From Odontesthes bonariensis (taxonomy: Eukaryota; Chordata; Actinopteri; Atheriniformes; Atherinopsidae), in the NCBI RefSeq assembly GCF_027942865.1, contig NC_134521.1, positions 389,001-453,000 on the forward strand: a stretch of DNA of 64,000 bases, given 5' to 3'. The translations under genes were made by a program, and so were the position numbers. The number at the start of each line of letters is the position of its first letter. Position 1 is the stretch's first letter. Shown piece by piece: positions 1 to 64,000 of this stretch. A model generated the notes under the pieces. That model was not told where the DNA came from, ran no database searches, and saw only the letters and a program-made list of their open reading frames with translations.

Positions 1-239
1 CAGTATGTGGTATGCAGTATGTAGTATGTAGTATGCAGTATGCAGTATGTAGTATGTAGTATGCAGTATGTAGTATGCAGCATGTAGTATGCAGCATGCA
101 GTATGCAGTATGCAGTATGTAGTATGCAGTATGTAGTATGTAGTATGTAGTATGCAGTATGCAGTATGTAGTATGCAGCATGTAGTATGCAGTATGCAGT
201 ATGTAGTATGCAGTATGCAGTATGTAGTATGTAGTATGT

Positions 240-273
<34 letters not shown>

Positions 274-1332
274 TAGTATGTAGTATGCATCATGTAGTAT
301 GCAGTATGTAGTATGCAGTATGTAGTATGCAGTATGTAGTATGCAGTATGTAGTATGCAGTATGTAGTATGTAGTATGCAGTATGTAGTATGCAGTATGC
401 AGTATGTAGTATGTAGTATGTAGTATGCAGCATGTAGTATGTAGTATGCAGTATGTAGTATGCAGTATGTAGTATGCAGTATGTAGTATGTAGTATGCAG
501 TATGTAGTATGCAGTATGTAGTATGTAGTATGTAATATGCAGTATGTAGTATGCAGTATGTAGTATGCAGTATGTAGTATGCAGTATGCAGTATGTAGTA
601 TGCAGTATGTAGTATGTAATATGCAGTATGTAGTATGCAGTATGTAGTATGTAGTATGCAGTATGTAGTATGCAGTATGTAGTATGTAGTATGTAATATG
701 CAGTATGTAGTATGCAGTATGTAGTATGCAGTATGTAGTATGTAATATGCAGTATGTAGTATGCAGTATGTAGTATGTAGTATGCAGTATGTAGTATGCA
801 GTATGTAGTATGCAGTATGCAGTATGTAGTATGCAGCATGTAGTATGCAGTATGCAGTATGTAGTATGCAGTATGCAGTATGTAGTATGTAGTATGCAGT
901 ATGCAGCATGTAGTATGCAGTATGTAGTATGGAAGTATGTAGTATGTAGTATGCAGTATGTAGTATGCAGTATGTAGTATGTAGCATGCAGTATGTGGTA
1001 TGCAGTATGTAGTATGTAGTATGCAGTATGCAGTATGTAGTATGTAGTATGTAGTATGCAGCATGTAGTATGTAGTATGCAGTATGTAGTATGCAGTATG
1101 TAGTATGTAGTATGCAGTATGTAGTATGCAGTATGTAGTATGCAGTATGTAGTATGCAGTATGCAGTATGTAGTATGCAGCATGCAGTATGCAGTATGCA
1201 GTATGTAGTATGCAGTATGTAGTATGTAGTATGTAGTATGCAGTATGCAGTATGTAGTATGCAGCATGTAGTATGCAGTATGCAGTATGTAGTATGCAGT
1301 ATGCAGTATGTAGTATGTAGTATGTAGTATGT

Positions 1333-1373
<41 letters not shown>

Positions 1374-1490
1374 TAGTATGTAGTATGCATCATGTAGTAT
1401 GCAGTATGTAGTATGCAGTATGTAGTATGGAAGTATGTAGTATGGAAGTATGTAGTATGGAAGTATGTAGTATGGAAGTATGTAGTATGT
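1..1490. repeat. AGTATGY 7-bp tandem array
   Basis: Near-perfect tandem 7-mers AGTATGT/AGTATGC fill the start of the window and continue beyond it. Occasional variants (AGCATGT, GGAAGTATGT) break the period. A 367-codon open frame on the minus strand is only a translation of this array. The array runs into a MITE end at 1491-1506. Confidence 0.97.
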
Positions 1491-1506
1491 GGTTTCGAAC
1501 ACAGCC
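1491..1506 (+). mobile_element. MITE terminus at edge of the 7-bp array
   Basis: The sequence GGTTTCGAACACAGCC matches, on the other strand, the left terminus of the MITE at 45740-46364, whose subterminal sequence also carries AGTATGCAGTATGTAG. Only this end is visible; the rest of the element seems replaced by the amplified 7-mer. Confidence 0.7.
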
Positions 1507-1724
1507 GCTGTCTGCAGTTTAATGAACTAAAACAGTTTACTGACAGCAGCAGTGAGAAGCTACCAGAACTGAAACCTCTGAGTCTTTAAATAGTTCCACA
1601 TGTAGAAACTACCTGAGGGCGTCAGTGTGGTCGGCCTGTTTCTGATCTTGTTTTCCGCTCCTCTCGGTTTCTGTCGGCATCATTTTCAGACCCTTAACTC
1701 CGATCGCTGACATCGTCCCTGCAG

Positions 1725-1767
1725 CTGAAGACGACTCTCTCAGGGAAGAAGCTCTCGGGACCACCAG
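1725..1767 (+). other. possible isolated coding exon
   Basis: A 43-bp segment lies between an acceptor-like CCCTGCAG and a good donor AG/GTGAGG. Read with an incoming phase of 1 it gives an open AEDDSLREEALGTT-type peptide. No neighbouring exon was found and the product is not recognised, so this may be chance. Apart from it, 1507-2140 shows no clear gene. Confidence 0.25.
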
Positions 1768-2139
1768 GTGAGGCTTTCTGGCTTCAGGATCCAGATTCTG
1801 GGGCTTCTCAGTCAGTCCCGTCAGACATTACACTTTTGTTCCGACAGTTTTTCATTTAAAGGAGCGAATACTCTGAAAGCTCTGCTTGTGTAAATCTTAT
1901 TTCAGCAACAACTTGTATGAATGTCTTGTTTTAAACATTGTGTTCTTCCTGGATTGATTTTGGACATTTTTTCTTTGGACATGTTTCTTATCTAAAACCT
2001 AAAACTTAAACCTAAAACTTAAACCTAAACCTAAAACTCCAAAACCTAAAACTCTAAAACTCTAAAACTCTAAAAACTCAGGTGCCATTTATACTAATCT
2101 GTTTCTATATCATTTCTATCGCGGATGCACTGTCCATTT

Positions 2140-2640
2140 ACATTAAAATACTGGAATACGACTTCATAGGTGGAAGGATTCAAAGACGCCGGAGCCCACG
2201 TAAGCATTCGCAAACGATGCTGATTTTAGCAGTTGTAAACGGTGAGAAACGAGGATCCGCAGTGCTGAGCTCTAGCTACTCGGCTTTTATAATGAGAACC
2301 CAGCCACTGCAGCAACGCAAGCCGTACATGGAGCGCCGCTTTTGGGTTGGACCGGGAAGAAGCAGCGCATGGAGGGACAATTTCGTGGACCAAGTTGTTG
2401 TCGCCGAAGAATGGCGCGAGAACTTTCGAATGTCCAGAGCAGCCCTGATAAATCTGTCCGAGCGACTACGTCCACAGCTGGAAAAGAAAACAACAAGAAT
2501 GAGACGGCCCATCGACGTTTTTACCAAGTTTGCTGGCACCTTATAATACTTGAGTGATGAAGGGAGACCACGGAAAACTGAAAATGCCTTTGGACTTTCC
2601 CGTCCAAGTGTCTCTCTCATCATTCGTCGTGTTTAAGGCA
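2140..2640 (+). pseudogene. PIF/Harbinger transposase relic (HARBI1-like N-terminal part)
   Basis: Plus-strand frames encode a stretch resembling the N-terminal helix-turn-helix region of Harbinger (HARBI1-type) transposases: ERRFWVGPGR, then MSRAALINLSERLRPQLEKK, MRRPIDVFTKFAGTL and, after an in-frame TAA near 2543, YLSDEGRPRKTENAFGLSRP and SVSLIIRRV. The catalytic DDE part is absent downstream; the sequence becomes AT-rich non-coding DNA up to about 2880. The nonsense codon, a second stop at about 2634 and the missing catalytic half mark it as a dead fragment. The family assignment comes from motif resemblance, not from a search. Confidence 0.7.
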
Positions 2641-2883
2641 ATATGTTCCTGTAGGTCGTGTTTTCTAAGCAGTTGCGCATGCTCCAGATGCAAGGGCGAT
2701 CCTGTGATGTGATGGCTGATTAGTCATGTGACTAGCGAATCAGCCGATCCCCGTTTCAGAGTAAACAGTTAGGCTTTTACTGAGAGGACAGCAACTTTGT
2801 GTGTAAATGTAAATAGTTTGCAAGACGCCGACACAAAGAAATGGTGAAATGAATTAATGTAAACAGAGCCTCAAACTTAAAAC

Positions 2884-3640
2884 TAAACCTGAAACTCTGA
2901 AGCCTAAAACTCTGAAACCTAAAACTCTGAAACCTAAAACTCTGAAACCTAAAACTCTAAAACCTAAAACTCTAAAACCTAAAACTCTGAAACCTAAAAC
3001 TCTAAAACCTAAAACTCTAAAACCTAAAACTCTAAAACCTAAAACTCTAAAACCTAAAACTCTGAAACCTAAAACTCTAAACTCTAAAACCTAAAACTCT
3101 GAAACCTAAAACTCTGAAACCTAAAACTCTAAAACCTAAAACTCTGAAACCTAAAACTCTAAAACCTAAAACTCTGAAACCTAAAACTCTAAACTCTAAA
3201 ACCTAAAACTCTGAAACCTAAAACTCTGAAACCTAAAACTCTAAAACCTAAAACTCTGAAACCTAAAACTCTAAAACCTAAAACTCTGAAACCTAAAACT
3301 CTAAACTCTAAAACCTAAAACTCTGAAACCTAAAACTCTGAAACCTAAAACTCTAAAACCTAAAACTCTAAAACCTAAAACTCTAAAACCTAAAACTCTG
3401 AAACCTAAAACTCTGAAACCTAAAACTCTAAAACCTAAAACTCTAAAACCTAAAACTCTAAATCCTAAAACTCTAAAACCTAAAACTCTAAAACCTAAAG
3501 CTCTGAAACCTAAAGCTCTAAAACCTAAAACTCTAAAACCTAAAACTCTAAAACCTAAAACTCTAAATCCTAAAACTCCAAAACCTAAAACTCTAAAACC
3601 TAAAACTCTAAAACCTAAAACTCTGAAACCTAAACCTAAA
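2884..3640. repeat. 15-bp tandem array (CCTAAAACTCTRAAA)
   Basis: About 50 copies of CCTAAAACTCTAAAA or its CTGAAA variant, with a few shortened units. Seed copies lie at 1990-2075 and a second block of the same unit at 5230-5480. The minus-strand frame of repeated GFRVL is a shadow. Confidence 0.95.
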
Positions 3641-4384
3641 ATGTTTCTTATTTCTTCACTGTGATTCTTGCATTGAAAAGCTGTTTTCAGTTTCTCTACA
3701 GACTCTGAGTGATCATTGGCTCTGTACTTTAAGAGTACCAGAACTAGCAATAGAGCAATTATCATGACCTCATCTATTTATTTTAACCTGCATATGATTG
3801 GGAGAGATACCAAAGAACATTTCCATGGTTCAGGCTTCAGGACCTCCTGAGTCCGGCTGGACCAAAGCTTTGTGAGTCCGGGTTCCTGACTGGATCCAGG
3901 AGCTGGTCTTCATCTCTGTCTTCTTCATATGTTATTAATGCTCAAACAGCTGATGGAGAACAGACAGTCAGGAACCAGCATGAACGGCAGGTTTCAGATG
4001 AAAGTTATGGCACAGAAATATGTGAGAGCAGCTCAGAGTGATGGACCTGAGGGGAAGTTTCCACTCTGATGGTCTGTGACAGAAACTGAAGGAGGAAGTC
4101 CTCTGATCTGTGGTGAAACCACATGGAAAACTTCTCTGTTACACCCACAGTCTGCTGTCAGACCCCAGTACCAACCTGCTGCTGTGATCAGTACTTCCTG
4201 TCTGATCAATACTTCCTGTCTGATCAATACTTCCTGTCTGATCAATATGTTCCGGTCAGTTATGATCAGATTCAGAAAAGTTTTTCAGAAAGAAAAACCA
4301 AAAGACAACAAACCACCAACAAGCTTTAAGATATACAAGCAGAAAATTAAAACAACTGAAGGCTCTTTCTCCCAAACTGTTTCA
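3641..4384. other. unique sequence without recognisable gene
   Basis: No exon with convincing splice sites was found. It contains a small 18-bp direct repeat (ACTTCCTGTCTGATCAAT, about three copies, 4192-4250). Confidence 0.6.
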
Positions 4385-5220
4385 GCTGGTTCCACAGAGA
4401 GGGGCCTGATAACTGAAGGCTCTGCCTCCCAAACTGGCAGCTGGTTCCACAGAGAGGGGCCTGATAACTGAAGGCTCTGCCTCCCAAACTGGCAGCTGGT
4501 TCCACAGAGAGGGGCCTGATAACTGAAGGCTCTGCCTCCCAAACTGGCAGCTGGTTCCACAGAGAGGGGCCTGATAACTGAAGGCTCTGCCTCCCAAACT
4601 GGCAGCTGGTTCCACAGAGAGGAGCCTGATAACTGAAGGCTCTGCCTCCCAAACTGGCAGCTGGTTCCACAGAGAGGAGCCTGATAACTGAAGGCTCTGC
4701 CTCCCAAACTGGCAGCTGGTTCCACAGAGAGGGGCCTGATAACTGAAGGCTCTGCCTCCCAAACTGGCAGCCGGTTCCACAGAGAGGGGCCTGATAACTG
4801 AAGGCTCTGCCTCCCAAACTGGCAGCTGGTTCCACAGAGAGAGGCCTGATAACTGAAGGCTCTGCCTCCCAAACTGGCAGCCGGTTCCACAGAGAGGAGC
4901 CTGATAACTGAAGGCTCTGCCTCCCAAACTGGCAGCTGGTTCCTCAGAGAGGGGCCTGATAACTGAAGGCTCTGCCTCCCAAACTGGCAGCCGGTTCCAC
5001 AGAGAGGGGCCTGATAACTGAAGGCTCTGCCTCCCAAACTGGCAGCTGGTTCCTCAGAGAGGGGCCTGATAATTAAAGGCTCTGCCTCCCAAACTGGCAG
5101 CTGGTTCCACAGAGAGAGGCCTGATAACTGAAGGCTCTGCCTCCCAAACTGGCAGCTGGTCCCACAGAGAGGGGCCTGACAACTGAAGGCTCTGCCTCCC
5201 AAACTGGCAGCTGGTTCCAA
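4385..5220. repeat. 55-bp minisatellite
   Basis: About 15 tandem copies of a 55-bp unit that begins GCTGGTTCCACAGAGAGGGG and includes CTGATAACTGAAGGCTCTGC. Copies differ by single bases. Long minus-strand frames here are array translations. Confidence 0.95.
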
Positions 5221-5229
5221 CATTCTGAA

Positions 5230-5482
5230 CTCTGAAACCTAAAACTCTAAAACCTAAAACTCTAAAACCTAAACCTAAAACTCTAAAACCTAAAACTCTA
5301 AACCTAAAACTCTAAACCTAAACCTAAAACTCTAAAACCTAAAACTCTGAAACCTAAAACTCTAAATCCTAAAACTCTAAAACCTAAAACTCTAAAACCT
5401 AAAACTCTAAATCCTAAAACTCTAAAACCTAAAACTCTAAAACCTAAAACTCTAAAACCTAAAACTCTAAAACCTAAAACTA
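5230..5482. repeat. second block of the 15-bp array
   Basis: Same CCTAAAACTCTAAAA unit as 2884-3640, with shortened units (CCTAAACCTAAAACTCTAAA). The two blocks flank the 55-bp minisatellite. Confidence 0.93.
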
Positions 5483-5539
5483 AAAAGCACTGAGGGGTCA
5501 GAGGCTGAAAAGATTGTTGTGTTTTCAGGGTTTGAGCTT

Positions 5540-5990
5540 CTGCTACAGGAGGTGGAGCCAGCAGAGAGTGGGCGGAGCCAGCAGAGAGTGGGTGGAGCCA
5601 GCATAGAGTGGGTGGAGCCAGCAGAGAGTGGGCGGAGCCAGCAGAGTCCCGCAGCCACATAAAGTGGGCGGAGCCAGCAGAGACTGGGCGGACCCAGCAG
5701 TCCCGCAGCCACAGAGAGTGGGCGGAGCCAGCGGAGTCCGGCAGCCACAGAGAGTGGGCGGAGCCAAAAGAGTCCCGCAGCCACAGAGAGTGGGCGGAGC
5801 CAGCAGAGAGTGGGCGGAGCCAGCAGAGAGTGGGCGGAGCCAAAAGAGTCCCGCAGCCACAGAGAGTGGGCGGAGCCAGCAGAGTCCCGCAGCCAACAGA
5901 GAGTGGGCGGAGCCAGCAGATAGTGGGCGGAGCCAAAAGAGTCCCGCAGCCACAGAGAGTGGGCGGAGCCAGCAGAGAGTGGGCGGAGCC
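5540..5990 (+). promoter_or_regulatory. GC-box minisatellite abutting the Ig-gene start codon
   Basis: Tandem 20-bp (GCAGAGAGTGGGCGGAGCCA) and 36-bp (adding GTCCCGCAGCCACAGA) units reach directly to the ATG at 5991. About 14 copies contain GGGCGG, the Sp1/KLF GC-box core. No TATA box is evident. That this array serves as promoter or 5' UTR is inference from position and motif. Confidence 0.5.
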
Positions 5991-6048
5991 ATGCTGTCCC
6001 TGGTCTGGCTGCTGATCCTGATGATGATGAAGATGATGAAGGCTGGCG
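5991..6048 (+). CDS. Ig-receptor exon 1 (signal peptide)
   Basis: Encodes MLSLVWLLILMMMKMMKAG plus one base. The donor GTGAGT at 6049 is consensus. The start is the only ATG preceding a leader-like sequence joined in frame to the Ig exon. Confidence 0.82.
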
Positions 6049-9000
6049 GTGAGTGGTCCTTAAACAGCATAAATATTCATGTCTGATTCTGAGATAAAAC
6101 TCCCAGAGTGCATTTCACTGACAGCCAGCCAATCAGAGCAATAGAGCTTCATTTTTTTAAACAAAAACAAACTCTGAGCAGTCATTCACACTTTGTGATG
6201 TCTTCATCTCTACGGCAACAGCAGCAAAGGCTGATGGGTAATGTTGTGTTCAGAGGCAGATGCAATAAGAGTCCAAGCATGTACATGGTGGACAGGTGAG
6301 ATACTGACATATTGTCCTTGTGTGACCTCTGTGTGACCTCTGTGTGACCTCTGTGTGACCTCTGTGTATGACCTCTGTGTATGACCTCTGTGTATGACCT
6401 CTGTGTGACCTCTGTTTGACCTCTGTTTGACCTGTGTGTGACTTCTGTGTGTGATCTCTGTGTGTGACCTCTGTGTGACCTCTGTGTATGACCTCTGTGT
6501 GTGACCTCTGTGTGACCTCTGTGTGACCTCTGTGTGTGACCTCTGCGTGTGACCTCTGGGTGTGACCTCTGGGTGTGACCTCTGTGTGACCTCTGTGTGA
6601 CCTGTGTGTGACTTCTGTGTGACCTCTGTGTGACCTCTGTGTGACCTCTGTGTGACCTCTGTGTATGACCTCTGTTTGACCTCTGTGTGACCTCTGTGTG
6701 ACCTCTGTGTATGACCTCTGTTTGACCTCTGTGTGACCTCTGTGTGACCTCTGTTTGACCTCTGTGTGACCTCTGTGTGACCTCTGTTTGACCTCTGTGT
6801 GACCTCTGTGTGACCTCTGTGTATGACCTCTGTGTGACCTCTGTGTATGACCTCTGTGTGACCTCTGTGTGACCTCTGTGTGACTTCTGTGTGTGACCTC
6901 TGTGTGACCTCTGTTTGACCTCTGTGTGCTCTGTGTGACCTCTGGGTGTGACCTCTGTGTGTGACCTCTGGGTGTGACCTCTGGGTGTGACCTCTGCGTG
7001 TGACCTCTGGGTGTGACCTCTGCGTGTGACCTCTGCGTGTGACCTCTGGGTGTGACCTCTGCGTGTGACCTCTGACCCCGGTTTCCCCTGCAGAGGTCAT
7101 CATGGTGCATAAACGCAGCGGTGACAGCGTGGTGCTGCCCTCCGGCCAGCCCAGGGGGGATGTCAGGTGGACTCAACAGAACCTGCTGCTCACCCGGACG
7201 ACCACCAGGTGTCACCACGGCCGCTGCGAGCTGCTGAGCGACGGCTCGCTGAGGTTCAGCCGACTTCAGGCCGAGGACACCGGGAACTACACCCTGGAAG
7301 TGTTTGATGAGGCGGGAAACAAGAAGGAGAAGAAGGTGTTCGTGCTGCAGGTGACAGGTGAGACTCCAGCCAATAAAAACAGACCTCCACCCGATGGGTC
7401 CAAACATTAGCCCAACATCTGCCCAACATCAGCCCAACATCAGCCCAACATCAGCCCAACATTAGCCCAACATCTGCCCAACATCAGCCCAACATTAGCC
7501 CAACATTAGCCCAACATTAGCCCAACATCAGCCCAACATCTGCCCAACATTAGCCCAACATCAGCCCAACATTAGCCCAACATCTGCCCAACATCAGCCC
7601 AACATTAGCCCAACATTAGCCCAACATTAGCCCAACATCTGCCCAACATCAGCCCAACATTAGCCCAACATCAGCCCAACATTAGCCCAACATCTGCCCA
7701 ACATCAGCCCAACATTAGCCCAACATTAGCCCAACATTAGCCCAACATCAGCCCAACATCAGCCCAACATTAGCCCAACATCAGCCCAACATCAGCCCAA
7801 CATTAGCCCAACATCTGCCCAACATCAGCCCAACATTAGCCCAACATCAGCCCAACATTAGCCCAACATCAGCCCAACATCAGCCCAACATCAGCCCAAC
7901 ATTAGCCCAACATCAGCCCAACATTAGCCCAACATCAGCCCAACATTAGCCCAACATCAGCCCAACATCAGCCCAACATCAGCCCAACATCAGCCCAACA
8001 TCAGCCCAACATCAGCCCAACATCAGCCCAACATCAGCCCAACATCAGCCCAACATTAGCCCAACATCAGCCCAACATCAGCCCAACATCAGCCCAACAT
8101 TAGCCCAACATTAGCCCAACATCAGCCCAACATTAGCCCAACATCAGCCCAACATCAGCCCAACATTAGCCCAACATTAGCCCAACATCAGCCCAACATT
8201 AGCCCAACATCAGCCCAACATCAGCCCAACATCTGCCCAACATCAGCCCAACATTAGCCCAACATCAGCCCAACATCAGCCCAACATCAGCCCAACATCA
8301 GCCCAACATTAGCCCAACATCAGCCCAACATCAGCCCAACATCAGCCCAACATCAGCCCTACATTAGCCCAACATCAGCCCAACATCAGCCCAACATTAG
8401 CCCAACATCAGCCCAACATCAGCCCAACATCAGCCCAACATCAGCCCAACATTAGCCCAACATCAGCCCAACATCAGCCCAACATCAGCCCAACATCAGC
8501 CCAACATCAGCCCAACATCAGCCCAACATTAGCCCAACATCAGCCCAACATCAGCCCAACATTAGCCCAACATTAGCCCAACATCAGCCCAACATTAGCC
8601 CAACATTAGCCCAACATCAGCCCAACATCAGCCCAACATCTGCCCAACATCAGCCCAACATTAGCCCAACATCAGCCCAACATCAGCCCAACATCAGCCC
8701 AACATCAGCCCAACATCAGCCCAACATCAGCCCAACATTAGCCCAACATCAGCCCAACATCAGCCCAACATCAGCCCAACATCAGCCCAACATTAGCCCA
8801 ACATCAGCCCAACATTAGCCCAACATCAGCCCAACATCAGCCCAACATCAGCCCAACATCAGCCCAACATTAGCCCAACATCAGCCCAACATCAGCCCAA
8901 CATTAGCCCAACATCAGCCCAACATCAGCCCAACATCAGCCCAACATCAGCCCAACATCAGCCCAACATCAGCCCTGAACAGCGCTCGTGCACCTTCGTG

Positions 9001-12000
9001 CGCGTTCATGTACTCTAGAGGCGTGCCTTCGGGGGGAAAGTCTGAAGAAAAGGGTTGGGACTTTTTACCTGTGTATTTTCAAACTGCAGCTTCGCTGGAC
9101 TCAAAATCCAGGATCTCCTACCCTACCTTTAAAGGGGGCTCACTGTCAAACCTGGCAACGCAGCCCGCTTAAACCACCTCACACTTGACCGCAGTGCACG
9201 CTAGCTCCTTTAGCCAGCGCACGCTAGCTCCTTTAGCCAGAGCACGCTAGCTCCTTTAGCCAGCGCACGCTAGCTCCTTTAGCCAGAGCACATTAGCTCC
9301 TTTAGCCAGCGCCCGCTAGCTCCTTTAGCCAGAGCACGCTAGCTCCTTTAGCCAGCGCACGCTAGCTCTTTTAGCCAGAACACGCTAGCTCCTTTAGCCA
9401 GCGCACGCAAGCTCCTTTAGCCAGTGCACGCTAGCTCTTTTAGCCAGAACACGCTAGCTCCTTTAGCCAGCGCACGCAAGCTCCTTTAGCCAGCGCACGC
9501 TAGCTCCTTTAGCCAGAGCACGCTAGCTCCTTTAGCCAGCACACACTAGCTCCTTTAGCCAGAGCACGCTAGCTCCTTTAGCCAGAGCACGCTAGCCTCT
9601 TTAGCCAGCCCACGGTAGCTCCTTTAGCCAGAGCACGCTAGCTCCTTTAGCCAGCGCGAGATGGATAGTTTTTTAATTAAAAAAGGGCAAAAACCAGCAC
9701 AAAAACCATGCTCATCCTGAATGTCTCACTATGATTACAACAACAAACTACAAATACAACATGGAGAAAGTTGAGGCCAGCTTCCGCTCATCCCAGTATT
9801 AAGGTAAATGTGGTCTGAATTAAAAATGTATTGGCTGTGTTGTTTCTTTTTTTGTGGGATGTTTTATATGTAGAAATGCAAATATGCATTTTTTGCAAAT
9901 ATGCAAAAGGGGACTTCAGTATGTTGTGGTAAAAGTGGCTCTTCCCTTGATTTTGCTCTACCAATGTGGCTCTTGTGAAATAAATAGTGAGTATCAGTGC
10001 TCTAACAGCAGCTGTGTCTGTGTCCTCAGAGAGCAGCAGCAGCTCATCACTCACCATATCCTGCTTCCTGCTGCTGTTTCTGCTGCTGCTCTTCATCATC
10101 CTCTTCATCCTGTGGAGGAGGAGGAGGAGCCACAGGACCCCGCCCTCAGGTGCAGCCAATCACAGACCAACTTAAACTGATGCAGCCAATCAGAGAGAGA
10201 CTGAAACTGATGCAGCCAATCACAGACAGGCTTAAACTGATGCAGCCAATCACAGAGGGACTGAAACTGATGCAGCCAATCACAGACAGGCTTAAACTGA
10301 TGAAGCCAATCACAGACCGACTTAAACTGGTGCAGCCAATCAGAGAGAGACTGAAACTGGTGCAGCCAATCAGAGAGAGACTGAAACTGGTGCAGCCAAT
10401 CAGAGAGAGACTGAAACTGGTGCAGCCAATCAGAGAGAGACTGAAACTGGTGCAGCCAATCACAGACAGGCTTAAACTGATGCAGCCAATCAGAGAGAGA
10501 CTGAAACTGATGCAGCCAATCACAGACAGACTTAAACTGGTGCAGCCAATCAGAGAGAGACTGAAACTGGTGCAGCCAATCACAGACAGGCTTAAACTGA
10601 TGCAGCCAATCAGAGAGAGACTGAAACTGATGCAGCCAATCACAGACAGACTTAAACTGGTGCAGCCAATCAGAGAGAGACTGAAACTGGTGCAGCCAAT
10701 CACAGACAGGCTTAAACTGGTGCAGCCAATCACAGACAGGCTGAAACTGATGCAGCCAATCACAGACAGACTGAAACTGGTGCAGCCAATCACAGACAGG
10801 CTTAAACTGGTGCAGCCAATCACAGACAGGCTGAAACTGGTGCAGCCAATCACAGACAGGCTGAAACTGGTGCAGCCAATCACAGACAGGCTGAAACTGG
10901 TGCAGCCAATCACAGACAGGCTTAAACTGATACAGCCAATCACAGACAGACTTAAACTGGTGCAGCCAATCAGAGAGAGACTGAAACTGATGCAGCCAAT
11001 CACAGACAGACTGAAACTGGTGCAGCCAATCACAGACAGGCTGAAACTGGTGCAGCCAATCACAGACAGGCTTAAACTGATACAGCCAATCACAGACCGA
11101 CTTAAACTGGTGCAGCCAATCACAGACAGGCTGAAACTGGTGCAGCCAATCACAGACAGGCTGAAACTGGTGCAGCCAATCAGAGAGAGACTGAAACTGA
11201 TGCAGCCAATCACAGACAGGCTTAAACTGGTGCAGCCAATCACAGACAGGCTTAAACTGATACAGCCAATCACAGACAGACTTAAACTGATGCAGCCAAT
11301 CACAGACAGACTGAAACTGGTGCAGCCAATCACAGACAGGCTTAAACTGATACAGCCAATCACAGACAGACTTAAACTGATGCAGCCAATCACAGACAGG
11401 CTTAAACTGGTGCAGCCAATCACAGACAGGCTTAAACTGATGCAGCCAATCACAGACAGGCTGAAACTGGTGCAGCCAATCACAGACAGGCTTAAACTGA
11501 TACAGCCAATCACAGACAGACTTAAACTGATGCAGCCAATCACAGACAGACTGAAACTGGTGCAGCCAATCACAGACAGGCTTAAACTGATACAGCCAAT
11601 CACAGACAGACTTAAACTGATGCAGCCAATCACAGACAGGCTTAAACTGATACAGCCAATCACAGACAGACTTAAACTGGTGCAGCCAATCACAGACAGG
11701 CTTAAACTGATACAGCCAATCACAGACAGACTGAAACTGGTGCAGCCAATCACAGACAGGCTTAAACTGATACAGCCAATCACAGACAGACTTAAACTGA
11801 TGCAGCCAATCACAGACAGGCTTAAACTGATACAGCCAATCACAGACAGACTGAAACTGATGCAGCCAATCACAGACAGACTGAAACTGGTGCAGCCAAT
11901 CACAGACAGGCTGAAACTGGTGCAGCCAATCACAGACAGACTTAAACTGGTGCAGCCAATCAGAGAGAGACTGAAACTGGTGCAGCCAATCACAGACAGG

Positions 12001-14375
12001 CTTAAACTGATGCAGCCAATCAGAGAGAGACTGAAACTGGTGCAGCCAATCACAGACAGGCTTAAACTGATGCAGCCAATCAGAGACAGACTTAAACTGA
12101 TGCAGCCAATCACAGACAGGCTTAAACTGATGCAGCCAATCAGAGACAGACTGAAACTGATGCAGCCAATCACAGACAGACTTAAACTGGTGCAGCCAAT
12201 CAGAGAGAGACTGAAACTGGTGCAGCCAATCACAGACAGGCTTAAACTGGTGCAGCCAATCACAGACAGGCTGAAACTGATGCAGCCAATCACAGACAGA
12301 CTGAAACTGGTGCAGCCAATCACAGACAGGCTTAAACTGGTGCAGCCAATCACAGACAGGCTTAAACTGGTGCAGCCAATCACAGACAGGCTGAAACTGG
12401 TGCAGCCAATCACAGGCTGAAACTGGTGCAGCCAATCACAGACAGGCTTAAACTGATACAGCCAATCACAGACAGACTTAAACTGGTGCAGCCAATCACA
12501 GACAGGCTGAAACTGGTGCAGCCAATCACAGACAGGCTTAAACTGGTGCAGCCAATCACAGACAGGCTGAAACTGGTGCAGCCAATCACAGACAGGCTGA
12601 AACTGGTGCAGCCAATCACAGACAGGCTGAAAGGTCCGGGTACTAAAGTATAATCCGTTTTTCTGTCAAAACGAAAAAACGAAAAACGGAAGTAGCTGTC
12701 CTTTTTCCTTTTTTCGTTTTAAACCAAAAACGAAAAAACGGCAAAAAAACGGATTTTGTTGACTTCATAAAAAAACGAAAAACGAAAAAAACAAAATCAA
12801 ATAACGACCCAAATTTGGTTTTTGGAAATTACTTTTTTCATTTTTCGTTTCTTATGTTCGAACATGACGGCAGGCAGACCGGAAGCGGAAGTAACGCCAA
12901 AATAAAATTAGCGTGCTAATTTAATATCAAACATATTTTCCGCTTTTTATACACCCATTGTAGGTAGTAGGCTGCATTTATTTTAGTTAAGTGAAAATAC
13001 AACAGCTGGTTGTTTGGGAGAACGTGATAGCCTATATAAAATTATAATACGCTTAAAAAAAGTGATCACAGCCAAATATGACAAAAGATGAGGCTAGCCT
13101 TTCATTTCTAGCTGAATATTGCATCTACAAACCTTAAACAAAAACAACCGTCTTTTTTTTTTCTTAAAAGATGTTTTATATTGTTTCTATAATTTTCTGA
13201 TGGCAATTATAGAATGCGAGTGCGTGTGTTATATTGAAAGCGAGGCTGTCTATGAATATAGACAACAGTGAGTTTTTTTTTTTAATGTGTTTAATTTTTT
13301 TCAATAAGCAGACATACAAAAGACAAGACTAGACAGAATAATAAAACGACGACAAGAACAACAAGCTGGGAACAACAACAGAAAAATCAAAAACCCAAAT
13401 GGAAGGATCAGTTTCAGATAGATGTGACAGGTACATTATACAGTATAAAGTGAGCTAGAGATACAGCGGGAGCTGAAAAAGAATAGAGACACCCCCCCCC
13501 ACATGTCTTTATTAATATTTTGTTTACTTTGTTTACTCCACTTTGTCCGCACACCTGCAACATTTTGGCTTCAAAGGAGCAAAATGCAAGGTCACATTAC
13601 AGGGTCTGACATGTTCACTCTTAACTGTAGGCTATGTCAGGGTGTATTTTACTGTAATCTCCAGCAATCCTGGCATAGGCCCAACAGTGAGGAGGACCAC
13701 CACATTGTCCAGATTGAACAATCTAGACACCAAACTGCTGAAGACCTTGTATTGAGAGCCCGCTGGGACCCTCACTGAGGCAGACAGGAAGAGGCTTCAG
13801 TGGGTAATCAAAGCAGTAGTAGTATTAGCTAAATGAAGGAACAACATGAACTTGAACATGAATAAGAAAAATCAGTGGAACTCTGTTATTTTATGTCAGG
13901 GACACTTTGTTTCATCCATTTCTCAACATATTCTTATTCCGAATCATACAAGGCTGTAAGACAAAACATAATAAATCCCTGGAATAAGGGTGAAGCTTGT
14001 CCGCTGACATGTATACATACACAACTGCCATTAGCAAAGAGCAAAGCATATTTGTTTATAGTGTAGGCTACAGTGCTTCATTCAATACACTGATTCGGAA
14101 GTTAGGGTAGTTCAGCGTATTACATGGTAAGTGAGTGAAGGCATCTTATGCTGTAAGAGTGGAGAAGGTGGGAATTGGCCAGGAGTTAGGCTACACTGGA
14201 AGTCCGGGCAAAGTAGGACATAGAGTAGAGAGTAGAGTATCATTTATTAATCCAGAGGGAAATGAAGGTGTCCAGTAGCAAACATACATCAATACAAAAT
14301 ACACAAGGCAATACACACATCATTACACCTATATCAACCATATAGCTCTTCCATACATTCAGCAAAAAGGCAGAT

Positions 14376-14417
<42 letters not shown>

Positions 14418-17400
14418 GTGTCTATTGTCCTAGTGTATTGTCTATTCTTTTTCAGCTCCCGCTGTATCTCTAGCTCACTTTATACTGTATAATGTACCTG
14501 TCACATCTATCTGAAACTGATCCTTCCATTTGGGTTTTTGATTTTTCTGTTGTTGTTCCCAGCTTGTTGTTCTTGTCGTCGTTTTATTATTCTGTCTAGT
14601 CTTGTCTTTTGTATGTCTGCTTATTGAAAAAAATTAAACACATTAAAAAAAAAAACTCACTGTTGTCTATATTCATAGACAGCCTCGCTTTCAATATAAC
14701 ACACGCACTCGCATTCTATAATTGCCATCAGAAAATTATAGAAACAATATAAAACATCTTTTAAGAAAAAAAAAAGACGGTTGTTTTTGTTTAAGGTTTG
14801 TAGATGCAATATTCAGCTAGAAATGAAAGGCTAGCCTCATCTTTTGTCATATTTGGCTGTGATCACTTTTTTTAAGCGTATTATAATTTTATATAGGCTA
14901 TCACGTTCTCCCAAACAACCAGCTGTTGTATTTTCACTTAACTAAAATAAATGCAGCCTACTACCTACAATGGGTGTATAAAAAGCGGAAAATATGTTTG
15001 ATATTAAATTAGCACGCTAATTTTATTTTGGCGTTACTTCCGCTTCCGGTCTGCCTGCCGTCATGTTCGAACATAAGAAACGAAAAATGAAAAAAGTAAT
15101 TTCCAAAAACCAAATTTGGGTCGTTATTTGATTTTGTTTTTTTCGTTTTTCGTTTTTTTATGAAGTCAACAAAATCCGTTTTTTTGCCGTTTTTTCGTTT
15201 TTGGTTTAAAACGAAAAAAGGAAAAAGGACAGCTACTTCCGTTTTTCGTTTTTTCGTTTTGACAGAAAAACGGATTATACTTTAGTACCCGGACCCTTAA
15301 ACTGATGCAGCCAATCACAGACAGGCTGAAACTGATGCAGCCAATCACAGACAGGCTGAAACTGATACAGCCAATCACAGACAGGCTGAAACTGATGCAG
15401 CCAATCACAGACAGGCTGAAACTGATACAGCCAATCACAGACCGGCTGATACTTTTCTCTTCTTCAGGTCAAGCGGAGGAGAACGTCTACGTTGTGATGC
15501 GTGGTAACCATGGTAACAAAGGGAAACAGGAGCAGGAGGAATCTGTTTATGGTACGAAAACACTGATGCAGATACAGGGCAGCCAATCAAGAGCAGCAGC
15601 ATTATACAGCTGATGTATATTATGTATTATACATTATATTATGCATTATATTATATATTATATTATACATTATTTTATATATTATATAATACATTATATT
15701 ATATATTATATGATATATTATACATTATATTATATATTATATATTATATTATATATCATATTATACATTATATTATATATTATATTATATATTATATATT
15801 ATATTATACATTATATATTTTATCATACATTATATTATACATTATACCCAGTCTCTGGGTCTCAGATTTCCTCGAGCATCTTCTGTGGTTGACCTTCCCC
15901 GAGAACACGCTGACCCCAAACATTCTGAGGTGATGCTTCCTCCCACAAACTTTCAGTCAGTTCACTGAACTCAGGAGAGTTTTTCCTGCTCTGGAGGGTT
16001 AGGGCTAACCCTAACTCTTACCCTCAGCAGTGGGGTAGCAGAGATGGGCTAACTGTAACTCTTACCCTCAGCAGTGGGGTAGCAGAGGTGGGCTAACCCT
16101 GACTCTTACCCTCAGCAGTGGGGTAGCAGAGGTGGGCTAACTGTAACTCTTACCCTCAGCAGTGGGGTAGCAGAGGTGGGCTAACCCTGACTCTTACCCT
16201 CAGCAGTGGGGTAGCAGAGGTGGGCTAACCCTAACTCTTACTCTCAGCAGTGGGGTAGCAGAGGTGGGCTAACCCTAACTCTTACCCTCAGCAGTGGGGT
16301 AGCAGAGGTGGGCTAACTGTAACTCTTACTCTCAGCAGTGGGGTAGCAGAGGTGGGCTAACCCTAACTCTTACTCTCAGCAGTGGGGTAGCAGAGGTGGG
16401 CTAACCCTAACTCTTACCCTCAGCAGTGGGGTAGCAGAGGTGGGCTAACCCTAACTCTTACCCTCAGCAGTGGGGTAGCAGAGGTGGGCTAACTCTAACT
16501 CTTACTCTCAGCAGTGGGGTAGCAGAGGTGGGCTAACCCTAACTCTTACCCTCAGCAGTGGGGTAGCAGAGGTGGGCTAACCCTAACTCTTACCCTCAGC
16601 AGTGGGGTAGCAGAGGTGGGCTAACTGTAACTCTTACCCTCAGCAGTGGGGTAGCAGAGGTGGGCTAACTGTAACTCTTACCCTCAGAAGTGGGGTAGCA
16701 GAGGTGGGCTAACCCTAACTCTTACCCTCAGCAGTGGGGTAGCAGAGGTGGGCTAACTGTAACTCTTACCCTCAGCAGTGGGGTAGCAGAGGTGGGCTAA
16801 CTGTAACTCTTACCCTCAGCAGTGGGGTAGCAGAGGTGGGCTAACTGTAACTCTTACCCTCAGCAGGGGGGTAGCAGAGGTGGGCTAACTGTAACTCTTA
16901 CCCTCAGCAGTGGGGTAGCAGAGGTGGGCTAACCCTAACTCTTACCCTCAGCAGTGGGGTAGCAGAGGTGGGCTAACTCTTACCCTCAGCAGTGGGGTAG
17001 CAGAGGTGGGCTAACCCTAACTCTTACCCTCAGCAGTGGGGTAGCAGAGGTGGGCTAACCCTAACTCTTACCCTCAGCAGTGGGGTAGCAGAGGTGGGCT
17101 AACTCTTACCCTCAGCAGTGGGGTAGCAGAGGTGGGCTAACCCTAACTCTTACCCTCAGCAGTGGGGTAGCAGAGGTGGGCTAACCCTAACTCTTACCCT
17201 CAGCAGTGGGGTAGCAGAGGTGGGCTAACTCTAACTCTTACCCTCAGCAGTGGGGTAGCAGAGGTGGGCTAACTGTAACTCTTACCCTCAGCAGTGGGGT
17301 AGCAGAGGTGGGCTAACCCTAACTCTTACCCTCAGCAGTGGGGTAGCAGAGGTGGGCTAACTGTAACTCTTACCCTCAGCAGTGGGGTAGCAGAGGTGGG

Positions 17401-20400
17401 CTAACTGTAACTCTTACCCTCAGCAGTGGGGTAGCAGAGGTGGGCTAACCCTAACTCTTACCCTCAGCAGTGGGGTAGCAGAGGTGGGCTAACTGTAACT
17501 CTTACCCTCAGCAGTGGGGTAGCAGAGGTGGGCTAACCCTAACTCTTACCCTCAGCAGTGGGGTAGCAGAGGTGGGCTAACCCTAACTCTTACCCTCAGC
17601 AGTGGGGTAGCAGAGGTGGGCTAACCCTAACTCTTACCCTCAGCAGTGGGGTAGCAGAGGTGGGCTAACCCTAAGTCTTACCCTCGGCAGTGGGGTAGCA
17701 GAGGTGGGCTAACTGTAACTCTTACCCTCAGCAGTGGGGTAGCAGAGGTGGGCTAACCCTAACTCTTACCCTCAGCAGTGGGGTAGCAGAGGTGGGCTAA
17801 CCCTAACTCTTACCCTCAGCAGTGGGGTAGCAGAGGTGGGCTAACTGTAACTCTTACCCTCAGCAGTGGGGTAGCAGAGGTGGGCTAACTGTAACTCTTA
17901 CCCTCAGCAGTGGGGTAGCAGAGGTGGGCTAACCCTAACTCTTACCCTCAGCAGTGGGGTAGCAGAGGTGGGCTAACTCTAACTCTTACCCTCAGCAGTG
18001 GGGTAGCAGAGGTGGGCTAACTCTAACTCTTACCCTCAGCAGTGGGGTAGCAGAGGTGGGCTAACTGTAACTCTTACTCTCAGCAGTGGGGTAGCAGAGG
18101 TGGGCTAACTGTAACTCTTACCCTCAGCAGTGGGGTAGCAGAGGTGGGCTAACCCTAACTCTTACCCTCAGCAGTGGGGTAGCAGAGGTGGGCTAACTCT
18201 AACTCTTACCCTCAGCAGTGGGGTAGCAGAGGTGGGCTAACCCTAACTCTTACCCTCAGCAGTGGGGTAGCAGAGGTGGGCTAACCCTAACTCTTACCCT
18301 CAGCAGTGGGGTAGCAGAGGTGGGCTAACCCTAACTCTTACCCTCAGCAATGGGGTAGCAGAGGTGGGCTAACTCTTACCCTCAGCAGTGGGGTAGCAGA
18401 GGTGGGCTAACTGTAACTCTTACCCTCAGCAGTGGGGTAGCAGAGGTGGGCTAACCCTAACTCTTACCCTCAGCAGTGGGGTAGCAGAGGTGGGCTAACC
18501 CTAACTCTTACCCTCAGCAGTGGGGTAGCAGAGGTGGGCTAACTGTAACTCTTACCCTCAGCAGTGGGGTAGCAGAGGTGGGCTAACTGTAACTCTTACC
18601 CTCAGCAGGGGGGTAGCAGAGGTGGGCTAACTGTAACTCTTACCCTCAGCAGTGGGGTAGCAGAGGTGGGCTAACCCTAACTCTTACCCTCAGCAGTGGG
18701 GTAGCAGAGGTAGGCTAACTGTAACTCTTACCCTCAGCAGTGGGGTAGCAGAGGTGGGCTAACTCTAACTCTTACCCTCAGCAGTGGGGTAGCAGAGGTA
18801 GGCTAACTGTAACTCTTACCCTCAAAAGTGGGGTAGCAGAGGTGGGCTAACTGTAACTCTTACCCTCAGCAGTGGGGTAGCAGAGGTGGGCTAACCCTAA
18901 CTCTTACCCTCAGCAGTGGGGTAGCAGAGGTAGGCTAACTGTAACTCTTACCCTCAGCAGTGGGGTAGCAGAGGTAGGCTAACTGTAACTCTTACCCTCA
19001 GCAGTGGGGTAGCAGAGGTGGGCTAACTGTAACTCTTACCCTCAGCAGTGGGGTAGCAGAGGTGGGCTAACTCTAACTCTTACCCTCAGCAGTGGGGTAG
19101 CAGAGGTAGGCTAACTGTAACTCTTACCCTCAAAAGTGGGGTAGCAGAGGTGGGCTAACTGTAACTCTTACCCTCAGCAGTGGGGTAGCAGAGGTGGGCT
19201 AACCCTAACTCTTACCCTCAGCAGTGGGGTAGCAGAGGTAGGCTAACTGTAACTCTTACCCTCAGCAGTGGGGTAGCAGAGGTAGGCTAACTGTAACTCT
19301 TACCCTCAGCAGTGGGGTAGCAGAGGTGGGCTAACTGTAACTCTTACCCTCAGCAGTGGGGTAGCAGAGGTGGGCTAACCCTAACTCTTACCCTCAGCAG
19401 TGGGGTAGCAGAGGTAGGCTAACTGTAACTCTTACCCTCAGCAGTGGGGTAGCAGAGGTGGGCTAACTCTAACTCTTACCCTCAGCAGTGGGGTAGCAGA
19501 GGTGGGCTAACCCTAACTCTTACCCTCAGCAGTGGGGTAGCAGAGGTGGGCTAACCCTAACTCTTACCCTCAGCAGTGGGGTAGCAGAGGTGGGCTAACT
19601 CTAACTCTTACCCTCAGCAGTGGGGTAGCAGAGGTGGGCTAACTGTAACTCTTACTCTCAGCAGTGGGGTAGCAGAGGTGGGCTAACTGTAACTCTTACC
19701 CTCAGCAGTGGGGTAGCAGAGGTGGGCTAACCCTAACTCTTACCCTCAGCAGTGGGGTAGCAGAGGTGGGCTAACCCTAACTCTTACCCTCAGCAGTGGG
19801 GTAGCAGAGGTGGGCTAACTCTAACTCTTACCCTCAGCAGTGGGGTAGCAGAGGTGGGCTAACTGTAACTCTTACTCTCAGCAGTGGGGTAGCAGAGGTG
19901 GGCTAACTGTAACTCTTACCCTCAGCAGTGGGGTAGCAGAGGTGGGCTAACCCTAACTCTTACCCTCAGCAGTGGGGTAGCAGAGGTGGGCTAACTGTAA
20001 CTCTTACCCTCAAAAGTGGGGTAGCAGAGGTGGGCTAACTGTAACTCTTACCCTCAGCAGTGGGGTAGCAGAGGTGGGCTAACCCTAACTCTTACCCTCA
20101 GCAGTGGGGTAGCAGAGGTAGGCTAACTGTAACTCTTACCCTCAGCAGTGGGGTAGCAGAGGTAGGCTAACTGTAACTCTTACCCTCAGCAGTGGGGTAG
20201 CAGAGGTGGGCTAACTGTAACTCTTACCCTCAGCAGTGGGGTAGCAGAGGTGGGCTAACCCTAACTCTTACCCTCAGCAGTGGGGTAGCAGAGGTAGGCT
20301 AACTGTAACTCTTACCCTCAGCAGTGGGGTAGCAGAGGTGGGCTAACTGTAACTCTTACTCTCAGCAGTGGGGTAGCAGAGGTGGGCTAACTGTAACTCT

Positions 20401-21400
20401 TACCCTCAGCAGTGGGGTAGCAGAGGTGGGCTAACCCTAACTCTTACCCTCAGCAGTGGGGTAGCAGAGGTGGGCTAACCCTAACTCTTACCCTCAGCAG
20501 TGGGGTAGCAGAGGTGGGCTAACTGTAACTCTTACCCTCAGCAGTGGGGTAGCAGAGGTGGGCTAACTGTAACTCTTACTCTCAGCAGTGGGGTAGCAGA
20601 GGTGGGCTAACTGTAACTCTTACCCTCAGCAGTGGGGTAGCAGAGGTGGGCTAACCCTAACTCTTACCCTCAGCAGTGGGGTAGCAGAGGTAGGCTAACT
20701 GTAACTCTTACCCTCAAAAGTGGGGTAGCAGAGGTGGGCTAACTCTAACTCTTACCCTCAGCAGTGGGGTAGCAGAGGTGGGCTAACTCTAACTCTTACC
20801 CTCAGCAGTGGGGTAGCAGAGGTGGGCTAACTCGTAGTCCCTGACTCTGTGTTTGTCTTTATTTGTGTTTCTGCCCCTGATTATAGTTAAGGGTATGCAG
20901 CACTGTTGGATTTTCTTTGTTATATTTAGGAACTTAAATGCAGAACTGGGCAAAGACAGTGAAACCTGGAGGGGCATGAATGACAGGGAAAGGCTGCCCT
21001 GCCTGAACCCTGGGGGCGTTTGGTGGACGGGCTTCTGGGATGGTCATGGTTTGTCATGTTAGTCTGCTCATTTTGCACTCATAACATTTGCACAAATATC
21101 ATCATATTACAATATAATGTAAATTATCCATATACCCCATATTTTATCCATATACCCTTTATTTCTTATTGGTTCAGTCTGCTCAGTTAAATTTATTTTT
21201 ACCTTGATTGTTAAATGTACAAATCTGTTTTTATTTAGTTTACTGATATTTATCATTATTACTATTATTTACCCTACTCTTCATACTGTAGATTTGTGTA
21301 TAGCTGATGTTTATTCTCTTTTTTTATTCTATTCTATTTGCTTATTTTTCTGTATGCTTTTGCAACACAATAATTTCCCAAATTGGGATGAATAAAGTAC

Positions 21401-21455
<55 letters not shown>

Positions 21456-21947
21456 CATGTAAAAAAAAACAACATATGAAACCAGGACATGCTCGGTTTC
21501 CTAGTTTCCTCACTTCCAACCATCAATGGAAACACGTGTGATTCACTGGTTTATGACTCTTCTCAAAAGATTTGGATTTGCTTCTCTAATTAATGGAAAA
21601 ATAACAAACTGTGGCTCGTCTGCATTCAGGTTTATGTCCCCACAGTTTCCTCTCTTAAAGGGTCAGAGGAAGATGAAGCATCTACGTAAAAAAGAAGGGA
21701 ACTCGTTCCTAAAACATGGCTGCAGTACATATGAGATTTACTGTAAATGAACAGAAATAAAAGCTCAGATTAAGTAGAATAATGTTTCACCTGAGGTGGA
21801 GATTCTGTGTTGGTCAAAACGTTTTAACTTTTTAAGTTTGAGTCTTTGTGACCTTTGTGACCTTTGTGACCTTTGTGACCTTTGCTCTCCACAGTTCCCT
21901 GCAGTCCCGCGCTTCCTGTGGAACAGACGGAAGACATCTACGTTTGA
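5991..21947 (+). CDS. single-Ig-domain membrane receptor, CD2/SLAM-like (5 exons)
   Basis: Joining 5991-6048, 7094-7357, 10030-10149, 15468-15551 and 21895-21947 gives an uninterrupted 192-aa protein with all introns in phase 1. Residues 1-19 are a hydrophobic signal peptide. Residues 20-107 form a V-like Ig domain with the core Trp45, the D81-x-G-x-Y85 motif and an N-Y-T glycosylation sequon. Residues 115-136 are a transmembrane helix followed by RRRR. The tail has Tyr155 (NVYVVM, a YxxM motif), Tyr175 (ESVYVP) and Tyr191 (TEDIYV at the C-terminus). The canonical Ig cysteines are missing, as in the first domain of CD2-family receptors; instead Cys59 and Cys64 lie close together. The likely role is an immune-cell surface receptor signalling through tail tyrosines. 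The exact family member is not identified. A read-through of the exon-4 donor would give an alternative C-terminus ending at 15613. AATAAA signals follow at about 22225 and 22634. Confidence 0.82.
6310..7076. repeat. 11-bp TGACCTCTGTG array in intron 1
   Basis: Roughly 65 copies of TGACCTCTGTG with 13-bp (extra TA or TG) and GGG/GCG variants fill intron 1 almost up to the exon-2 acceptor. Each unit has the nuclear-receptor half-site TGACCT (AGGTCA on the other strand). Confidence 0.95.
7094..7357 (+). CDS. Ig-receptor exon 2 (V-like Ig domain)
   Basis: Acceptor TTTCCCCTGCAG and donor GTGAGA bound 264 bp, phase 1/1. It encodes VRWTQQNLLLTR, RCHHGRC, SDGSLRFSRLQAEDTGNYTL and a terminal strand FVLQVTG. 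It is a complete V-like domain in one exon, as is typical for Ig-superfamily receptors. Confidence 0.88.
7405..8975. repeat. 11-bp AGCCCAACATY array in intron 2
   Basis: About 140 copies of AGCCCAACATC/AGCCCAACATT, with some CTGCCCAACAT units. It begins 48 bp after the exon-2 donor and ends at a TTAA-MITE fragment. Confidence 0.97.
8976..9151 (-). mobile_element. truncated copy of the TTAA MITE
   Basis: Reverse-complement match to the left part (about 43841-43998) of the element at 43841-44383: shared CAGCGCTCGTGCACCTTCGT, ACTCTAGAGGCGTGCCTTCG and the terminus GATCTCCTACCCTACCTTTAA. Only one end is present. Confidence 0.75.
9190..9658. repeat. 23-bp GCTAGCTCCTTTAGCCAG array
   Basis: About 20 copies of a 23-bp unit, GCTAGCTCCTTTAGCCAG plus CGCAC or AGCAC. 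The rest of intron 2 (9659-10029) is AT-rich and shows no gene. Confidence 0.95.
10030..10149 (+). CDS. Ig-receptor exon 3 (transmembrane)
   Basis: Acceptor TGTGTCCTCAG, 120 bp, phase 1/1. It encodes a serine-rich stalk, a Leu/Phe/Ile-rich helix of about 22 residues and a WRRRR stop-transfer stretch. The donor is the GTGCAG that also begins the 30-bp array. Confidence 0.85.
10150..12626. repeat. 30-bp CCAAT minisatellite in intron 3
   Basis: About 83 copies of a 30-bp unit, GCAGCCAATCACAGACAGGC plus TTAAACTGRT. A CAGAGAGAG variant alternates in the first third. Units are phased so that the exon-3 donor GTGCAG is part of the first unit. Open frames of about 750 codons on both strands are shadows, because the period is a multiple of three. 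Confidence 0.98.
12627..12632. repeat. left 6-bp target site duplication (CTGAAA)
   Basis: Pairs with CTTAAA at 15296-15301. Removing the element and one copy restores a perfect 30-bp unit, which supports a 6-bp target duplication with one change. Confidence 0.6.
12633..15295. mobile_element. 2.66-kb foldback DNA transposon with ~850-bp inverted repeats
   Basis: The left arm (12633 to about 13486) and right arm (about 14441-15295) are inverted copies. Both end GGTCCGGGTACTAAAGTATA and carry repeated CGAAAAACG motifs. The middle (13487-14440) holds no transposase, an antisense LINE-like tail (about 14224-14340) and a CA repeat (about 14377-14413). Superfamily is unclear. A 6-bp target duplication and very long TIRs recall Polinton- or IS3EU-type elements, but no protein confirms this. 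Confidence 0.85.
15296..15450. repeat. continuation of the 30-bp array
   Basis: Five further 30-bp units after the transposon, ending 17 bp before the exon-4 acceptor. Confidence 0.95.
15468..15551 (+). CDS. Ig-receptor exon 4 (cytoplasmic tail)
   Basis: Acceptor TTTTCTCTTCTTCAG, 84 bp, phase 1/1, donor GTACGA. It encodes QAEENVYVVM and EQEESVY, two tyrosine motifs. If the weak donor is skipped, translation runs on to a TGA at 15611-15613. Confidence 0.8.
15613..15848. repeat. AT-rich TATATTATACAT microsatellite
   Basis: Degenerate TATATTATACATTATATTAT repeats. Two overlapping plus-strand frames here are low-complexity shadows. Confidence 0.9.
16004..20832. repeat. 44-bp minisatellite in intron 4
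   Basis: About 110 tandem units containing CTCTTACCCTCAGCAGTGGG and GTAGCAGAGGTGGGCTAACC, with CTAACTGTAA and CTAACTCTAA variants and some shortened units. Higher-order repeats of several units are visible (blocks near 18660-19330 recur). Each unit reads like a branch point plus acceptor on the plus strand. Confidence 0.98.
20833..21454 (+). mobile_element. LINE-type retroposon 3' end with (ATCT)n tail
   Basis: AT-rich 3' region ending TTTCCCAAATTGGGATGAAT-AAAGT, then about 11 copies of ATCT. This is the typical 3' terminus of fish non-LTR retrotransposons. No intact reverse transcriptase is present. Confidence 0.65.
21849..21885. repeat. 9-bp TGACCTTTG repeat before exon 5
   Basis: About four TGACCTTTG units spaced as direct repeats of TGACCT with 3-bp gaps, merging into the exon-5 polypyrimidine tract. 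Confidence 0.85.
21895..21947 (+). CDS. Ig-receptor exon 5 (C-terminus)
   Basis: Acceptor TTTGCTCTCCACAG, then 51 coding bases and TGA. It encodes PCSPALPVEQTEDIYV. The phase matches exon 4, giving ESVY-V-PCSP. The terminal TEDIYV keeps a tyrosine in an acidic context, as expected for an immune-receptor tail. Confidence 0.78.
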
Positions 21948-22139
21948 CGACCAATCAGAGCTCTGCTGGTGTTCACGGCTGCGCCTCAGCAGCGTGCGTT
22001 TCCACGTCAACGATCCGATGCATCAGGAGCGAAAGGTCGTGGAAACGTGCGGCGCCTCACGCCAGCTTCAGGGCCGCCGTACGCACGTTTCTAGCTGCTG
22101 ATGCTTTGGCAACACCTGGAGGGGATGTTGGGAAACTGT

Positions 22140-22622
22140 CAGAGATGGGGACTCAAGTCACTGTGACTTGGACTCAAGTCGACTCGAGTCGCTGTTTTGA
22201 TGACTTGTGACTTGACTTGACAAAAAATAAAAGACTTGAGACTCGACTCGGACTTGGAAGTTAAAGACTCGGCACTTGACTTGACTTGAGACACGATGAC
22301 TTGAATGAGTGTTAAGCATCTAGCATAACTTCCAACTTTGTTCGTCATTTGAAGATCCATTCTGACCAGTAAGTGCTCGTCAAATTAGCTAATATTATCC
22401 TGTTAGCCTAGTCGGTAGTTAGCTAACGTTAGCTTGATATGATACGGGGTGGACAGGTTGGACACATTGGCCAATGATGTTTACTGACAGTTACTTATAT
22501 CTTTGTGTTTTCACTTTATTAAGATCAGATTCTGCAGGTAAAATTGCAATAATAAGGTGACTTGACTTGCCCAAGAAAAAATGACTTGAGACTTGCACAT
22601 GTGTGACTTGGTCCCATCTCTG
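22140..22622. mobile_element. hAT-type MITE with 8-bp TSD
   Basis: Inverted ends CAGAGATGGGGACTCAAGTC and the reverse of GACTTGGTCCCATCTCTG flank a 483-bp AT-rich core rich in GACTTG motifs. It is bounded by perfect 8-bp duplications GAAACTGT at 22132-22139 and 22623-22630. The 8-bp TSD is diagnostic of hAT. There is no transposase, so it is non-autonomous. Confidence 0.88.
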
Positions 22623-22639
22623 GAAACTGTTATAATAAA

Positions 22640-23558
22640 TAAATGTGAACAAAATGAGTCCTCAGACTGTACGTAAAGCTATGTAAAGGCTCTCAGTCAA
22701 ACATCAGATCAATTAAAACAACGCAGCAGAGCAAAAATGGGTCCAACTTTCCATATTTACTTCAGGTTATGTGAGGAATAGATTAATAATTGTGTGTGTG
22801 GTCTGAAATTAGAAGAAATAAGAAATAATATTCAGATTGAGCTCACGATATGTTGCTTAATGATTCAGTTTTATTTATATAGCGCCAAATTACAACAAAT
22901 GTCATCTCAAGGCACTTCAATAATACAGTAATATTCAAGCCAATTAGAGTCCAATTCATTGTAATCATAATCCAATCAAATCCAATTAATTAATTTCAAA
23001 ATATTACAATTCATTCATATAGAGCCAATTCAAACAGTTTCCTGCTCAGGAAACCAACAGATTGCACTGAAACTGGTCCAATCTCCCTTGATTCATATTG
23101 TTTGGGTTAATACCGGTCAAACAGACCTTAAAGTGTAACATCTACATCTCATAATATCACAGCATCGCTCCACCCAGTGGCTGCATGTGACTGATCCAAG
23201 TCAAACCCCACAATAACTCAGCAGAATCAGAATAACGTTACATCCTGTAAACCAAAGAGCATTTAAAGAGAGTTAATTACAAACAGAAAGGTTCCTTTGA
23301 ACTAAAGTAATCTGCATTTATGTCAACATCTGAACCCATGGCTGGTTCTGGTTCTGCTGGATGTTCCTTCCTGTTAACAGAGTTTTGGTTTGAACTGAAG
23401 AAATTCGATGTGATTTATTGGTTTCCCCAGCTTGGAAAGTGACTGAGTCATCATGAATTAGATTTAATTAGATTTAATTAGACTGAAACTTTAATGTTTT
23501 AAATCCAAACTCAAAAGGTCCAGAATCCAAAGTCAATGCAGAAAACACCAAGAAAACA
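22640..23558. other. intergenic region between convergent genes
   Basis: No coding exon seen. 22860-23100 resembles a common fish interspersed repeat (TTTATATAGCGCCAAATTAC...). It separates the 3' ends of the Ig receptor (plus) and the arap1-like gene (minus). Confidence 0.5.
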
Positions 23559-23564
23559 TTTATT
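23559..23564 (-). promoter_or_regulatory. candidate polyadenylation signal for the arap1-like gene
   Basis: AATAAA on the minus strand about 200 bp after the stop codon. Confidence 0.45.
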
Positions 23565-23764
23565 GATCATTTACCAATAAGGAAATCCCTTTTAAGGTTG
23601 GATCAGAACCGACACCCAGAGGACGGACACATGGACTGTGAACTAAATACTCCGGGTGGATTATAAAGAAAAAACAGTTGGTTTGAATACATGTGAAACA
23701 GTCTTTGGGCAGTAAAGGGTCAGTTCCATCAGCTCATTGATAAAGCATCGGTCCTTCTTCATCA

Positions 23765-23821
23765 TCAGAGGGCGGTGATCTGCTCCTCCGCCTCATCCTC
23801 ATCCTGCCCTTCCTCTGGTGT
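23765..23821 (-). CDS. arap1: arap1-like last exon
   Basis: Acceptor TTTGTCTGCAG. It encodes [18 protein letters not shown] and a stop (23765-23767), in phase with the RhoGAP exon. It corresponds to the segment after RhoGAP in ARAP1, which should continue into the RA domain. Confidence 0.75.
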   Translation of the reverse strand, partial: TPEEGQDEDEAEEQITAL

Positions 23822-26800
23822 CTGCAGACAAACATGGAGGAAGATGTTTCACAACTTAAAGTCTGCAGAGGGGAACTGAGCTCTAGCGCCGGCGTCTCAC
23901 AACCAACCTTAACCCTAACCTTAACCCAACTAACCCTAACCTTAACCTAACCAACAAACCTTAACCCAACCAACCCTAACCTTAACCTTAACCCAACCAA
24001 CCCTAACCCAACCAACCTTAACTTTAACCCAACCAACCCTAACCCAACCAACCCTAACCTTAACCCAACTAACCCTAACCCAACCAACCTTAACTTTAAC
24101 CCAACCAACCCTAACCCAACCAACCCTAACCCAACCAACCCTAACCCAACCAACCCTAACCTTAACCTTAACCCAACCAACCCTAACCCAACCAACCCTA
24201 ACCTTAACCCAACTAACCCTAACCTTAACCTTAACCCAACCAACCCTAACCCAACCAACCCTAACCTTAACCCAACAAACCTTAACCCAACTAACCCTAA
24301 CCTTAACCTTAACCCAACCAACCCTAACCTTAACCTTAACCCAACCAACCCTAACCCAACCAACCCTAACCCAAACCCAACTAACCCTAACCTTAACCTT
24401 AACCCAACCAACCCTAACCCAACCAACCCTAACCCTAACCCTAACCCTAACCCACAAACATGGAGGAAGATGTTTCACAACTTAAAGTCTGCAGAGGGGA
24501 ACTGAGCTCTAGCGCCGGCGTCTCACAACCAACCTTAACCCTAACCTTAACCCAACTAACCCTAACCTTAACCTAACCAACAAACCTTAACCCAACCAAC
24601 CCTAACCTTAACCTTAACCCAACCAACCCTAACCCAACCAACCTTAACTTTAACCCAACCAACCCTAACCCAACCAACCCTAACCCAACCAACCCTAACC
24701 TTAACCCAACTAACCCTAACCCAACCAACCTTAACTTTAACCCAACCAACCCTAACCCAACCAACCCTAACCCAACCAACCCTAACCCAACCAACCCTAA
24801 CCTTAACCTTAACCCAACCAACCCTAACCCAACCAACCCTAACCTTAACCCAACTAACCCTAACCTTAACCTTAACCCAACCAACCCTAACCCAACCAAC
24901 CCTAACCTTAACCCAACAAACCTTAACCCAACTAACCCTAACCTTAACCTTAACCCAACCAACCCTAACCCAACCAACCCTAACCTTAACCCAACTAACC
25001 CTAACCTTAACCTTAACCCAACCAACCCTAACCCAACCAACCCTAACCTTAACCCAACAAACCTTAACCCAACTAACCCTAACCTTAACCTTAACCCAAC
25101 CAACCCTAACCTTAACCCAACTAACCCTAACCTTAACCTTAACCCAACCAACCCTAACCCAACCAACCCTAACCCAAACCCAACTAACCCTAACCTTAAC
25201 CTTAACCCAACCAACCCTAACCCAACCAACTCTAACCTTAACCCAACCAACCCTAACCCTAACCCTAACCCTAACCCTAACCTTAACCTTAACCCAACCA
25301 ACCCTAACCTTAACCCAACTAACCCTAACCTTAACCTTAACCCAACCAACCCTAACCCAACCAACCCTAACCCAAACCCAACTAACCCTAACCTTAACCT
25401 TAACCCAACCAACCCTAACCCAACCAACTCTAACCTTAACCCAACTAACCCTAACCCAACCAACCTTAACCTTAACCCAACCAACCCTAACCCAACCAAC
25501 CCTAACCTTAACCCAACTAACCCTAACCCAACTAACCCTAACCCAACCAACCCTAACCTTAACCCAACAAACCCTAACCCAACTAACCCTAACCTTAATC
25601 TTAACCCAACCAACCCTAACCCAACCAACCCTAACCTTAACCTAACTAACCCTAACCCAACTAACCCTAACCTTAACCCAACCAACCAACCAACTAACCC
25701 TAACCTTAACCTAACTAACCCTAACCCAACTAACCCTAACCTTAACCCAACCAACCAACCAACTAACCCTAACCTTAACCTAACTAACCCTAACCCAACT
25801 AACCCTAACCTTAACCCAACAAACCCTAACCCAACTAACCCTAACCCAACCAACCCTAACCTTAACCCAACAAACCCTAACCCAACTAACCCTAACCTTA
25901 ACCCAACCAACCAACCAACTAACCCTAACCTTAACCTAACTAACCTTAACCCAACTAACCCTAACCTTAACCCAACTAACCTTAACCCAACTAACCTTAA
26001 CCTAACTAACCTTAACCCAACCAACCAACCAACTAACCCTAACCTTAACCTAACTAACCCTAACCCAACTAACCCTAACCTTAACCCAACTAACCTTAAC
26101 CCAACTAACCTTAACCCAACTAACCCTAACCTTAACCTAACCAACCAACCTTAAAGGGATACAAGGTAGTTTAGCGGCAGTATAGCGATCTCTATGGGTC
26201 CAACTGAAATTCTACACTGTCGTAAAGATGCCCACCTTTGCATTATACACATCCACTACCTAAACATCGTGGCGAATGCTGCCGTTGTGTTATTTAGTCA
26301 GTGCAGTTAGGTCATCTGATTCACAAGTGTAGACTGCCCACGTAAGATACTATAATCAGAGATTTTCTGAAGAGAGAACTCAAGATAATATGCTATAATC
26401 CTGTTGCTGATCTTGAATGGGATTCTTCCCTCATCATGGTGTATTCGTGGAGTGATTCCTTTGTATTAGCAGACACTTACAAAAGTTACATCTTAGACAG
26501 ATGCGCGCAGGCACTGCCAACATACACGCCGCAATAAACGCAGACTAGCTCTACACTATTCCGATTACAATCATAATCCGAACAAATGAATCCATTTCCA
26601 TGTGCAGAAAACAATTCTTGTTCGGATCAAAACGCTATTCTTATTCTAATCAGGTCAGTCCGTGTATTTCTGAAGCTAGGCTACGTCTCGAACTCAGGAG
26701 GAATTAGAGCACCATCATCACCTGTCTCTGTACGATCTAAAACGCAGGTCACTATGGTAGATGAACAAGATCACGCTTGGAGAAATTTCACAAAGATGGG

Positions 26801-29800
26801 AAGTGCCAACATCGAACGTTTCATATTCAGTCTGTGAAAGGCAGAATAGGAAACGCTTGGTGTTGGCTCTTCAACGCAAGCGAACACATAGCCTACAACT
26901 ACAGCTAGCATACAGTTCCTAGCTAAGTGCCGTAAACACAAACGACTCTTCTCGCGCATCACGACACTTCAGAAGCGGGTCGCTCCTGCCGAAGTTACAT
27001 ATGGGATTTTCAGCATACAGACCCCTGTTGGGAGCGAGACAGGCTTCATTCGCTTACTATTGACTTGTTTAACCTTTGGTAAACTCCTGAAGGCTATAAT
27101 TTTAGGTGAAAATGCTACCTAGTTCCCCTTTAACCCAACTAACCCTAACCCTAAACCAACTAACCTTAACCCAACTAACCCAACTTACCCTAACCCTAAA
27201 CCAACTAACCCTAAACCAACTAACCTTAACCCAACTAACCTTAACCCTAACCCTAACTTTTGGTGAAAATAACCGGAAGTGCGTTGCTCACTGCGGCTAG
27301 CTTTAGTAGCGCCGAATTCGTGGGAACAAAATGGTAAACAGCCGGTATTTTGTCAGGTTTTCAACTCGTTGGGGATCTAAACGACTACTTTCTCTGAAAA
27401 TGTTTCAAATGTTGCTAAAGTTTACAGAGTTTAGAGCTTAAGGGAAATCAGCTTCAGGTGTGACTCACCAGGAACAGCAGCGTGTGGTGGATGATGAATT
27501 CCCTGGTGAGTCTGATCAGATCCTGGCTCATGGCCTGGAACAGAGACGGAACCAGGACCACGGCCAGGTTTTGGGCCGACATCTTGTTCACCTGAGAGAA
27601 CACCTGGATCCTGAGACAGAGGGGGAGGAGCCAGTGAGTTGGTAAGACAGAGTGGGAGGAGCCAGTGAGTTGGTGAGACAGAGTGGGAGGAGCCAGTGAG
27701 TTGGTGAGACAGAGTGGGAGGAGCCAGTGAGTTGGTGAGACAGAGTGGGAGGAGCCAGTGAGTTGGTAAGACAGAATGGGAGGAGCCAGTGAGTTGGTGA
27801 GACAGAGTGGGAGGAGCCAGTGAGTTGGTAAGACAGAATGGGAGGAGCCAGTGAGTTGGTGAGACAGAGTGGGAGGAGCCAGTGAGTTGGTGACACAGAG
27901 TGGGAGGAGCCAGGGAGTTGGTGACACAGAGTGGGAGGAGCCAGTGAGTTGGTAAGACAGAATGGGAGGAGCCAGTGAGTTGGTGAGACAGAGTGGGAGG
28001 AGCCAGTGAGTTGGTAAGACAGAATGGGAGGAGCCAGTGAGTTGGTGAGACAGAGTGGGAGGAGCCAGTGAGTTGGTGAGACAGAGTGGGAGGAGCCAGT
28101 GAGTTGGTAAGACAGAGTGGGAGGAGCCAGTGAGTGGGAGGAGCCAGTGAGTTGGTAAGACAGAGTGGGAGGAGCCAGTGAGTTGGTAAGACAGAGTGGG
28201 AGGGGCCAGTGAGTTGGTGAGGCAGAGTGGGAGGAGCCAGTGAGTTGGTAAGACAGAGTGGGAGGAGCCAGTGATTTGGTGAGACAGAGTGGGAGGAGCC
28301 AGTGAGTTGGTGAGACAGAGTGGGAGGAGCCAGTGAGTTGGTGAGACAGAGTGGGAGGAGCCAGTGAGTGGGAAGAGCCAGTGAGTGGGAGGAGCCAGTG
28401 AGTTGGTAAGACAGAGTGGGAGGAGCCAGTGAGTTGGTGACACAGAGTGGGAGGAGCCAGTGAGTTGGTGAGACAGAGTGGGAGGAGCCAGTGAGTTGGT
28501 AAGACAGAGTGGGAGGAGCCAGTGAGTTGGTTAGACAGAATGGGAGGAGCCAGTGAGTGGGAGGAGCCAGTGAGTGGGAGGAGCCAGTGAGTTGGTAAGA
28601 CAGAGTGGGAGGAGCCAGTGAGTTGGTGACACAGAGTGGGAGGAGCCAGTGAGTTGGTGAGACAGAGTGGGAGGAGCCAGTGAGTTGGTAAGACAGAGTG
28701 GGAGGAGCCAGTGAGTTGGTTAGACAGAATGGGAGGAGCCAGTGAGTTGGTGACACAGAGTGGGAGGAGCCAGTTAGTTGGTGAGACAGAGTGGGAGGAG
28801 CCAGTGAGTTGGTAAGACAGAATGGGAGGAGCCAGTGAGTTGGTGAGACAGAGTGGGAGGAGCCAGTGAGTTGGTAAGACAGAGTGGGAGGAGCCAGTGA
28901 GTTGGTAAGACAGAATGGGAGGAGCCAGTGAGTTGGTGAGACAGAGTGGGAGGAGCCAGTGAGTGGGAGGAGCCAGTGAGTCTGTAAGACAGAGTGGGAG
29001 GAGCCATTGAGTTGGTGACACAGAGTGGGAGGAGCCAGTGAGTTGGTGAGACAGAGTGGGAGGAGCCAGTGAGTTGGTAAGACAGAGTGGGAGGAGCCAG
29101 TGAGTGGGAGGAGCCAGTGAGTTGGTGAGACAGAGTGGGAGGAGCCAGTGAGTTGGTAAGACAGAGTGGGAGGAGCCAGTGAGTTGGTAAGACAGAGTGG
29201 GAGGAGCCAGTGAGTTGGTAAGACAGAGTGGGAGGGGCCAGTGAGTTGGTGAGGCAGAGTGGGAGGAGCCAGTGAGTTGGTAAGACAGAGTGGGAGGGGC
29301 CAGTGAGTTGGTAAGACAGAGTGGGAGGAGCCAGTGAGTTGGTGAGACAGAGTGGGAGGAGCCAGTGAGTTGGTGAGACAGAGTGGGAGGAGCCAGTGAG
29401 TGGGAGGAGCCAGTGAGTGGGAGGGGCCAGTGAGTTGGTAAGACAGAGTGGGAGGAGCCAGTGAGTTGGTGAGACAGAGTGGGAGGAGCCAGTGAGTTGG
29501 TGAGACAGAATGGGAGGAGCCAGTGAGTTGGTGAGACAGAGTGGGAGGGGCCAGTGAGTTGGTGAGACAGAGTGGGAGGAGCCAGTGAGTTGGTTAGACA
29601 GAGTGGGAGGAGCCAGTGAGTAGGTGAGACAGAGTGGGAGGAGCCAGTGAGTTGGTGAGACAGAGTGGGAGGAGCCAGTGAGTTGGTTAGACAGAGTGGG
29701 AGGAGCCAGTGAGTAGGTGAGACAGAGTGGGAGGAGCCAGTGAGTTGGTTAGACAGAGTGGGAGGAGCCAGTGAGTTGGTGAGACAGAGTGGGAGGAGCC

Positions 29801-32800
29801 AGTGAGTTGGTTATACAGAGTGGGAGGAGCCAGTGAGTTGGTAAGACAGAGTGGGAGGAGCCAGTGAGTTGGTGAGACAGAGTGGGAGGAGCCAGTGAGT
29901 TAGATGTGTGTGCGTTACATGTAGAAGTGTCCAAACAGCGTGTTCAGCGTGGCTTTGTTGTCGTCGGGAAGTTTCCGTAGCAACCGTCTGTACTCCTTAA
30001 AGCGGCAGCGCTCATCTGAGACCCCTGAAAAGAAAAGGTACTTCAGAGGTACTACACACTGACTGGAGTACTTCAGAGGTACTACACACCGACTGGGGTA
30101 CTTCAGAAGTACTACACACCGACTGGGGTACTTCAGAAGTACTACACACCGACTGGGGTACTTCAGAAGTACTACACACTGACTGGAGTACTTCAGAGGT
30201 ACTACACACCGACTGGGGTACTTCAGAAGTACTACACACCGACTGGGGTACTTCAGAAGTACTACACACCGACTGGGGTACTTCAGAAGTACTACACACT
30301 GACTGGGGTACTTCAGAGGTACTACACACCGACTAGGGTACTGATGTAGTAATACACACTAACAAGTACAACATACAGTACCAGGTGTACCTGCAGCAGT
30401 ACTACCTACAGTACTACGTACCTGCGGCCTGCAGTACTACGTACCTGCGGCCTGCAGTACTACATACAGTACCAGTACTACTTACCTGCAGTAGTACTAC
30501 GTACAGTACTACGTACAGTACTACCTACAGTACTACGTACCTGCGGCCTGCAGCAGTACTATGTACAGTACTACCTACAGTACTGCGTATCTGCGGCCTG
30601 CAGCAGTACTACGTACAGTACTACCTACAGTACTACGTACCTGCGGCCTGCAGCAGTACTACGTACAGTACCAGTACTACCTACAGTACTACATACCTGC
30701 GGCTTGCAGCAGTACTACACACAGTATCACCCACAGTACTACGTACCTGCGGCCTGCAGCAGTACTACGTACAGTATTAGCTACAGTACTACGTACCTGC
30801 AGTAGTACTACCTACAGTACTACGTACCTGCGGCCTGCAGCAGTACTACGTACAGTACAACCTACAGTACTACGTACCTGCAGTAGTACTACCTACAGTA
30901 CTACGTACCTGCGGCCTGCAGCAGTACTACGTACAGTATTAGCTACAGTACTACGTACCTGCAGTAGTACTACATACAGTACTACGTACCTGCGGCCTGC
31001 AGCAGTACTACGTACAGTAGTAGCTACAGTACTACGTACCTGCAGTAGTACTACATACAGTACTACGTACCTGCGGCCTGCAGCAGTACTACGTACAGTA
31101 GTAGCTACAGTACTACGTACCTGCGGCCTGCAGCCACTGCTGGCGCTCTCCGGGGGGAATCAGGGTCAGCTGCTGGCGGACATATTGTTTGAGGGCGGAG
31201 CCTGTGTCCAGCACGCCCTGCTCGTCACTCTCCAGAGGGGCGGAGTTTGGTGATGTCATGAGTGAGTCCACCAGGCGGCCGACTTTGGAAACGAGGCCAC
31301 AGCGCCGGTACACGCCCTCCACCTTCAGACCTGGAAAACAGAAACCAAGTTTAGGCTCCACCTACTGCCGTTTCCACAGCAACGGGCTGACTCGTGTTTT
31401 ATCTGTTTCATCGTTCCAGCTCCTTAACTGGAGATGAAACTACAGACACAGGTCCTCCAGAGGAGTTCTGGTTCTGAGTCGGCCCACTGGAATGTGTTCT
31501 GACAATGTAACAGAACCGGCTCTGGTCCAGTAAAGAGGACCTTCTTCTTTTCTCCAGATTCTGAATGTTTCTGCTTCTCTGGTGAAGAAAAACTTAAAAT
31601 GCTGCCGAACAGGCTCAGTATCTCTGACGTGATATCAGATTAAGATCTGAGATCAGATTTATGGTCATGTACACGACATTTCTTCCTCTGCTTTTAACAG
31701 ACATGTTCACAAGTCATTTTTTCCAAGTCTCAAGTCTTTGTGTTCGAATCCAAGTCAAGTCTCAAATGACTGAAACTGTAACCTATCTTACCTTTTAAAT
31801 AAACACTCCAGCTAAATGTGGATGAGAACTCGTCAACCTGGAACTTTATCAGTTGAATTTTAAAACAGCGATCAGATTAACATTAAGCTACATCCACGCA
31901 GACTTGGTTTAGCTTTTAACTTGGTAACTTTAACCTCTGCGATTTAACCAAAGTCCTCAGATAAACCAGCGACACCGTGCAGTGAACAAAGAAGCTATAA
32001 ATCTGCAGATAGTTCACACTGTTTACTTTGATTAGCTTGCTAGCTGTTGCGTTTTACATCGTAGCGTTTTACATCGTAGCGTTTTACATCGTAGCGTTTT
32101 ACATCGTAGCGTTTTACATTGTAGCGTTTTATATCGTAGCGTTTTACATCGTAGCGTTTTACATCGTAGCGTTTTACATCGTAGCGTTTTACATCGTAGC
32201 GTTTTACATCGTAGCGTTTTACATCGTAGCGTTTTACATCGTAGCGTTTTACATCGTAGCGTTTTACATCGTAGCGTTTTACATCGTAGCGTTTTACATC
32301 GTAGCGTTTTACATCGTACCGTTTTACATCGTACCGTTTTATATCGTGTTTTTCTCCTGTGCTTCACTCTGACTCCTGTCTGGAGTATTTTCTGAGGTGA
32401 GAACATCTCGTGCACATGCACGTGCACTGTGAGCAGTGAGTCCATAGCCCCCAGCTTCTGTGCACCACCAGGTGTTGGTGCACAGAAGCAGCTCCACGGT
32501 CTGAACTCACCGTAGGTCGTGATGTGGGAGATGCAGCGCTCGATGGCCGGCGGTACAGAACCCCTGAACCCTGCGTCGACCACCGGGTACAGAGCCTGAT
32601 GTGCAGAGCTCCGATTGGCTGCTGCGGGGCGCTGTGGAGCCGGACCCTGATTGGTCAGAGCTCTCTGCAGGTGGCTGTACCAGGTGTGACAGCTGTGCGG
32701 CTCTTCGAACCGAAGGGACACACTCCTGAAGAGAGAAAGAGATTTCACCAGGAAGGTACCTGCGAAGGCTAGGCCAATCAGAAACCAGCAAACATAAAAC

Positions 32801-35800
32801 AGGTAAATTAAGTGCTGACGTGTCCTCTGTGAGCTGCTTACCTGTCTGAGGTTACCATGGTGATCATGTTCTCTGAGGGATCCATCTCTGAAAGAGGAAA
32901 TACGTTCAAAGTTCAACCTGCTCAGGTGTAACGTTCGCTGTTAAACCTAAAACCTTCTGATCTTTATTTCAAACCAGACTGTTTTCTGACGCACATTCCT
33001 CACCTGTTCAGGTACCCCTCACCTGTGGACTCACAGGTAGCGTCACTTTAATTAAATAAACGTGTGGCTCTAATTCAGCAGGACGAGGTTTTCATATCCT
33101 CGCATCAGCTGTGTACAGCCGGGTGTCGTCTGCATAGAAATAAACTCTGAGAACAGCAGAGCCCCCAGGGCTGATCCCAGTGGGACTCCATCTCAGACCC
33201 ATTACACTTGTTCTGCAGGTGGAAGCCTGTTCTTCTACTCTTCATGTGTCACCGGCCGGGTGGGGCTTCCTGAGTCAGATCTGTTGAGTCTCAGACATCC
33301 AGGATCCAGGATCCTGTTGGTCCTCAGAACCTGAATTAAAGGGACAGTTCGCCTCTTTAAAGGGACAGTTCTCCTCTTTAAAGGGACAGTTCGCCTCTTT
33401 AAAGGGACAGTTCTCCTCTTTAAAGGGACAGTTCTCCTCTTTAAAGGGACAGTTCTCCTCTTTAAAGGGACAGTTCGCTTCTTTAAAGGGACAGTTCTCC
33501 TCTTTAAAGGGACAGTTCGCCTCTTTAAAGGGACAGTTCGCCTCTTCTGACATGAAGCTGTGTGACATCCCATATCAGCAGCATCATTTCTGAACATCTT
33601 CTTACCCCCTGCTGCGTCCTGTGAGCAGAGTTCCAGCCTCGTTTTGGTGCTGATGAAGGTAGTCCGGCTAGTTGGCTGGGGTTTAAAAAATAAAGCGTTT
33701 TGCTTCTCAGAACAATATGCGTTCAACAGAGTAATACATTTGCATCACAAAATGGTTCTCCAGGAAAAAGTCAGACCTTTCCTTTCCTTTCCTCTCCCTT
33801 CCCTTTCCTTTCCTTTCCTTTCGTTTCCTTTTCTTTTCTTTTATTTCCTTTCCTTTTATTTGGTTTCCTTTCCTTTCTTTCCCTTTCCTTTCCTTTCGTT
33901 TCCTTTCCTTTCCTTTCCTTTCGTTTTCTTTCCTTTCCTTTCCTTTCCTTTCGTTTTCTTTTCTTTTCTTTTCTTTTCTTTTCTTTTCTTTTCTTTCCTT
34001 TACCTGCTGTGCAGACCGAAGTGCAGAGCGAGCAGTCCCCTGCTTCCGAGCAGCAAACACCGTAACAGGCGCGGCTGTCTGCAGCAGGCAGTGATACGAA
34101 GGGAGAGAAAATAGGGCCAAGAGATTGTGAGGTCTGACTTTTTCCTGGAGAACTATTCTGTGATGCAAATGTATAACTCTGTTGAACGCATATTGTTCTG
34201 AGAAGCAAAACGCTTTATTTTTTAAACCCCAGCCAACTAGCCGGACTACCTTCATCAACACCAAAACGAGGCTGGAACTCTGCTCACAGGACGCAGCAGG
34301 GGGTAAGAAGATGTTCAGAAATGATGCTGCTGATATGGGATGTTACACAGCTTCATGTCAAAAGAGGCGAACTGTCCCTTTAAAGAGGCGAACTGTCCCT
34401 TTAATGCAGCTGCACCCCAGGTCCAACCAGCCGATGGAGGTTCTAGTTTATGGGTTGTAGCTGGGACATTAGGAGAGTTTCTGAGGTTACCCCCCATCTG
34501 TGGGTCAACCTGTCAGTTTTTTTACCAACATGTTGGTCCAAGGTGTCAATGAATGGGAACGCTCCACGTTAATGAGGCGAAATGACTTCAGCGACCAAGA
34601 AGAAGTCCAGTTGCCTTCATTCAAACTCTCACACTGAAAAAAGTGACTTTTTGCTGAAGTAAACTCTATTAGAGTAGCTCATCATTTCTTCCTTGTATTT
34701 TTAAGATTCAGTAAGAACTCGAGCTTCTTAAGTAAAATTAAACATTTTATTAACGTGACACATGAATTATGGGGGAAGAGTAAGTTTTACTCAGGTTTCC
34801 TCATACAATTTAAATGTTTAATAGTTGTATATACATAAACCTAGAAATACTACATAAACTTTACTCTGAAAGTGTATCGTTAAAATCTACTAAGTTACTT
34901 CATAACAGCAAATACTGCAGATATATAACATTTACTTAAAATTTTTAGTAAAATGATGTTCCTGCCTATGAAAAACAAGTAGACTTTACTTGGTTTAAAT
35001 AAATATAACTTAAAATGCAAAATGTTACTTAATATCTTCAAAACGGTTTTGTTTTATGGTGAGTAAAATTCACTTGATATTGCAGCATTAAATATTACTT
35101 AAATCATTTTGAGTGCAAAAAGGGTGTTTTAAGTAAATCTTATGAGTTGTTTTTTTCAGTGTTGGACTGATTCATTTCTACTATTTAACATCTTTATTCT
35201 ATGAAAATGAATCTGCTGACTGTGAGGTTGATGTTAAAACTAATGGAAAAACTTTTAAAGCATTTCTGAGATAAAGTTTAAATGAGAAAGACAAAAATCC
35301 CGTTACCATGGTGACTGAGTGAGCTCAGTTCGATCTTCAGAGGCTGCCACGAGTGTCTGTCGACGGGATAAATGCTGACTCCCTCCTCCCACAGTAACAA
35401 CCAGGCGTCCGACAGATCGGAGGCCCCGCCCACTTCAACAACACACACCGTGCTGACTGCTGAAGCCCCGCCCACTTCCGCATAAGACACGCCCCCTGGA
35501 AGAATCACCTAGAAACAGAAAGTATGGTTATAGTAGACCTGACCTGGTCTGCCATACTTTTTATTTGTGTTTTTTATGTTCACTTTGACCCTAAGAAGCA
35601 ATAATCAGAGGGTCTGCTCTGCCGGAAACATCGCAGAAGAAAAATTGTGGCCATTTTAGTGTGTGTACCCTTCATTTTTTGATAGAAAATGTTGGAAAAT
35701 TTTCCATAAATCCTCAGTGGGTTGGGTAAGCTGTCAATAAATGCATTCCAGATGCACAGAACACATGTGGAGACAACATCCAATGAAATGATAACTCTTA

Positions 35801-38800
35801 AAATACATTTCTACATGATTGTGGCTCCATTTAATGCAAAAAAAAAATCAGGCGATTTTTCACATTTTTCCAATATTTTCAACTTTACTTCATTGGCAAT
35901 CAATTATTCCCCCAAATTATGACATCAGTAAATATGCCATTCTGTTCACCAAACAGTATGCTCATTCCACAGAAAAAATGAGAAAAATCCAACCAAAATC
36001 ATTGGATCTGAGATGATTTCACTGCTAGGCCTAGTTGGGATCAACAGGCTCAGAACCTCAAAATGTAGTGATGATTCTCAGAGGTGTACAGGAAGCAGAA
36101 CCAGCTGAGGTACCTTCAGGATGTGGACCAGGTGACTCAGCAGAGCCTCTTTGTCGTCCGCATCACAGATCAGCTGATCGCTCAGCGTCACCAGCTCAAA
36201 CTGATGATTCTCTCTGAAAAAAAGCAAATACCATCACATCTCTATGTGATCTGAGAGGATCGCCTTCAGACTGCAGATGTTAGCCTCCGTCTGATTTACC
36301 CATTTATTTTATTTCATTATGTCATAACTGTCAATACAAATCTGAAATTCATGGGACTTGGACTTGTGATTTGGGTTTTGGGCTGCTGGTGTTGTATCGG
36401 ACACCTTGGTCTTTCCAAATGTCCTTTCATTGTTTCTTGCTTTTTACTGGGGACTTAATGCTGAATGCAGTTATGATAAAAGAAAAAATACAAATACAGT
36501 CTGATTGTTGGGTTGGTGTATGTTGGTGTTGCTTAGTTTAGGGAGTTGGTTTGTTGGTTACTTGGTTGGATTGGTTGGTGCATTTTGATTGGTTTGGTTA
36601 GTTGGTAGTTTGGTTGGTGTATGTTGATTGGTTGGTTTGTATAAGTCAGTTGGCTTGGTTGGTTGGTTGGTTTGGGTAGTTTGGTTGGTGTATGTTGATT
36701 GGTTGGTTTGTATAAGTCAGTTGGCTTGGTTGGTTGGTTGGTTGGTTTGGGTAGTTTGGTTGGTGTATGTTGATTGGTTTGGTTTGTATAAGTCAGTTGG
36801 CTTGGTTGGTTGGTTGGTTTGGGTAGTTTGGTTGGTGTATGTTGATTGGTTTGGTTTGTTGGTATAGGTTGGTTTAATATAAGTTGGTTAGTGTTGGTTG
36901 ATGTTGGTTGGTAATAGAAGTCAAATGGTAATCCATCAATCAATCAATCAATCAATCTGATTGCGTTCAGGATAGATATTCTAACAAGCCTTGCTCAGTT
37001 TAGCATGTTTGGGTAATTCATCTGATTATTTTCAATCAATCAATTGATCCAAACTTTATGAATCTAGCACTTTTCAAACAAGAGTCATTCAAACTGCTTA
37101 GACAATAAACATGATAAAAAAAAGATGAAGGACAGCAAATATAAAGATCCAATGCGGGTAGAGGGTTAGGGTTAGCACATCAGTATCAGTTATTTACCCA
37201 TCTTTCAGGAAGACAGACAGAACTTCTCGCAGGTCGAGGACATCGCAGGCTGCCGAGTCATTTTCCAATGAGAAGAGGAAACGGTCCTCCTCCAGTTTAC
37301 CATGAAGTGCCTCCTCTTCCTGAACTATATTCACAAGGAACACACGGACAGGAAAAACACACACATGATGAGAAAATGATGGTGCCTTGGAAAATGTACG
37401 ATAACAGTCTTTAAAAGTGTAAATTTAACCCAAATATGCAGTAAAAAGTATGAAGTTTTATATATTTTCACAGCAACAAGGTGTTTGTTATTTTACATAA
37501 GACATTAGTGTTGCGCGGGTGGGTTGGGTAGCAGTTTTTTCTAAGTATTGCGGGTGCGGGCGGGCCGGGTCAAAATAGTCAAAACCCGCAACCCGGAAGT
37601 TTGGAAATATAGGTGAAATTGCAATTTTGAGTTACAGAACTTATCAATTGCATACATCCCGCTGTCACAAAGTCATTGCACTCAAAGCTCTCACTCGTGC
37701 AGTTGTCGTCTGAATTACATAGTGTCCACCTCACATTTTATCCGTAGTTTTTGTTTACACCGACAAACTTCTAGGAGGACTCGGATGAAGATGGCTGACT
37801 TGATAAGAGATAAGATAAAAAAAGGCGATGCAAAGGTTGTGCGAAAAGGCGATCAAAAGAGCAAGGTGTGGGATAAATTTGGACAAGTCGTCCTGTCCGA
37901 TGACACCATTGCAGACTACGTCATGTGCTGGCATTGTGAGGCGCTGTACAAGTATGATGGACATAACACAGGTACATCAAATCTGTTACGACATTCATGC
38001 CGTGGGTCTGCTGCGCAGGCAAACAAGTTTCCCAACATTAAAGCTGCTCTCAAGCAGCTTAGGTTCGTGTTAAATTAACCCTCTCTACAGGCCCTGGCTT
38101 TTTTTTTTTTTTTTTGCGGGTCATATTTTGCGTGTCGGGCGGGCCGCTTTAGAATTTCCCACGGGTCGGGCGGGGCGGTTTGGAAATTCTCGCGGGTCGG
38201 GTTGGGGCGGGTGTTAAAAAAACCCTCACCCGCGCAACACTATAAGACATGTAAAATCACAGATATATCAGGAATATCACAGATTTTGTTTACAATGTGG
38301 TAACTGGACATAAGTCCAGTTCTGTGACTGAGTGCTGAGGATAAACACGTTGCTATTAACAACCTGTCACCTTACCTGAGAGGGCGGGGTCAAGTCTCCT
38401 CTTGGCTGACGGGGGCTGATGAGGTGGGACCTCTGAGAACAAACAGAAACACAAAATCAGGTCACAAACTTCGTCTTTGGTGTGAGTTTGTGTGTGTTTG
38501 TGTGTTACTTGTGTTATTTGTGTGTGTTTGTGTTATTTGTGTGTGTTTGTTATTTTTGTGTGTGTTTGTTATTTGTGTTTGTGTGTTATTTGTGTTATTT
38601 GTGTGTGTTTGTGTGTTATTTGTGTTTGTGTGTTATTTGTGTTATTTGTGTGTGTTTGTGTGTTATTTGTGTGTGTTTGTTTGTTATTTGTGTTTGTTTG
38701 TTATTTGTGTGTGTTTGTGTGTTATTTGTGTGTGTTTGTTTGTTATTTGTGTTTGTGTGTTATTTGTGTGTGTTTGTGTGTTATTTGTGTGTGTTTGTTT

Positions 38801-39899
38801 GTTATTTGTGTGTGTTTGTGTTATTTGTGTGTGTTTGTTATTTTTGTGTTTGTTTGTTATTTGTGTGTGTTTGTGTTATTTGTGTGTGTTTGTTATTTTT
38901 GTGTGTGTTTGTTATTTGTGTTTGTGTGTTATTTGTGTTATTTGTGTGTGTTTGTGTGTTATTTGTGTGTGTGTGTTTATTATTTGTGTTTGTGTGTTAT
39001 TTGTGTTATTTGTGTGTGTTTGTTTGTTATTTGTGTGTGTTTGTGTTATTTGTGTGTGTTTGTTATTTTTGTGTGTGTTTGTTATTTGTGTGTGTTTGTT
39101 TGGTATTTGTGTGTGTTTGTGTTTGTTTGTTATTTGTGTGTGTTTGTGTGTTATTTGTGTGTGTTTGTTTGTTATTTGTGTGTGTTTGTGTTATTTGTGT
39201 GTGTTTGTTTGTTATTTGTGTGTGTTTGTGTGTTATTTGTGTTATTTGTGTGTGTTTGTTTGTTATTTGTGTGTGTTTGTTTGTTATTTGTGTGTGTTTG
39301 TTTGTTATTTGTGTGTGTTTGTGTTATTTGTGTGTGTTTGTGTTATTTGTGTGTGTTTGTTTGTTATTTGTGTGTGTTTGTGTGTTATTTGTGTTTGTGT
39401 GTTATTTGTGTGTGTTTGTTTGTTATTTGTGTGTGTTTGTGTGTTATTTGTGTTTGTGTGTTATTTGTGTGTGTTTGTGTTATTTGTGTGTGTTTGTTTG
39501 TTATTTGTGTGTGTTTGTGTGTTATTTGTGTTTGTGTGTTATTTGTGTTTGTGTTATGTGTGTGTTTGTTTGTTATTTGTGTGTGTTTGTTTTTTATTTG
39601 TGTGTTATGTGTGTGTGTTTGTGTTATGTGTGTGTGTTTGTGTTATTTGTGTGTGTTTGTGTGTTATGTGTGTGTGTTTGTGTGTTATTTGTGTGTTACC
39701 TGTGTGTGTGTCCTGTGTGTGTGTGTTACCTGTGTGTGTGTGTGTGTGTGTGTGTTACCTGTGTGTGTGTATTACCTGTGTGTGTGTGTGTGTGTTACAT
39801 GTGTGTGTTACCTGTGTGTGTGTGTTACATGTGTGTGTTACCTGTGTGTGTGTGTTACCTGTGTGTGTTACCTGTGTGTGTGTGTTACCTGTGTGTGTT

Positions 39900-39952
<53 letters not shown>

Positions 39953-39984
39953 CTGTGTGTGTGTGTGTGTGTTACCTGTGTGTG

Positions 39985-40020
<36 letters not shown>

Positions 40021-40369
40021 TACCTGTGTGTATGTGTGTGTGTGTGTATTACCTGTGTGTGTGTGTTACCTGTGTGTGTGTGTGTGTTACCTGTGTGTGT
40101 TATCTGTGTGTGTTACCTGTGTGTGTTATCTGTGTGTGTGTGTGTGTTACCTGTGTGTGTGTGTGTGTATTACCTGTGTGTGTGTGTTACCTGTGTGTGT
40201 GTGTTACCTGTGTGTGTGTGTGTGTGTGTGTGTTACCTGTGTGTGTTATCTGTGTGTGTGTGTGTGTTACCTGTGTGTGTATGTTACCACTGTGTGTGTG
40301 TGTGTGTGTGTTACCTGTGTGTGTGTGTGTGTATTACCTGTGTGTGTGTATTACCTGTGTGTGTGTGTT

Positions 40370-40404
<35 letters not shown>

Positions 40405-40444
40405 CTGTGTGTGTGTGTTACCTGTGTGTGTGTGTGTGTGTGTT

Positions 40445-40483
<39 letters not shown>

Positions 40484-40862
40484 CTGTGTGTGTGTGTTAC
40501 CTGTGTGTGTGTGTGTTACCTGTGTGTGTGTGTGTGTGTATTACCTGTGTGTGTGTGTGTGTGTGTGTATTACCTGTGTGTGTGTGTGTGTGTGTGTTAC
40601 CTGTGTGTGTGTGTGTGTTACCTGTGTGTGTGTTACTTGTGTGTGTGTGTGTATTACCTGTGTGTGTGTGTGTAACCTGTATGTGTGTGTTACCTGTGTG
40701 TGTGTGTTATCTGTGTGTGTGTGTTACCTGTGTGTGTGTGTTATCTGTGTGTGTGTGTGTGTGTATTACCTGTGTGTGTGTGTGTATTACCTGTGTGTGT
40801 GTGTTACCTGTGTGTGTGTATTACCTGTGTGTGTGTGTGTGTATTACCTGTGTGTGTGTGTT

Positions 40863-40934
<72 letters not shown>

Positions 40935-40952
40935 TACCTGTGTGTGTGTGTT

Positions 40953-40986
<34 letters not shown>

Positions 40987-41104
40987 TACCTGTGTGTGTG
41001 TGTTATCTGTGTGTGTGTGTGTGTGTATTACCTGTGTGTGTGTGTGTGTATTACCTGTGTGTGTGTGTGTATTACCTGTGTGTGTGTGTGTGTGTGTGTG
41101 TGTT

Positions 41105-41183
<79 letters not shown>

Positions 41184-41201
41184 TACCTGTGTGTGTGTGT
41201 T

Positions 41202-41254
<53 letters not shown>

Positions 41255-44200
41255 CTGTGTGTGTGTGTGTGTGTGTGTATTACCTGTGTGTGTGTGTGTG
41301 TGTGTGTGTGTATTACCTGTGTGTGTGTGTGTGTGTTACCTGTGTGTGTGTGTGTGTATTACCTGTGTGTGTGTGTTACCTGTGTGTGTGTGTGTGTGTG
41401 TGTATTACCTTTGTGTGTGTGTGTGTGTATTACCTGTGTGTGTGTGTTACCTGTGTACTCATTGAGACGCAGCAGCTCGGTCTGCAGCGCCTGATTGGCT
41501 CTCTCAGCCAGCAGGATGGGGGCGGGGCTCTGCGGGTCGGACGGGCACACCTGTACAGGTAACAGGCCCCAGGTTACCAACAGGAACCCTAACCCTAACC
41601 CAGGAACAGAACGGTGGGACAGACCTTTGCTCCGGAGCAGATCAGGGACATGGTCTCCTCCACGTCCTTACTGCAGACCACCTGACACAGCCTCTGAAAC
41701 ACAGCATCACACATGGTTAGGGTTACTGGGTAGGGTTAGGGTTACTGGGTAGGGTTAGGGTTACTGGGTAGGGTTAGGGTTAGGGTTACTGGGTAGGGTT
41801 AGGGTTACTGGGTAGGGTTAGGGTTACTGGGTAGGGTTAGGGTTACTGGGTAGGGTTAGGGTTAGGGTTACTGGGTAGGGTTAGGGTTACTGGGTAGGGT
41901 TAGGGTTACTGGGTAGGGTTAGGGTTAGGGTTACTGGTTAGGGTTAGGGGTTAGGGTTACTGGTTAGGGTTAGGGGTTAGGGTTACTGGGTAGGGTTAGG
42001 TTTAGGGTTAGGGTTACTGGTTAGGTTTAGGGTTAGGGTTAGGGTTAGGGTTAGGGTTACTGGTTAGGTTTAGGGTTAGGGTTAGGGTTACTGGTTAGGG
42101 TTACTGGTTAGGGTTAGGGTTACTGGTTAGGTTTAGGGTTAAGGTTACTGGTTAGGGTTAGGGTTACTGGTTAGGTTTAGGGTTAGGGTTACTGGTTAGG
42201 TTTAGGGTTAGGGTTACTGGTTAGGGTTACTGGTTAGGTTTAGGGTTAGGGTTACTGGTTAGGGTTAGGGTTACTGGTTAGGGTTAGGGTTACTGTTTAG
42301 GGTTAGGGTTAGGTTAACCCCTAACAAATGGTCGTACATGTTTAACTGAACAGAACCGGGTCAGACCTGATCCATCATGGAGACACTGGACGCCAGAGCG
42401 TGGACTCGTCTGTAGCGCCCCCTGCTGTATTTGTCCTGGATGAACTTTGACCTCTCCACGTCAGTAGACTCTGGACTTAGCTGCTCTGCCGCTGGCACAG
42501 CTGGAGCCCACACCTGATTGGCCAGTCGGTTGCCATAGGTAACAAACAACTGGGAAGACAGACGGTTAGAGATTAGAACACTGGGTTAGGGTCTCAGTCC
42601 TCTGTTCCTTTGGACCGGCTCCCTTTGGGCCGGCTCCCTTTGGACCGGTTCCCTTTGGACCGTGTTAGGGTTAGGGGTTTAGGGGGTTAGGGGGCCGTGG
42701 TCCCTAGTTCCCGAGGGCCGCGGTCCCTAGTTCCCGAGGGCCGCGGTCCCTAGTTCCTGTATGTCCGAATGAGGGAAAAAACGGCCCCGTTCCTGAAAAG
42801 TTTCTAGGAACTGCAGAAGGTTCCTACAGTGGGAATGTGGTTTATGTCTCCCATCAGCGGATGGCAGCGTTTGTGACTTGGACTCCAGGGGCCGGATTCA
42901 CAAAACTATTCTTAAGATAAATCTTAGGAAGATTCTTACGAAAAAAACTAGGAAGTTCTTAAGATTTATCTTTAGTGAAATTCCTCAATATTTTCGTAAG
43001 AACAATGGCATTTCTTAGGAACTTCGTATTTTTATGACTTAAGAACTTCTTAGAATGTTGGGAAAAAAACTTTCTAAGAGGGTCCATCCTGTCTCTTAGA
43101 GGCCTTCGGGGATTTTCCTCCCTAGCTGCAAGCCATAACATCTCCATCTAGAAATTGGTAGAGACAACAAGGTCAGTAATCAATTAATGTGTAGGCCTCT
43201 ACATAGTCATTAAAAGTCAGTCAGTGTGTACATTATAGTCATTAATAAATAATCCACACTGTACAACTGTAGCGTAATGAAATGACTGATCCAAATGTCA
43301 TGAAATGACTGATTAAATTATTAACTTAAATAGGCCTTGGCCGCATGATCTATGTTCAACACATCTCAGTGCTGTGGGCTACATTCAATAGCCTATATAC
43401 TAAACACAGTGCTAAGGCCCATTGTAAATAATAGCTAACTATAAGTTGGAGCCTAATGTATATAACCTACCCAATATAATTAATAAAACATACACAAAAA
43501 CATTGGTAACAAACTTACATAACATAAGTTTAAACAAAGGCTCTCTCTTTTTTGTAGAAATGTGTTCAAATAAATAATATTAGAGGCTTACCTTTTTTCT
43601 GTTGCTGTGTTAAGATGTGGTGAAGGGTTGTCTTAAAGTTAAGAGGAAAACTAAGAAGAATCTTAAGAACTAAGCTTTCAAGAATATCAATTATTCTTAA
43701 CATCGTTCTTAAGACAAAAGATAACATGAAAGTTAAGAAAAAACTTAAGAATTTTATTTGTGAATATGGAATGTTCTTGGCTTTTTTCTTATGACAAAAG
43801 TTAAGATAAAAGTACCAGTTAAGAACTTTTTTTTTCTTAAAGGTAGGGTAGGAGATCCTGGATTTTGAGTCCAGCGAAGCTGCATTTTAAAAATACACCG
43901 GTAAAAAGTCCCAACCCTTTTCTTCACTTTCCCCGAAGGCACGCCTCTAGAGTACATGAACGCGCACGAGCACGAAGGTGCACGAGCGCTGTTCTGACAG
44001 CAAGCATCCATCGTTGCCGTATTTAGTATTTAGTTTATGCTAACTATACGTTTAATAATGCTAGGTGCTAGCCAAGCTGGCTCTAGTTTAGCTTCCTGCC
44101 AAGCTTCTGGACGCGTAATTCGTTCACGGAGCAGGGTACGCACACAGGGAGGGGGAGGGAGGAGCAGATTGCAGTTTGATAGACGGCATCAGTATCCAAT

Positions 44201-47200
44201 CATTGTGAATGGTCCGTTCACAATGATTGGATGCTGTTTTTCCTAGATTGTACGTCCTAGAGGCCACTAAAACTTTTCATATTTGTGTCAAAACTTTTAA
44301 TTAATTGGTTGCAATGGGGGTGTGAAGAGTATTTCAAGCAATATGTAAAAAAATGTTCCAGAAAAAGATCCCCTACCCCGCCTTTAAGAATGCTTTGTGA
44401 ATCCGGCCCCAGAACCGGTCTGGATCTGGTCTGGATCTCCTCACCTGTATGAGCGGTTCAGTCCAGACCTTGCTGTCCATCTTCAGGCTGCGTACCTTCG
44501 ACAGCTTGCTGCTCAGACCTCGATGCTGACCTGAGAATGGAAACACGAACACCAGAAATCAACCAAAGAATCAGGACCTGGCTGTTAGCTTTCCCTCGTG
44601 TTCCCCACAGCAGGAGAGTTTCCGTGATCTTCAACCCTCATCCTGCTCACAGCTGGTTTTCCATGCAGCCACTAAAAGTGGAAGCTGCCATGTTTGCGAA
44701 CTTTGGCCACTGTAGATAACTAATTCTCGAGCTTTAAATTAACATAAAAGGTCCTAATTCATGGTGTATGTTCCCATCTAAGCTGTTTGTTTCAGTTAAT
44801 ATGACTAAAAGTTCATTTGAGCTGATCTGAGAACTGTCAATCAGCGTCCTCAGTGGACATGCTCCCAGCAGCTGAGACTAAACTAAACCTCCTTTCATAG
44901 TTTGAAACCTCATTTTATCATTTAATGCTTGGTCAGATGGTTGAGAAGACATTTTATCTGTGATGAGACCAACTCAGAACAGATTTATTTCAGCTTCGTG
45001 CAGACTTTAATGTGTTTGCTGAGCAGCTTCAGTGTCAGTACATGTGACTCGGTTCCTCTGGTCCCAGAACTGTTTGATATTTAAATGTTGACACCAGTAA
45101 AAGATAGTTTATAACAGCACTAACCACACACGAGGTAAACAGAGAGTTAGGTATCATCTGCAAATTAGTGTATCTGACTGATTCTGGATTCGGTGGCCCA
45201 GACTGAGCGGTTATAAAGTAGTGGGCACAGAATGCTTCCCTGAGGAACTCCACAATCAGGATTAATAATGATGAGAAAAATGTGATTTACAAGTTCAGGT
45301 TCTCTTCGTTATTAACAGGAATAAGACACACAATCAGCTTCTCTGTAAATGTGCTGGAAGAACATGATCTATTCTTGCTGTAACCTGTGGGCCATCGTAC
45401 TGCACATCTTCTTCAAACACTGGGACCCTCCATCTTTAACTCAGGACTCAGCTCCTACCTGCACACTTCTGACAGATGACCAGCAGCAGGTTCACCGACG
45501 CCCACTCAGGATTGGCTGCTCCACAGTCCCCACACACCTTGTTGAACGGGTTTTCCCAGAGACGCAGCGTCACCTGGCTGCAGGACAGAGCACTGCAGAT
45601 GGTGGAGGACAAGCTGTTCAACCAGAGGGACAGATCCTTCGATGAGTCCACCGACAGGCTGCAGGTGGGGGTGAGGGTGGGGTCACAGAGAGCAGGGTAA
45701 GACACAACGTAAAGATGGCGTCATCCTGTAAAACGTACAGGCTGTGTTCGAAACCGCATTCTACATACTGCATACTCATCAATCAGACAGTATGCAGAGC
45801 GTTTACCCACAATGCATTTCGCTCCTGCCCGAGCCGAAATCAGCCGGCCTGAAGCTGATTTCTCTTAAGCTCTAAACTCTGTAAACTTTAGCAACATTTG
45901 AAACATTTTCAGGTGAGAAAGTAGTCGTTTAGATCCCCAACGTGTTGAAAACCTGACAAAATACCGGCTGTTTACAATTTTGTTCCCACGAATTCGGCGC
46001 TACTAAAGCTAGCCGCAGTGAGCTAACGCACTTCCTGTTATTTTCACAAAATAAAATACCCGTTGCCTTTTATCATAGGGAAAGCCATTACCATACAATT
46101 GGTGCTTTTGTTTTGAAAACAGGAAGTGAACCTACCCTCGTTGTAGCTAGCTTGAAACTGCCGTTTTGACAGGAAATGACGATCGGCGACGTCACGTTAC
46201 GTTGCATCTTGGGTAGTTTGAGTATGAGTAGTAACCTCATGATGCATACCCAACATTTAGGAGACTCTAGTCTGCATCCGGGAACTTCTGCTTACTCAAA
46301 CTCGCTTACCAACTCAGAAAGTTAGTATGAGAATTAGGAGAAGTATGCGGTTTGGAACACAGCCGGAGAGACGGACAGGTGTGTACCTGAAGGTCTTGAA
46401 CGGCGTGATGAGGCTAAACGAGTGTTTCCCTGTCGGCTTCACGGAGGCCACGGTCAGGGGGATGGAGAAGGAGGCGATGCCCAGCTGGAAGCCCTCCTTG
46501 TTGGGATAAATCCACAGACTGTGACCCCACAGGGCAGCATAGACGCGGCTCCGTGTGTCCTTCACTGTGATTGGTCCGTGCAGCTCCGGGGGGGCGGGGC
46601 TTGGCTGACCTCGAGTGGCGAGCAGAGATGAGACCCAACCTTCCTGAACCTCTGACGGACAGAAACGTTGGACAGGAGAGGTCACCAGGAAACTTATTCA
46701 GGTGAAAAACTTTCCAAAGAGGCCAAATTTACTCTGATACGGAACATTGGAAAACAAAATGGTTCCGCAGTCTGTCGGTACAGACCCGGAGCTGATTGGG
46801 TCAGCACCAACAGGAGCTGATTGGGTCAGCACCAACAGACCCAGAGCTGATTGGGTCAGCACCAACAGGAACTGATTGGGTCAGCACCGACAGACCCGGA
46901 GCTGATTGGGTCAGCACCAACAGCTGATTGGGTCAGCACCGACAGACCCGGAGCTGATTGGGTCAGCACCAACAGCTGATTGGGTCAGCACCGACAGACC
47001 CGGAGCTGATTGGGTCAGCACCTGGGGAACCTGCATTCTTACCGCTGTTAACAGCCATGAAGTCGTAATGTTTCTTCCTGAAGTAAACAGAGAATCTGCA
47101 TTTGTCCTGCGTCTTCACGTTGGTGATGCTGGAAACATGGAACAGCACCTCGCTGAACCGGTCCTGGTGAACAAAACAAACACACCCTTTAGCTGCCTCA

Positions 47201-50200
47201 GAGACAGGTGTGCAGAGAGAGACAGGTTCACTTACCGTGCGTTTTTTCCACAAAGACATCAGCTGTCCATCCAGCGTCACCCATAAAACACTGTATCTGA
47301 TAAAGGAGAAAAAGGGTTTACCACCTGTAGGAGCTAAATGTGTTGTTGGTTCCTGAGTCAAGGGTGTAATGTACTCTGTATGTGTGTGGTGTCGCTGTGC
47401 TGTCACCAGGGGGTCTCAGGTGCATATAGAAGTCTCAAGCACTCTTGTTCGTCAGGTGTTTTGACCCGGAAGGGCAAACGGTTTTTGACGCTGTGGCGCG
47501 AGGCGCTCGTCGTGCCACTGTTTGTTGTTTGTTTGTTTGTTTGTTAACACTTAAGAAAGAATAAATCCACTTGTGGCAACTTCAAAGACGGCGTGGAAAT
47601 TGATTTAAACACGGTACGAGTGCAGCAAGCCATCCGACGTCAAATGCCTCAGTAGCTCTTGTAATAGACTGAGCTCCTTTAATACCACCAACTATACATC
47701 CATCTATCCATCCACCCACCCACCCACCCACCCACCCATCCATCCATCCATCCATCCATCCATCCATCCACCCACCCACCCACCCACCCACCCACCCATC
47801 CATCCATCCACCCATCCATCCATCCATCCACCCACCCACCCATCCATCCATCCATCCATCCACCCATCCATCCATCTATCCATCCACCCACCCACCCACC
47901 CACCCACCCACCCATCCATCCAATATTCCAGAAGCTTTTTTTTCAAACAAAGCCTTCAGATCTGGTGCTGAAGCAGAGTCTTCCTCATATTTTCTAATAT
48001 TCTGAGCCGGACCTCCCAGGAGAGAACTTTGGAAACCTTCTTACCTGAAGCCCTTCCAGACATCCAGCCAGTTGGTTCGGACCACGGCGCTCTGAGGAGC
48101 TGAACTTCCACCGGATCCTTTCTTCCTGGAAACTCGGATGGTGGCCGTCCTGCAGAACAGGCACACTTTGTGTTGTCAGAGGTTTGTACAGATTCTTAAT
48201 CATCAAACAGAAAGCAACCAGATGCAAACATGTTTTCTTTCATTAGACCTTGGTTTATTCAGGCTATAGAGTCTTCAGAAAAAGAATGTACTGTTTATTT
48301 TCCTAGAGTTCCTGGCCAAGACAGACAGCAACAGTAACGTTAATATTTCATTACACGAAACAAACAATAAGGCCATCGAAACATCACAAACTAAAGAAAA
48401 CGCATAAAAATTTGTACTTGTTAGGTTTAAATTCATTTAGCGAGAGCTGCTTACAGCGCTCTGAGCTCTTAAGAATTGTCATCCCTCCCATGAACAGCTA
48501 AGGGAATCATAATTCTAAAAATCAAGCTGAAATCTGGTTCACTGCAGCAGAATAAGAGCTGGAACCAGAAAATGTCTATAAACAGTTCATAGGTTCAAAC
48601 TTATTCAGATGCGTCCCACAATCATCCGGGGGGTGACCACGGACCCTGCCTGAGAGCCTGTGTGCGTTTACCTCGGGGTCCTCTGCTTTGCAGGTTTTTG
48701 GGTTCGGCTCGCTTCACGAGGGGGGGGTGGAGCTGGTCGAGTTGGTATCAGACGTTCTGACTGATTGGAGGAGACTCTACAAAACAACAGCACAAGCCGT
48801 GGGGTCAGCTTCAGGGGCAGAAGGGTTGTAGGGTAAGGGTAAGGTTAGGGTAAGGGTAAAGGTAAGGGTAAAGGTAAGGGTAAGGGTAAGGGTAAGGGTA
48901 AGGGTAAAGGTAAGGGTAAGGGTAAAGGTAAGGGTAAGGGTAAAGGTAAGAGTTAGGGTTAGGGTAAAGGTAAGGGTAAAGGTAAGGGTAAGGGTAAGGG
49001 TAAGGGTAAGGGTAAGGGTAAGGTTAGGGTAAGGGTAAAGGTAAGGGTAAAGGTAAGGGTAAGGCTAAAGGTAAGAGTTAGGGTTAGGGTAAAGGTAAGG
49101 GTAAAGGTAAGGGTAAAGGTAAGAGTTAGGGTTAGGGTAAAGGTAAAGGTAAGGGTAAAGGTAAGGGTAAGGGTAAGGGTAAGGGTAAGGGTAAGGGTAA
49201 GGGTAAGGTTAGGGTAAGGGTAAAGGTAAGGGTAAAGGTAAGGGTAAGGCTAAAGGGTAAGGGTTAGGGTTAGGGTAAAGGTAAGGGTAAAGGTAAGGGT
49301 AAGGGTAAGGGTTAGGGATAGGGATAGGGTTAGGGATAGGGATAGGGATAGGGATAGGGTAAGGTTAGGGTAAGGGTTAGGGTAAAGGTAAGGGTAAGGT
49401 TAGGGTAAGAGTAAGGGTAAGGGTAAGGATAAGGGATAGGGTTAGGGTAAAGGTAAGGGTAAGGTTAGGGTAAGGTTAGGGTAAGGTTAGGGTAAGGTTA
49501 GGGTAAGGGTAAAGGTAAGGGTAAGGGTAAAGGTAAGAGTTAGGGTTAGGGTAAAGGTAAGGGTAAGGGTAAGGGTAAGGGATAGGGTTAGGGTAAAGGT
49601 TAGGGTAAGGGTAAGGGTAAGGGTAAGGGTAAGGGATAGGGTTAGGGTAAAGGTAAGGGTAAAGGTAAGGGTAAGGTTAGGGTAAGGTTAGGGTAAGGGT
49701 AAAGGTAAGGGTAAGGGTAAAGGTAAGAGTTAGGGTTAGGGTAAAGGTAAGGGTAAGGGTAAGGGTAAGGGTAAGGGATAGGGTTAGGGTAAAGGTTAGG
49801 GTAAGGTAAGGGTAAGGTTAGGGTAAGGGTAAGGGTAAGGGTTAGGGATAGGGATAGGCATAGGGATAGGGTAAGGTTATGGGTTAACCCTAACTCTAAC
49901 TAAGCAGCAGTTGGGATAATATTGAACATTGTACACACCTGTTGGTACTTCCAGTGGGGTCAGAAGCAGGACCTCCTTCCATTGGTCTGTCAGACTCAGT
50001 GGGGGCTGGGATAACTCCTGTTTCGTCCTCCTCATTGGATGAGTCGGTGTCAGCTTCCTCCTGGTTGGTCCAACAGGCCAGAACGGTGACATACGGATTT
50101 TCTTCTTTCGTGGTGTGGGGTGATGGAGATGAAGCTGGAACCAGAACGAACCAGAATCAGAAAGACAGCAGAAGGATGAAGAGCAGCGAGAGACAAAAAA

Positions 50201-53200
50201 CAGCTGTACCTTCGGCAGTTTCCTCAGAGGCAGTCATGGCGCCCTCTGCAGGTGGAAGGCTGAGTCCTGGAGTCTGGTCCAAAGATGCCGTCACCAGGAG
50301 TGACAGCGCTCCAACATCTGGACACGTTCAGGAAAGCACGGAGAGGAGGGTGTGACTGTATGGTCAACACTGTTAGTGGGTTGTTGCAGGTTAGAGCGCC
50401 ACCTGGTGTGGAAATCATGAGCTCAGCCTAAAACCAGTCTGTCTAAAGTCAAGTCCACCAACCGGCAACATTATCCGTTTCCATGGTACCTGAGGTGAGA
50501 CTGAGCTACAGTTTCTGACATAAACATAAACTTTGATATTCTTTTTAATGCCGGCACTTCAAACGAGAAAAATCTAGACAGCTTGGTCGATGTAGAACTA
50601 GGGTTGCAAAGGTTTCCGGTAAATTTCCATAGGAAGTTAAGTTTGGGAATTTTCCAATATTATATATATTCCATATTGGAAACTTTCCATGGGAATAATG
50701 GGGAATTATGGGAAATAATGGGGAATTTAGGAGAACTAACTGGGAATATTTTATATCCAAGCATAAATATAAACAGAAGTCATAAGAAAACATCCATACA
50801 AAATGTCTTCAACAGATATTTCAACAGATTTATTTGTAAGTAGAGTAGAACACGTTCTAATTACTTGTTTCATGGATGAACAAAAACAGGAGTGTTGGGT
50901 TCAATATTATCCATCCTCTAACCCCACTCATTTAAAAATGCCCCCCCCCCATCCAAAAATCTCCACAAAGTCCCATTCAAAATGTTAAATGAAAAATGCC
51001 CCCCCCCAAAAAAAACGTCCCATTAAACATGCAAATCTTCCTCAGTCAATAGACTCTTCCTGGGCCTCATCAACATCCAACAACAGCATGGATATTCAAG
51101 TGGATTTGAATGGCATCTGTTTGTTTTAGTCAAGATTATGCTAAAATATACTTTCCTCAACTATATTCAAGTTCCCTAGAAGAGCCAACCTTCAATTTAG
51201 AAAATGTATTCCCATAAATTCCCGTTAATTCCCACGGAAAGTTTCCATCTTTGAAAATTCCGGGAATTTTGCAACCCTGTGTAGAACCAGTAAAAACTAA
51301 AATACCTTTAACCAGTGATGACCCATGAGTTGCTAACTGGTCATAAATGGGATACCTTAGGGAGCTAATGTGAGAACTAAAGTAAAATCACATGCCGGAG
51401 TCGTGGAAGTCAGCTGATTGATTGGTTGCTCTACCTATGTGATCAGCCTCCATTACTGATGCGGGGCGAAGTTCACCAGATGAAAGGGGCGGGGCTGAGG
51501 GCGAGGGGCTGACAGCAGGATTAGCAACACTGCTAACAACCCCTGCTAAACTGGATATGTTAGCCAGCGAGCTAACGATGCTGTCCAGGTTTGCAGCAGG
51601 TGTGCAGGGGTCCCGGTTCAGCACAGGTGCAGCAGGTGTAGCCACTGCATCAGCGGCCTCTGCTAAGTCGGGTATGTGTGCGGAGATGCTGTTCGCCATG
51701 CTGTCGATAGAGGGCGGCGCCGGCGGCGCTGGGGGCACAGAGGGGGCGGGGCCTTCAATGGCAGTGGCCACTCCAGCCAGTGACGGGATGTTGAAGGCGA
51801 TGATGTCAGTGATTCTGGACAAAGTTGGAAAGTCATCCTGGTTGGGAGCAGGGAGGCAGATGGGGAGCAGCATCCTGACCTGGGGGGGTAAAACAGAGGG
51901 GCATCAGTATCTGCTGACAGGGGGGGGGGTAAAACAGAGGGGCATCAGTATCTGCTGACAGGGGGGGGGGTAAAACAGAGGGGCATCAGTATCTGCTGAC
52001 AGGGTGGGGCAGCGGTCGGGCAACATGGAGGGTTTTTATTTAAGTTGATTGGGATTGGATCCACACTCTCAGAAAATAAAGGACAGAATTGTACCTTTAG
52101 GGGTATGATGGCTTGTCAGGTCTCTCAGGTGAAGCAGAGAAAACCAGATGAACGGGTTCTAGATAATCTGTAGAAGAGTTCTAACAAACCAGTTTGACTG
52201 TTCACACTGAGGACATGTCAGGAAACCATCTGGATCCACAGGTTTTACTGGGAAAGAGCCAACGTGACTCATTTAAAGTGTCGGAGGGGGAATTCAGCAG
52301 AAGTTCAGTGTTTGTTCCAGTTATCAGATGTTCCACCGCAGATTTGTCTGATCCATAATCAGCGTCATCTGACCACAGGAGTCGTTTCTCCTGTTAGATT
52401 AAGTCTGGAAGCAGCTGAAAGTTCAACATTTCAACGTTTTTCTGTTCGTTCCTAAATCAGATCAAAGACTTAAAGGCTTATTCTGATTCTTTTTGGCTTT
52501 TTTTTCTGCCCATTTTTAAAACTCGTCTTAAAACCCATTTTTATTCCCTGGCTTTTAACCCAGCATGAGACTCTGTTTCTGTTATTGTTTTTATTGTTTT
52601 AATATTGTTGTTGTTTATTGTTGTTTTTACATTGTTCTTGTGTTTTATGCCTCGTATTTTGTGTTGTACAGCACTTTGTTAAAAGGCTATATAAATAAAG
52701 TTGAGTTGAGTTTTGAATGAGCGGCAGCTTCTGAACGGTCATGCTTTTAGATTTAGCATCTTACGTAAAGTTTCAGGATAAAAACGGGTTGTTGCTCAGA
52801 TGATGATGTAACTGTTGATGAACCTGAACCTTTCTTACATCATCTCTGAGTGTTACAGAAGCCTCTGAGCCAGGTGAGTTTTACCAGGTGTACGGATAGT
52901 CTGCTGTTTGTTTCTTTGTTTCTTTATTTGTTTCAAATCTGTACACAGAACAGAGTTTCACAATTAGCGACAACGCTGCGATTTGAAAAGGGGATGGAGG
53001 AAGCTTTGTTTTTAATATTCCAACCCTCACTCAACCGCTCACAACAAAACAAACATAAAAACACAATTCACTATAATAACTCTCAACACAAACACAGGAC
53101 AAAGACAGAGACACAGACAGGCCCAGACAAACTCCAACCCTACACCCCTCTCCCACAGAATATACATGTGCATATACATACATACAAATGTGTACACATA

Positions 53201-55841
53201 CACATTTACACACATACACACATATATACACAAAATAAGTATATTAATTAATTAATTAATTAATTAATTAAAAAACAGAGAACATGTCACATCATACTAC
53301 ATCAGTAGTGGTAGTTGTAGCAGCAAGAGTAGTACTAGTTTAAAAAATATTAAAAAAAAAATAAAAAATAATAATAAAATAAAAAATAAAACTACCAATA
53401 GTTAATAGAATAGGTTTTTGGGCATCAGTCACTCTCCTCCTGGTATTTCTTTTGAACATTATTTTAAACTTTACCAAATTTGTACAGGTTTTTGTTTCCT
53501 CTGTTCCATAATGTGACTCCCCTCACCGAAATACACATAGATTTCAGGGTTTAACAGCTGACCACGTCATGTGACCACATCATGTGACCACGTCATGTGA
53601 CCACGTCATGTGACCACATCATGTGACCACGTCATGTGACCACGTCATGTGACCACGTCATGCGACCACGTCATGCGACCACGTCATGCGACCACATCAT
53701 GTGACCACGTCATGTGACCACGTCATGTGACCACCTCATGTGACCACGTCATGTGACCACGTCATGTGACCACGTCATGTGACCACATCATGTGACCACA
53801 TCATGTGACCACGTCATGTGACCACGTCATGTGACCACGTCATGTGACCACATCATGTGACCACGTCATGTGACCACATCATGTGACCACGTCATGTGAC
53901 CACATCATGTGACCACATCATGTGACCACATCATGTGACCACGTCATGTGACCACGTCATGCGACCACATCATGTGACCACATCATGTGACCACGTCATG
54001 TGACCACATCATGTGACCACATCATGTGACCACATCATGTGACCACATCATGTGACCACGTCATGTGACCATGTCATGTGACCACATCATGTGACCACAT
54101 CATGTGACCACATCATGTGACCACATCATGTGACCACGTCATGTGACCACGTCATGCGACCACATCATGCGACCACATCATGTGACCACGTCATGTGACC
54201 ACGTCATGTGACCACGTCATGTGACCACATCATGTGACCACGTCATGTGACCACGTCATGTGACCACATCATGTGACCACGTCATGTGACCACATCATGT
54301 GACCACATCATGCGACCACATCATGTGACCACATCATGTGACCACATCATGTGACCACGTCATGTGACCACGTCATGTGACCACGTCATGTGACCACATC
54401 ATGCGACCACATCATGTGACCACATCATGTGACCACCTCATGTGACCACGTCATGTGACCACGTCATGTGACCACATCATGTGACCACATCATGTGACCA
54501 CGTCATGTGACCACATCATGTGACCACATCATGTGACCACGTCATGTGACCACGTCATGTGACCACATCATGTGACCACATCATGTGACCACGTCATGTG
54601 ACCACGTCATGTGACCACATCATGTGACCACGTCATGTGACCACGTCATGTGACCACGTCATGTGACCACGTCATGTGACCACGTCATGTGACCACGTCA
54701 TGCGACCACGTCATGTGACCACGTCATGTGACCACGTCATGCGACCACGTCATGCGACCACATCATGTGACCACGTCATGTGACCACGTCATGTGACCAC
54801 GTCATGTGACCACATCATGTGACCACATCATGTGACCACATCATGTGACCACGTCATGTGACCACATCATGTGACCACATCATGTGACCACGTCATGTGA
54901 CCACATCATGCGACCACGTCATGCGACCACGTCATGTGACCACATCATGTGACCACATCATGTGACCACATCATGAGACCACATCATGTGACCACGTCAT
55001 GTGACCACATCATGTGACCACATCATGTGACCACGTCATGTGACCACATCATGCGACCACGTCATGTGACCACGTCATGTGACCACATCATGTGACCACA
55101 TCATGCGACCACGTCATGTGACCACGTCATGTGACCACATCATGTGACCACATCATGTGACCACATCATGTGACCACGTCATGTGACCACGTCATGTGAC
55201 CACATCATGTGACCACATCATGTGACCACGTCATGTGACCACGTCATGCGACCACATCATGTGACCACGTCATGTGACCACGTCATGGGACCACATCATG
55301 TGACCACGTCATGTGACCACATCATGTGACCACGTCATGTGACCACATCATGTGACCACGTCATGTGACCACGTCATGCGACCACATCATGTGACCACAT
55401 CATGTGACCACGTCATGTGACCACGTCATGCGACCACATCATGTGACCACATCATGTGACCACGTCATGTGACCACGTCATGTGACCGCATCATGTGACC
55501 GCATCATGTGACCACGTCATGTGACCACATCATGTGACCACATCATGTGACCTGTTCTGTGGGTGATGATGTGTGTACCTGCACTCAGGTGAACTCCATT
55601 AGAGAGGACTGGCTGCTGATCTTCATCCATCCCATCTCTGAAACACAAACCTTCAGCTGATCTTCGGTCTGCAGACTTCAGATTCATGTTCTCTAGGATC
55701 ACAGGTGACCTTTGACCTCACCTGTCCAGAGAGGAGGTGGAGCTCCGACTGCCCCTGGTGTAGCAGGACCGAGGCTTCGGGACGGGAGGAGGAGGAGGAG
55801 TCATCTGCAGCTCATCCAAACACCGACTGGGACGCGTCAGA
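23765..55841 (-). CDS. arap1: ARAP1-like Arf-GAP/Rho-GAP protein, 5' end outside window
   Basis: Twenty-five minus-strand exons (listed separately, about 3.49 kb coding) encode in order: a proline-rich segment (PPVPKPR); an Ala/Pro-rich linker; acidic and proline-rich linkers; PH1 (LDVWKGF...[10 protein letters not shown]); PH2 ([10 protein letters not shown]...SLITPFKTF); an ArfGAP with CX2CX16CX2C and the QHRGL arginine; an ankyrin-like segment ([16 protein letters not shown]); parts of PH3 and PH4; and a RhoGAP with the arginine finger in [12 protein letters not shown] proteins are PI3K-lipid-regulated GAPs for Arf and Rho at the membrane. SKVRSLKMD and VWTE in the ArfGAP and QITAL at the end point to ARAP1 rather than ARAP2/3 (from memory, no search). 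Oddities: it stops after RhoGAP without RA or PH5; the N-terminal half of PH3 is missing; and the phase between the second and third exons does not match. The SAM-domain exons should lie beyond 64000. Confidence 0.82.
23906..26150. repeat. telomere-like CCCTAACC/CCAACTAACC array
   Basis: Mixed units of CCCTAACCTTAACCCAACCA type, with pure CCCTAA runs (24427-24452, 25250-25280). It is interstitial, inside the last arap1 intron, so not a chromosome end. Long minus-strand frames ([10 protein letters not shown]) are shadows. Confidence 0.97.
24453..24528. repeat. direct duplicate of 23831-23906
   Basis: The ACAAACATGGAGGAAGATGT to CGGCGTCTCACAACC stretch next to the last exon is repeated nearly identically about 622 bp away, embedded in the array. 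Confidence 0.95.
26155..27129. mobile_element. TTAA-flanked non-autonomous transposon
   Basis: Imperfect inverted ends AGGGATACAAGGTAG and, reversed, AGGGGAACTAGGTAG lie between TTAA duplications (26151-26154 and 27130-27133). A TTAA target fits Kolobok or piggyBac. No transposase was recognised in the 975-bp core. It inserted into the telomere-like array, which resumes at 27130-27256. Confidence 0.75.
27130..27256. repeat. telomere-like array, right part
   Basis: CCCAACTAACCCTAAACCAACTAACC-type units continue after the TTAA element. Confidence 0.9.
27258..27457 (-). mobile_element. internal fragment of the 45740 MITE
   Basis: Reverse-complement match to about 45850-46048: shared GCTAGCTTTAGTAGCGCCGA, CAGCCGGTATTTTGTCAGGT and CTTAAGGGAAATCAGCTTCA. 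Both MITE ends are absent. The fragment begins about a dozen bases from the donor of the RhoGAP exon. Confidence 0.8.
27469..27610 (-). CDS. arap1: arap1-like exon: RhoGAP C-terminal part
   Basis: 142 bp. Acceptor CTCTGTCTCAG, donor GTGAGT. It encodes [25 protein letters not shown] and [14 protein letters not shown]. The NLA motif is the conserved RhoGAP Asn segment. Confidence 0.88.
27611..29905. repeat. 31-bp minisatellite filling an arap1 intron
   Basis: About 75 copies of GTGAGTTGGTAAGACAGAGT plus GGGAGGAGCCA, with GTGAG/GTAAG/GTGAC variants and shorter units lacking the middle. On the minus strand each unit reads CTCCTCCCACTCTGTCTCAC, matching the polypyrimidine tract of the adjoining RhoGAP exon. 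Confidence 0.98.
29919..30024 (-). CDS. arap1: arap1-like exon: RhoGAP middle part
   Basis: 106 bp. Acceptor CTTTTCTTTTCAG, donor GTAACG (phase 2). It encodes [20 protein letters not shown] and GHFYM. Confidence 0.87.
30037..30345. repeat. 30-bp array
   Basis: About ten copies of GTACTTCAGAAGTACTACAC plus ACCGACTGGG, starting a few bases from the acceptor of the preceding exon. Confidence 0.95.
30370..31120. repeat. array containing copies of an arap1 exon end and donor
   Basis: Irregular units built from AGTACTACGTACAGTACTAC and GTACCTGCGGCCTGCAGCAG. On the minus strand the latter reads CTGCTGCAGGCCGCAG/GTAC, the same as the end of exon 31121-31330 and its donor. About eleven extra copies are present. 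Confidence 0.95.
31121..31330 (-). CDS. arap1: arap1-like exon: RhoGAP N-terminal part
   Basis: 210 bp, phase 1/1. It encodes [30 protein letters not shown] and RQQWLQAA. The arginine finger (GVYRR) and the LK motif are present, but the usual DLPDGL-like stretch is replaced by LTLIPPGE. Confidence 0.88.
31331..32030. other. intron, no gene seen
   Basis: Unique intronic sequence, with a short CAAGTCTCAAGTC-rich part (31700-31770) reminiscent of the hAT MITE core at 22140. Confidence 0.5.
32046..32346. repeat. 15-bp GTAGCGTTTTACATC array
   Basis: About 20 nearly identical copies of GTAGCGTTTTACATC. The last two carry GTACC in place of GTAGC. Confidence 0.97.
32511..32725 (-). CDS. arap1: arap1-like exon: PH end and RhoGAP start
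   Basis: 215 bp. Acceptor TCTCTCTTCAG, donor GTGAGT. It encodes [20 protein letters not shown] (last PH strand and helix with its Trp), a linker, and [16 protein letters not shown], which begins the RhoGAP fold. Confidence 0.87.
32842..32887 (-). CDS. arap1: arap1-like 46-bp exon (PH4)
   Basis: Acceptor CTCTTTCAG, donor GTAAGC. It encodes [15 protein letters not shown], joining the two flanking PH exons in phase. Confidence 0.8.
33085..33230 (-). pseudogene. LINE reverse transcriptase remnant
   Basis: Minus-strand frames give GVPLGSALG, then [10 protein letters not shown] after a frameshift: the conserved GVPQGS and YADD segments of non-LTR reverse transcriptases. Short and broken. Confidence 0.65.
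33340..33546. repeat. 21-bp array made of the element terminus
   Basis: About ten copies of AGGGACAGTTCKCCTCTTTA-A, the terminal repeat itself. The right end has only two copies. Confidence 0.93.
33776..34003. repeat. polypyrimidine TTTCC/TTTTC tract
   Basis: About 225 bp of almost pure C/T on the plus strand in the loop of the inverted-repeat element. Frames here are shadows. Confidence 0.95.
34632..35161. mobile_element. MITE with CACTGAAAAAA ends
   Basis: Inverted termini CACTGAAAAAAG and TTTTTTTCAGTG bound a 530-bp AT-rich core with repeated AAGTAAA and TTACTTAA motifs. No clear target duplication and no protein. Confidence 0.65.
35307..35508 (-). CDS. arap1: arap1-like exon: PH4
   Basis: 202 bp. 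Acceptor TTCTGTTTCTAG, donor GTAACG. It encodes [16 protein letters not shown], a second EVGGAS copy, [20 protein letters not shown] and [10 protein letters not shown]. The doubled EVGGAS is an in-frame internal repeat. Confidence 0.85.
35509..36113. other. intron, no gene seen
   Basis: AT-rich intronic sequence; short frames only. Confidence 0.5.
36114..36213 (-). CDS. arap1: arap1-like exon: PH3 C-terminal part
   Basis: 100 bp. Acceptor CTTTTTTTCAG, donor GTACCT. It encodes [20 protein letters not shown] and [11 protein letters not shown]. Confidence 0.84.
36520..36935. repeat. GGTTGGTTTG-rich repeat
   Basis: TTGG-based short repeats organised in longer units of about 70 bp around TATAAGTCAGTTGGCTTGGT. 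Frames are shadows. Confidence 0.9.
37198..37324 (-). CDS. arap1: arap1-like exon: PH3 middle part
   Basis: 127 bp. Acceptor GTGAATATAG, donor GTAAAT. It encodes [20 protein letters not shown] and [15 protein letters not shown]. The phase requires the TATAG acceptor rather than the nearby TTCAG. Confidence 0.8.
37506..38242 (+). mobile_element. non-autonomous hAT transposon with 8-bp TSD
   Basis: Perfect terminal inverted repeats TAGTGTTGCGCGGGTG and perfect target duplications TAAGACAT at 37498-37505 and 38243-38250. The 737-bp element retains a BED-finger coding exon but no catalytic domain. GC-rich subterminal GCGGGTCGGG repeats follow. Confidence 0.92.
37722..38078 (+). CDS. BED zinc finger fragment of hAT transposase
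   Basis: A 118-codon frame (second ATG at 37785) inside the hAT element. [17 protein letters not shown] is followed by a BED-type finger: [20 protein letters not shown] with SNLLRHSC supplying the later His/Cys ligands. A stop follows soon after, so only the DNA-binding N-terminus of a transposase (normally about 600 aa) remains. Opposite in strand to arap1, inside its intron. Confidence 0.72.
   Translation: MSTSHFIRSFCLHRQTSRRTRMKMADLIRDKIKKGDAKVVRKGDQKSKVWDKFGQVVLSDDTIADYVMCWHCEALYKYDGHNTGTSNLLRHSCRGSAAQANKFPNIKAALKQLRFVLN
38376..38432 (-). CDS. arap1: arap1-like 57-bp exon
   Basis: Acceptor TTTGTTCTCAG, donor GTAAGG, phase 1/1. It encodes [18 protein letters not shown], joining NEYT-E upstream, as in the linker after the ankyrin segment of ARAP1. 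Confidence 0.78.
38478..41450. repeat. 3-kb GT-rich array with GTTACCTGTGTG units
   Basis: 38478-39690 is TTTGTGTGTGTTTGTTTGTT-ATT; 39690-41450 is GTGTGTGTTACCTGTGTGTG with pure GT runs up to about 60 bp. On the minus strand the second part reads CACACAG/GTAACACAC over and over. Three plus-strand frames of 700-1000 codons are low-complexity shadows. Confidence 0.98.
41451..41550 (-). CDS. arap1: arap1-like exon: ankyrin segment, second part
   Basis: 100 bp. Acceptor TTACCTGTACAG, donor GTAACA. It encodes [20 protein letters not shown] and [13 protein letters not shown]. Close to the ARAP1 ankyrin tail. Confidence 0.86.
41625..41693 (-). CDS. arap1: arap1-like exon: ankyrin segment, first part
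   Basis: 69 bp, phase 0/0. Acceptor CTGTGTTTCAG, donor GTCTGT (weak but GT). It encodes [20 protein letters not shown] plus GAK. Confidence 0.82.
41709..42318. repeat. telomere-like TTAGGG/TTACTGGG array
   Basis: Units of GGGTTAGGGTTACTGGGTAG with short pure TTAGGG runs (e.g. 42029-42060). Interstitial, in an arap1 intron; G-rich strand on plus, opposite to the array at 23906. Confidence 0.95.
42367..42549 (-). CDS. arap1: arap1-like exon: ArfGAP C-terminal part
   Basis: 183 bp, phase 0/0. Acceptor GTCTTCCCAG, donor GTCTGA. It encodes [38 protein letters not shown] and a helix to MMDQ. GN..AN..W and KY..G.YR are the ArfGAP signatures. Confidence 0.88.
42598..42760. repeat. 18-bp and 23-bp short tandem repeats
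   Basis: About four GGACCGGCTCCCTTTGGR units and three CCCTAGTTCCCGAGGGCCGC-type units, with telomere-like TTAGGG between them. Confidence 0.85.
42889..44409 (-). mobile_element. PIF/Harbinger-like element with nested TTAA MITE
   Basis: Perfect termini GGGCCGGATTCACAAA on both ends and a 3-bp duplication CAG (42886-42888, 44410-44412). On the minus strand 42959-43147 encodes [14 protein letters not shown], resembling the RR.R..RDR.NPL start of Harbinger transposases. The rest is rich in CTTAAGAA motifs. A second element is inserted at 43841. Confidence 0.72.
43841..44383. mobile_element. TTAA MITE nested in the Harbinger-like element
   Basis: Ends AGGTAGGGTAGGAGATCCTG and, reversed, AGGCGGGGTAGGGGATCTTT; TTAA copies at 43837-43840 and 44384-44387. 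A partial copy lies at 8976-9151. No protein. Confidence 0.82.
44445..44530 (-). CDS. arap1: arap1-like exon: ArfGAP middle part
   Basis: 86 bp. Acceptor CCATTCTCAG, donor GTGAGG. It encodes [20 protein letters not shown] and VWTEPLIQ. Contains the invariant ArfGAP arginine (HRGL). Confidence 0.9.
44531..45140. other. intron, no gene seen
   Basis: Unique intronic sequence with only short frames. Confidence 0.5.
45150..45262 (-). pseudogene. LINE reverse transcriptase remnant
   Basis: The minus strand reads [14 protein letters not shown], then after decay QIH-FADDT: conserved GVPQGS and FADD motifs of non-LTR reverse transcriptase. About 110 bp survive. Confidence 0.68.
45459..45658 (-). CDS. 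arap1: arap1-like exon: PH2 end and ArfGAP zinc finger
   Basis: 200 bp. Acceptor CCCCCACCTGCAG, donor GTAGGA. It encodes [18 protein letters not shown] (PH helix), [13 protein letters not shown] and the zinc finger CGDC...[17 protein letters not shown], a complete CX2CX16CX2C. Confidence 0.92.
45740..46364. mobile_element. MITE with GGCTGTGTTCGAAACCGCA ends
   Basis: Inverted termini GGCTGTGTTCGAAACCGCAT and, reversed, GGCTGTGTTCCAAACCGCAT. Subterminal ATACTGCATACT motifs mirror the AGTATGY array at window start. No transposase and no clear target duplication. Fragments of the same family occur at 1491 and 27258. Confidence 0.82.
46387..46651 (-). CDS. arap1: arap1-like exon: PH1 end and PH2
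   Basis: 265 bp. Acceptor TTTCTGTCCGTCAG, donor GTACAC. It encodes [14 protein letters not shown] (PH1 helix with Trp), [32 protein letters not shown] and [12 protein letters not shown]. Confidence 0.9.
46775..47030. repeat. GATTGGGTCAGCACC repeat
   Basis: About eleven copies of GCTGATTGGGTCAGCACC separated by AACA or GACAGACCCGGA, between two PH exons. Confidence 0.93.
47043..47163 (-). CDS. arap1: arap1-like exon: PH1 middle part
   Basis: 121 bp. Acceptor TTTGTTCACCAG, donor GTAAGA. It encodes [40 protein letters not shown]. Confidence 0.87.
47236..47296 (-). CDS. arap1: arap1-like exon: PH1 strands
   Basis: 61 bp. Acceptor CTCCTTTATCAG, donor GTAAGT. It encodes [20 protein letters not shown]. 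Confidence 0.86.
47690..47922. repeat. CCATCCACCC microsatellite
   Basis: Alternating blocks of CCAT and CCAC tetramers. Minus-strand MDGWMGGW frames are shadows. Confidence 0.97.
48045..48149 (-). CDS. arap1: arap1-like exon: PH1 start
   Basis: 105 bp. Acceptor CTGTTCTGCAG, donor GTAAGA. It encodes [20 protein letters not shown] and [13 protein letters not shown]. Confidence 0.84.
48672..48776 (-). CDS. arap1: arap1-like exon: proline-rich linker
   Basis: 105 bp. Acceptor TTGTTTTGTAG, donor GTAAAC. It encodes [20 protein letters not shown] and [22 protein letters not shown] could be an SH3 ligand. Confidence 0.78.
48828..49890. repeat. GGGTAAGGGTAAAG array
   Basis: Six- to seven-base units GGGTAA, GGTAAA, GGTTAG and GGGATA in a telomere-like mixture, with repeated higher-order blocks (e.g. 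around GGTAAGAGTTAGGGTTAGGG). Confidence 0.96.
49939..50134 (-). CDS. arap1: arap1-like exon: acidic linker
   Basis: 196 bp. Acceptor CTGGTTCCAG, donor GTGTGT. It encodes [36 protein letters not shown] and [12 protein letters not shown]. Confidence 0.8.
50210..50317 (-). CDS. arap1: arap1-like exon: linker
   Basis: 108 bp, phase 1/1. Acceptor CGTGTCCAG, donor GTACAG. It encodes [20 protein letters not shown] and [12 protein letters not shown]. Confidence 0.77.
50599..51279. mobile_element. hAT-type MITE with 8-bp TSD
   Basis: Termini YAGGGTTGCAAA on both ends and perfect 8-bp duplications TGTAGAAC (50591-50598, 51280-51287). Subterminal TTCCCATGGAAAGTTTCC palindromes. A core of 681 bp has no transposase. 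Confidence 0.88.
51435..51879 (-). CDS. arap1: arap1-like large Ala/Pro-rich exon
   Basis: 445 bp, phase 0 in and 1 out. Acceptor TTTTACCCCCCCAG, donor GTAGAG. It encodes [20 protein letters not shown], then three loosely repeated segments ([48 protein letters not shown]) split by a PPAPPAPP run. No domain recognised; perhaps a lineage-specific linker. Confidence 0.72.
51880..52010. repeat. triplicated acceptor tract
   Basis: Three copies of a unit containing GGTAAAACAGAGGGGCATCA and GTATCTGCTGACAGGGGGGG. The first copy is the real minus-strand acceptor of the preceding exon. Confidence 0.92.
52490..52712 (+). mobile_element. LINE 3'-end fragment
   Basis: Plus-strand [21 protein letters not shown] C-terminal coding sequence, then an AT-rich tail ending AAAGGCTATATAAATAAAGT-TGAGTTGAG. 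Typical of fish non-LTR elements. Confidence 0.55.
53240..53268. repeat. TTAA tetranucleotide microsatellite
   Basis: About seven ATTA units. The flanking 52713-53555 is AT-rich with an ACATATACACATACATAC stretch and no gene. Confidence 0.85.
53560..55552. repeat. 13-bp GACCACRTCATGT array
   Basis: About 150 copies of GACCACGTCATGT or GACCACATCATGT, with some GC variants. It begins about 25 bp downstream (minus strand) of the donor at 55578. Confidence 0.98.
55579..55637 (-). CDS. arap1: arap1-like 59-bp exon
   Basis: Acceptor GTGTTTCAG, donor GTACAC. It encodes [19 protein letters not shown], in phase with the upstream proline-rich exon. It ends in phase 1, which does not fit the next exon found at 51879. 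Confidence 0.68.
55722..55841 (-). CDS. arap1: arap1-like proline-rich exon
   Basis: 120 bp. Acceptor TTTCTATCCCCAG, donor GTGAGG. It encodes [24 protein letters not shown] sequence with [27 protein letters not shown] is an SH3-binding motif as in the N-terminal region of ARAP proteins. First exon seen in the window; its own phase (2) shows there are more upstream. Confidence 0.8.
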
Positions 55842-55986
55842 CTGGGGATAGAAACAGAAAATGTTCAAAGATCCAAAACAAGTTTCAGTCCCTGGATTCT
55901 GATTGGTTACTGTGGCCAGTGACCGATCCAATAAGAATTAGATCATCAATAACTGCTGTCAGCTGATGAGGATCAGTCAGAAGTCC

Positions 55987-56278
55987 TGAACCTGACCCTG
56001 AACCTGAACCTGAACCTGACCCTGAACCTGACCCTGACCCTGACCCTGAACCTGACCCTGAACCTGACCCTGACCCTGACCCTGAACCTGACCCTGAACC
56101 TGACCCTGACCCTGACCCTGAACCTGACCCTGAACCTGACCCTGAACCTGAACCTGAACCTGACCCTGAACCTGACCCTGAACCTGAACCTGAACCTGAC
56201 CCTGAACCTGACCCTGAACCTGAACCTGAACCTGAACCTGAACCTGAACCTGAACCTGAACCTGAACCTGACCCTGAA
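55987..56278. repeat. CCTGAA/CCTGAC hexamer array
   Basis: About 49 hexamers CCTGAA or CCTGAC in irregular alternation. The minus-strand RVRFRF and QVQGQ frames are shadows. Confidence 0.97.
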
Positions 56279-56459
56279 CACTCAGCCCTCCTGTGACATC
56301 TGTAACAGAGTTGTAGTGAATTTCTGATCCTGACATCACCATAAAGCCGGTTTCAGATCAACAGAAAACATGTGATTATGAATCTACAGTAACTCATACC
56401 ATCAAAGCATCAAAGCACCAAAATATAAAAGCATCGAACCATCGAAACATCCAAGCATT

Positions 56460-59400
56460 TAGGTTTACCTGTAGTTTAACACAATACTTCCATAAGGTTT
56501 ACCTGTGGTTTAACACAATACTTCCATAAGGTTTACCTGTAGTTTACCTGTAGTTTACCTGTGGTTTAACACAATACTTCCATAAGGTTTACCTGTAGTT
56601 TACCTGTGGTTTAACACAATACTTCCATAAGGTTTACCTGTAGTTTACCTGTGGTTTAACACAATACTTCCATTAGGTTTACCTGTAGTTTACCTGTGGT
56701 TTAACACAATACTTCCATAAGGTTTACCTGTAGTTTACCTGTGGTTTAACACAATACTTCCATAAGGTTTACCTGTAGTTTAACACAATACTTCCATAAG
56801 GTTTACCTGTAGTTTACCTGTAGTTTAACACAATACTTCCATAAGGTTTACCTGTAGTTTAATATAATACTTCCATAAGGTTTACCTGTAGTTTACTGTG
56901 GTTTAACACAATACTTCCATAAGGTTTACCTGTGGTTTAAAACAATACTTCCATAAGGGTTACCTGTAGTTTAACACAATACTTCCATAAGGTTTACCTG
57001 TAGTTTAACATAATACTTCCATAAGGTTTACCTGTAGTTTACCTGTGGTTTAACACAATACTTCCATAAGGTTTACCTGTGGTTTAACATAATACTTCCA
57101 TAAGGTTTACCTGTAGTTTACCTGTGGTTTAACACAATACTTCCATAAGGTTTACCTGTGGTTTAACATAATACTTCCATAAGGTTTACCTGTGGTTTAA
57201 CACAATACTTCCATAAGGTTTACCTGTGGTTTAACACAATACTTCCATAAGGTTTACCTGTGGTTTAACACAATACTTCCATAAGGTTTACCTGTGGTTT
57301 AACATAATACTTCCATAAGGGTTACCTGTAGTTTAACACAATACTTCCATAAGGTTTACCTGTGGTTTAAAACATTACTTAAATAAGGGTTACCTGTAGT
57401 TTAACACAATACTTCCATAAGGTTTACTTGTGGTTTAACACAATACTTCCATAAGGTTTACCTGTAGTTTAACACAATACTTCCATAAGGTTTACCTGTA
57501 GTTTACCTGTAGTTTAACACAATACTTCCATAAGGTTTACCTGTGGTTTAACACAATACTTCCATAAGGTTTACCTGTGGTTTAACACAATACTTCCATA
57601 AGGTTTACCTGTAGTTTAACACAATACTTCCATAAGGTTTACCTGTAGTTTAACACAATACTTCCATAAGGTTTACCTGTAGTTTAACACAATACTTCCA
57701 TAAGGTTTACTTGTGGTTTAACACAATACTTCCATAAGGTTTACCTGTAGTTTAACACAATACTTCCATAAGGTTTACCTGTGGTTTAACACAATACTTC
57801 CATAAGGTTTACTTGTGGTTTAACACAATACTTCCATAAGGTTTACCTGTGGTTTAACACAATACTTCCATAAGGTTTACCTGTGGTTTAACACAATACT
57901 TCCATAAGGTTTACCTGTAGTTTAACACAATACTTCCATAAGGTTTACCTGTGGTTTAACACAATACTTCCATAAGGTTTACTTGTGGTTTAACACAATA
58001 CTTCCATAAGGTTTACCTGTAGTTTAACACAATACTTCCATAAGGTTTACCTGTAGTTTAACACAATACTTCCATAAGGTTTACCTGTAGTTTACCTGTA
58101 GTTTAACACAATACTTCCATAAGGTTTACCTGTGGTTTAACACAATACTTCCATAAGGTTTACCTGTAGTTTACCTGTAGTTTAACACAATACTTCCATA
58201 AGGTTTACCTGTGGTTTAACACAATACTTCCATAAGGTTTACCTGTAGTTTAACACAATACTTCCATAAGGTTTACCTGTGGTTTACCTGTAGTTTAACA
58301 CAATACTTCCATAAGGTTTACCTGTAGTTTAACACAATACTTCCATAAGGTTTACCTGTGGTTTAACACAATACTTCCATAAGGTTTACCTGTGGTTTAA
58401 CACAATACTTCCATAAGGTTTACCTGTAGTTTAACACAATACTTCCATAAGGTTTACCTGTGGTTTAACACAATACTTCCATAAGGTTTACCTGTAGTTT
58501 AACACAATAATTCCATAAGGTTTACCTGTAGTTTAACACAATACTTCCATAAGGTTTACCTGTGGTTTAACACAATACTTCCATAAGGTTTACCTGTGGT
58601 TTACCTGTAGTTTAACACAATACTTCCATAAGGTTTACCTGTAGTTTACCTGTAGTTTAACACAATACTTCCATAAGGTTTACCTGTGGTTTACCTGTAG
58701 TTTAACACAATACTTCCATAAGGTTTACCTGTGGTTTAACACAATACTTCCATAAGGTTTACCTGTGGTTTAACACAATACTTCCATAAGGTTTACCTGT
58801 AGTTTACCTGTAGTTTAACACAATACTTCCATAAGGTTTACCTGTGGTTTAAAACAATACTTCCATGAGGTTTACCTGTAGTTTAACACAATACTTCCAT
58901 AAGGTTTACCTGTAGTTTACCTGTAGTTTAACACAATACTTCCATGAGGTTTACCTGTAGTTTAACACAATACTTCCATAAGGTTTACCTGTAGTTTACC
59001 TGTAGTTTAACACAATACTTCCATAAGGTTTACCTGTGGTTTAACACAATACTTCCATAAGGTTTACCTGTAGTTTACCTGTAGTTTACCTGTAGTTTAA
59101 CACAATACTTCCATAAGGTTTACCTGTAGTTTAACACAATACTTCCATAAGGTTTACCTGTAGTTTAACACAATACTTCCATTAGGTTTACCTGTAGTTT
59201 ACCTGTAGTTTAACACAATACTTCCATAAGGTTTACCTGTAGTTTACCTGTAGTTTAACACAATACTTCCATAAGGTTTACCTGTAGTTTAACACAATAC
59301 TTCCATAAGGTTTACCTGTGGTTTACCTGTAGTTTAACACAATACTTCCATAAGGTTTACCTGTAGTTTACCTGTAGTTTAACACAATACTTCCATAAGG

Positions 59401-62400
59401 TTTACCTGTAGTTTAACACAATACTTCCATAAGGTTTACCTGTGGTTTAACACAATACTTCCATAAGGTTTACCTGTAGTTTAACTGTAGTTTAACACAA
59501 TACTTCCTTAAGGTTTACCTGTAGTTAAAACAATACTTCCATAAGGTTTACCTGTGGTTTAACACAATACTTCCATAAGGTTTACCTGTAGTTTAACACA
59601 ATACTTCCATAAGGTTTACCTGTGGTTTACCTGTAGTTTAACACAACACTTCCATAAGGTTTACCTGTAGTTTAACACAACACTTCCATAAGGTTTACCT
59701 GTGGTTTAACACAATACTTCCATAAGGTTTACCTGTAGTTTAACACAATACTTCCATAAGGTTTACCTGTAGTTTACCTGTAGTTTAACACAATACTTCC
59801 ATAAGGTTTACCTGTAGTTTACCTGTAGTTTAACACAATACTTCCATAAGGTTTACCTGTAGTTTAACACAATACTTCCATAAGGTTTACCTGTAGTTTA
59901 CCTGTGGTTTAACACAATACTTCCATAAGGTTTACCTGTAGTTTAACACAATACTTCCATAAGGTTTACCTGTAGTTTACCTGTGGTTTAAAACAATACT
60001 TCCATAAGGTTTACCTGTAGTTTAACACAATACTTCCATAAGGTTTACCTGTAGTTTACCTGTAGTTTAACACAATACTTCCATAAGGTTTACCTGTGGT
60101 TTAACACAATACTTCCATAAGGTTTACCTGTGGTTTAACACAATACTTCCATAAGGTTTACCTGTAGTTTACCTGTAGTTTAACACAATACTTCCATAAG
60201 GTTTACCTGTGGTTTAAAACAATACTTCCATGAGGTTTACCTGTAGTTTAACACAATACTTCCATAAGGTTTACCTGTAGTTTACCTGTAGTTTAACACA
60301 ATACTTCCATGAGGTTTACCTGTAGTTTAACACAATACTTCCATAAGGTTTACCTGTAGTTTACCTGTAGTTTAACACAATACTTCCATAAGGTTTACCT
60401 GTGGTTTAACACAATACTTCCATAAGGTTTACCTGTAGTTTACCTGTAGTTTACCTGTAGTTTAACACAATACTTCCATAAGGTTTACCTGTAGTTTAAC
60501 ACAATACTTCCATAAGGTTTACCTGTAGTTTAACACAATACTTCCATTAGGTTTACCTGTAGTTTACCTGTAGTTTAACACAATACTTCCATAAGGTTTA
60601 CCTGTAGTTTACCTGTAGTTTAACACAATACTTCCATAAGGTTTGCCTGTAGTTTAACACAATACTTCCATAAGGTTTACCTGTGGTTTACCTGTAGTTT
60701 AACACAATACTTCCATAAGGTTTACCTGTAGTTTACCTGTAGTTTAACACAATACTTCCATAAGGTTTACCTGTGGTTTAACACAATACTTCCATAAGGT
60801 TTACCTGTGGTTTAACACAATACTTCCATAAGGTTTACCTGTGGTTTAACACAATACTTCCATAAGGTTTACCTGTAGTTTAACACAATACTTCCATAAG
60901 GTTTACCTGTGGTTTAACACAATACTTCCATAAGGTTTACCTGTGGTTTAACACAATACTTCCATAAGGTTTACCTGTGGTTTAACACAACACTTCCATA
61001 AGGTTTACCTGTGGTTTAACACAATACTTCCATAAGGTTTACCTGTAGTTTAACACAATACTTCCATAAGGTTTACCTGTGGTTTAACACAATACTTCCA
61101 TAAGGTTTACCTGTAGTTAAAACAATACTTCCATAAGGTTTACCTGTGGTTTAACACAATACTTCCATAAGGTTTACCTGTAGTTTAACACAACACTTCC
61201 ATAAGGTTTACCTGTGGTTTAACACAATACTTCCATAAGGTTTACCTGTGGTTTAACACAATACTTCCATAAGGTTTACCTGTAGTTTACCTGTAGTTTA
61301 ACACAATACTTCCATAAGGTTTACCTGTGGTTTAACACAATACTTCCATAAGGTTTACCTGTGGTTTAACACAATACTTCCATAAGGTTTACCTGTGGTT
61401 TAACACAATACTCCCATAAGGTTTACCTGTAGTTTAACACAATACTTCCATAAGGTTTACCTGTGGTTTAACACAATACTTCCATAAGGTTTACCTGTAG
61501 TTTAACACAATACTTCCATAAGGTTTACCTGTAGTTTAACACAATACTTCCATAAGGTTTACCTGTAGTTTAACACTATACTTCCATAAGGTTTACCTGT
61601 AGTTTAACACAATACTTCCATAAGGTTTACCTGCAGTTTAACACAATACTTCCATAAGGTTTACCTGTAGTTTACCTGTGGTTTAACACAATACTTCCAT
61701 AAGGTTTACCTGTAGTTTACCTGTAGTTTAACACAATACTTCCATAAGGTTTACCTGTAGTTTACCTGTGGTTTAACACAATACTTCCATAAGGTTTACC
61801 TGTGGTTTAACACAATACTTCCATAAGGTTTACCTGTAGTTTACCTGTAGTTTAACACAATACTTCCATAAGGTTTACCTGTGGTTTAACACAATACTTC
61901 CATAAGGTTTACCTGTAGTTTAACACAATACTTCCATAAGGTTTACCTGTAGTTTAACACAATACTTCCATAAGGTTTACCTGTAGTTTACCTGTGGTTT
62001 AACACAATACTTCCATAAGGTTTACCTGTAGTTTACCTGTAGTTTAACACAATACTTCCATAAGGTTTACCTGTAGTTTAACACAATACTTCCATAAGGT
62101 TTACCTGTAGTTTACCTGTGGTTTAACACAATACTTCCATAAGGTTTACCTGTAGTTTACCTGTAGTTTAACAAAATACTTCCATAAGGTTTACCTGTAG
62201 TTTAACACAATACTTCCATAAGGTTTACCTGTAGTTTACCTGTAGTTTAACACAATACTTCCATAAGGTTTACCTGTAGTTTAACACAATACTTCCATAA
62301 GGTTTACCTGTAGTTTACCTGTGGTTTAACACAATACTTCCATAAGGTTTACCTGTAGTTTACCTGTGGTTTAACACAATACTTCCATAAGGTTTACCTG

Positions 62401-64000
62401 TAGTTTACCTGTGGTTTAACACAATACTTCCATAAGGTTTACCTGTAGTTTACCTGTGGTTTAACACAATACTTCCATAAGGTTTACCTGTAGTTTAACA
62501 CAATACTTCCATAAGGTTTACCTGTAGTTTACCTGTAGTTTACCTGTAGTTTACCTGTGGTTTAACACAATACTTCCATAAGGTTTACCTGTAGTTTACC
62601 TGTGGTTTAACACAATACTTCCATAAGGTTTACCTGTGGTTTAACATAATACTTCCATAAGGTTTACCTGTAGTTTAACACAATACTTCCATAAGGTTTA
62701 CCTGTGGTTTAAAACATTACTTAAATAAGGTTTACCTGTGGTTTAACACAATACTTCCATAAGGTTTACCTGTGGTTTAACACAATACTTCCATAAGGTT
62801 TACCTGTAGTTTAACACAATACTTCCATAAGGTTTACCTGTGGTTTAACACAATACTTCCATAAGGTTTACCTGTAGTTTAACACAATACTTCCATAAGG
62901 TTTACCTGTAGTTTAACACAATACTTCCATAAGGTTTACCTGTGGTTTACCTGTAGTTTAACACAATACTTCCATAAGGTTTACCTGTGGTTTAACACAA
63001 TACTTCCATAAGGTTTACCTGTGGTTTACCTGTAGTTTAACACAATACTTCCATAAGGTTTACCTGTGGTTTACCTGTAGTTTAACACAATACTTCCATA
63101 AGGTTTACCTGTGGTTTACCTGTAGTTTAACAAAATACTTCCATAAGGTTTAACTGTAGTTTAACACAATACTTCCATAAGGTTTACCTGTAGTTTACCT
63201 GTAGTTTAACACAATACTTCCATAAGGTTTACCTGTAGTTTAACACAATACTTCCATAAGGTTTACCTGTAGTTTAACACAATACTTCCATAAGGTTTAC
63301 CTGTGGTTTACCTGTAGTTTAACACAATACTTCCATAAGGTTTACCTGTGGTTTACCTGTAGTTTAACACAATACTTCCATAAGGTTTACCTGTGGTTTA
63401 CCTGTAGTTTAACAAAATACTTCCATAAGGTTTACCTGTAGTTTAACACAATACTTCCATAAGGTTTACCTGTAGTTTAACACAATACTTCCATAAGGTT
63501 TACCTGTAGTTTACCTGTAGTTTAGCACAATACTTCCATAAGGTTTACCTGTAGTTTACCTGTGGTTTAACACAATACTTCCATAAGGTTTACCTGTAGT
63601 TTACCTGTGGTTTAACACAATACTTCCATAAGGTTTACCTGTAGTTTACCTGTGGTTTAACACAATACTTCCATAAGGTTTACCTGTAGTTTAACACAAT
63701 ACTTCCATAAGGTTTACCTGTAGTTTACCTGTGGTTTAACATAATACTTCCATAAGGTTTACCTGTAGTTTAACACAACACTTCCATAAGGTTTACCTGT
63801 GGTTTAACACAATACTTCCATAAGGTTTACCTGTGGTTTAACACAATACTTCCATAAGGTTTACCTGTAGTTTAACACAATACTTCCATAAGGTTTACCT
63901 GTAGTTTAACACAATACTTCCATAAGGTTTACCTGTGGTTTACCTGTAGTTTAACACAATACTTCCATAAGGTTTACCTGTGGTTTAACACAATACTTCC
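56460..64000. repeat. 34-bp minisatellite running off the window
   Basis: More than 7.5 kb of GGTTTACCTGTAGTTTAACA plus CAATACTTCCATAA, roughly 190 units, many with an inserted TAGTTTACCTG. Large blocks recur (58780-59240 resembles 60130-60600). On the minus strand each unit contains CAGGTAAAC. No exon interrupts it. Confidence 0.98.

Follow-up and report, generated by a model that had tools for sequence, protein, structure and literature searches.

When a tandem repeat has copied the end of a coding exon together with its 5' splice site into the following intron, does the spliceosome still find the original donor, and what would become of the transcript if it chose one of the copies? This question is raised by the intron downstream of a RhoGAP exon in a fish gene that lies on the minus strand of the window, as we call the whole 64-kb stretch of DNA that was analysed and to which all positions refer.

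Results

The array lies between two exons of a RhoGAP domain. Three exons on the minus strand, exon B (31330-31121, 210 nt), exon C (30024-29919, 106 nt) and exon D (27610-27469, 142 nt), were joined by us, and together they encode a RhoGAP domain (Pfam PF00620, E 3.4e-26) that has the RhoGAP domain of ARAP3 as its best sequence match in the PDB. Of the 148 positions in the Pfam model, about 16-69 are matched by exon B and 87-146 by exons C and D, with the end of the domain in exon D. All three exons were also recovered by tblastn, exon B with the fish protein P0001. An earlier reading of the letters without database searches (the sequence-only reading) had proposed a minus-strand RhoGAP exon at 31121-31330, and both these coordinates and a donor at 31120 fit our data. 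The top protein match was an ARAP1-like protein of Salarias with 73% identity, followed by a protein of Ameca splendens, while proteins of Sander and Lucifuga were found at lower ranks, which points to a ray-finned fish as the source. Upstream of the RhoGAP exons, a minus-strand frame at 45451-45720 encodes an ArfGap domain (Pfam E 9.8e-12), so that the locus holds both the RhoGAP and the ArfGAP domain that members of the ARAP family combine in a single gene, and exons B to D and the ArfGap frame probably belong to one transcript of an ARAP-family gene. Pfam was additionally run on seven further frames, three of which matched a family at E 0.01; the candidate PH exon at 46317-46697 and exon A matched no Pfam family at this threshold.

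Intron B (30025-31120, minus strand, phase 1) has a length of 1096 nt, of which approximately 1037 nt consist of two tandem arrays. The true donor and the start of the intron read GTACGTAG (31113-31120). The array containing exon end and donor extends over 30390-31134 and was detected by TRF at 30473-31124 with a period of 81 and at 30504-31134 with a period of 50, whereas the second array, with a 30-bp unit, fills the intron's 3' portion as far as the polypyrimidine tract (30037-30342). The repeated exon end comprises 14 nt, GCTGCAGGCCGCAG, which are the last coding bases of exon B (31134-31121). The sequence-only reading had given the repeated motif as CTGCTGCAGGCCGCAG, in which the repetition of the exon end was seen correctly, but the leading CT is absent from the exon, which reads GTGGCTGCAGGCCGCAG. 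GCTGCAGGCCGCAG occurs nine times, exon B itself counted, and CTGCTGCAGGCCGCAG eight times. The estimate of about eleven copies agrees with the 12 occurrences of GCCGCAG, of which one belongs to the exon and 11 lie inside the intron. As had been proposed, nearly all of these copies carry the GT of a donor: ten of the 11 are followed by GT (nine by GTACGT, one by GTATGT) and the remaining one by AT (CAG/ATACGC at 30585-30593, first intronic base 30590). CAG/GTACGT is even more frequent, with 14 occurrences that represent the true donor and 13 decoys identical to it over nine bases, the surplus coming from four 31-bp units in which GTACGT is likewise preceded by a terminal CAG. All 14 exonic bases are present in 7 of the 13 identical decoys. 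Three further decoys are variants, CAG/GTATGT at 30696, CAG/GTACAC at 30390 and CAG/GTAAGT at 30480-30488 (first intronic base 30485), the last being the strongest decoy by U1 duplex energy.

Most units of the array are 50 bp or 31 bp long, and each has a terminal CAG followed by GTACGT or a variant of it, the 50-bp unit terminating in GCTGCAGGCCGCAG. Close to exon B, 50-bp and 31-bp units alternate and form a higher-order unit of 81 bp, while the distal part of the array is irregular with units of 56, 55, 41 and 23 bp. All 12-mers of exon B that are present in intron B fall within the repeated exon end. Chance as the origin of the copies can be ruled out: when the intron was simulated 2000 times with a first-order Markov model, exon-end matches attained 9 nt at most and hence never 14 nt. 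The consensus MAG/GTRNGT was found 18 times on the minus strand of the 64-kb window, with 16 of these sites, the true donor included, inside the array, and twice on the plus strand; it was absent from both strands of the other 25 arrays tested. Five other exon edges were tested for copies in their adjoining introns and had no 10-mer in common with them. These results support the view that an amplification took in the exon-intron boundary and thereby created an array of potential decoy 5' splice sites.

A different picture emerged for the consequence of distal donor use, which had been expected to extend the RhoGAP domain by additional sequence, either in frame or with a frameshift. The reading frame across the end of exon B into GTACGTAG is (G)GT ACG TAG and ends in a stop codon. 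When exon B was lengthened to each of 17 candidate sites, among them the AT copy, and spliced onto exon C, all 17 products ended with the identical peptide LQAAGT before the stop, although the sites lie between 50 and 730 nt downstream, because each decoy lies downstream of the TAG at intron bases 6-8. Extension lengths divisible by three were obtained for 6 of the 17 candidates and left the stop unaffected. From the reading frame, use of a distal donor would thus be predicted to truncate the RhoGAP domain or to trigger decay of the mRNA. The second half of the domain would be lost, because the remaining positions of the model are located in exons C and D. Skipping of exon C (106 nt), which joins exon B to exon D, leads to a stop as well.

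Neither base pairing with U1 nor local structure distinguishes the true donor. The duplex energy with U1 was -9.5 kcal/mol for the true donor and likewise for the 13 identical decoys, and it was better for the GTATGT (-9.9 kcal/mol) and GTAAGT (-13.7 kcal/mol) variants. Predicted local RNA pairing did not favour the true donor, which ranked 6th of 16 sites with an unpaired probability of 0.0091, and we therefore rejected the idea that RNA structure hides the decoys. Selection preserving the decoys received no significant support either (permutation P 0.16): in an alignment of eight 50-bp units, 3 mismatching cells were counted in the 20 donor and exon-copy columns compared to 15 in the 30 other columns.

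The direction of copying can be judged from related proteins. The exon end is encoded as W..AA or W..TA in 40 of the 55 protein matches, and our examination covered these 40, with WLQAA in 11 of them, and RQQWLQAAG is identical in the relative P0008. Conservation of this peptide among the relatives shows at the level of protein that the coding end predates the array, and the exon is likely to be the source of the intronic copies. The reverse direction, in which the array would have given rise to the exon end, was rejected on the same conservation, which likewise concerns the protein level only. The matches to P0005, P0006 and P0009 read through the position of intron B with about 135, 75 and 213 nt, respectively, and contained no repeated exon-end peptide in these stretches. 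The relatives were compared as protein only; such read-through introns are skewed to short, stop-free ones, and in other relatives an array lying beyond an early stop would escape notice. The three introns nevertheless demonstrate that relatives possess intron B in a form lacking the array. Short introns are common in teleosts, with a peak near 76 bp according to the available part of PMC9438311, a text in which the words 'tandem' and 'minisatellite' do not occur and 'repeat' occurs three times.

The array itself retains traces of its growth. The two 81-bp units closest to the exon are identical (81/81), and the third and fourth match the first at 79/81 and 77/81 positions, which suggests that growth at the exon edge was recent. 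The 31-bp unit resembles the end of the 50-bp unit from which the 7 bp separating two GCAGG repeats have been lost, and the pair of exon-end copies farthest from exon B meets at TACTGCAG/GCCGCAG. From this loss and this junction we infer slippage or unequal exchange via CTGCAG/GCAGG microhomology. The case for an ancestral GTACTGCAG-like seed in relatives is weak, with candidates in 3 of 22 intron tails (P0009, P0015 and P0031); in a shuffle test, these three were equalled by at most 2 of 100 shuffled tails and the other 19 by at least 11. The 22 tails were obtained from the 40 exon-end matches after removal of 4 spliced ones, 13 with 13 or fewer amino acids and P0012, which is a near-copy of P0010.

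Discussion

We consider it probable that a minisatellite was seeded at the exon-intron boundary in a lineage-specific event and that the first donor is still used for the most part, with slight leakage to the copies. The process would have started in an ARAP1-like fish gene at an unremarkable exon-intron boundary, where slippage or unequal exchange, probably in the CTGCAG/GCAGG microhomology of the exon end and the adjoining GTACTGCAG-like intron sequence, may have copied the 14 coding bases together with the donor and intronic bases, after which the copies would have multiplied. The first donor at 31120 is most likely used in the majority of transcripts, and by analogy to ABCA7, low leakage to 31070 and 31039 and possibly skipping of exon C might be expected. 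Dominance of the first donor is challenged by the 13 identical decoys, by the two others with better U1 pairing and by the non-selective local pairing. Translation of leaked mRNAs would, as the sequence shows, end at the third codon counted from the boundary, and these mRNAs would presumably yield truncated proteins or be decayed. The array is most likely a tolerated burden whose cost to splicing is small, on the scale of the leakage in ABCA7, and it would not be a source of longer protein variants.

Minisatellites that supply donor sites are already known. In the available part of PMC5954066, a VNTR in intron 18 of human ABCA7 is described that begins with the donor of exon 18. Retention of one unit amounted to about 2% (our reading of '14 and 2%, respectively') and was constant across VNTR lengths in cell lines, whereas longer VNTRs were associated with more skipping of exon 19 and lower expression (PMC5954066). 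As far as this description goes, the fish locus resembles ABCA7 in that the first GT of the array is the canonical donor, the unit starts with the donor site, and splicing at the next copy retains one unit and leads to a premature stop. The fish array starts at and repeats its canonical donor, with 13 exact copies of CAG/GTACGT downstream, and the premature stop behind LQAAGT is common to 17 of 17 candidates. The ABCA7 units of 25 bp differ from the 50-, 31- and 81-bp units of the fish, and the 14 coding bases inside the fish unit have no stated counterpart in the part of the ABCA7 report available. The reading frame survives skipping of the following exon in ABCA7, for which RNA and population data exist (PMC5954066), whereas the same event at the fish locus, described here from its sequence, would lead to a stop.

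A second precedent is the minisatellite of IFI6 (6-16/G1P3; Turri, Cuin and Porter 1995, as cited in the available text of PMC2572611 and PMC4526556), in which two downstream repeat units act as donors and give rise to isoforms (PMC4526556). Unlike in this account of IFI6, every downstream candidate tested at the fish locus results in a stop, and we found no downstream unit that would be usable as a donor with an open frame, as the stop precedes each of them. Internal tandem repeats of minisatellite size at exon-intron boundaries of genes, the same size class and position as at the fish locus, were also described for human segmental duplications; according to the available part of that report, they vary among primate-specific paralogues and can form novel introns, whereas in the fish an existing intron was apparently enlarged (PMC2812944). 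The duplication in tandem of splice-site-bearing sequence is shared with intron gain by tandem duplication, as far as described in the available part of PMC4974935. Such a gain was rejected for the fish locus: no new intron arose here, because P0005, P0006 and P0009 already carry intron sequence at the same position. Among the literature matches listed, none reported a fish donor array in its title or the opening of its abstract. With IFI6, ABCA7 and the human boundary repeats as precedents, the fish locus is a further member of a known group, one in which coding bases were copied with unusual clarity. Taken as a class, it restates the lesson of ABCA7 and IFI6; in addition, it shows how a minisatellite can begin at and spread from an exon-intron boundary. 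The locus would also offer a clean natural experiment on how a 5' splice site is chosen, because 13 decoys share the nine-base core of the true donor, 7 of them together with the 14 exonic bases, and all decoys have an equal reading-frame cost, which leaves mainly position and wider flanks to distinguish them.

Among the alternatives, regulated attenuation stands up best, but we regard it as unlikely. Decoys would compete for U1, and array length or tissue would tune the share of decayed transcripts as a heritable dial of expression. The common stop of all 17 candidates would suit such a function, as would the predominance of intact decoys (13 identical ones plus GTATGT and GTAAGT) over broken ones (one AT and one GTACAC) and the correlation of longer VNTRs with lower expression in ABCA7 described in the available part of PMC5954066. 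It is opposed by the P of 0.16 for excess conservation of the donor and exon-copy columns, by the intron of three relatives in which no array is visible, and by ABCA7 itself, where, in the same partial source, the unit-retaining isoform stayed at about 2% unaffected by VNTR length and it was skipping of the downstream exon that responded (PMC5954066). The specific form of a copy-number-dependent brake, in which the identical decoys and their one shared stop ending at intron base 8 would set the decayed fraction of the ARAP1-like mRNA, appears very unlikely to us.

We see a slim chance that the decoys are entirely silent and that the array occupies the intron to no effect, in a minisatellite-rich genome. 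Tandem repeats make up 58% of the window in a hand-merged TRF list, and the 3' part of intron B as well as intron C likewise consist of arrays; against this, 13 sites match the nine core positions of the true donor, the first of them only 50 nt downstream, and because of this identity complete absence of decoy use would be unlikely. It is highly improbable that the array or its copy number is an assembly artefact, for although the region is repetitive, the copies carry scattered substitutions and changes in unit length. A protein-diversifying array, in which distal donors add RhoGAP coding sequence, has practically no chance unless the stop is read through, since the TAG at intron bases 6-8 stands ahead of every decoy even where, as in 6 of 17 cases, the extension is a multiple of three.

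Other features of the window

Most of intron C (27611-29918, minus strand), as delimited by TRF and tblastn, is taken up by a 31-bp array whose units continue into the acceptor of exon D. Its unit supplies the polypyrimidine tract and the A of the terminal AG, and it also contains ACTCAC, which we take to be a branch-like motif. As part of the copy-number-dependent brake considered very unlikely above, these branch-point-like and polypyrimidine units might act on the other side of exon C. A stretch of 2306 nt within the intron contains 72 CTCCTCCC tracts and a single AG before the acceptor, at 28983. The scarcity of AG results from the unit sequence, and selection against AG was rejected as an explanation: 8 of the 93 possible single changes to the unit would create AG, and among 50 regular units, none of the 8 distinct substitutions observed did so, compared to approximately 0.7 expected.

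Beyond the ARAP1-like exons, the tandem repeats of the window (about 58% of its length in the hand-merged TRF list) include 27 arrays of at least 200 bp, some with more than 100 copies. An immunoglobulin-like frame on the plus strand (7069-7407; I-set E 1e-05), presumably part of another gene, is located between an 11-bp array (6319-7074) and a AACATCAGCCC array (7403-8975). Identical stop-to-stop frames of 90 amino acids were found in opposite orientation at 12647-12916 (plus strand) and 15012-15281 (minus strand) and therefore represent one segment in two inverted copies. A segment duplicated in inverted orientation is also present at 33235-33744 (minus strand) and 34164-34460 (plus strand), each copy adjoining a 21-bp repeat (33336-33546 and 34361-34404), and these two repeats have one unit in opposite orientation. 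A plus-strand frame at 37617-38075 resembles a BED zinc finger (E 0.0011, just below the cut-off of Pfam) and is perhaps derived from a transposon.
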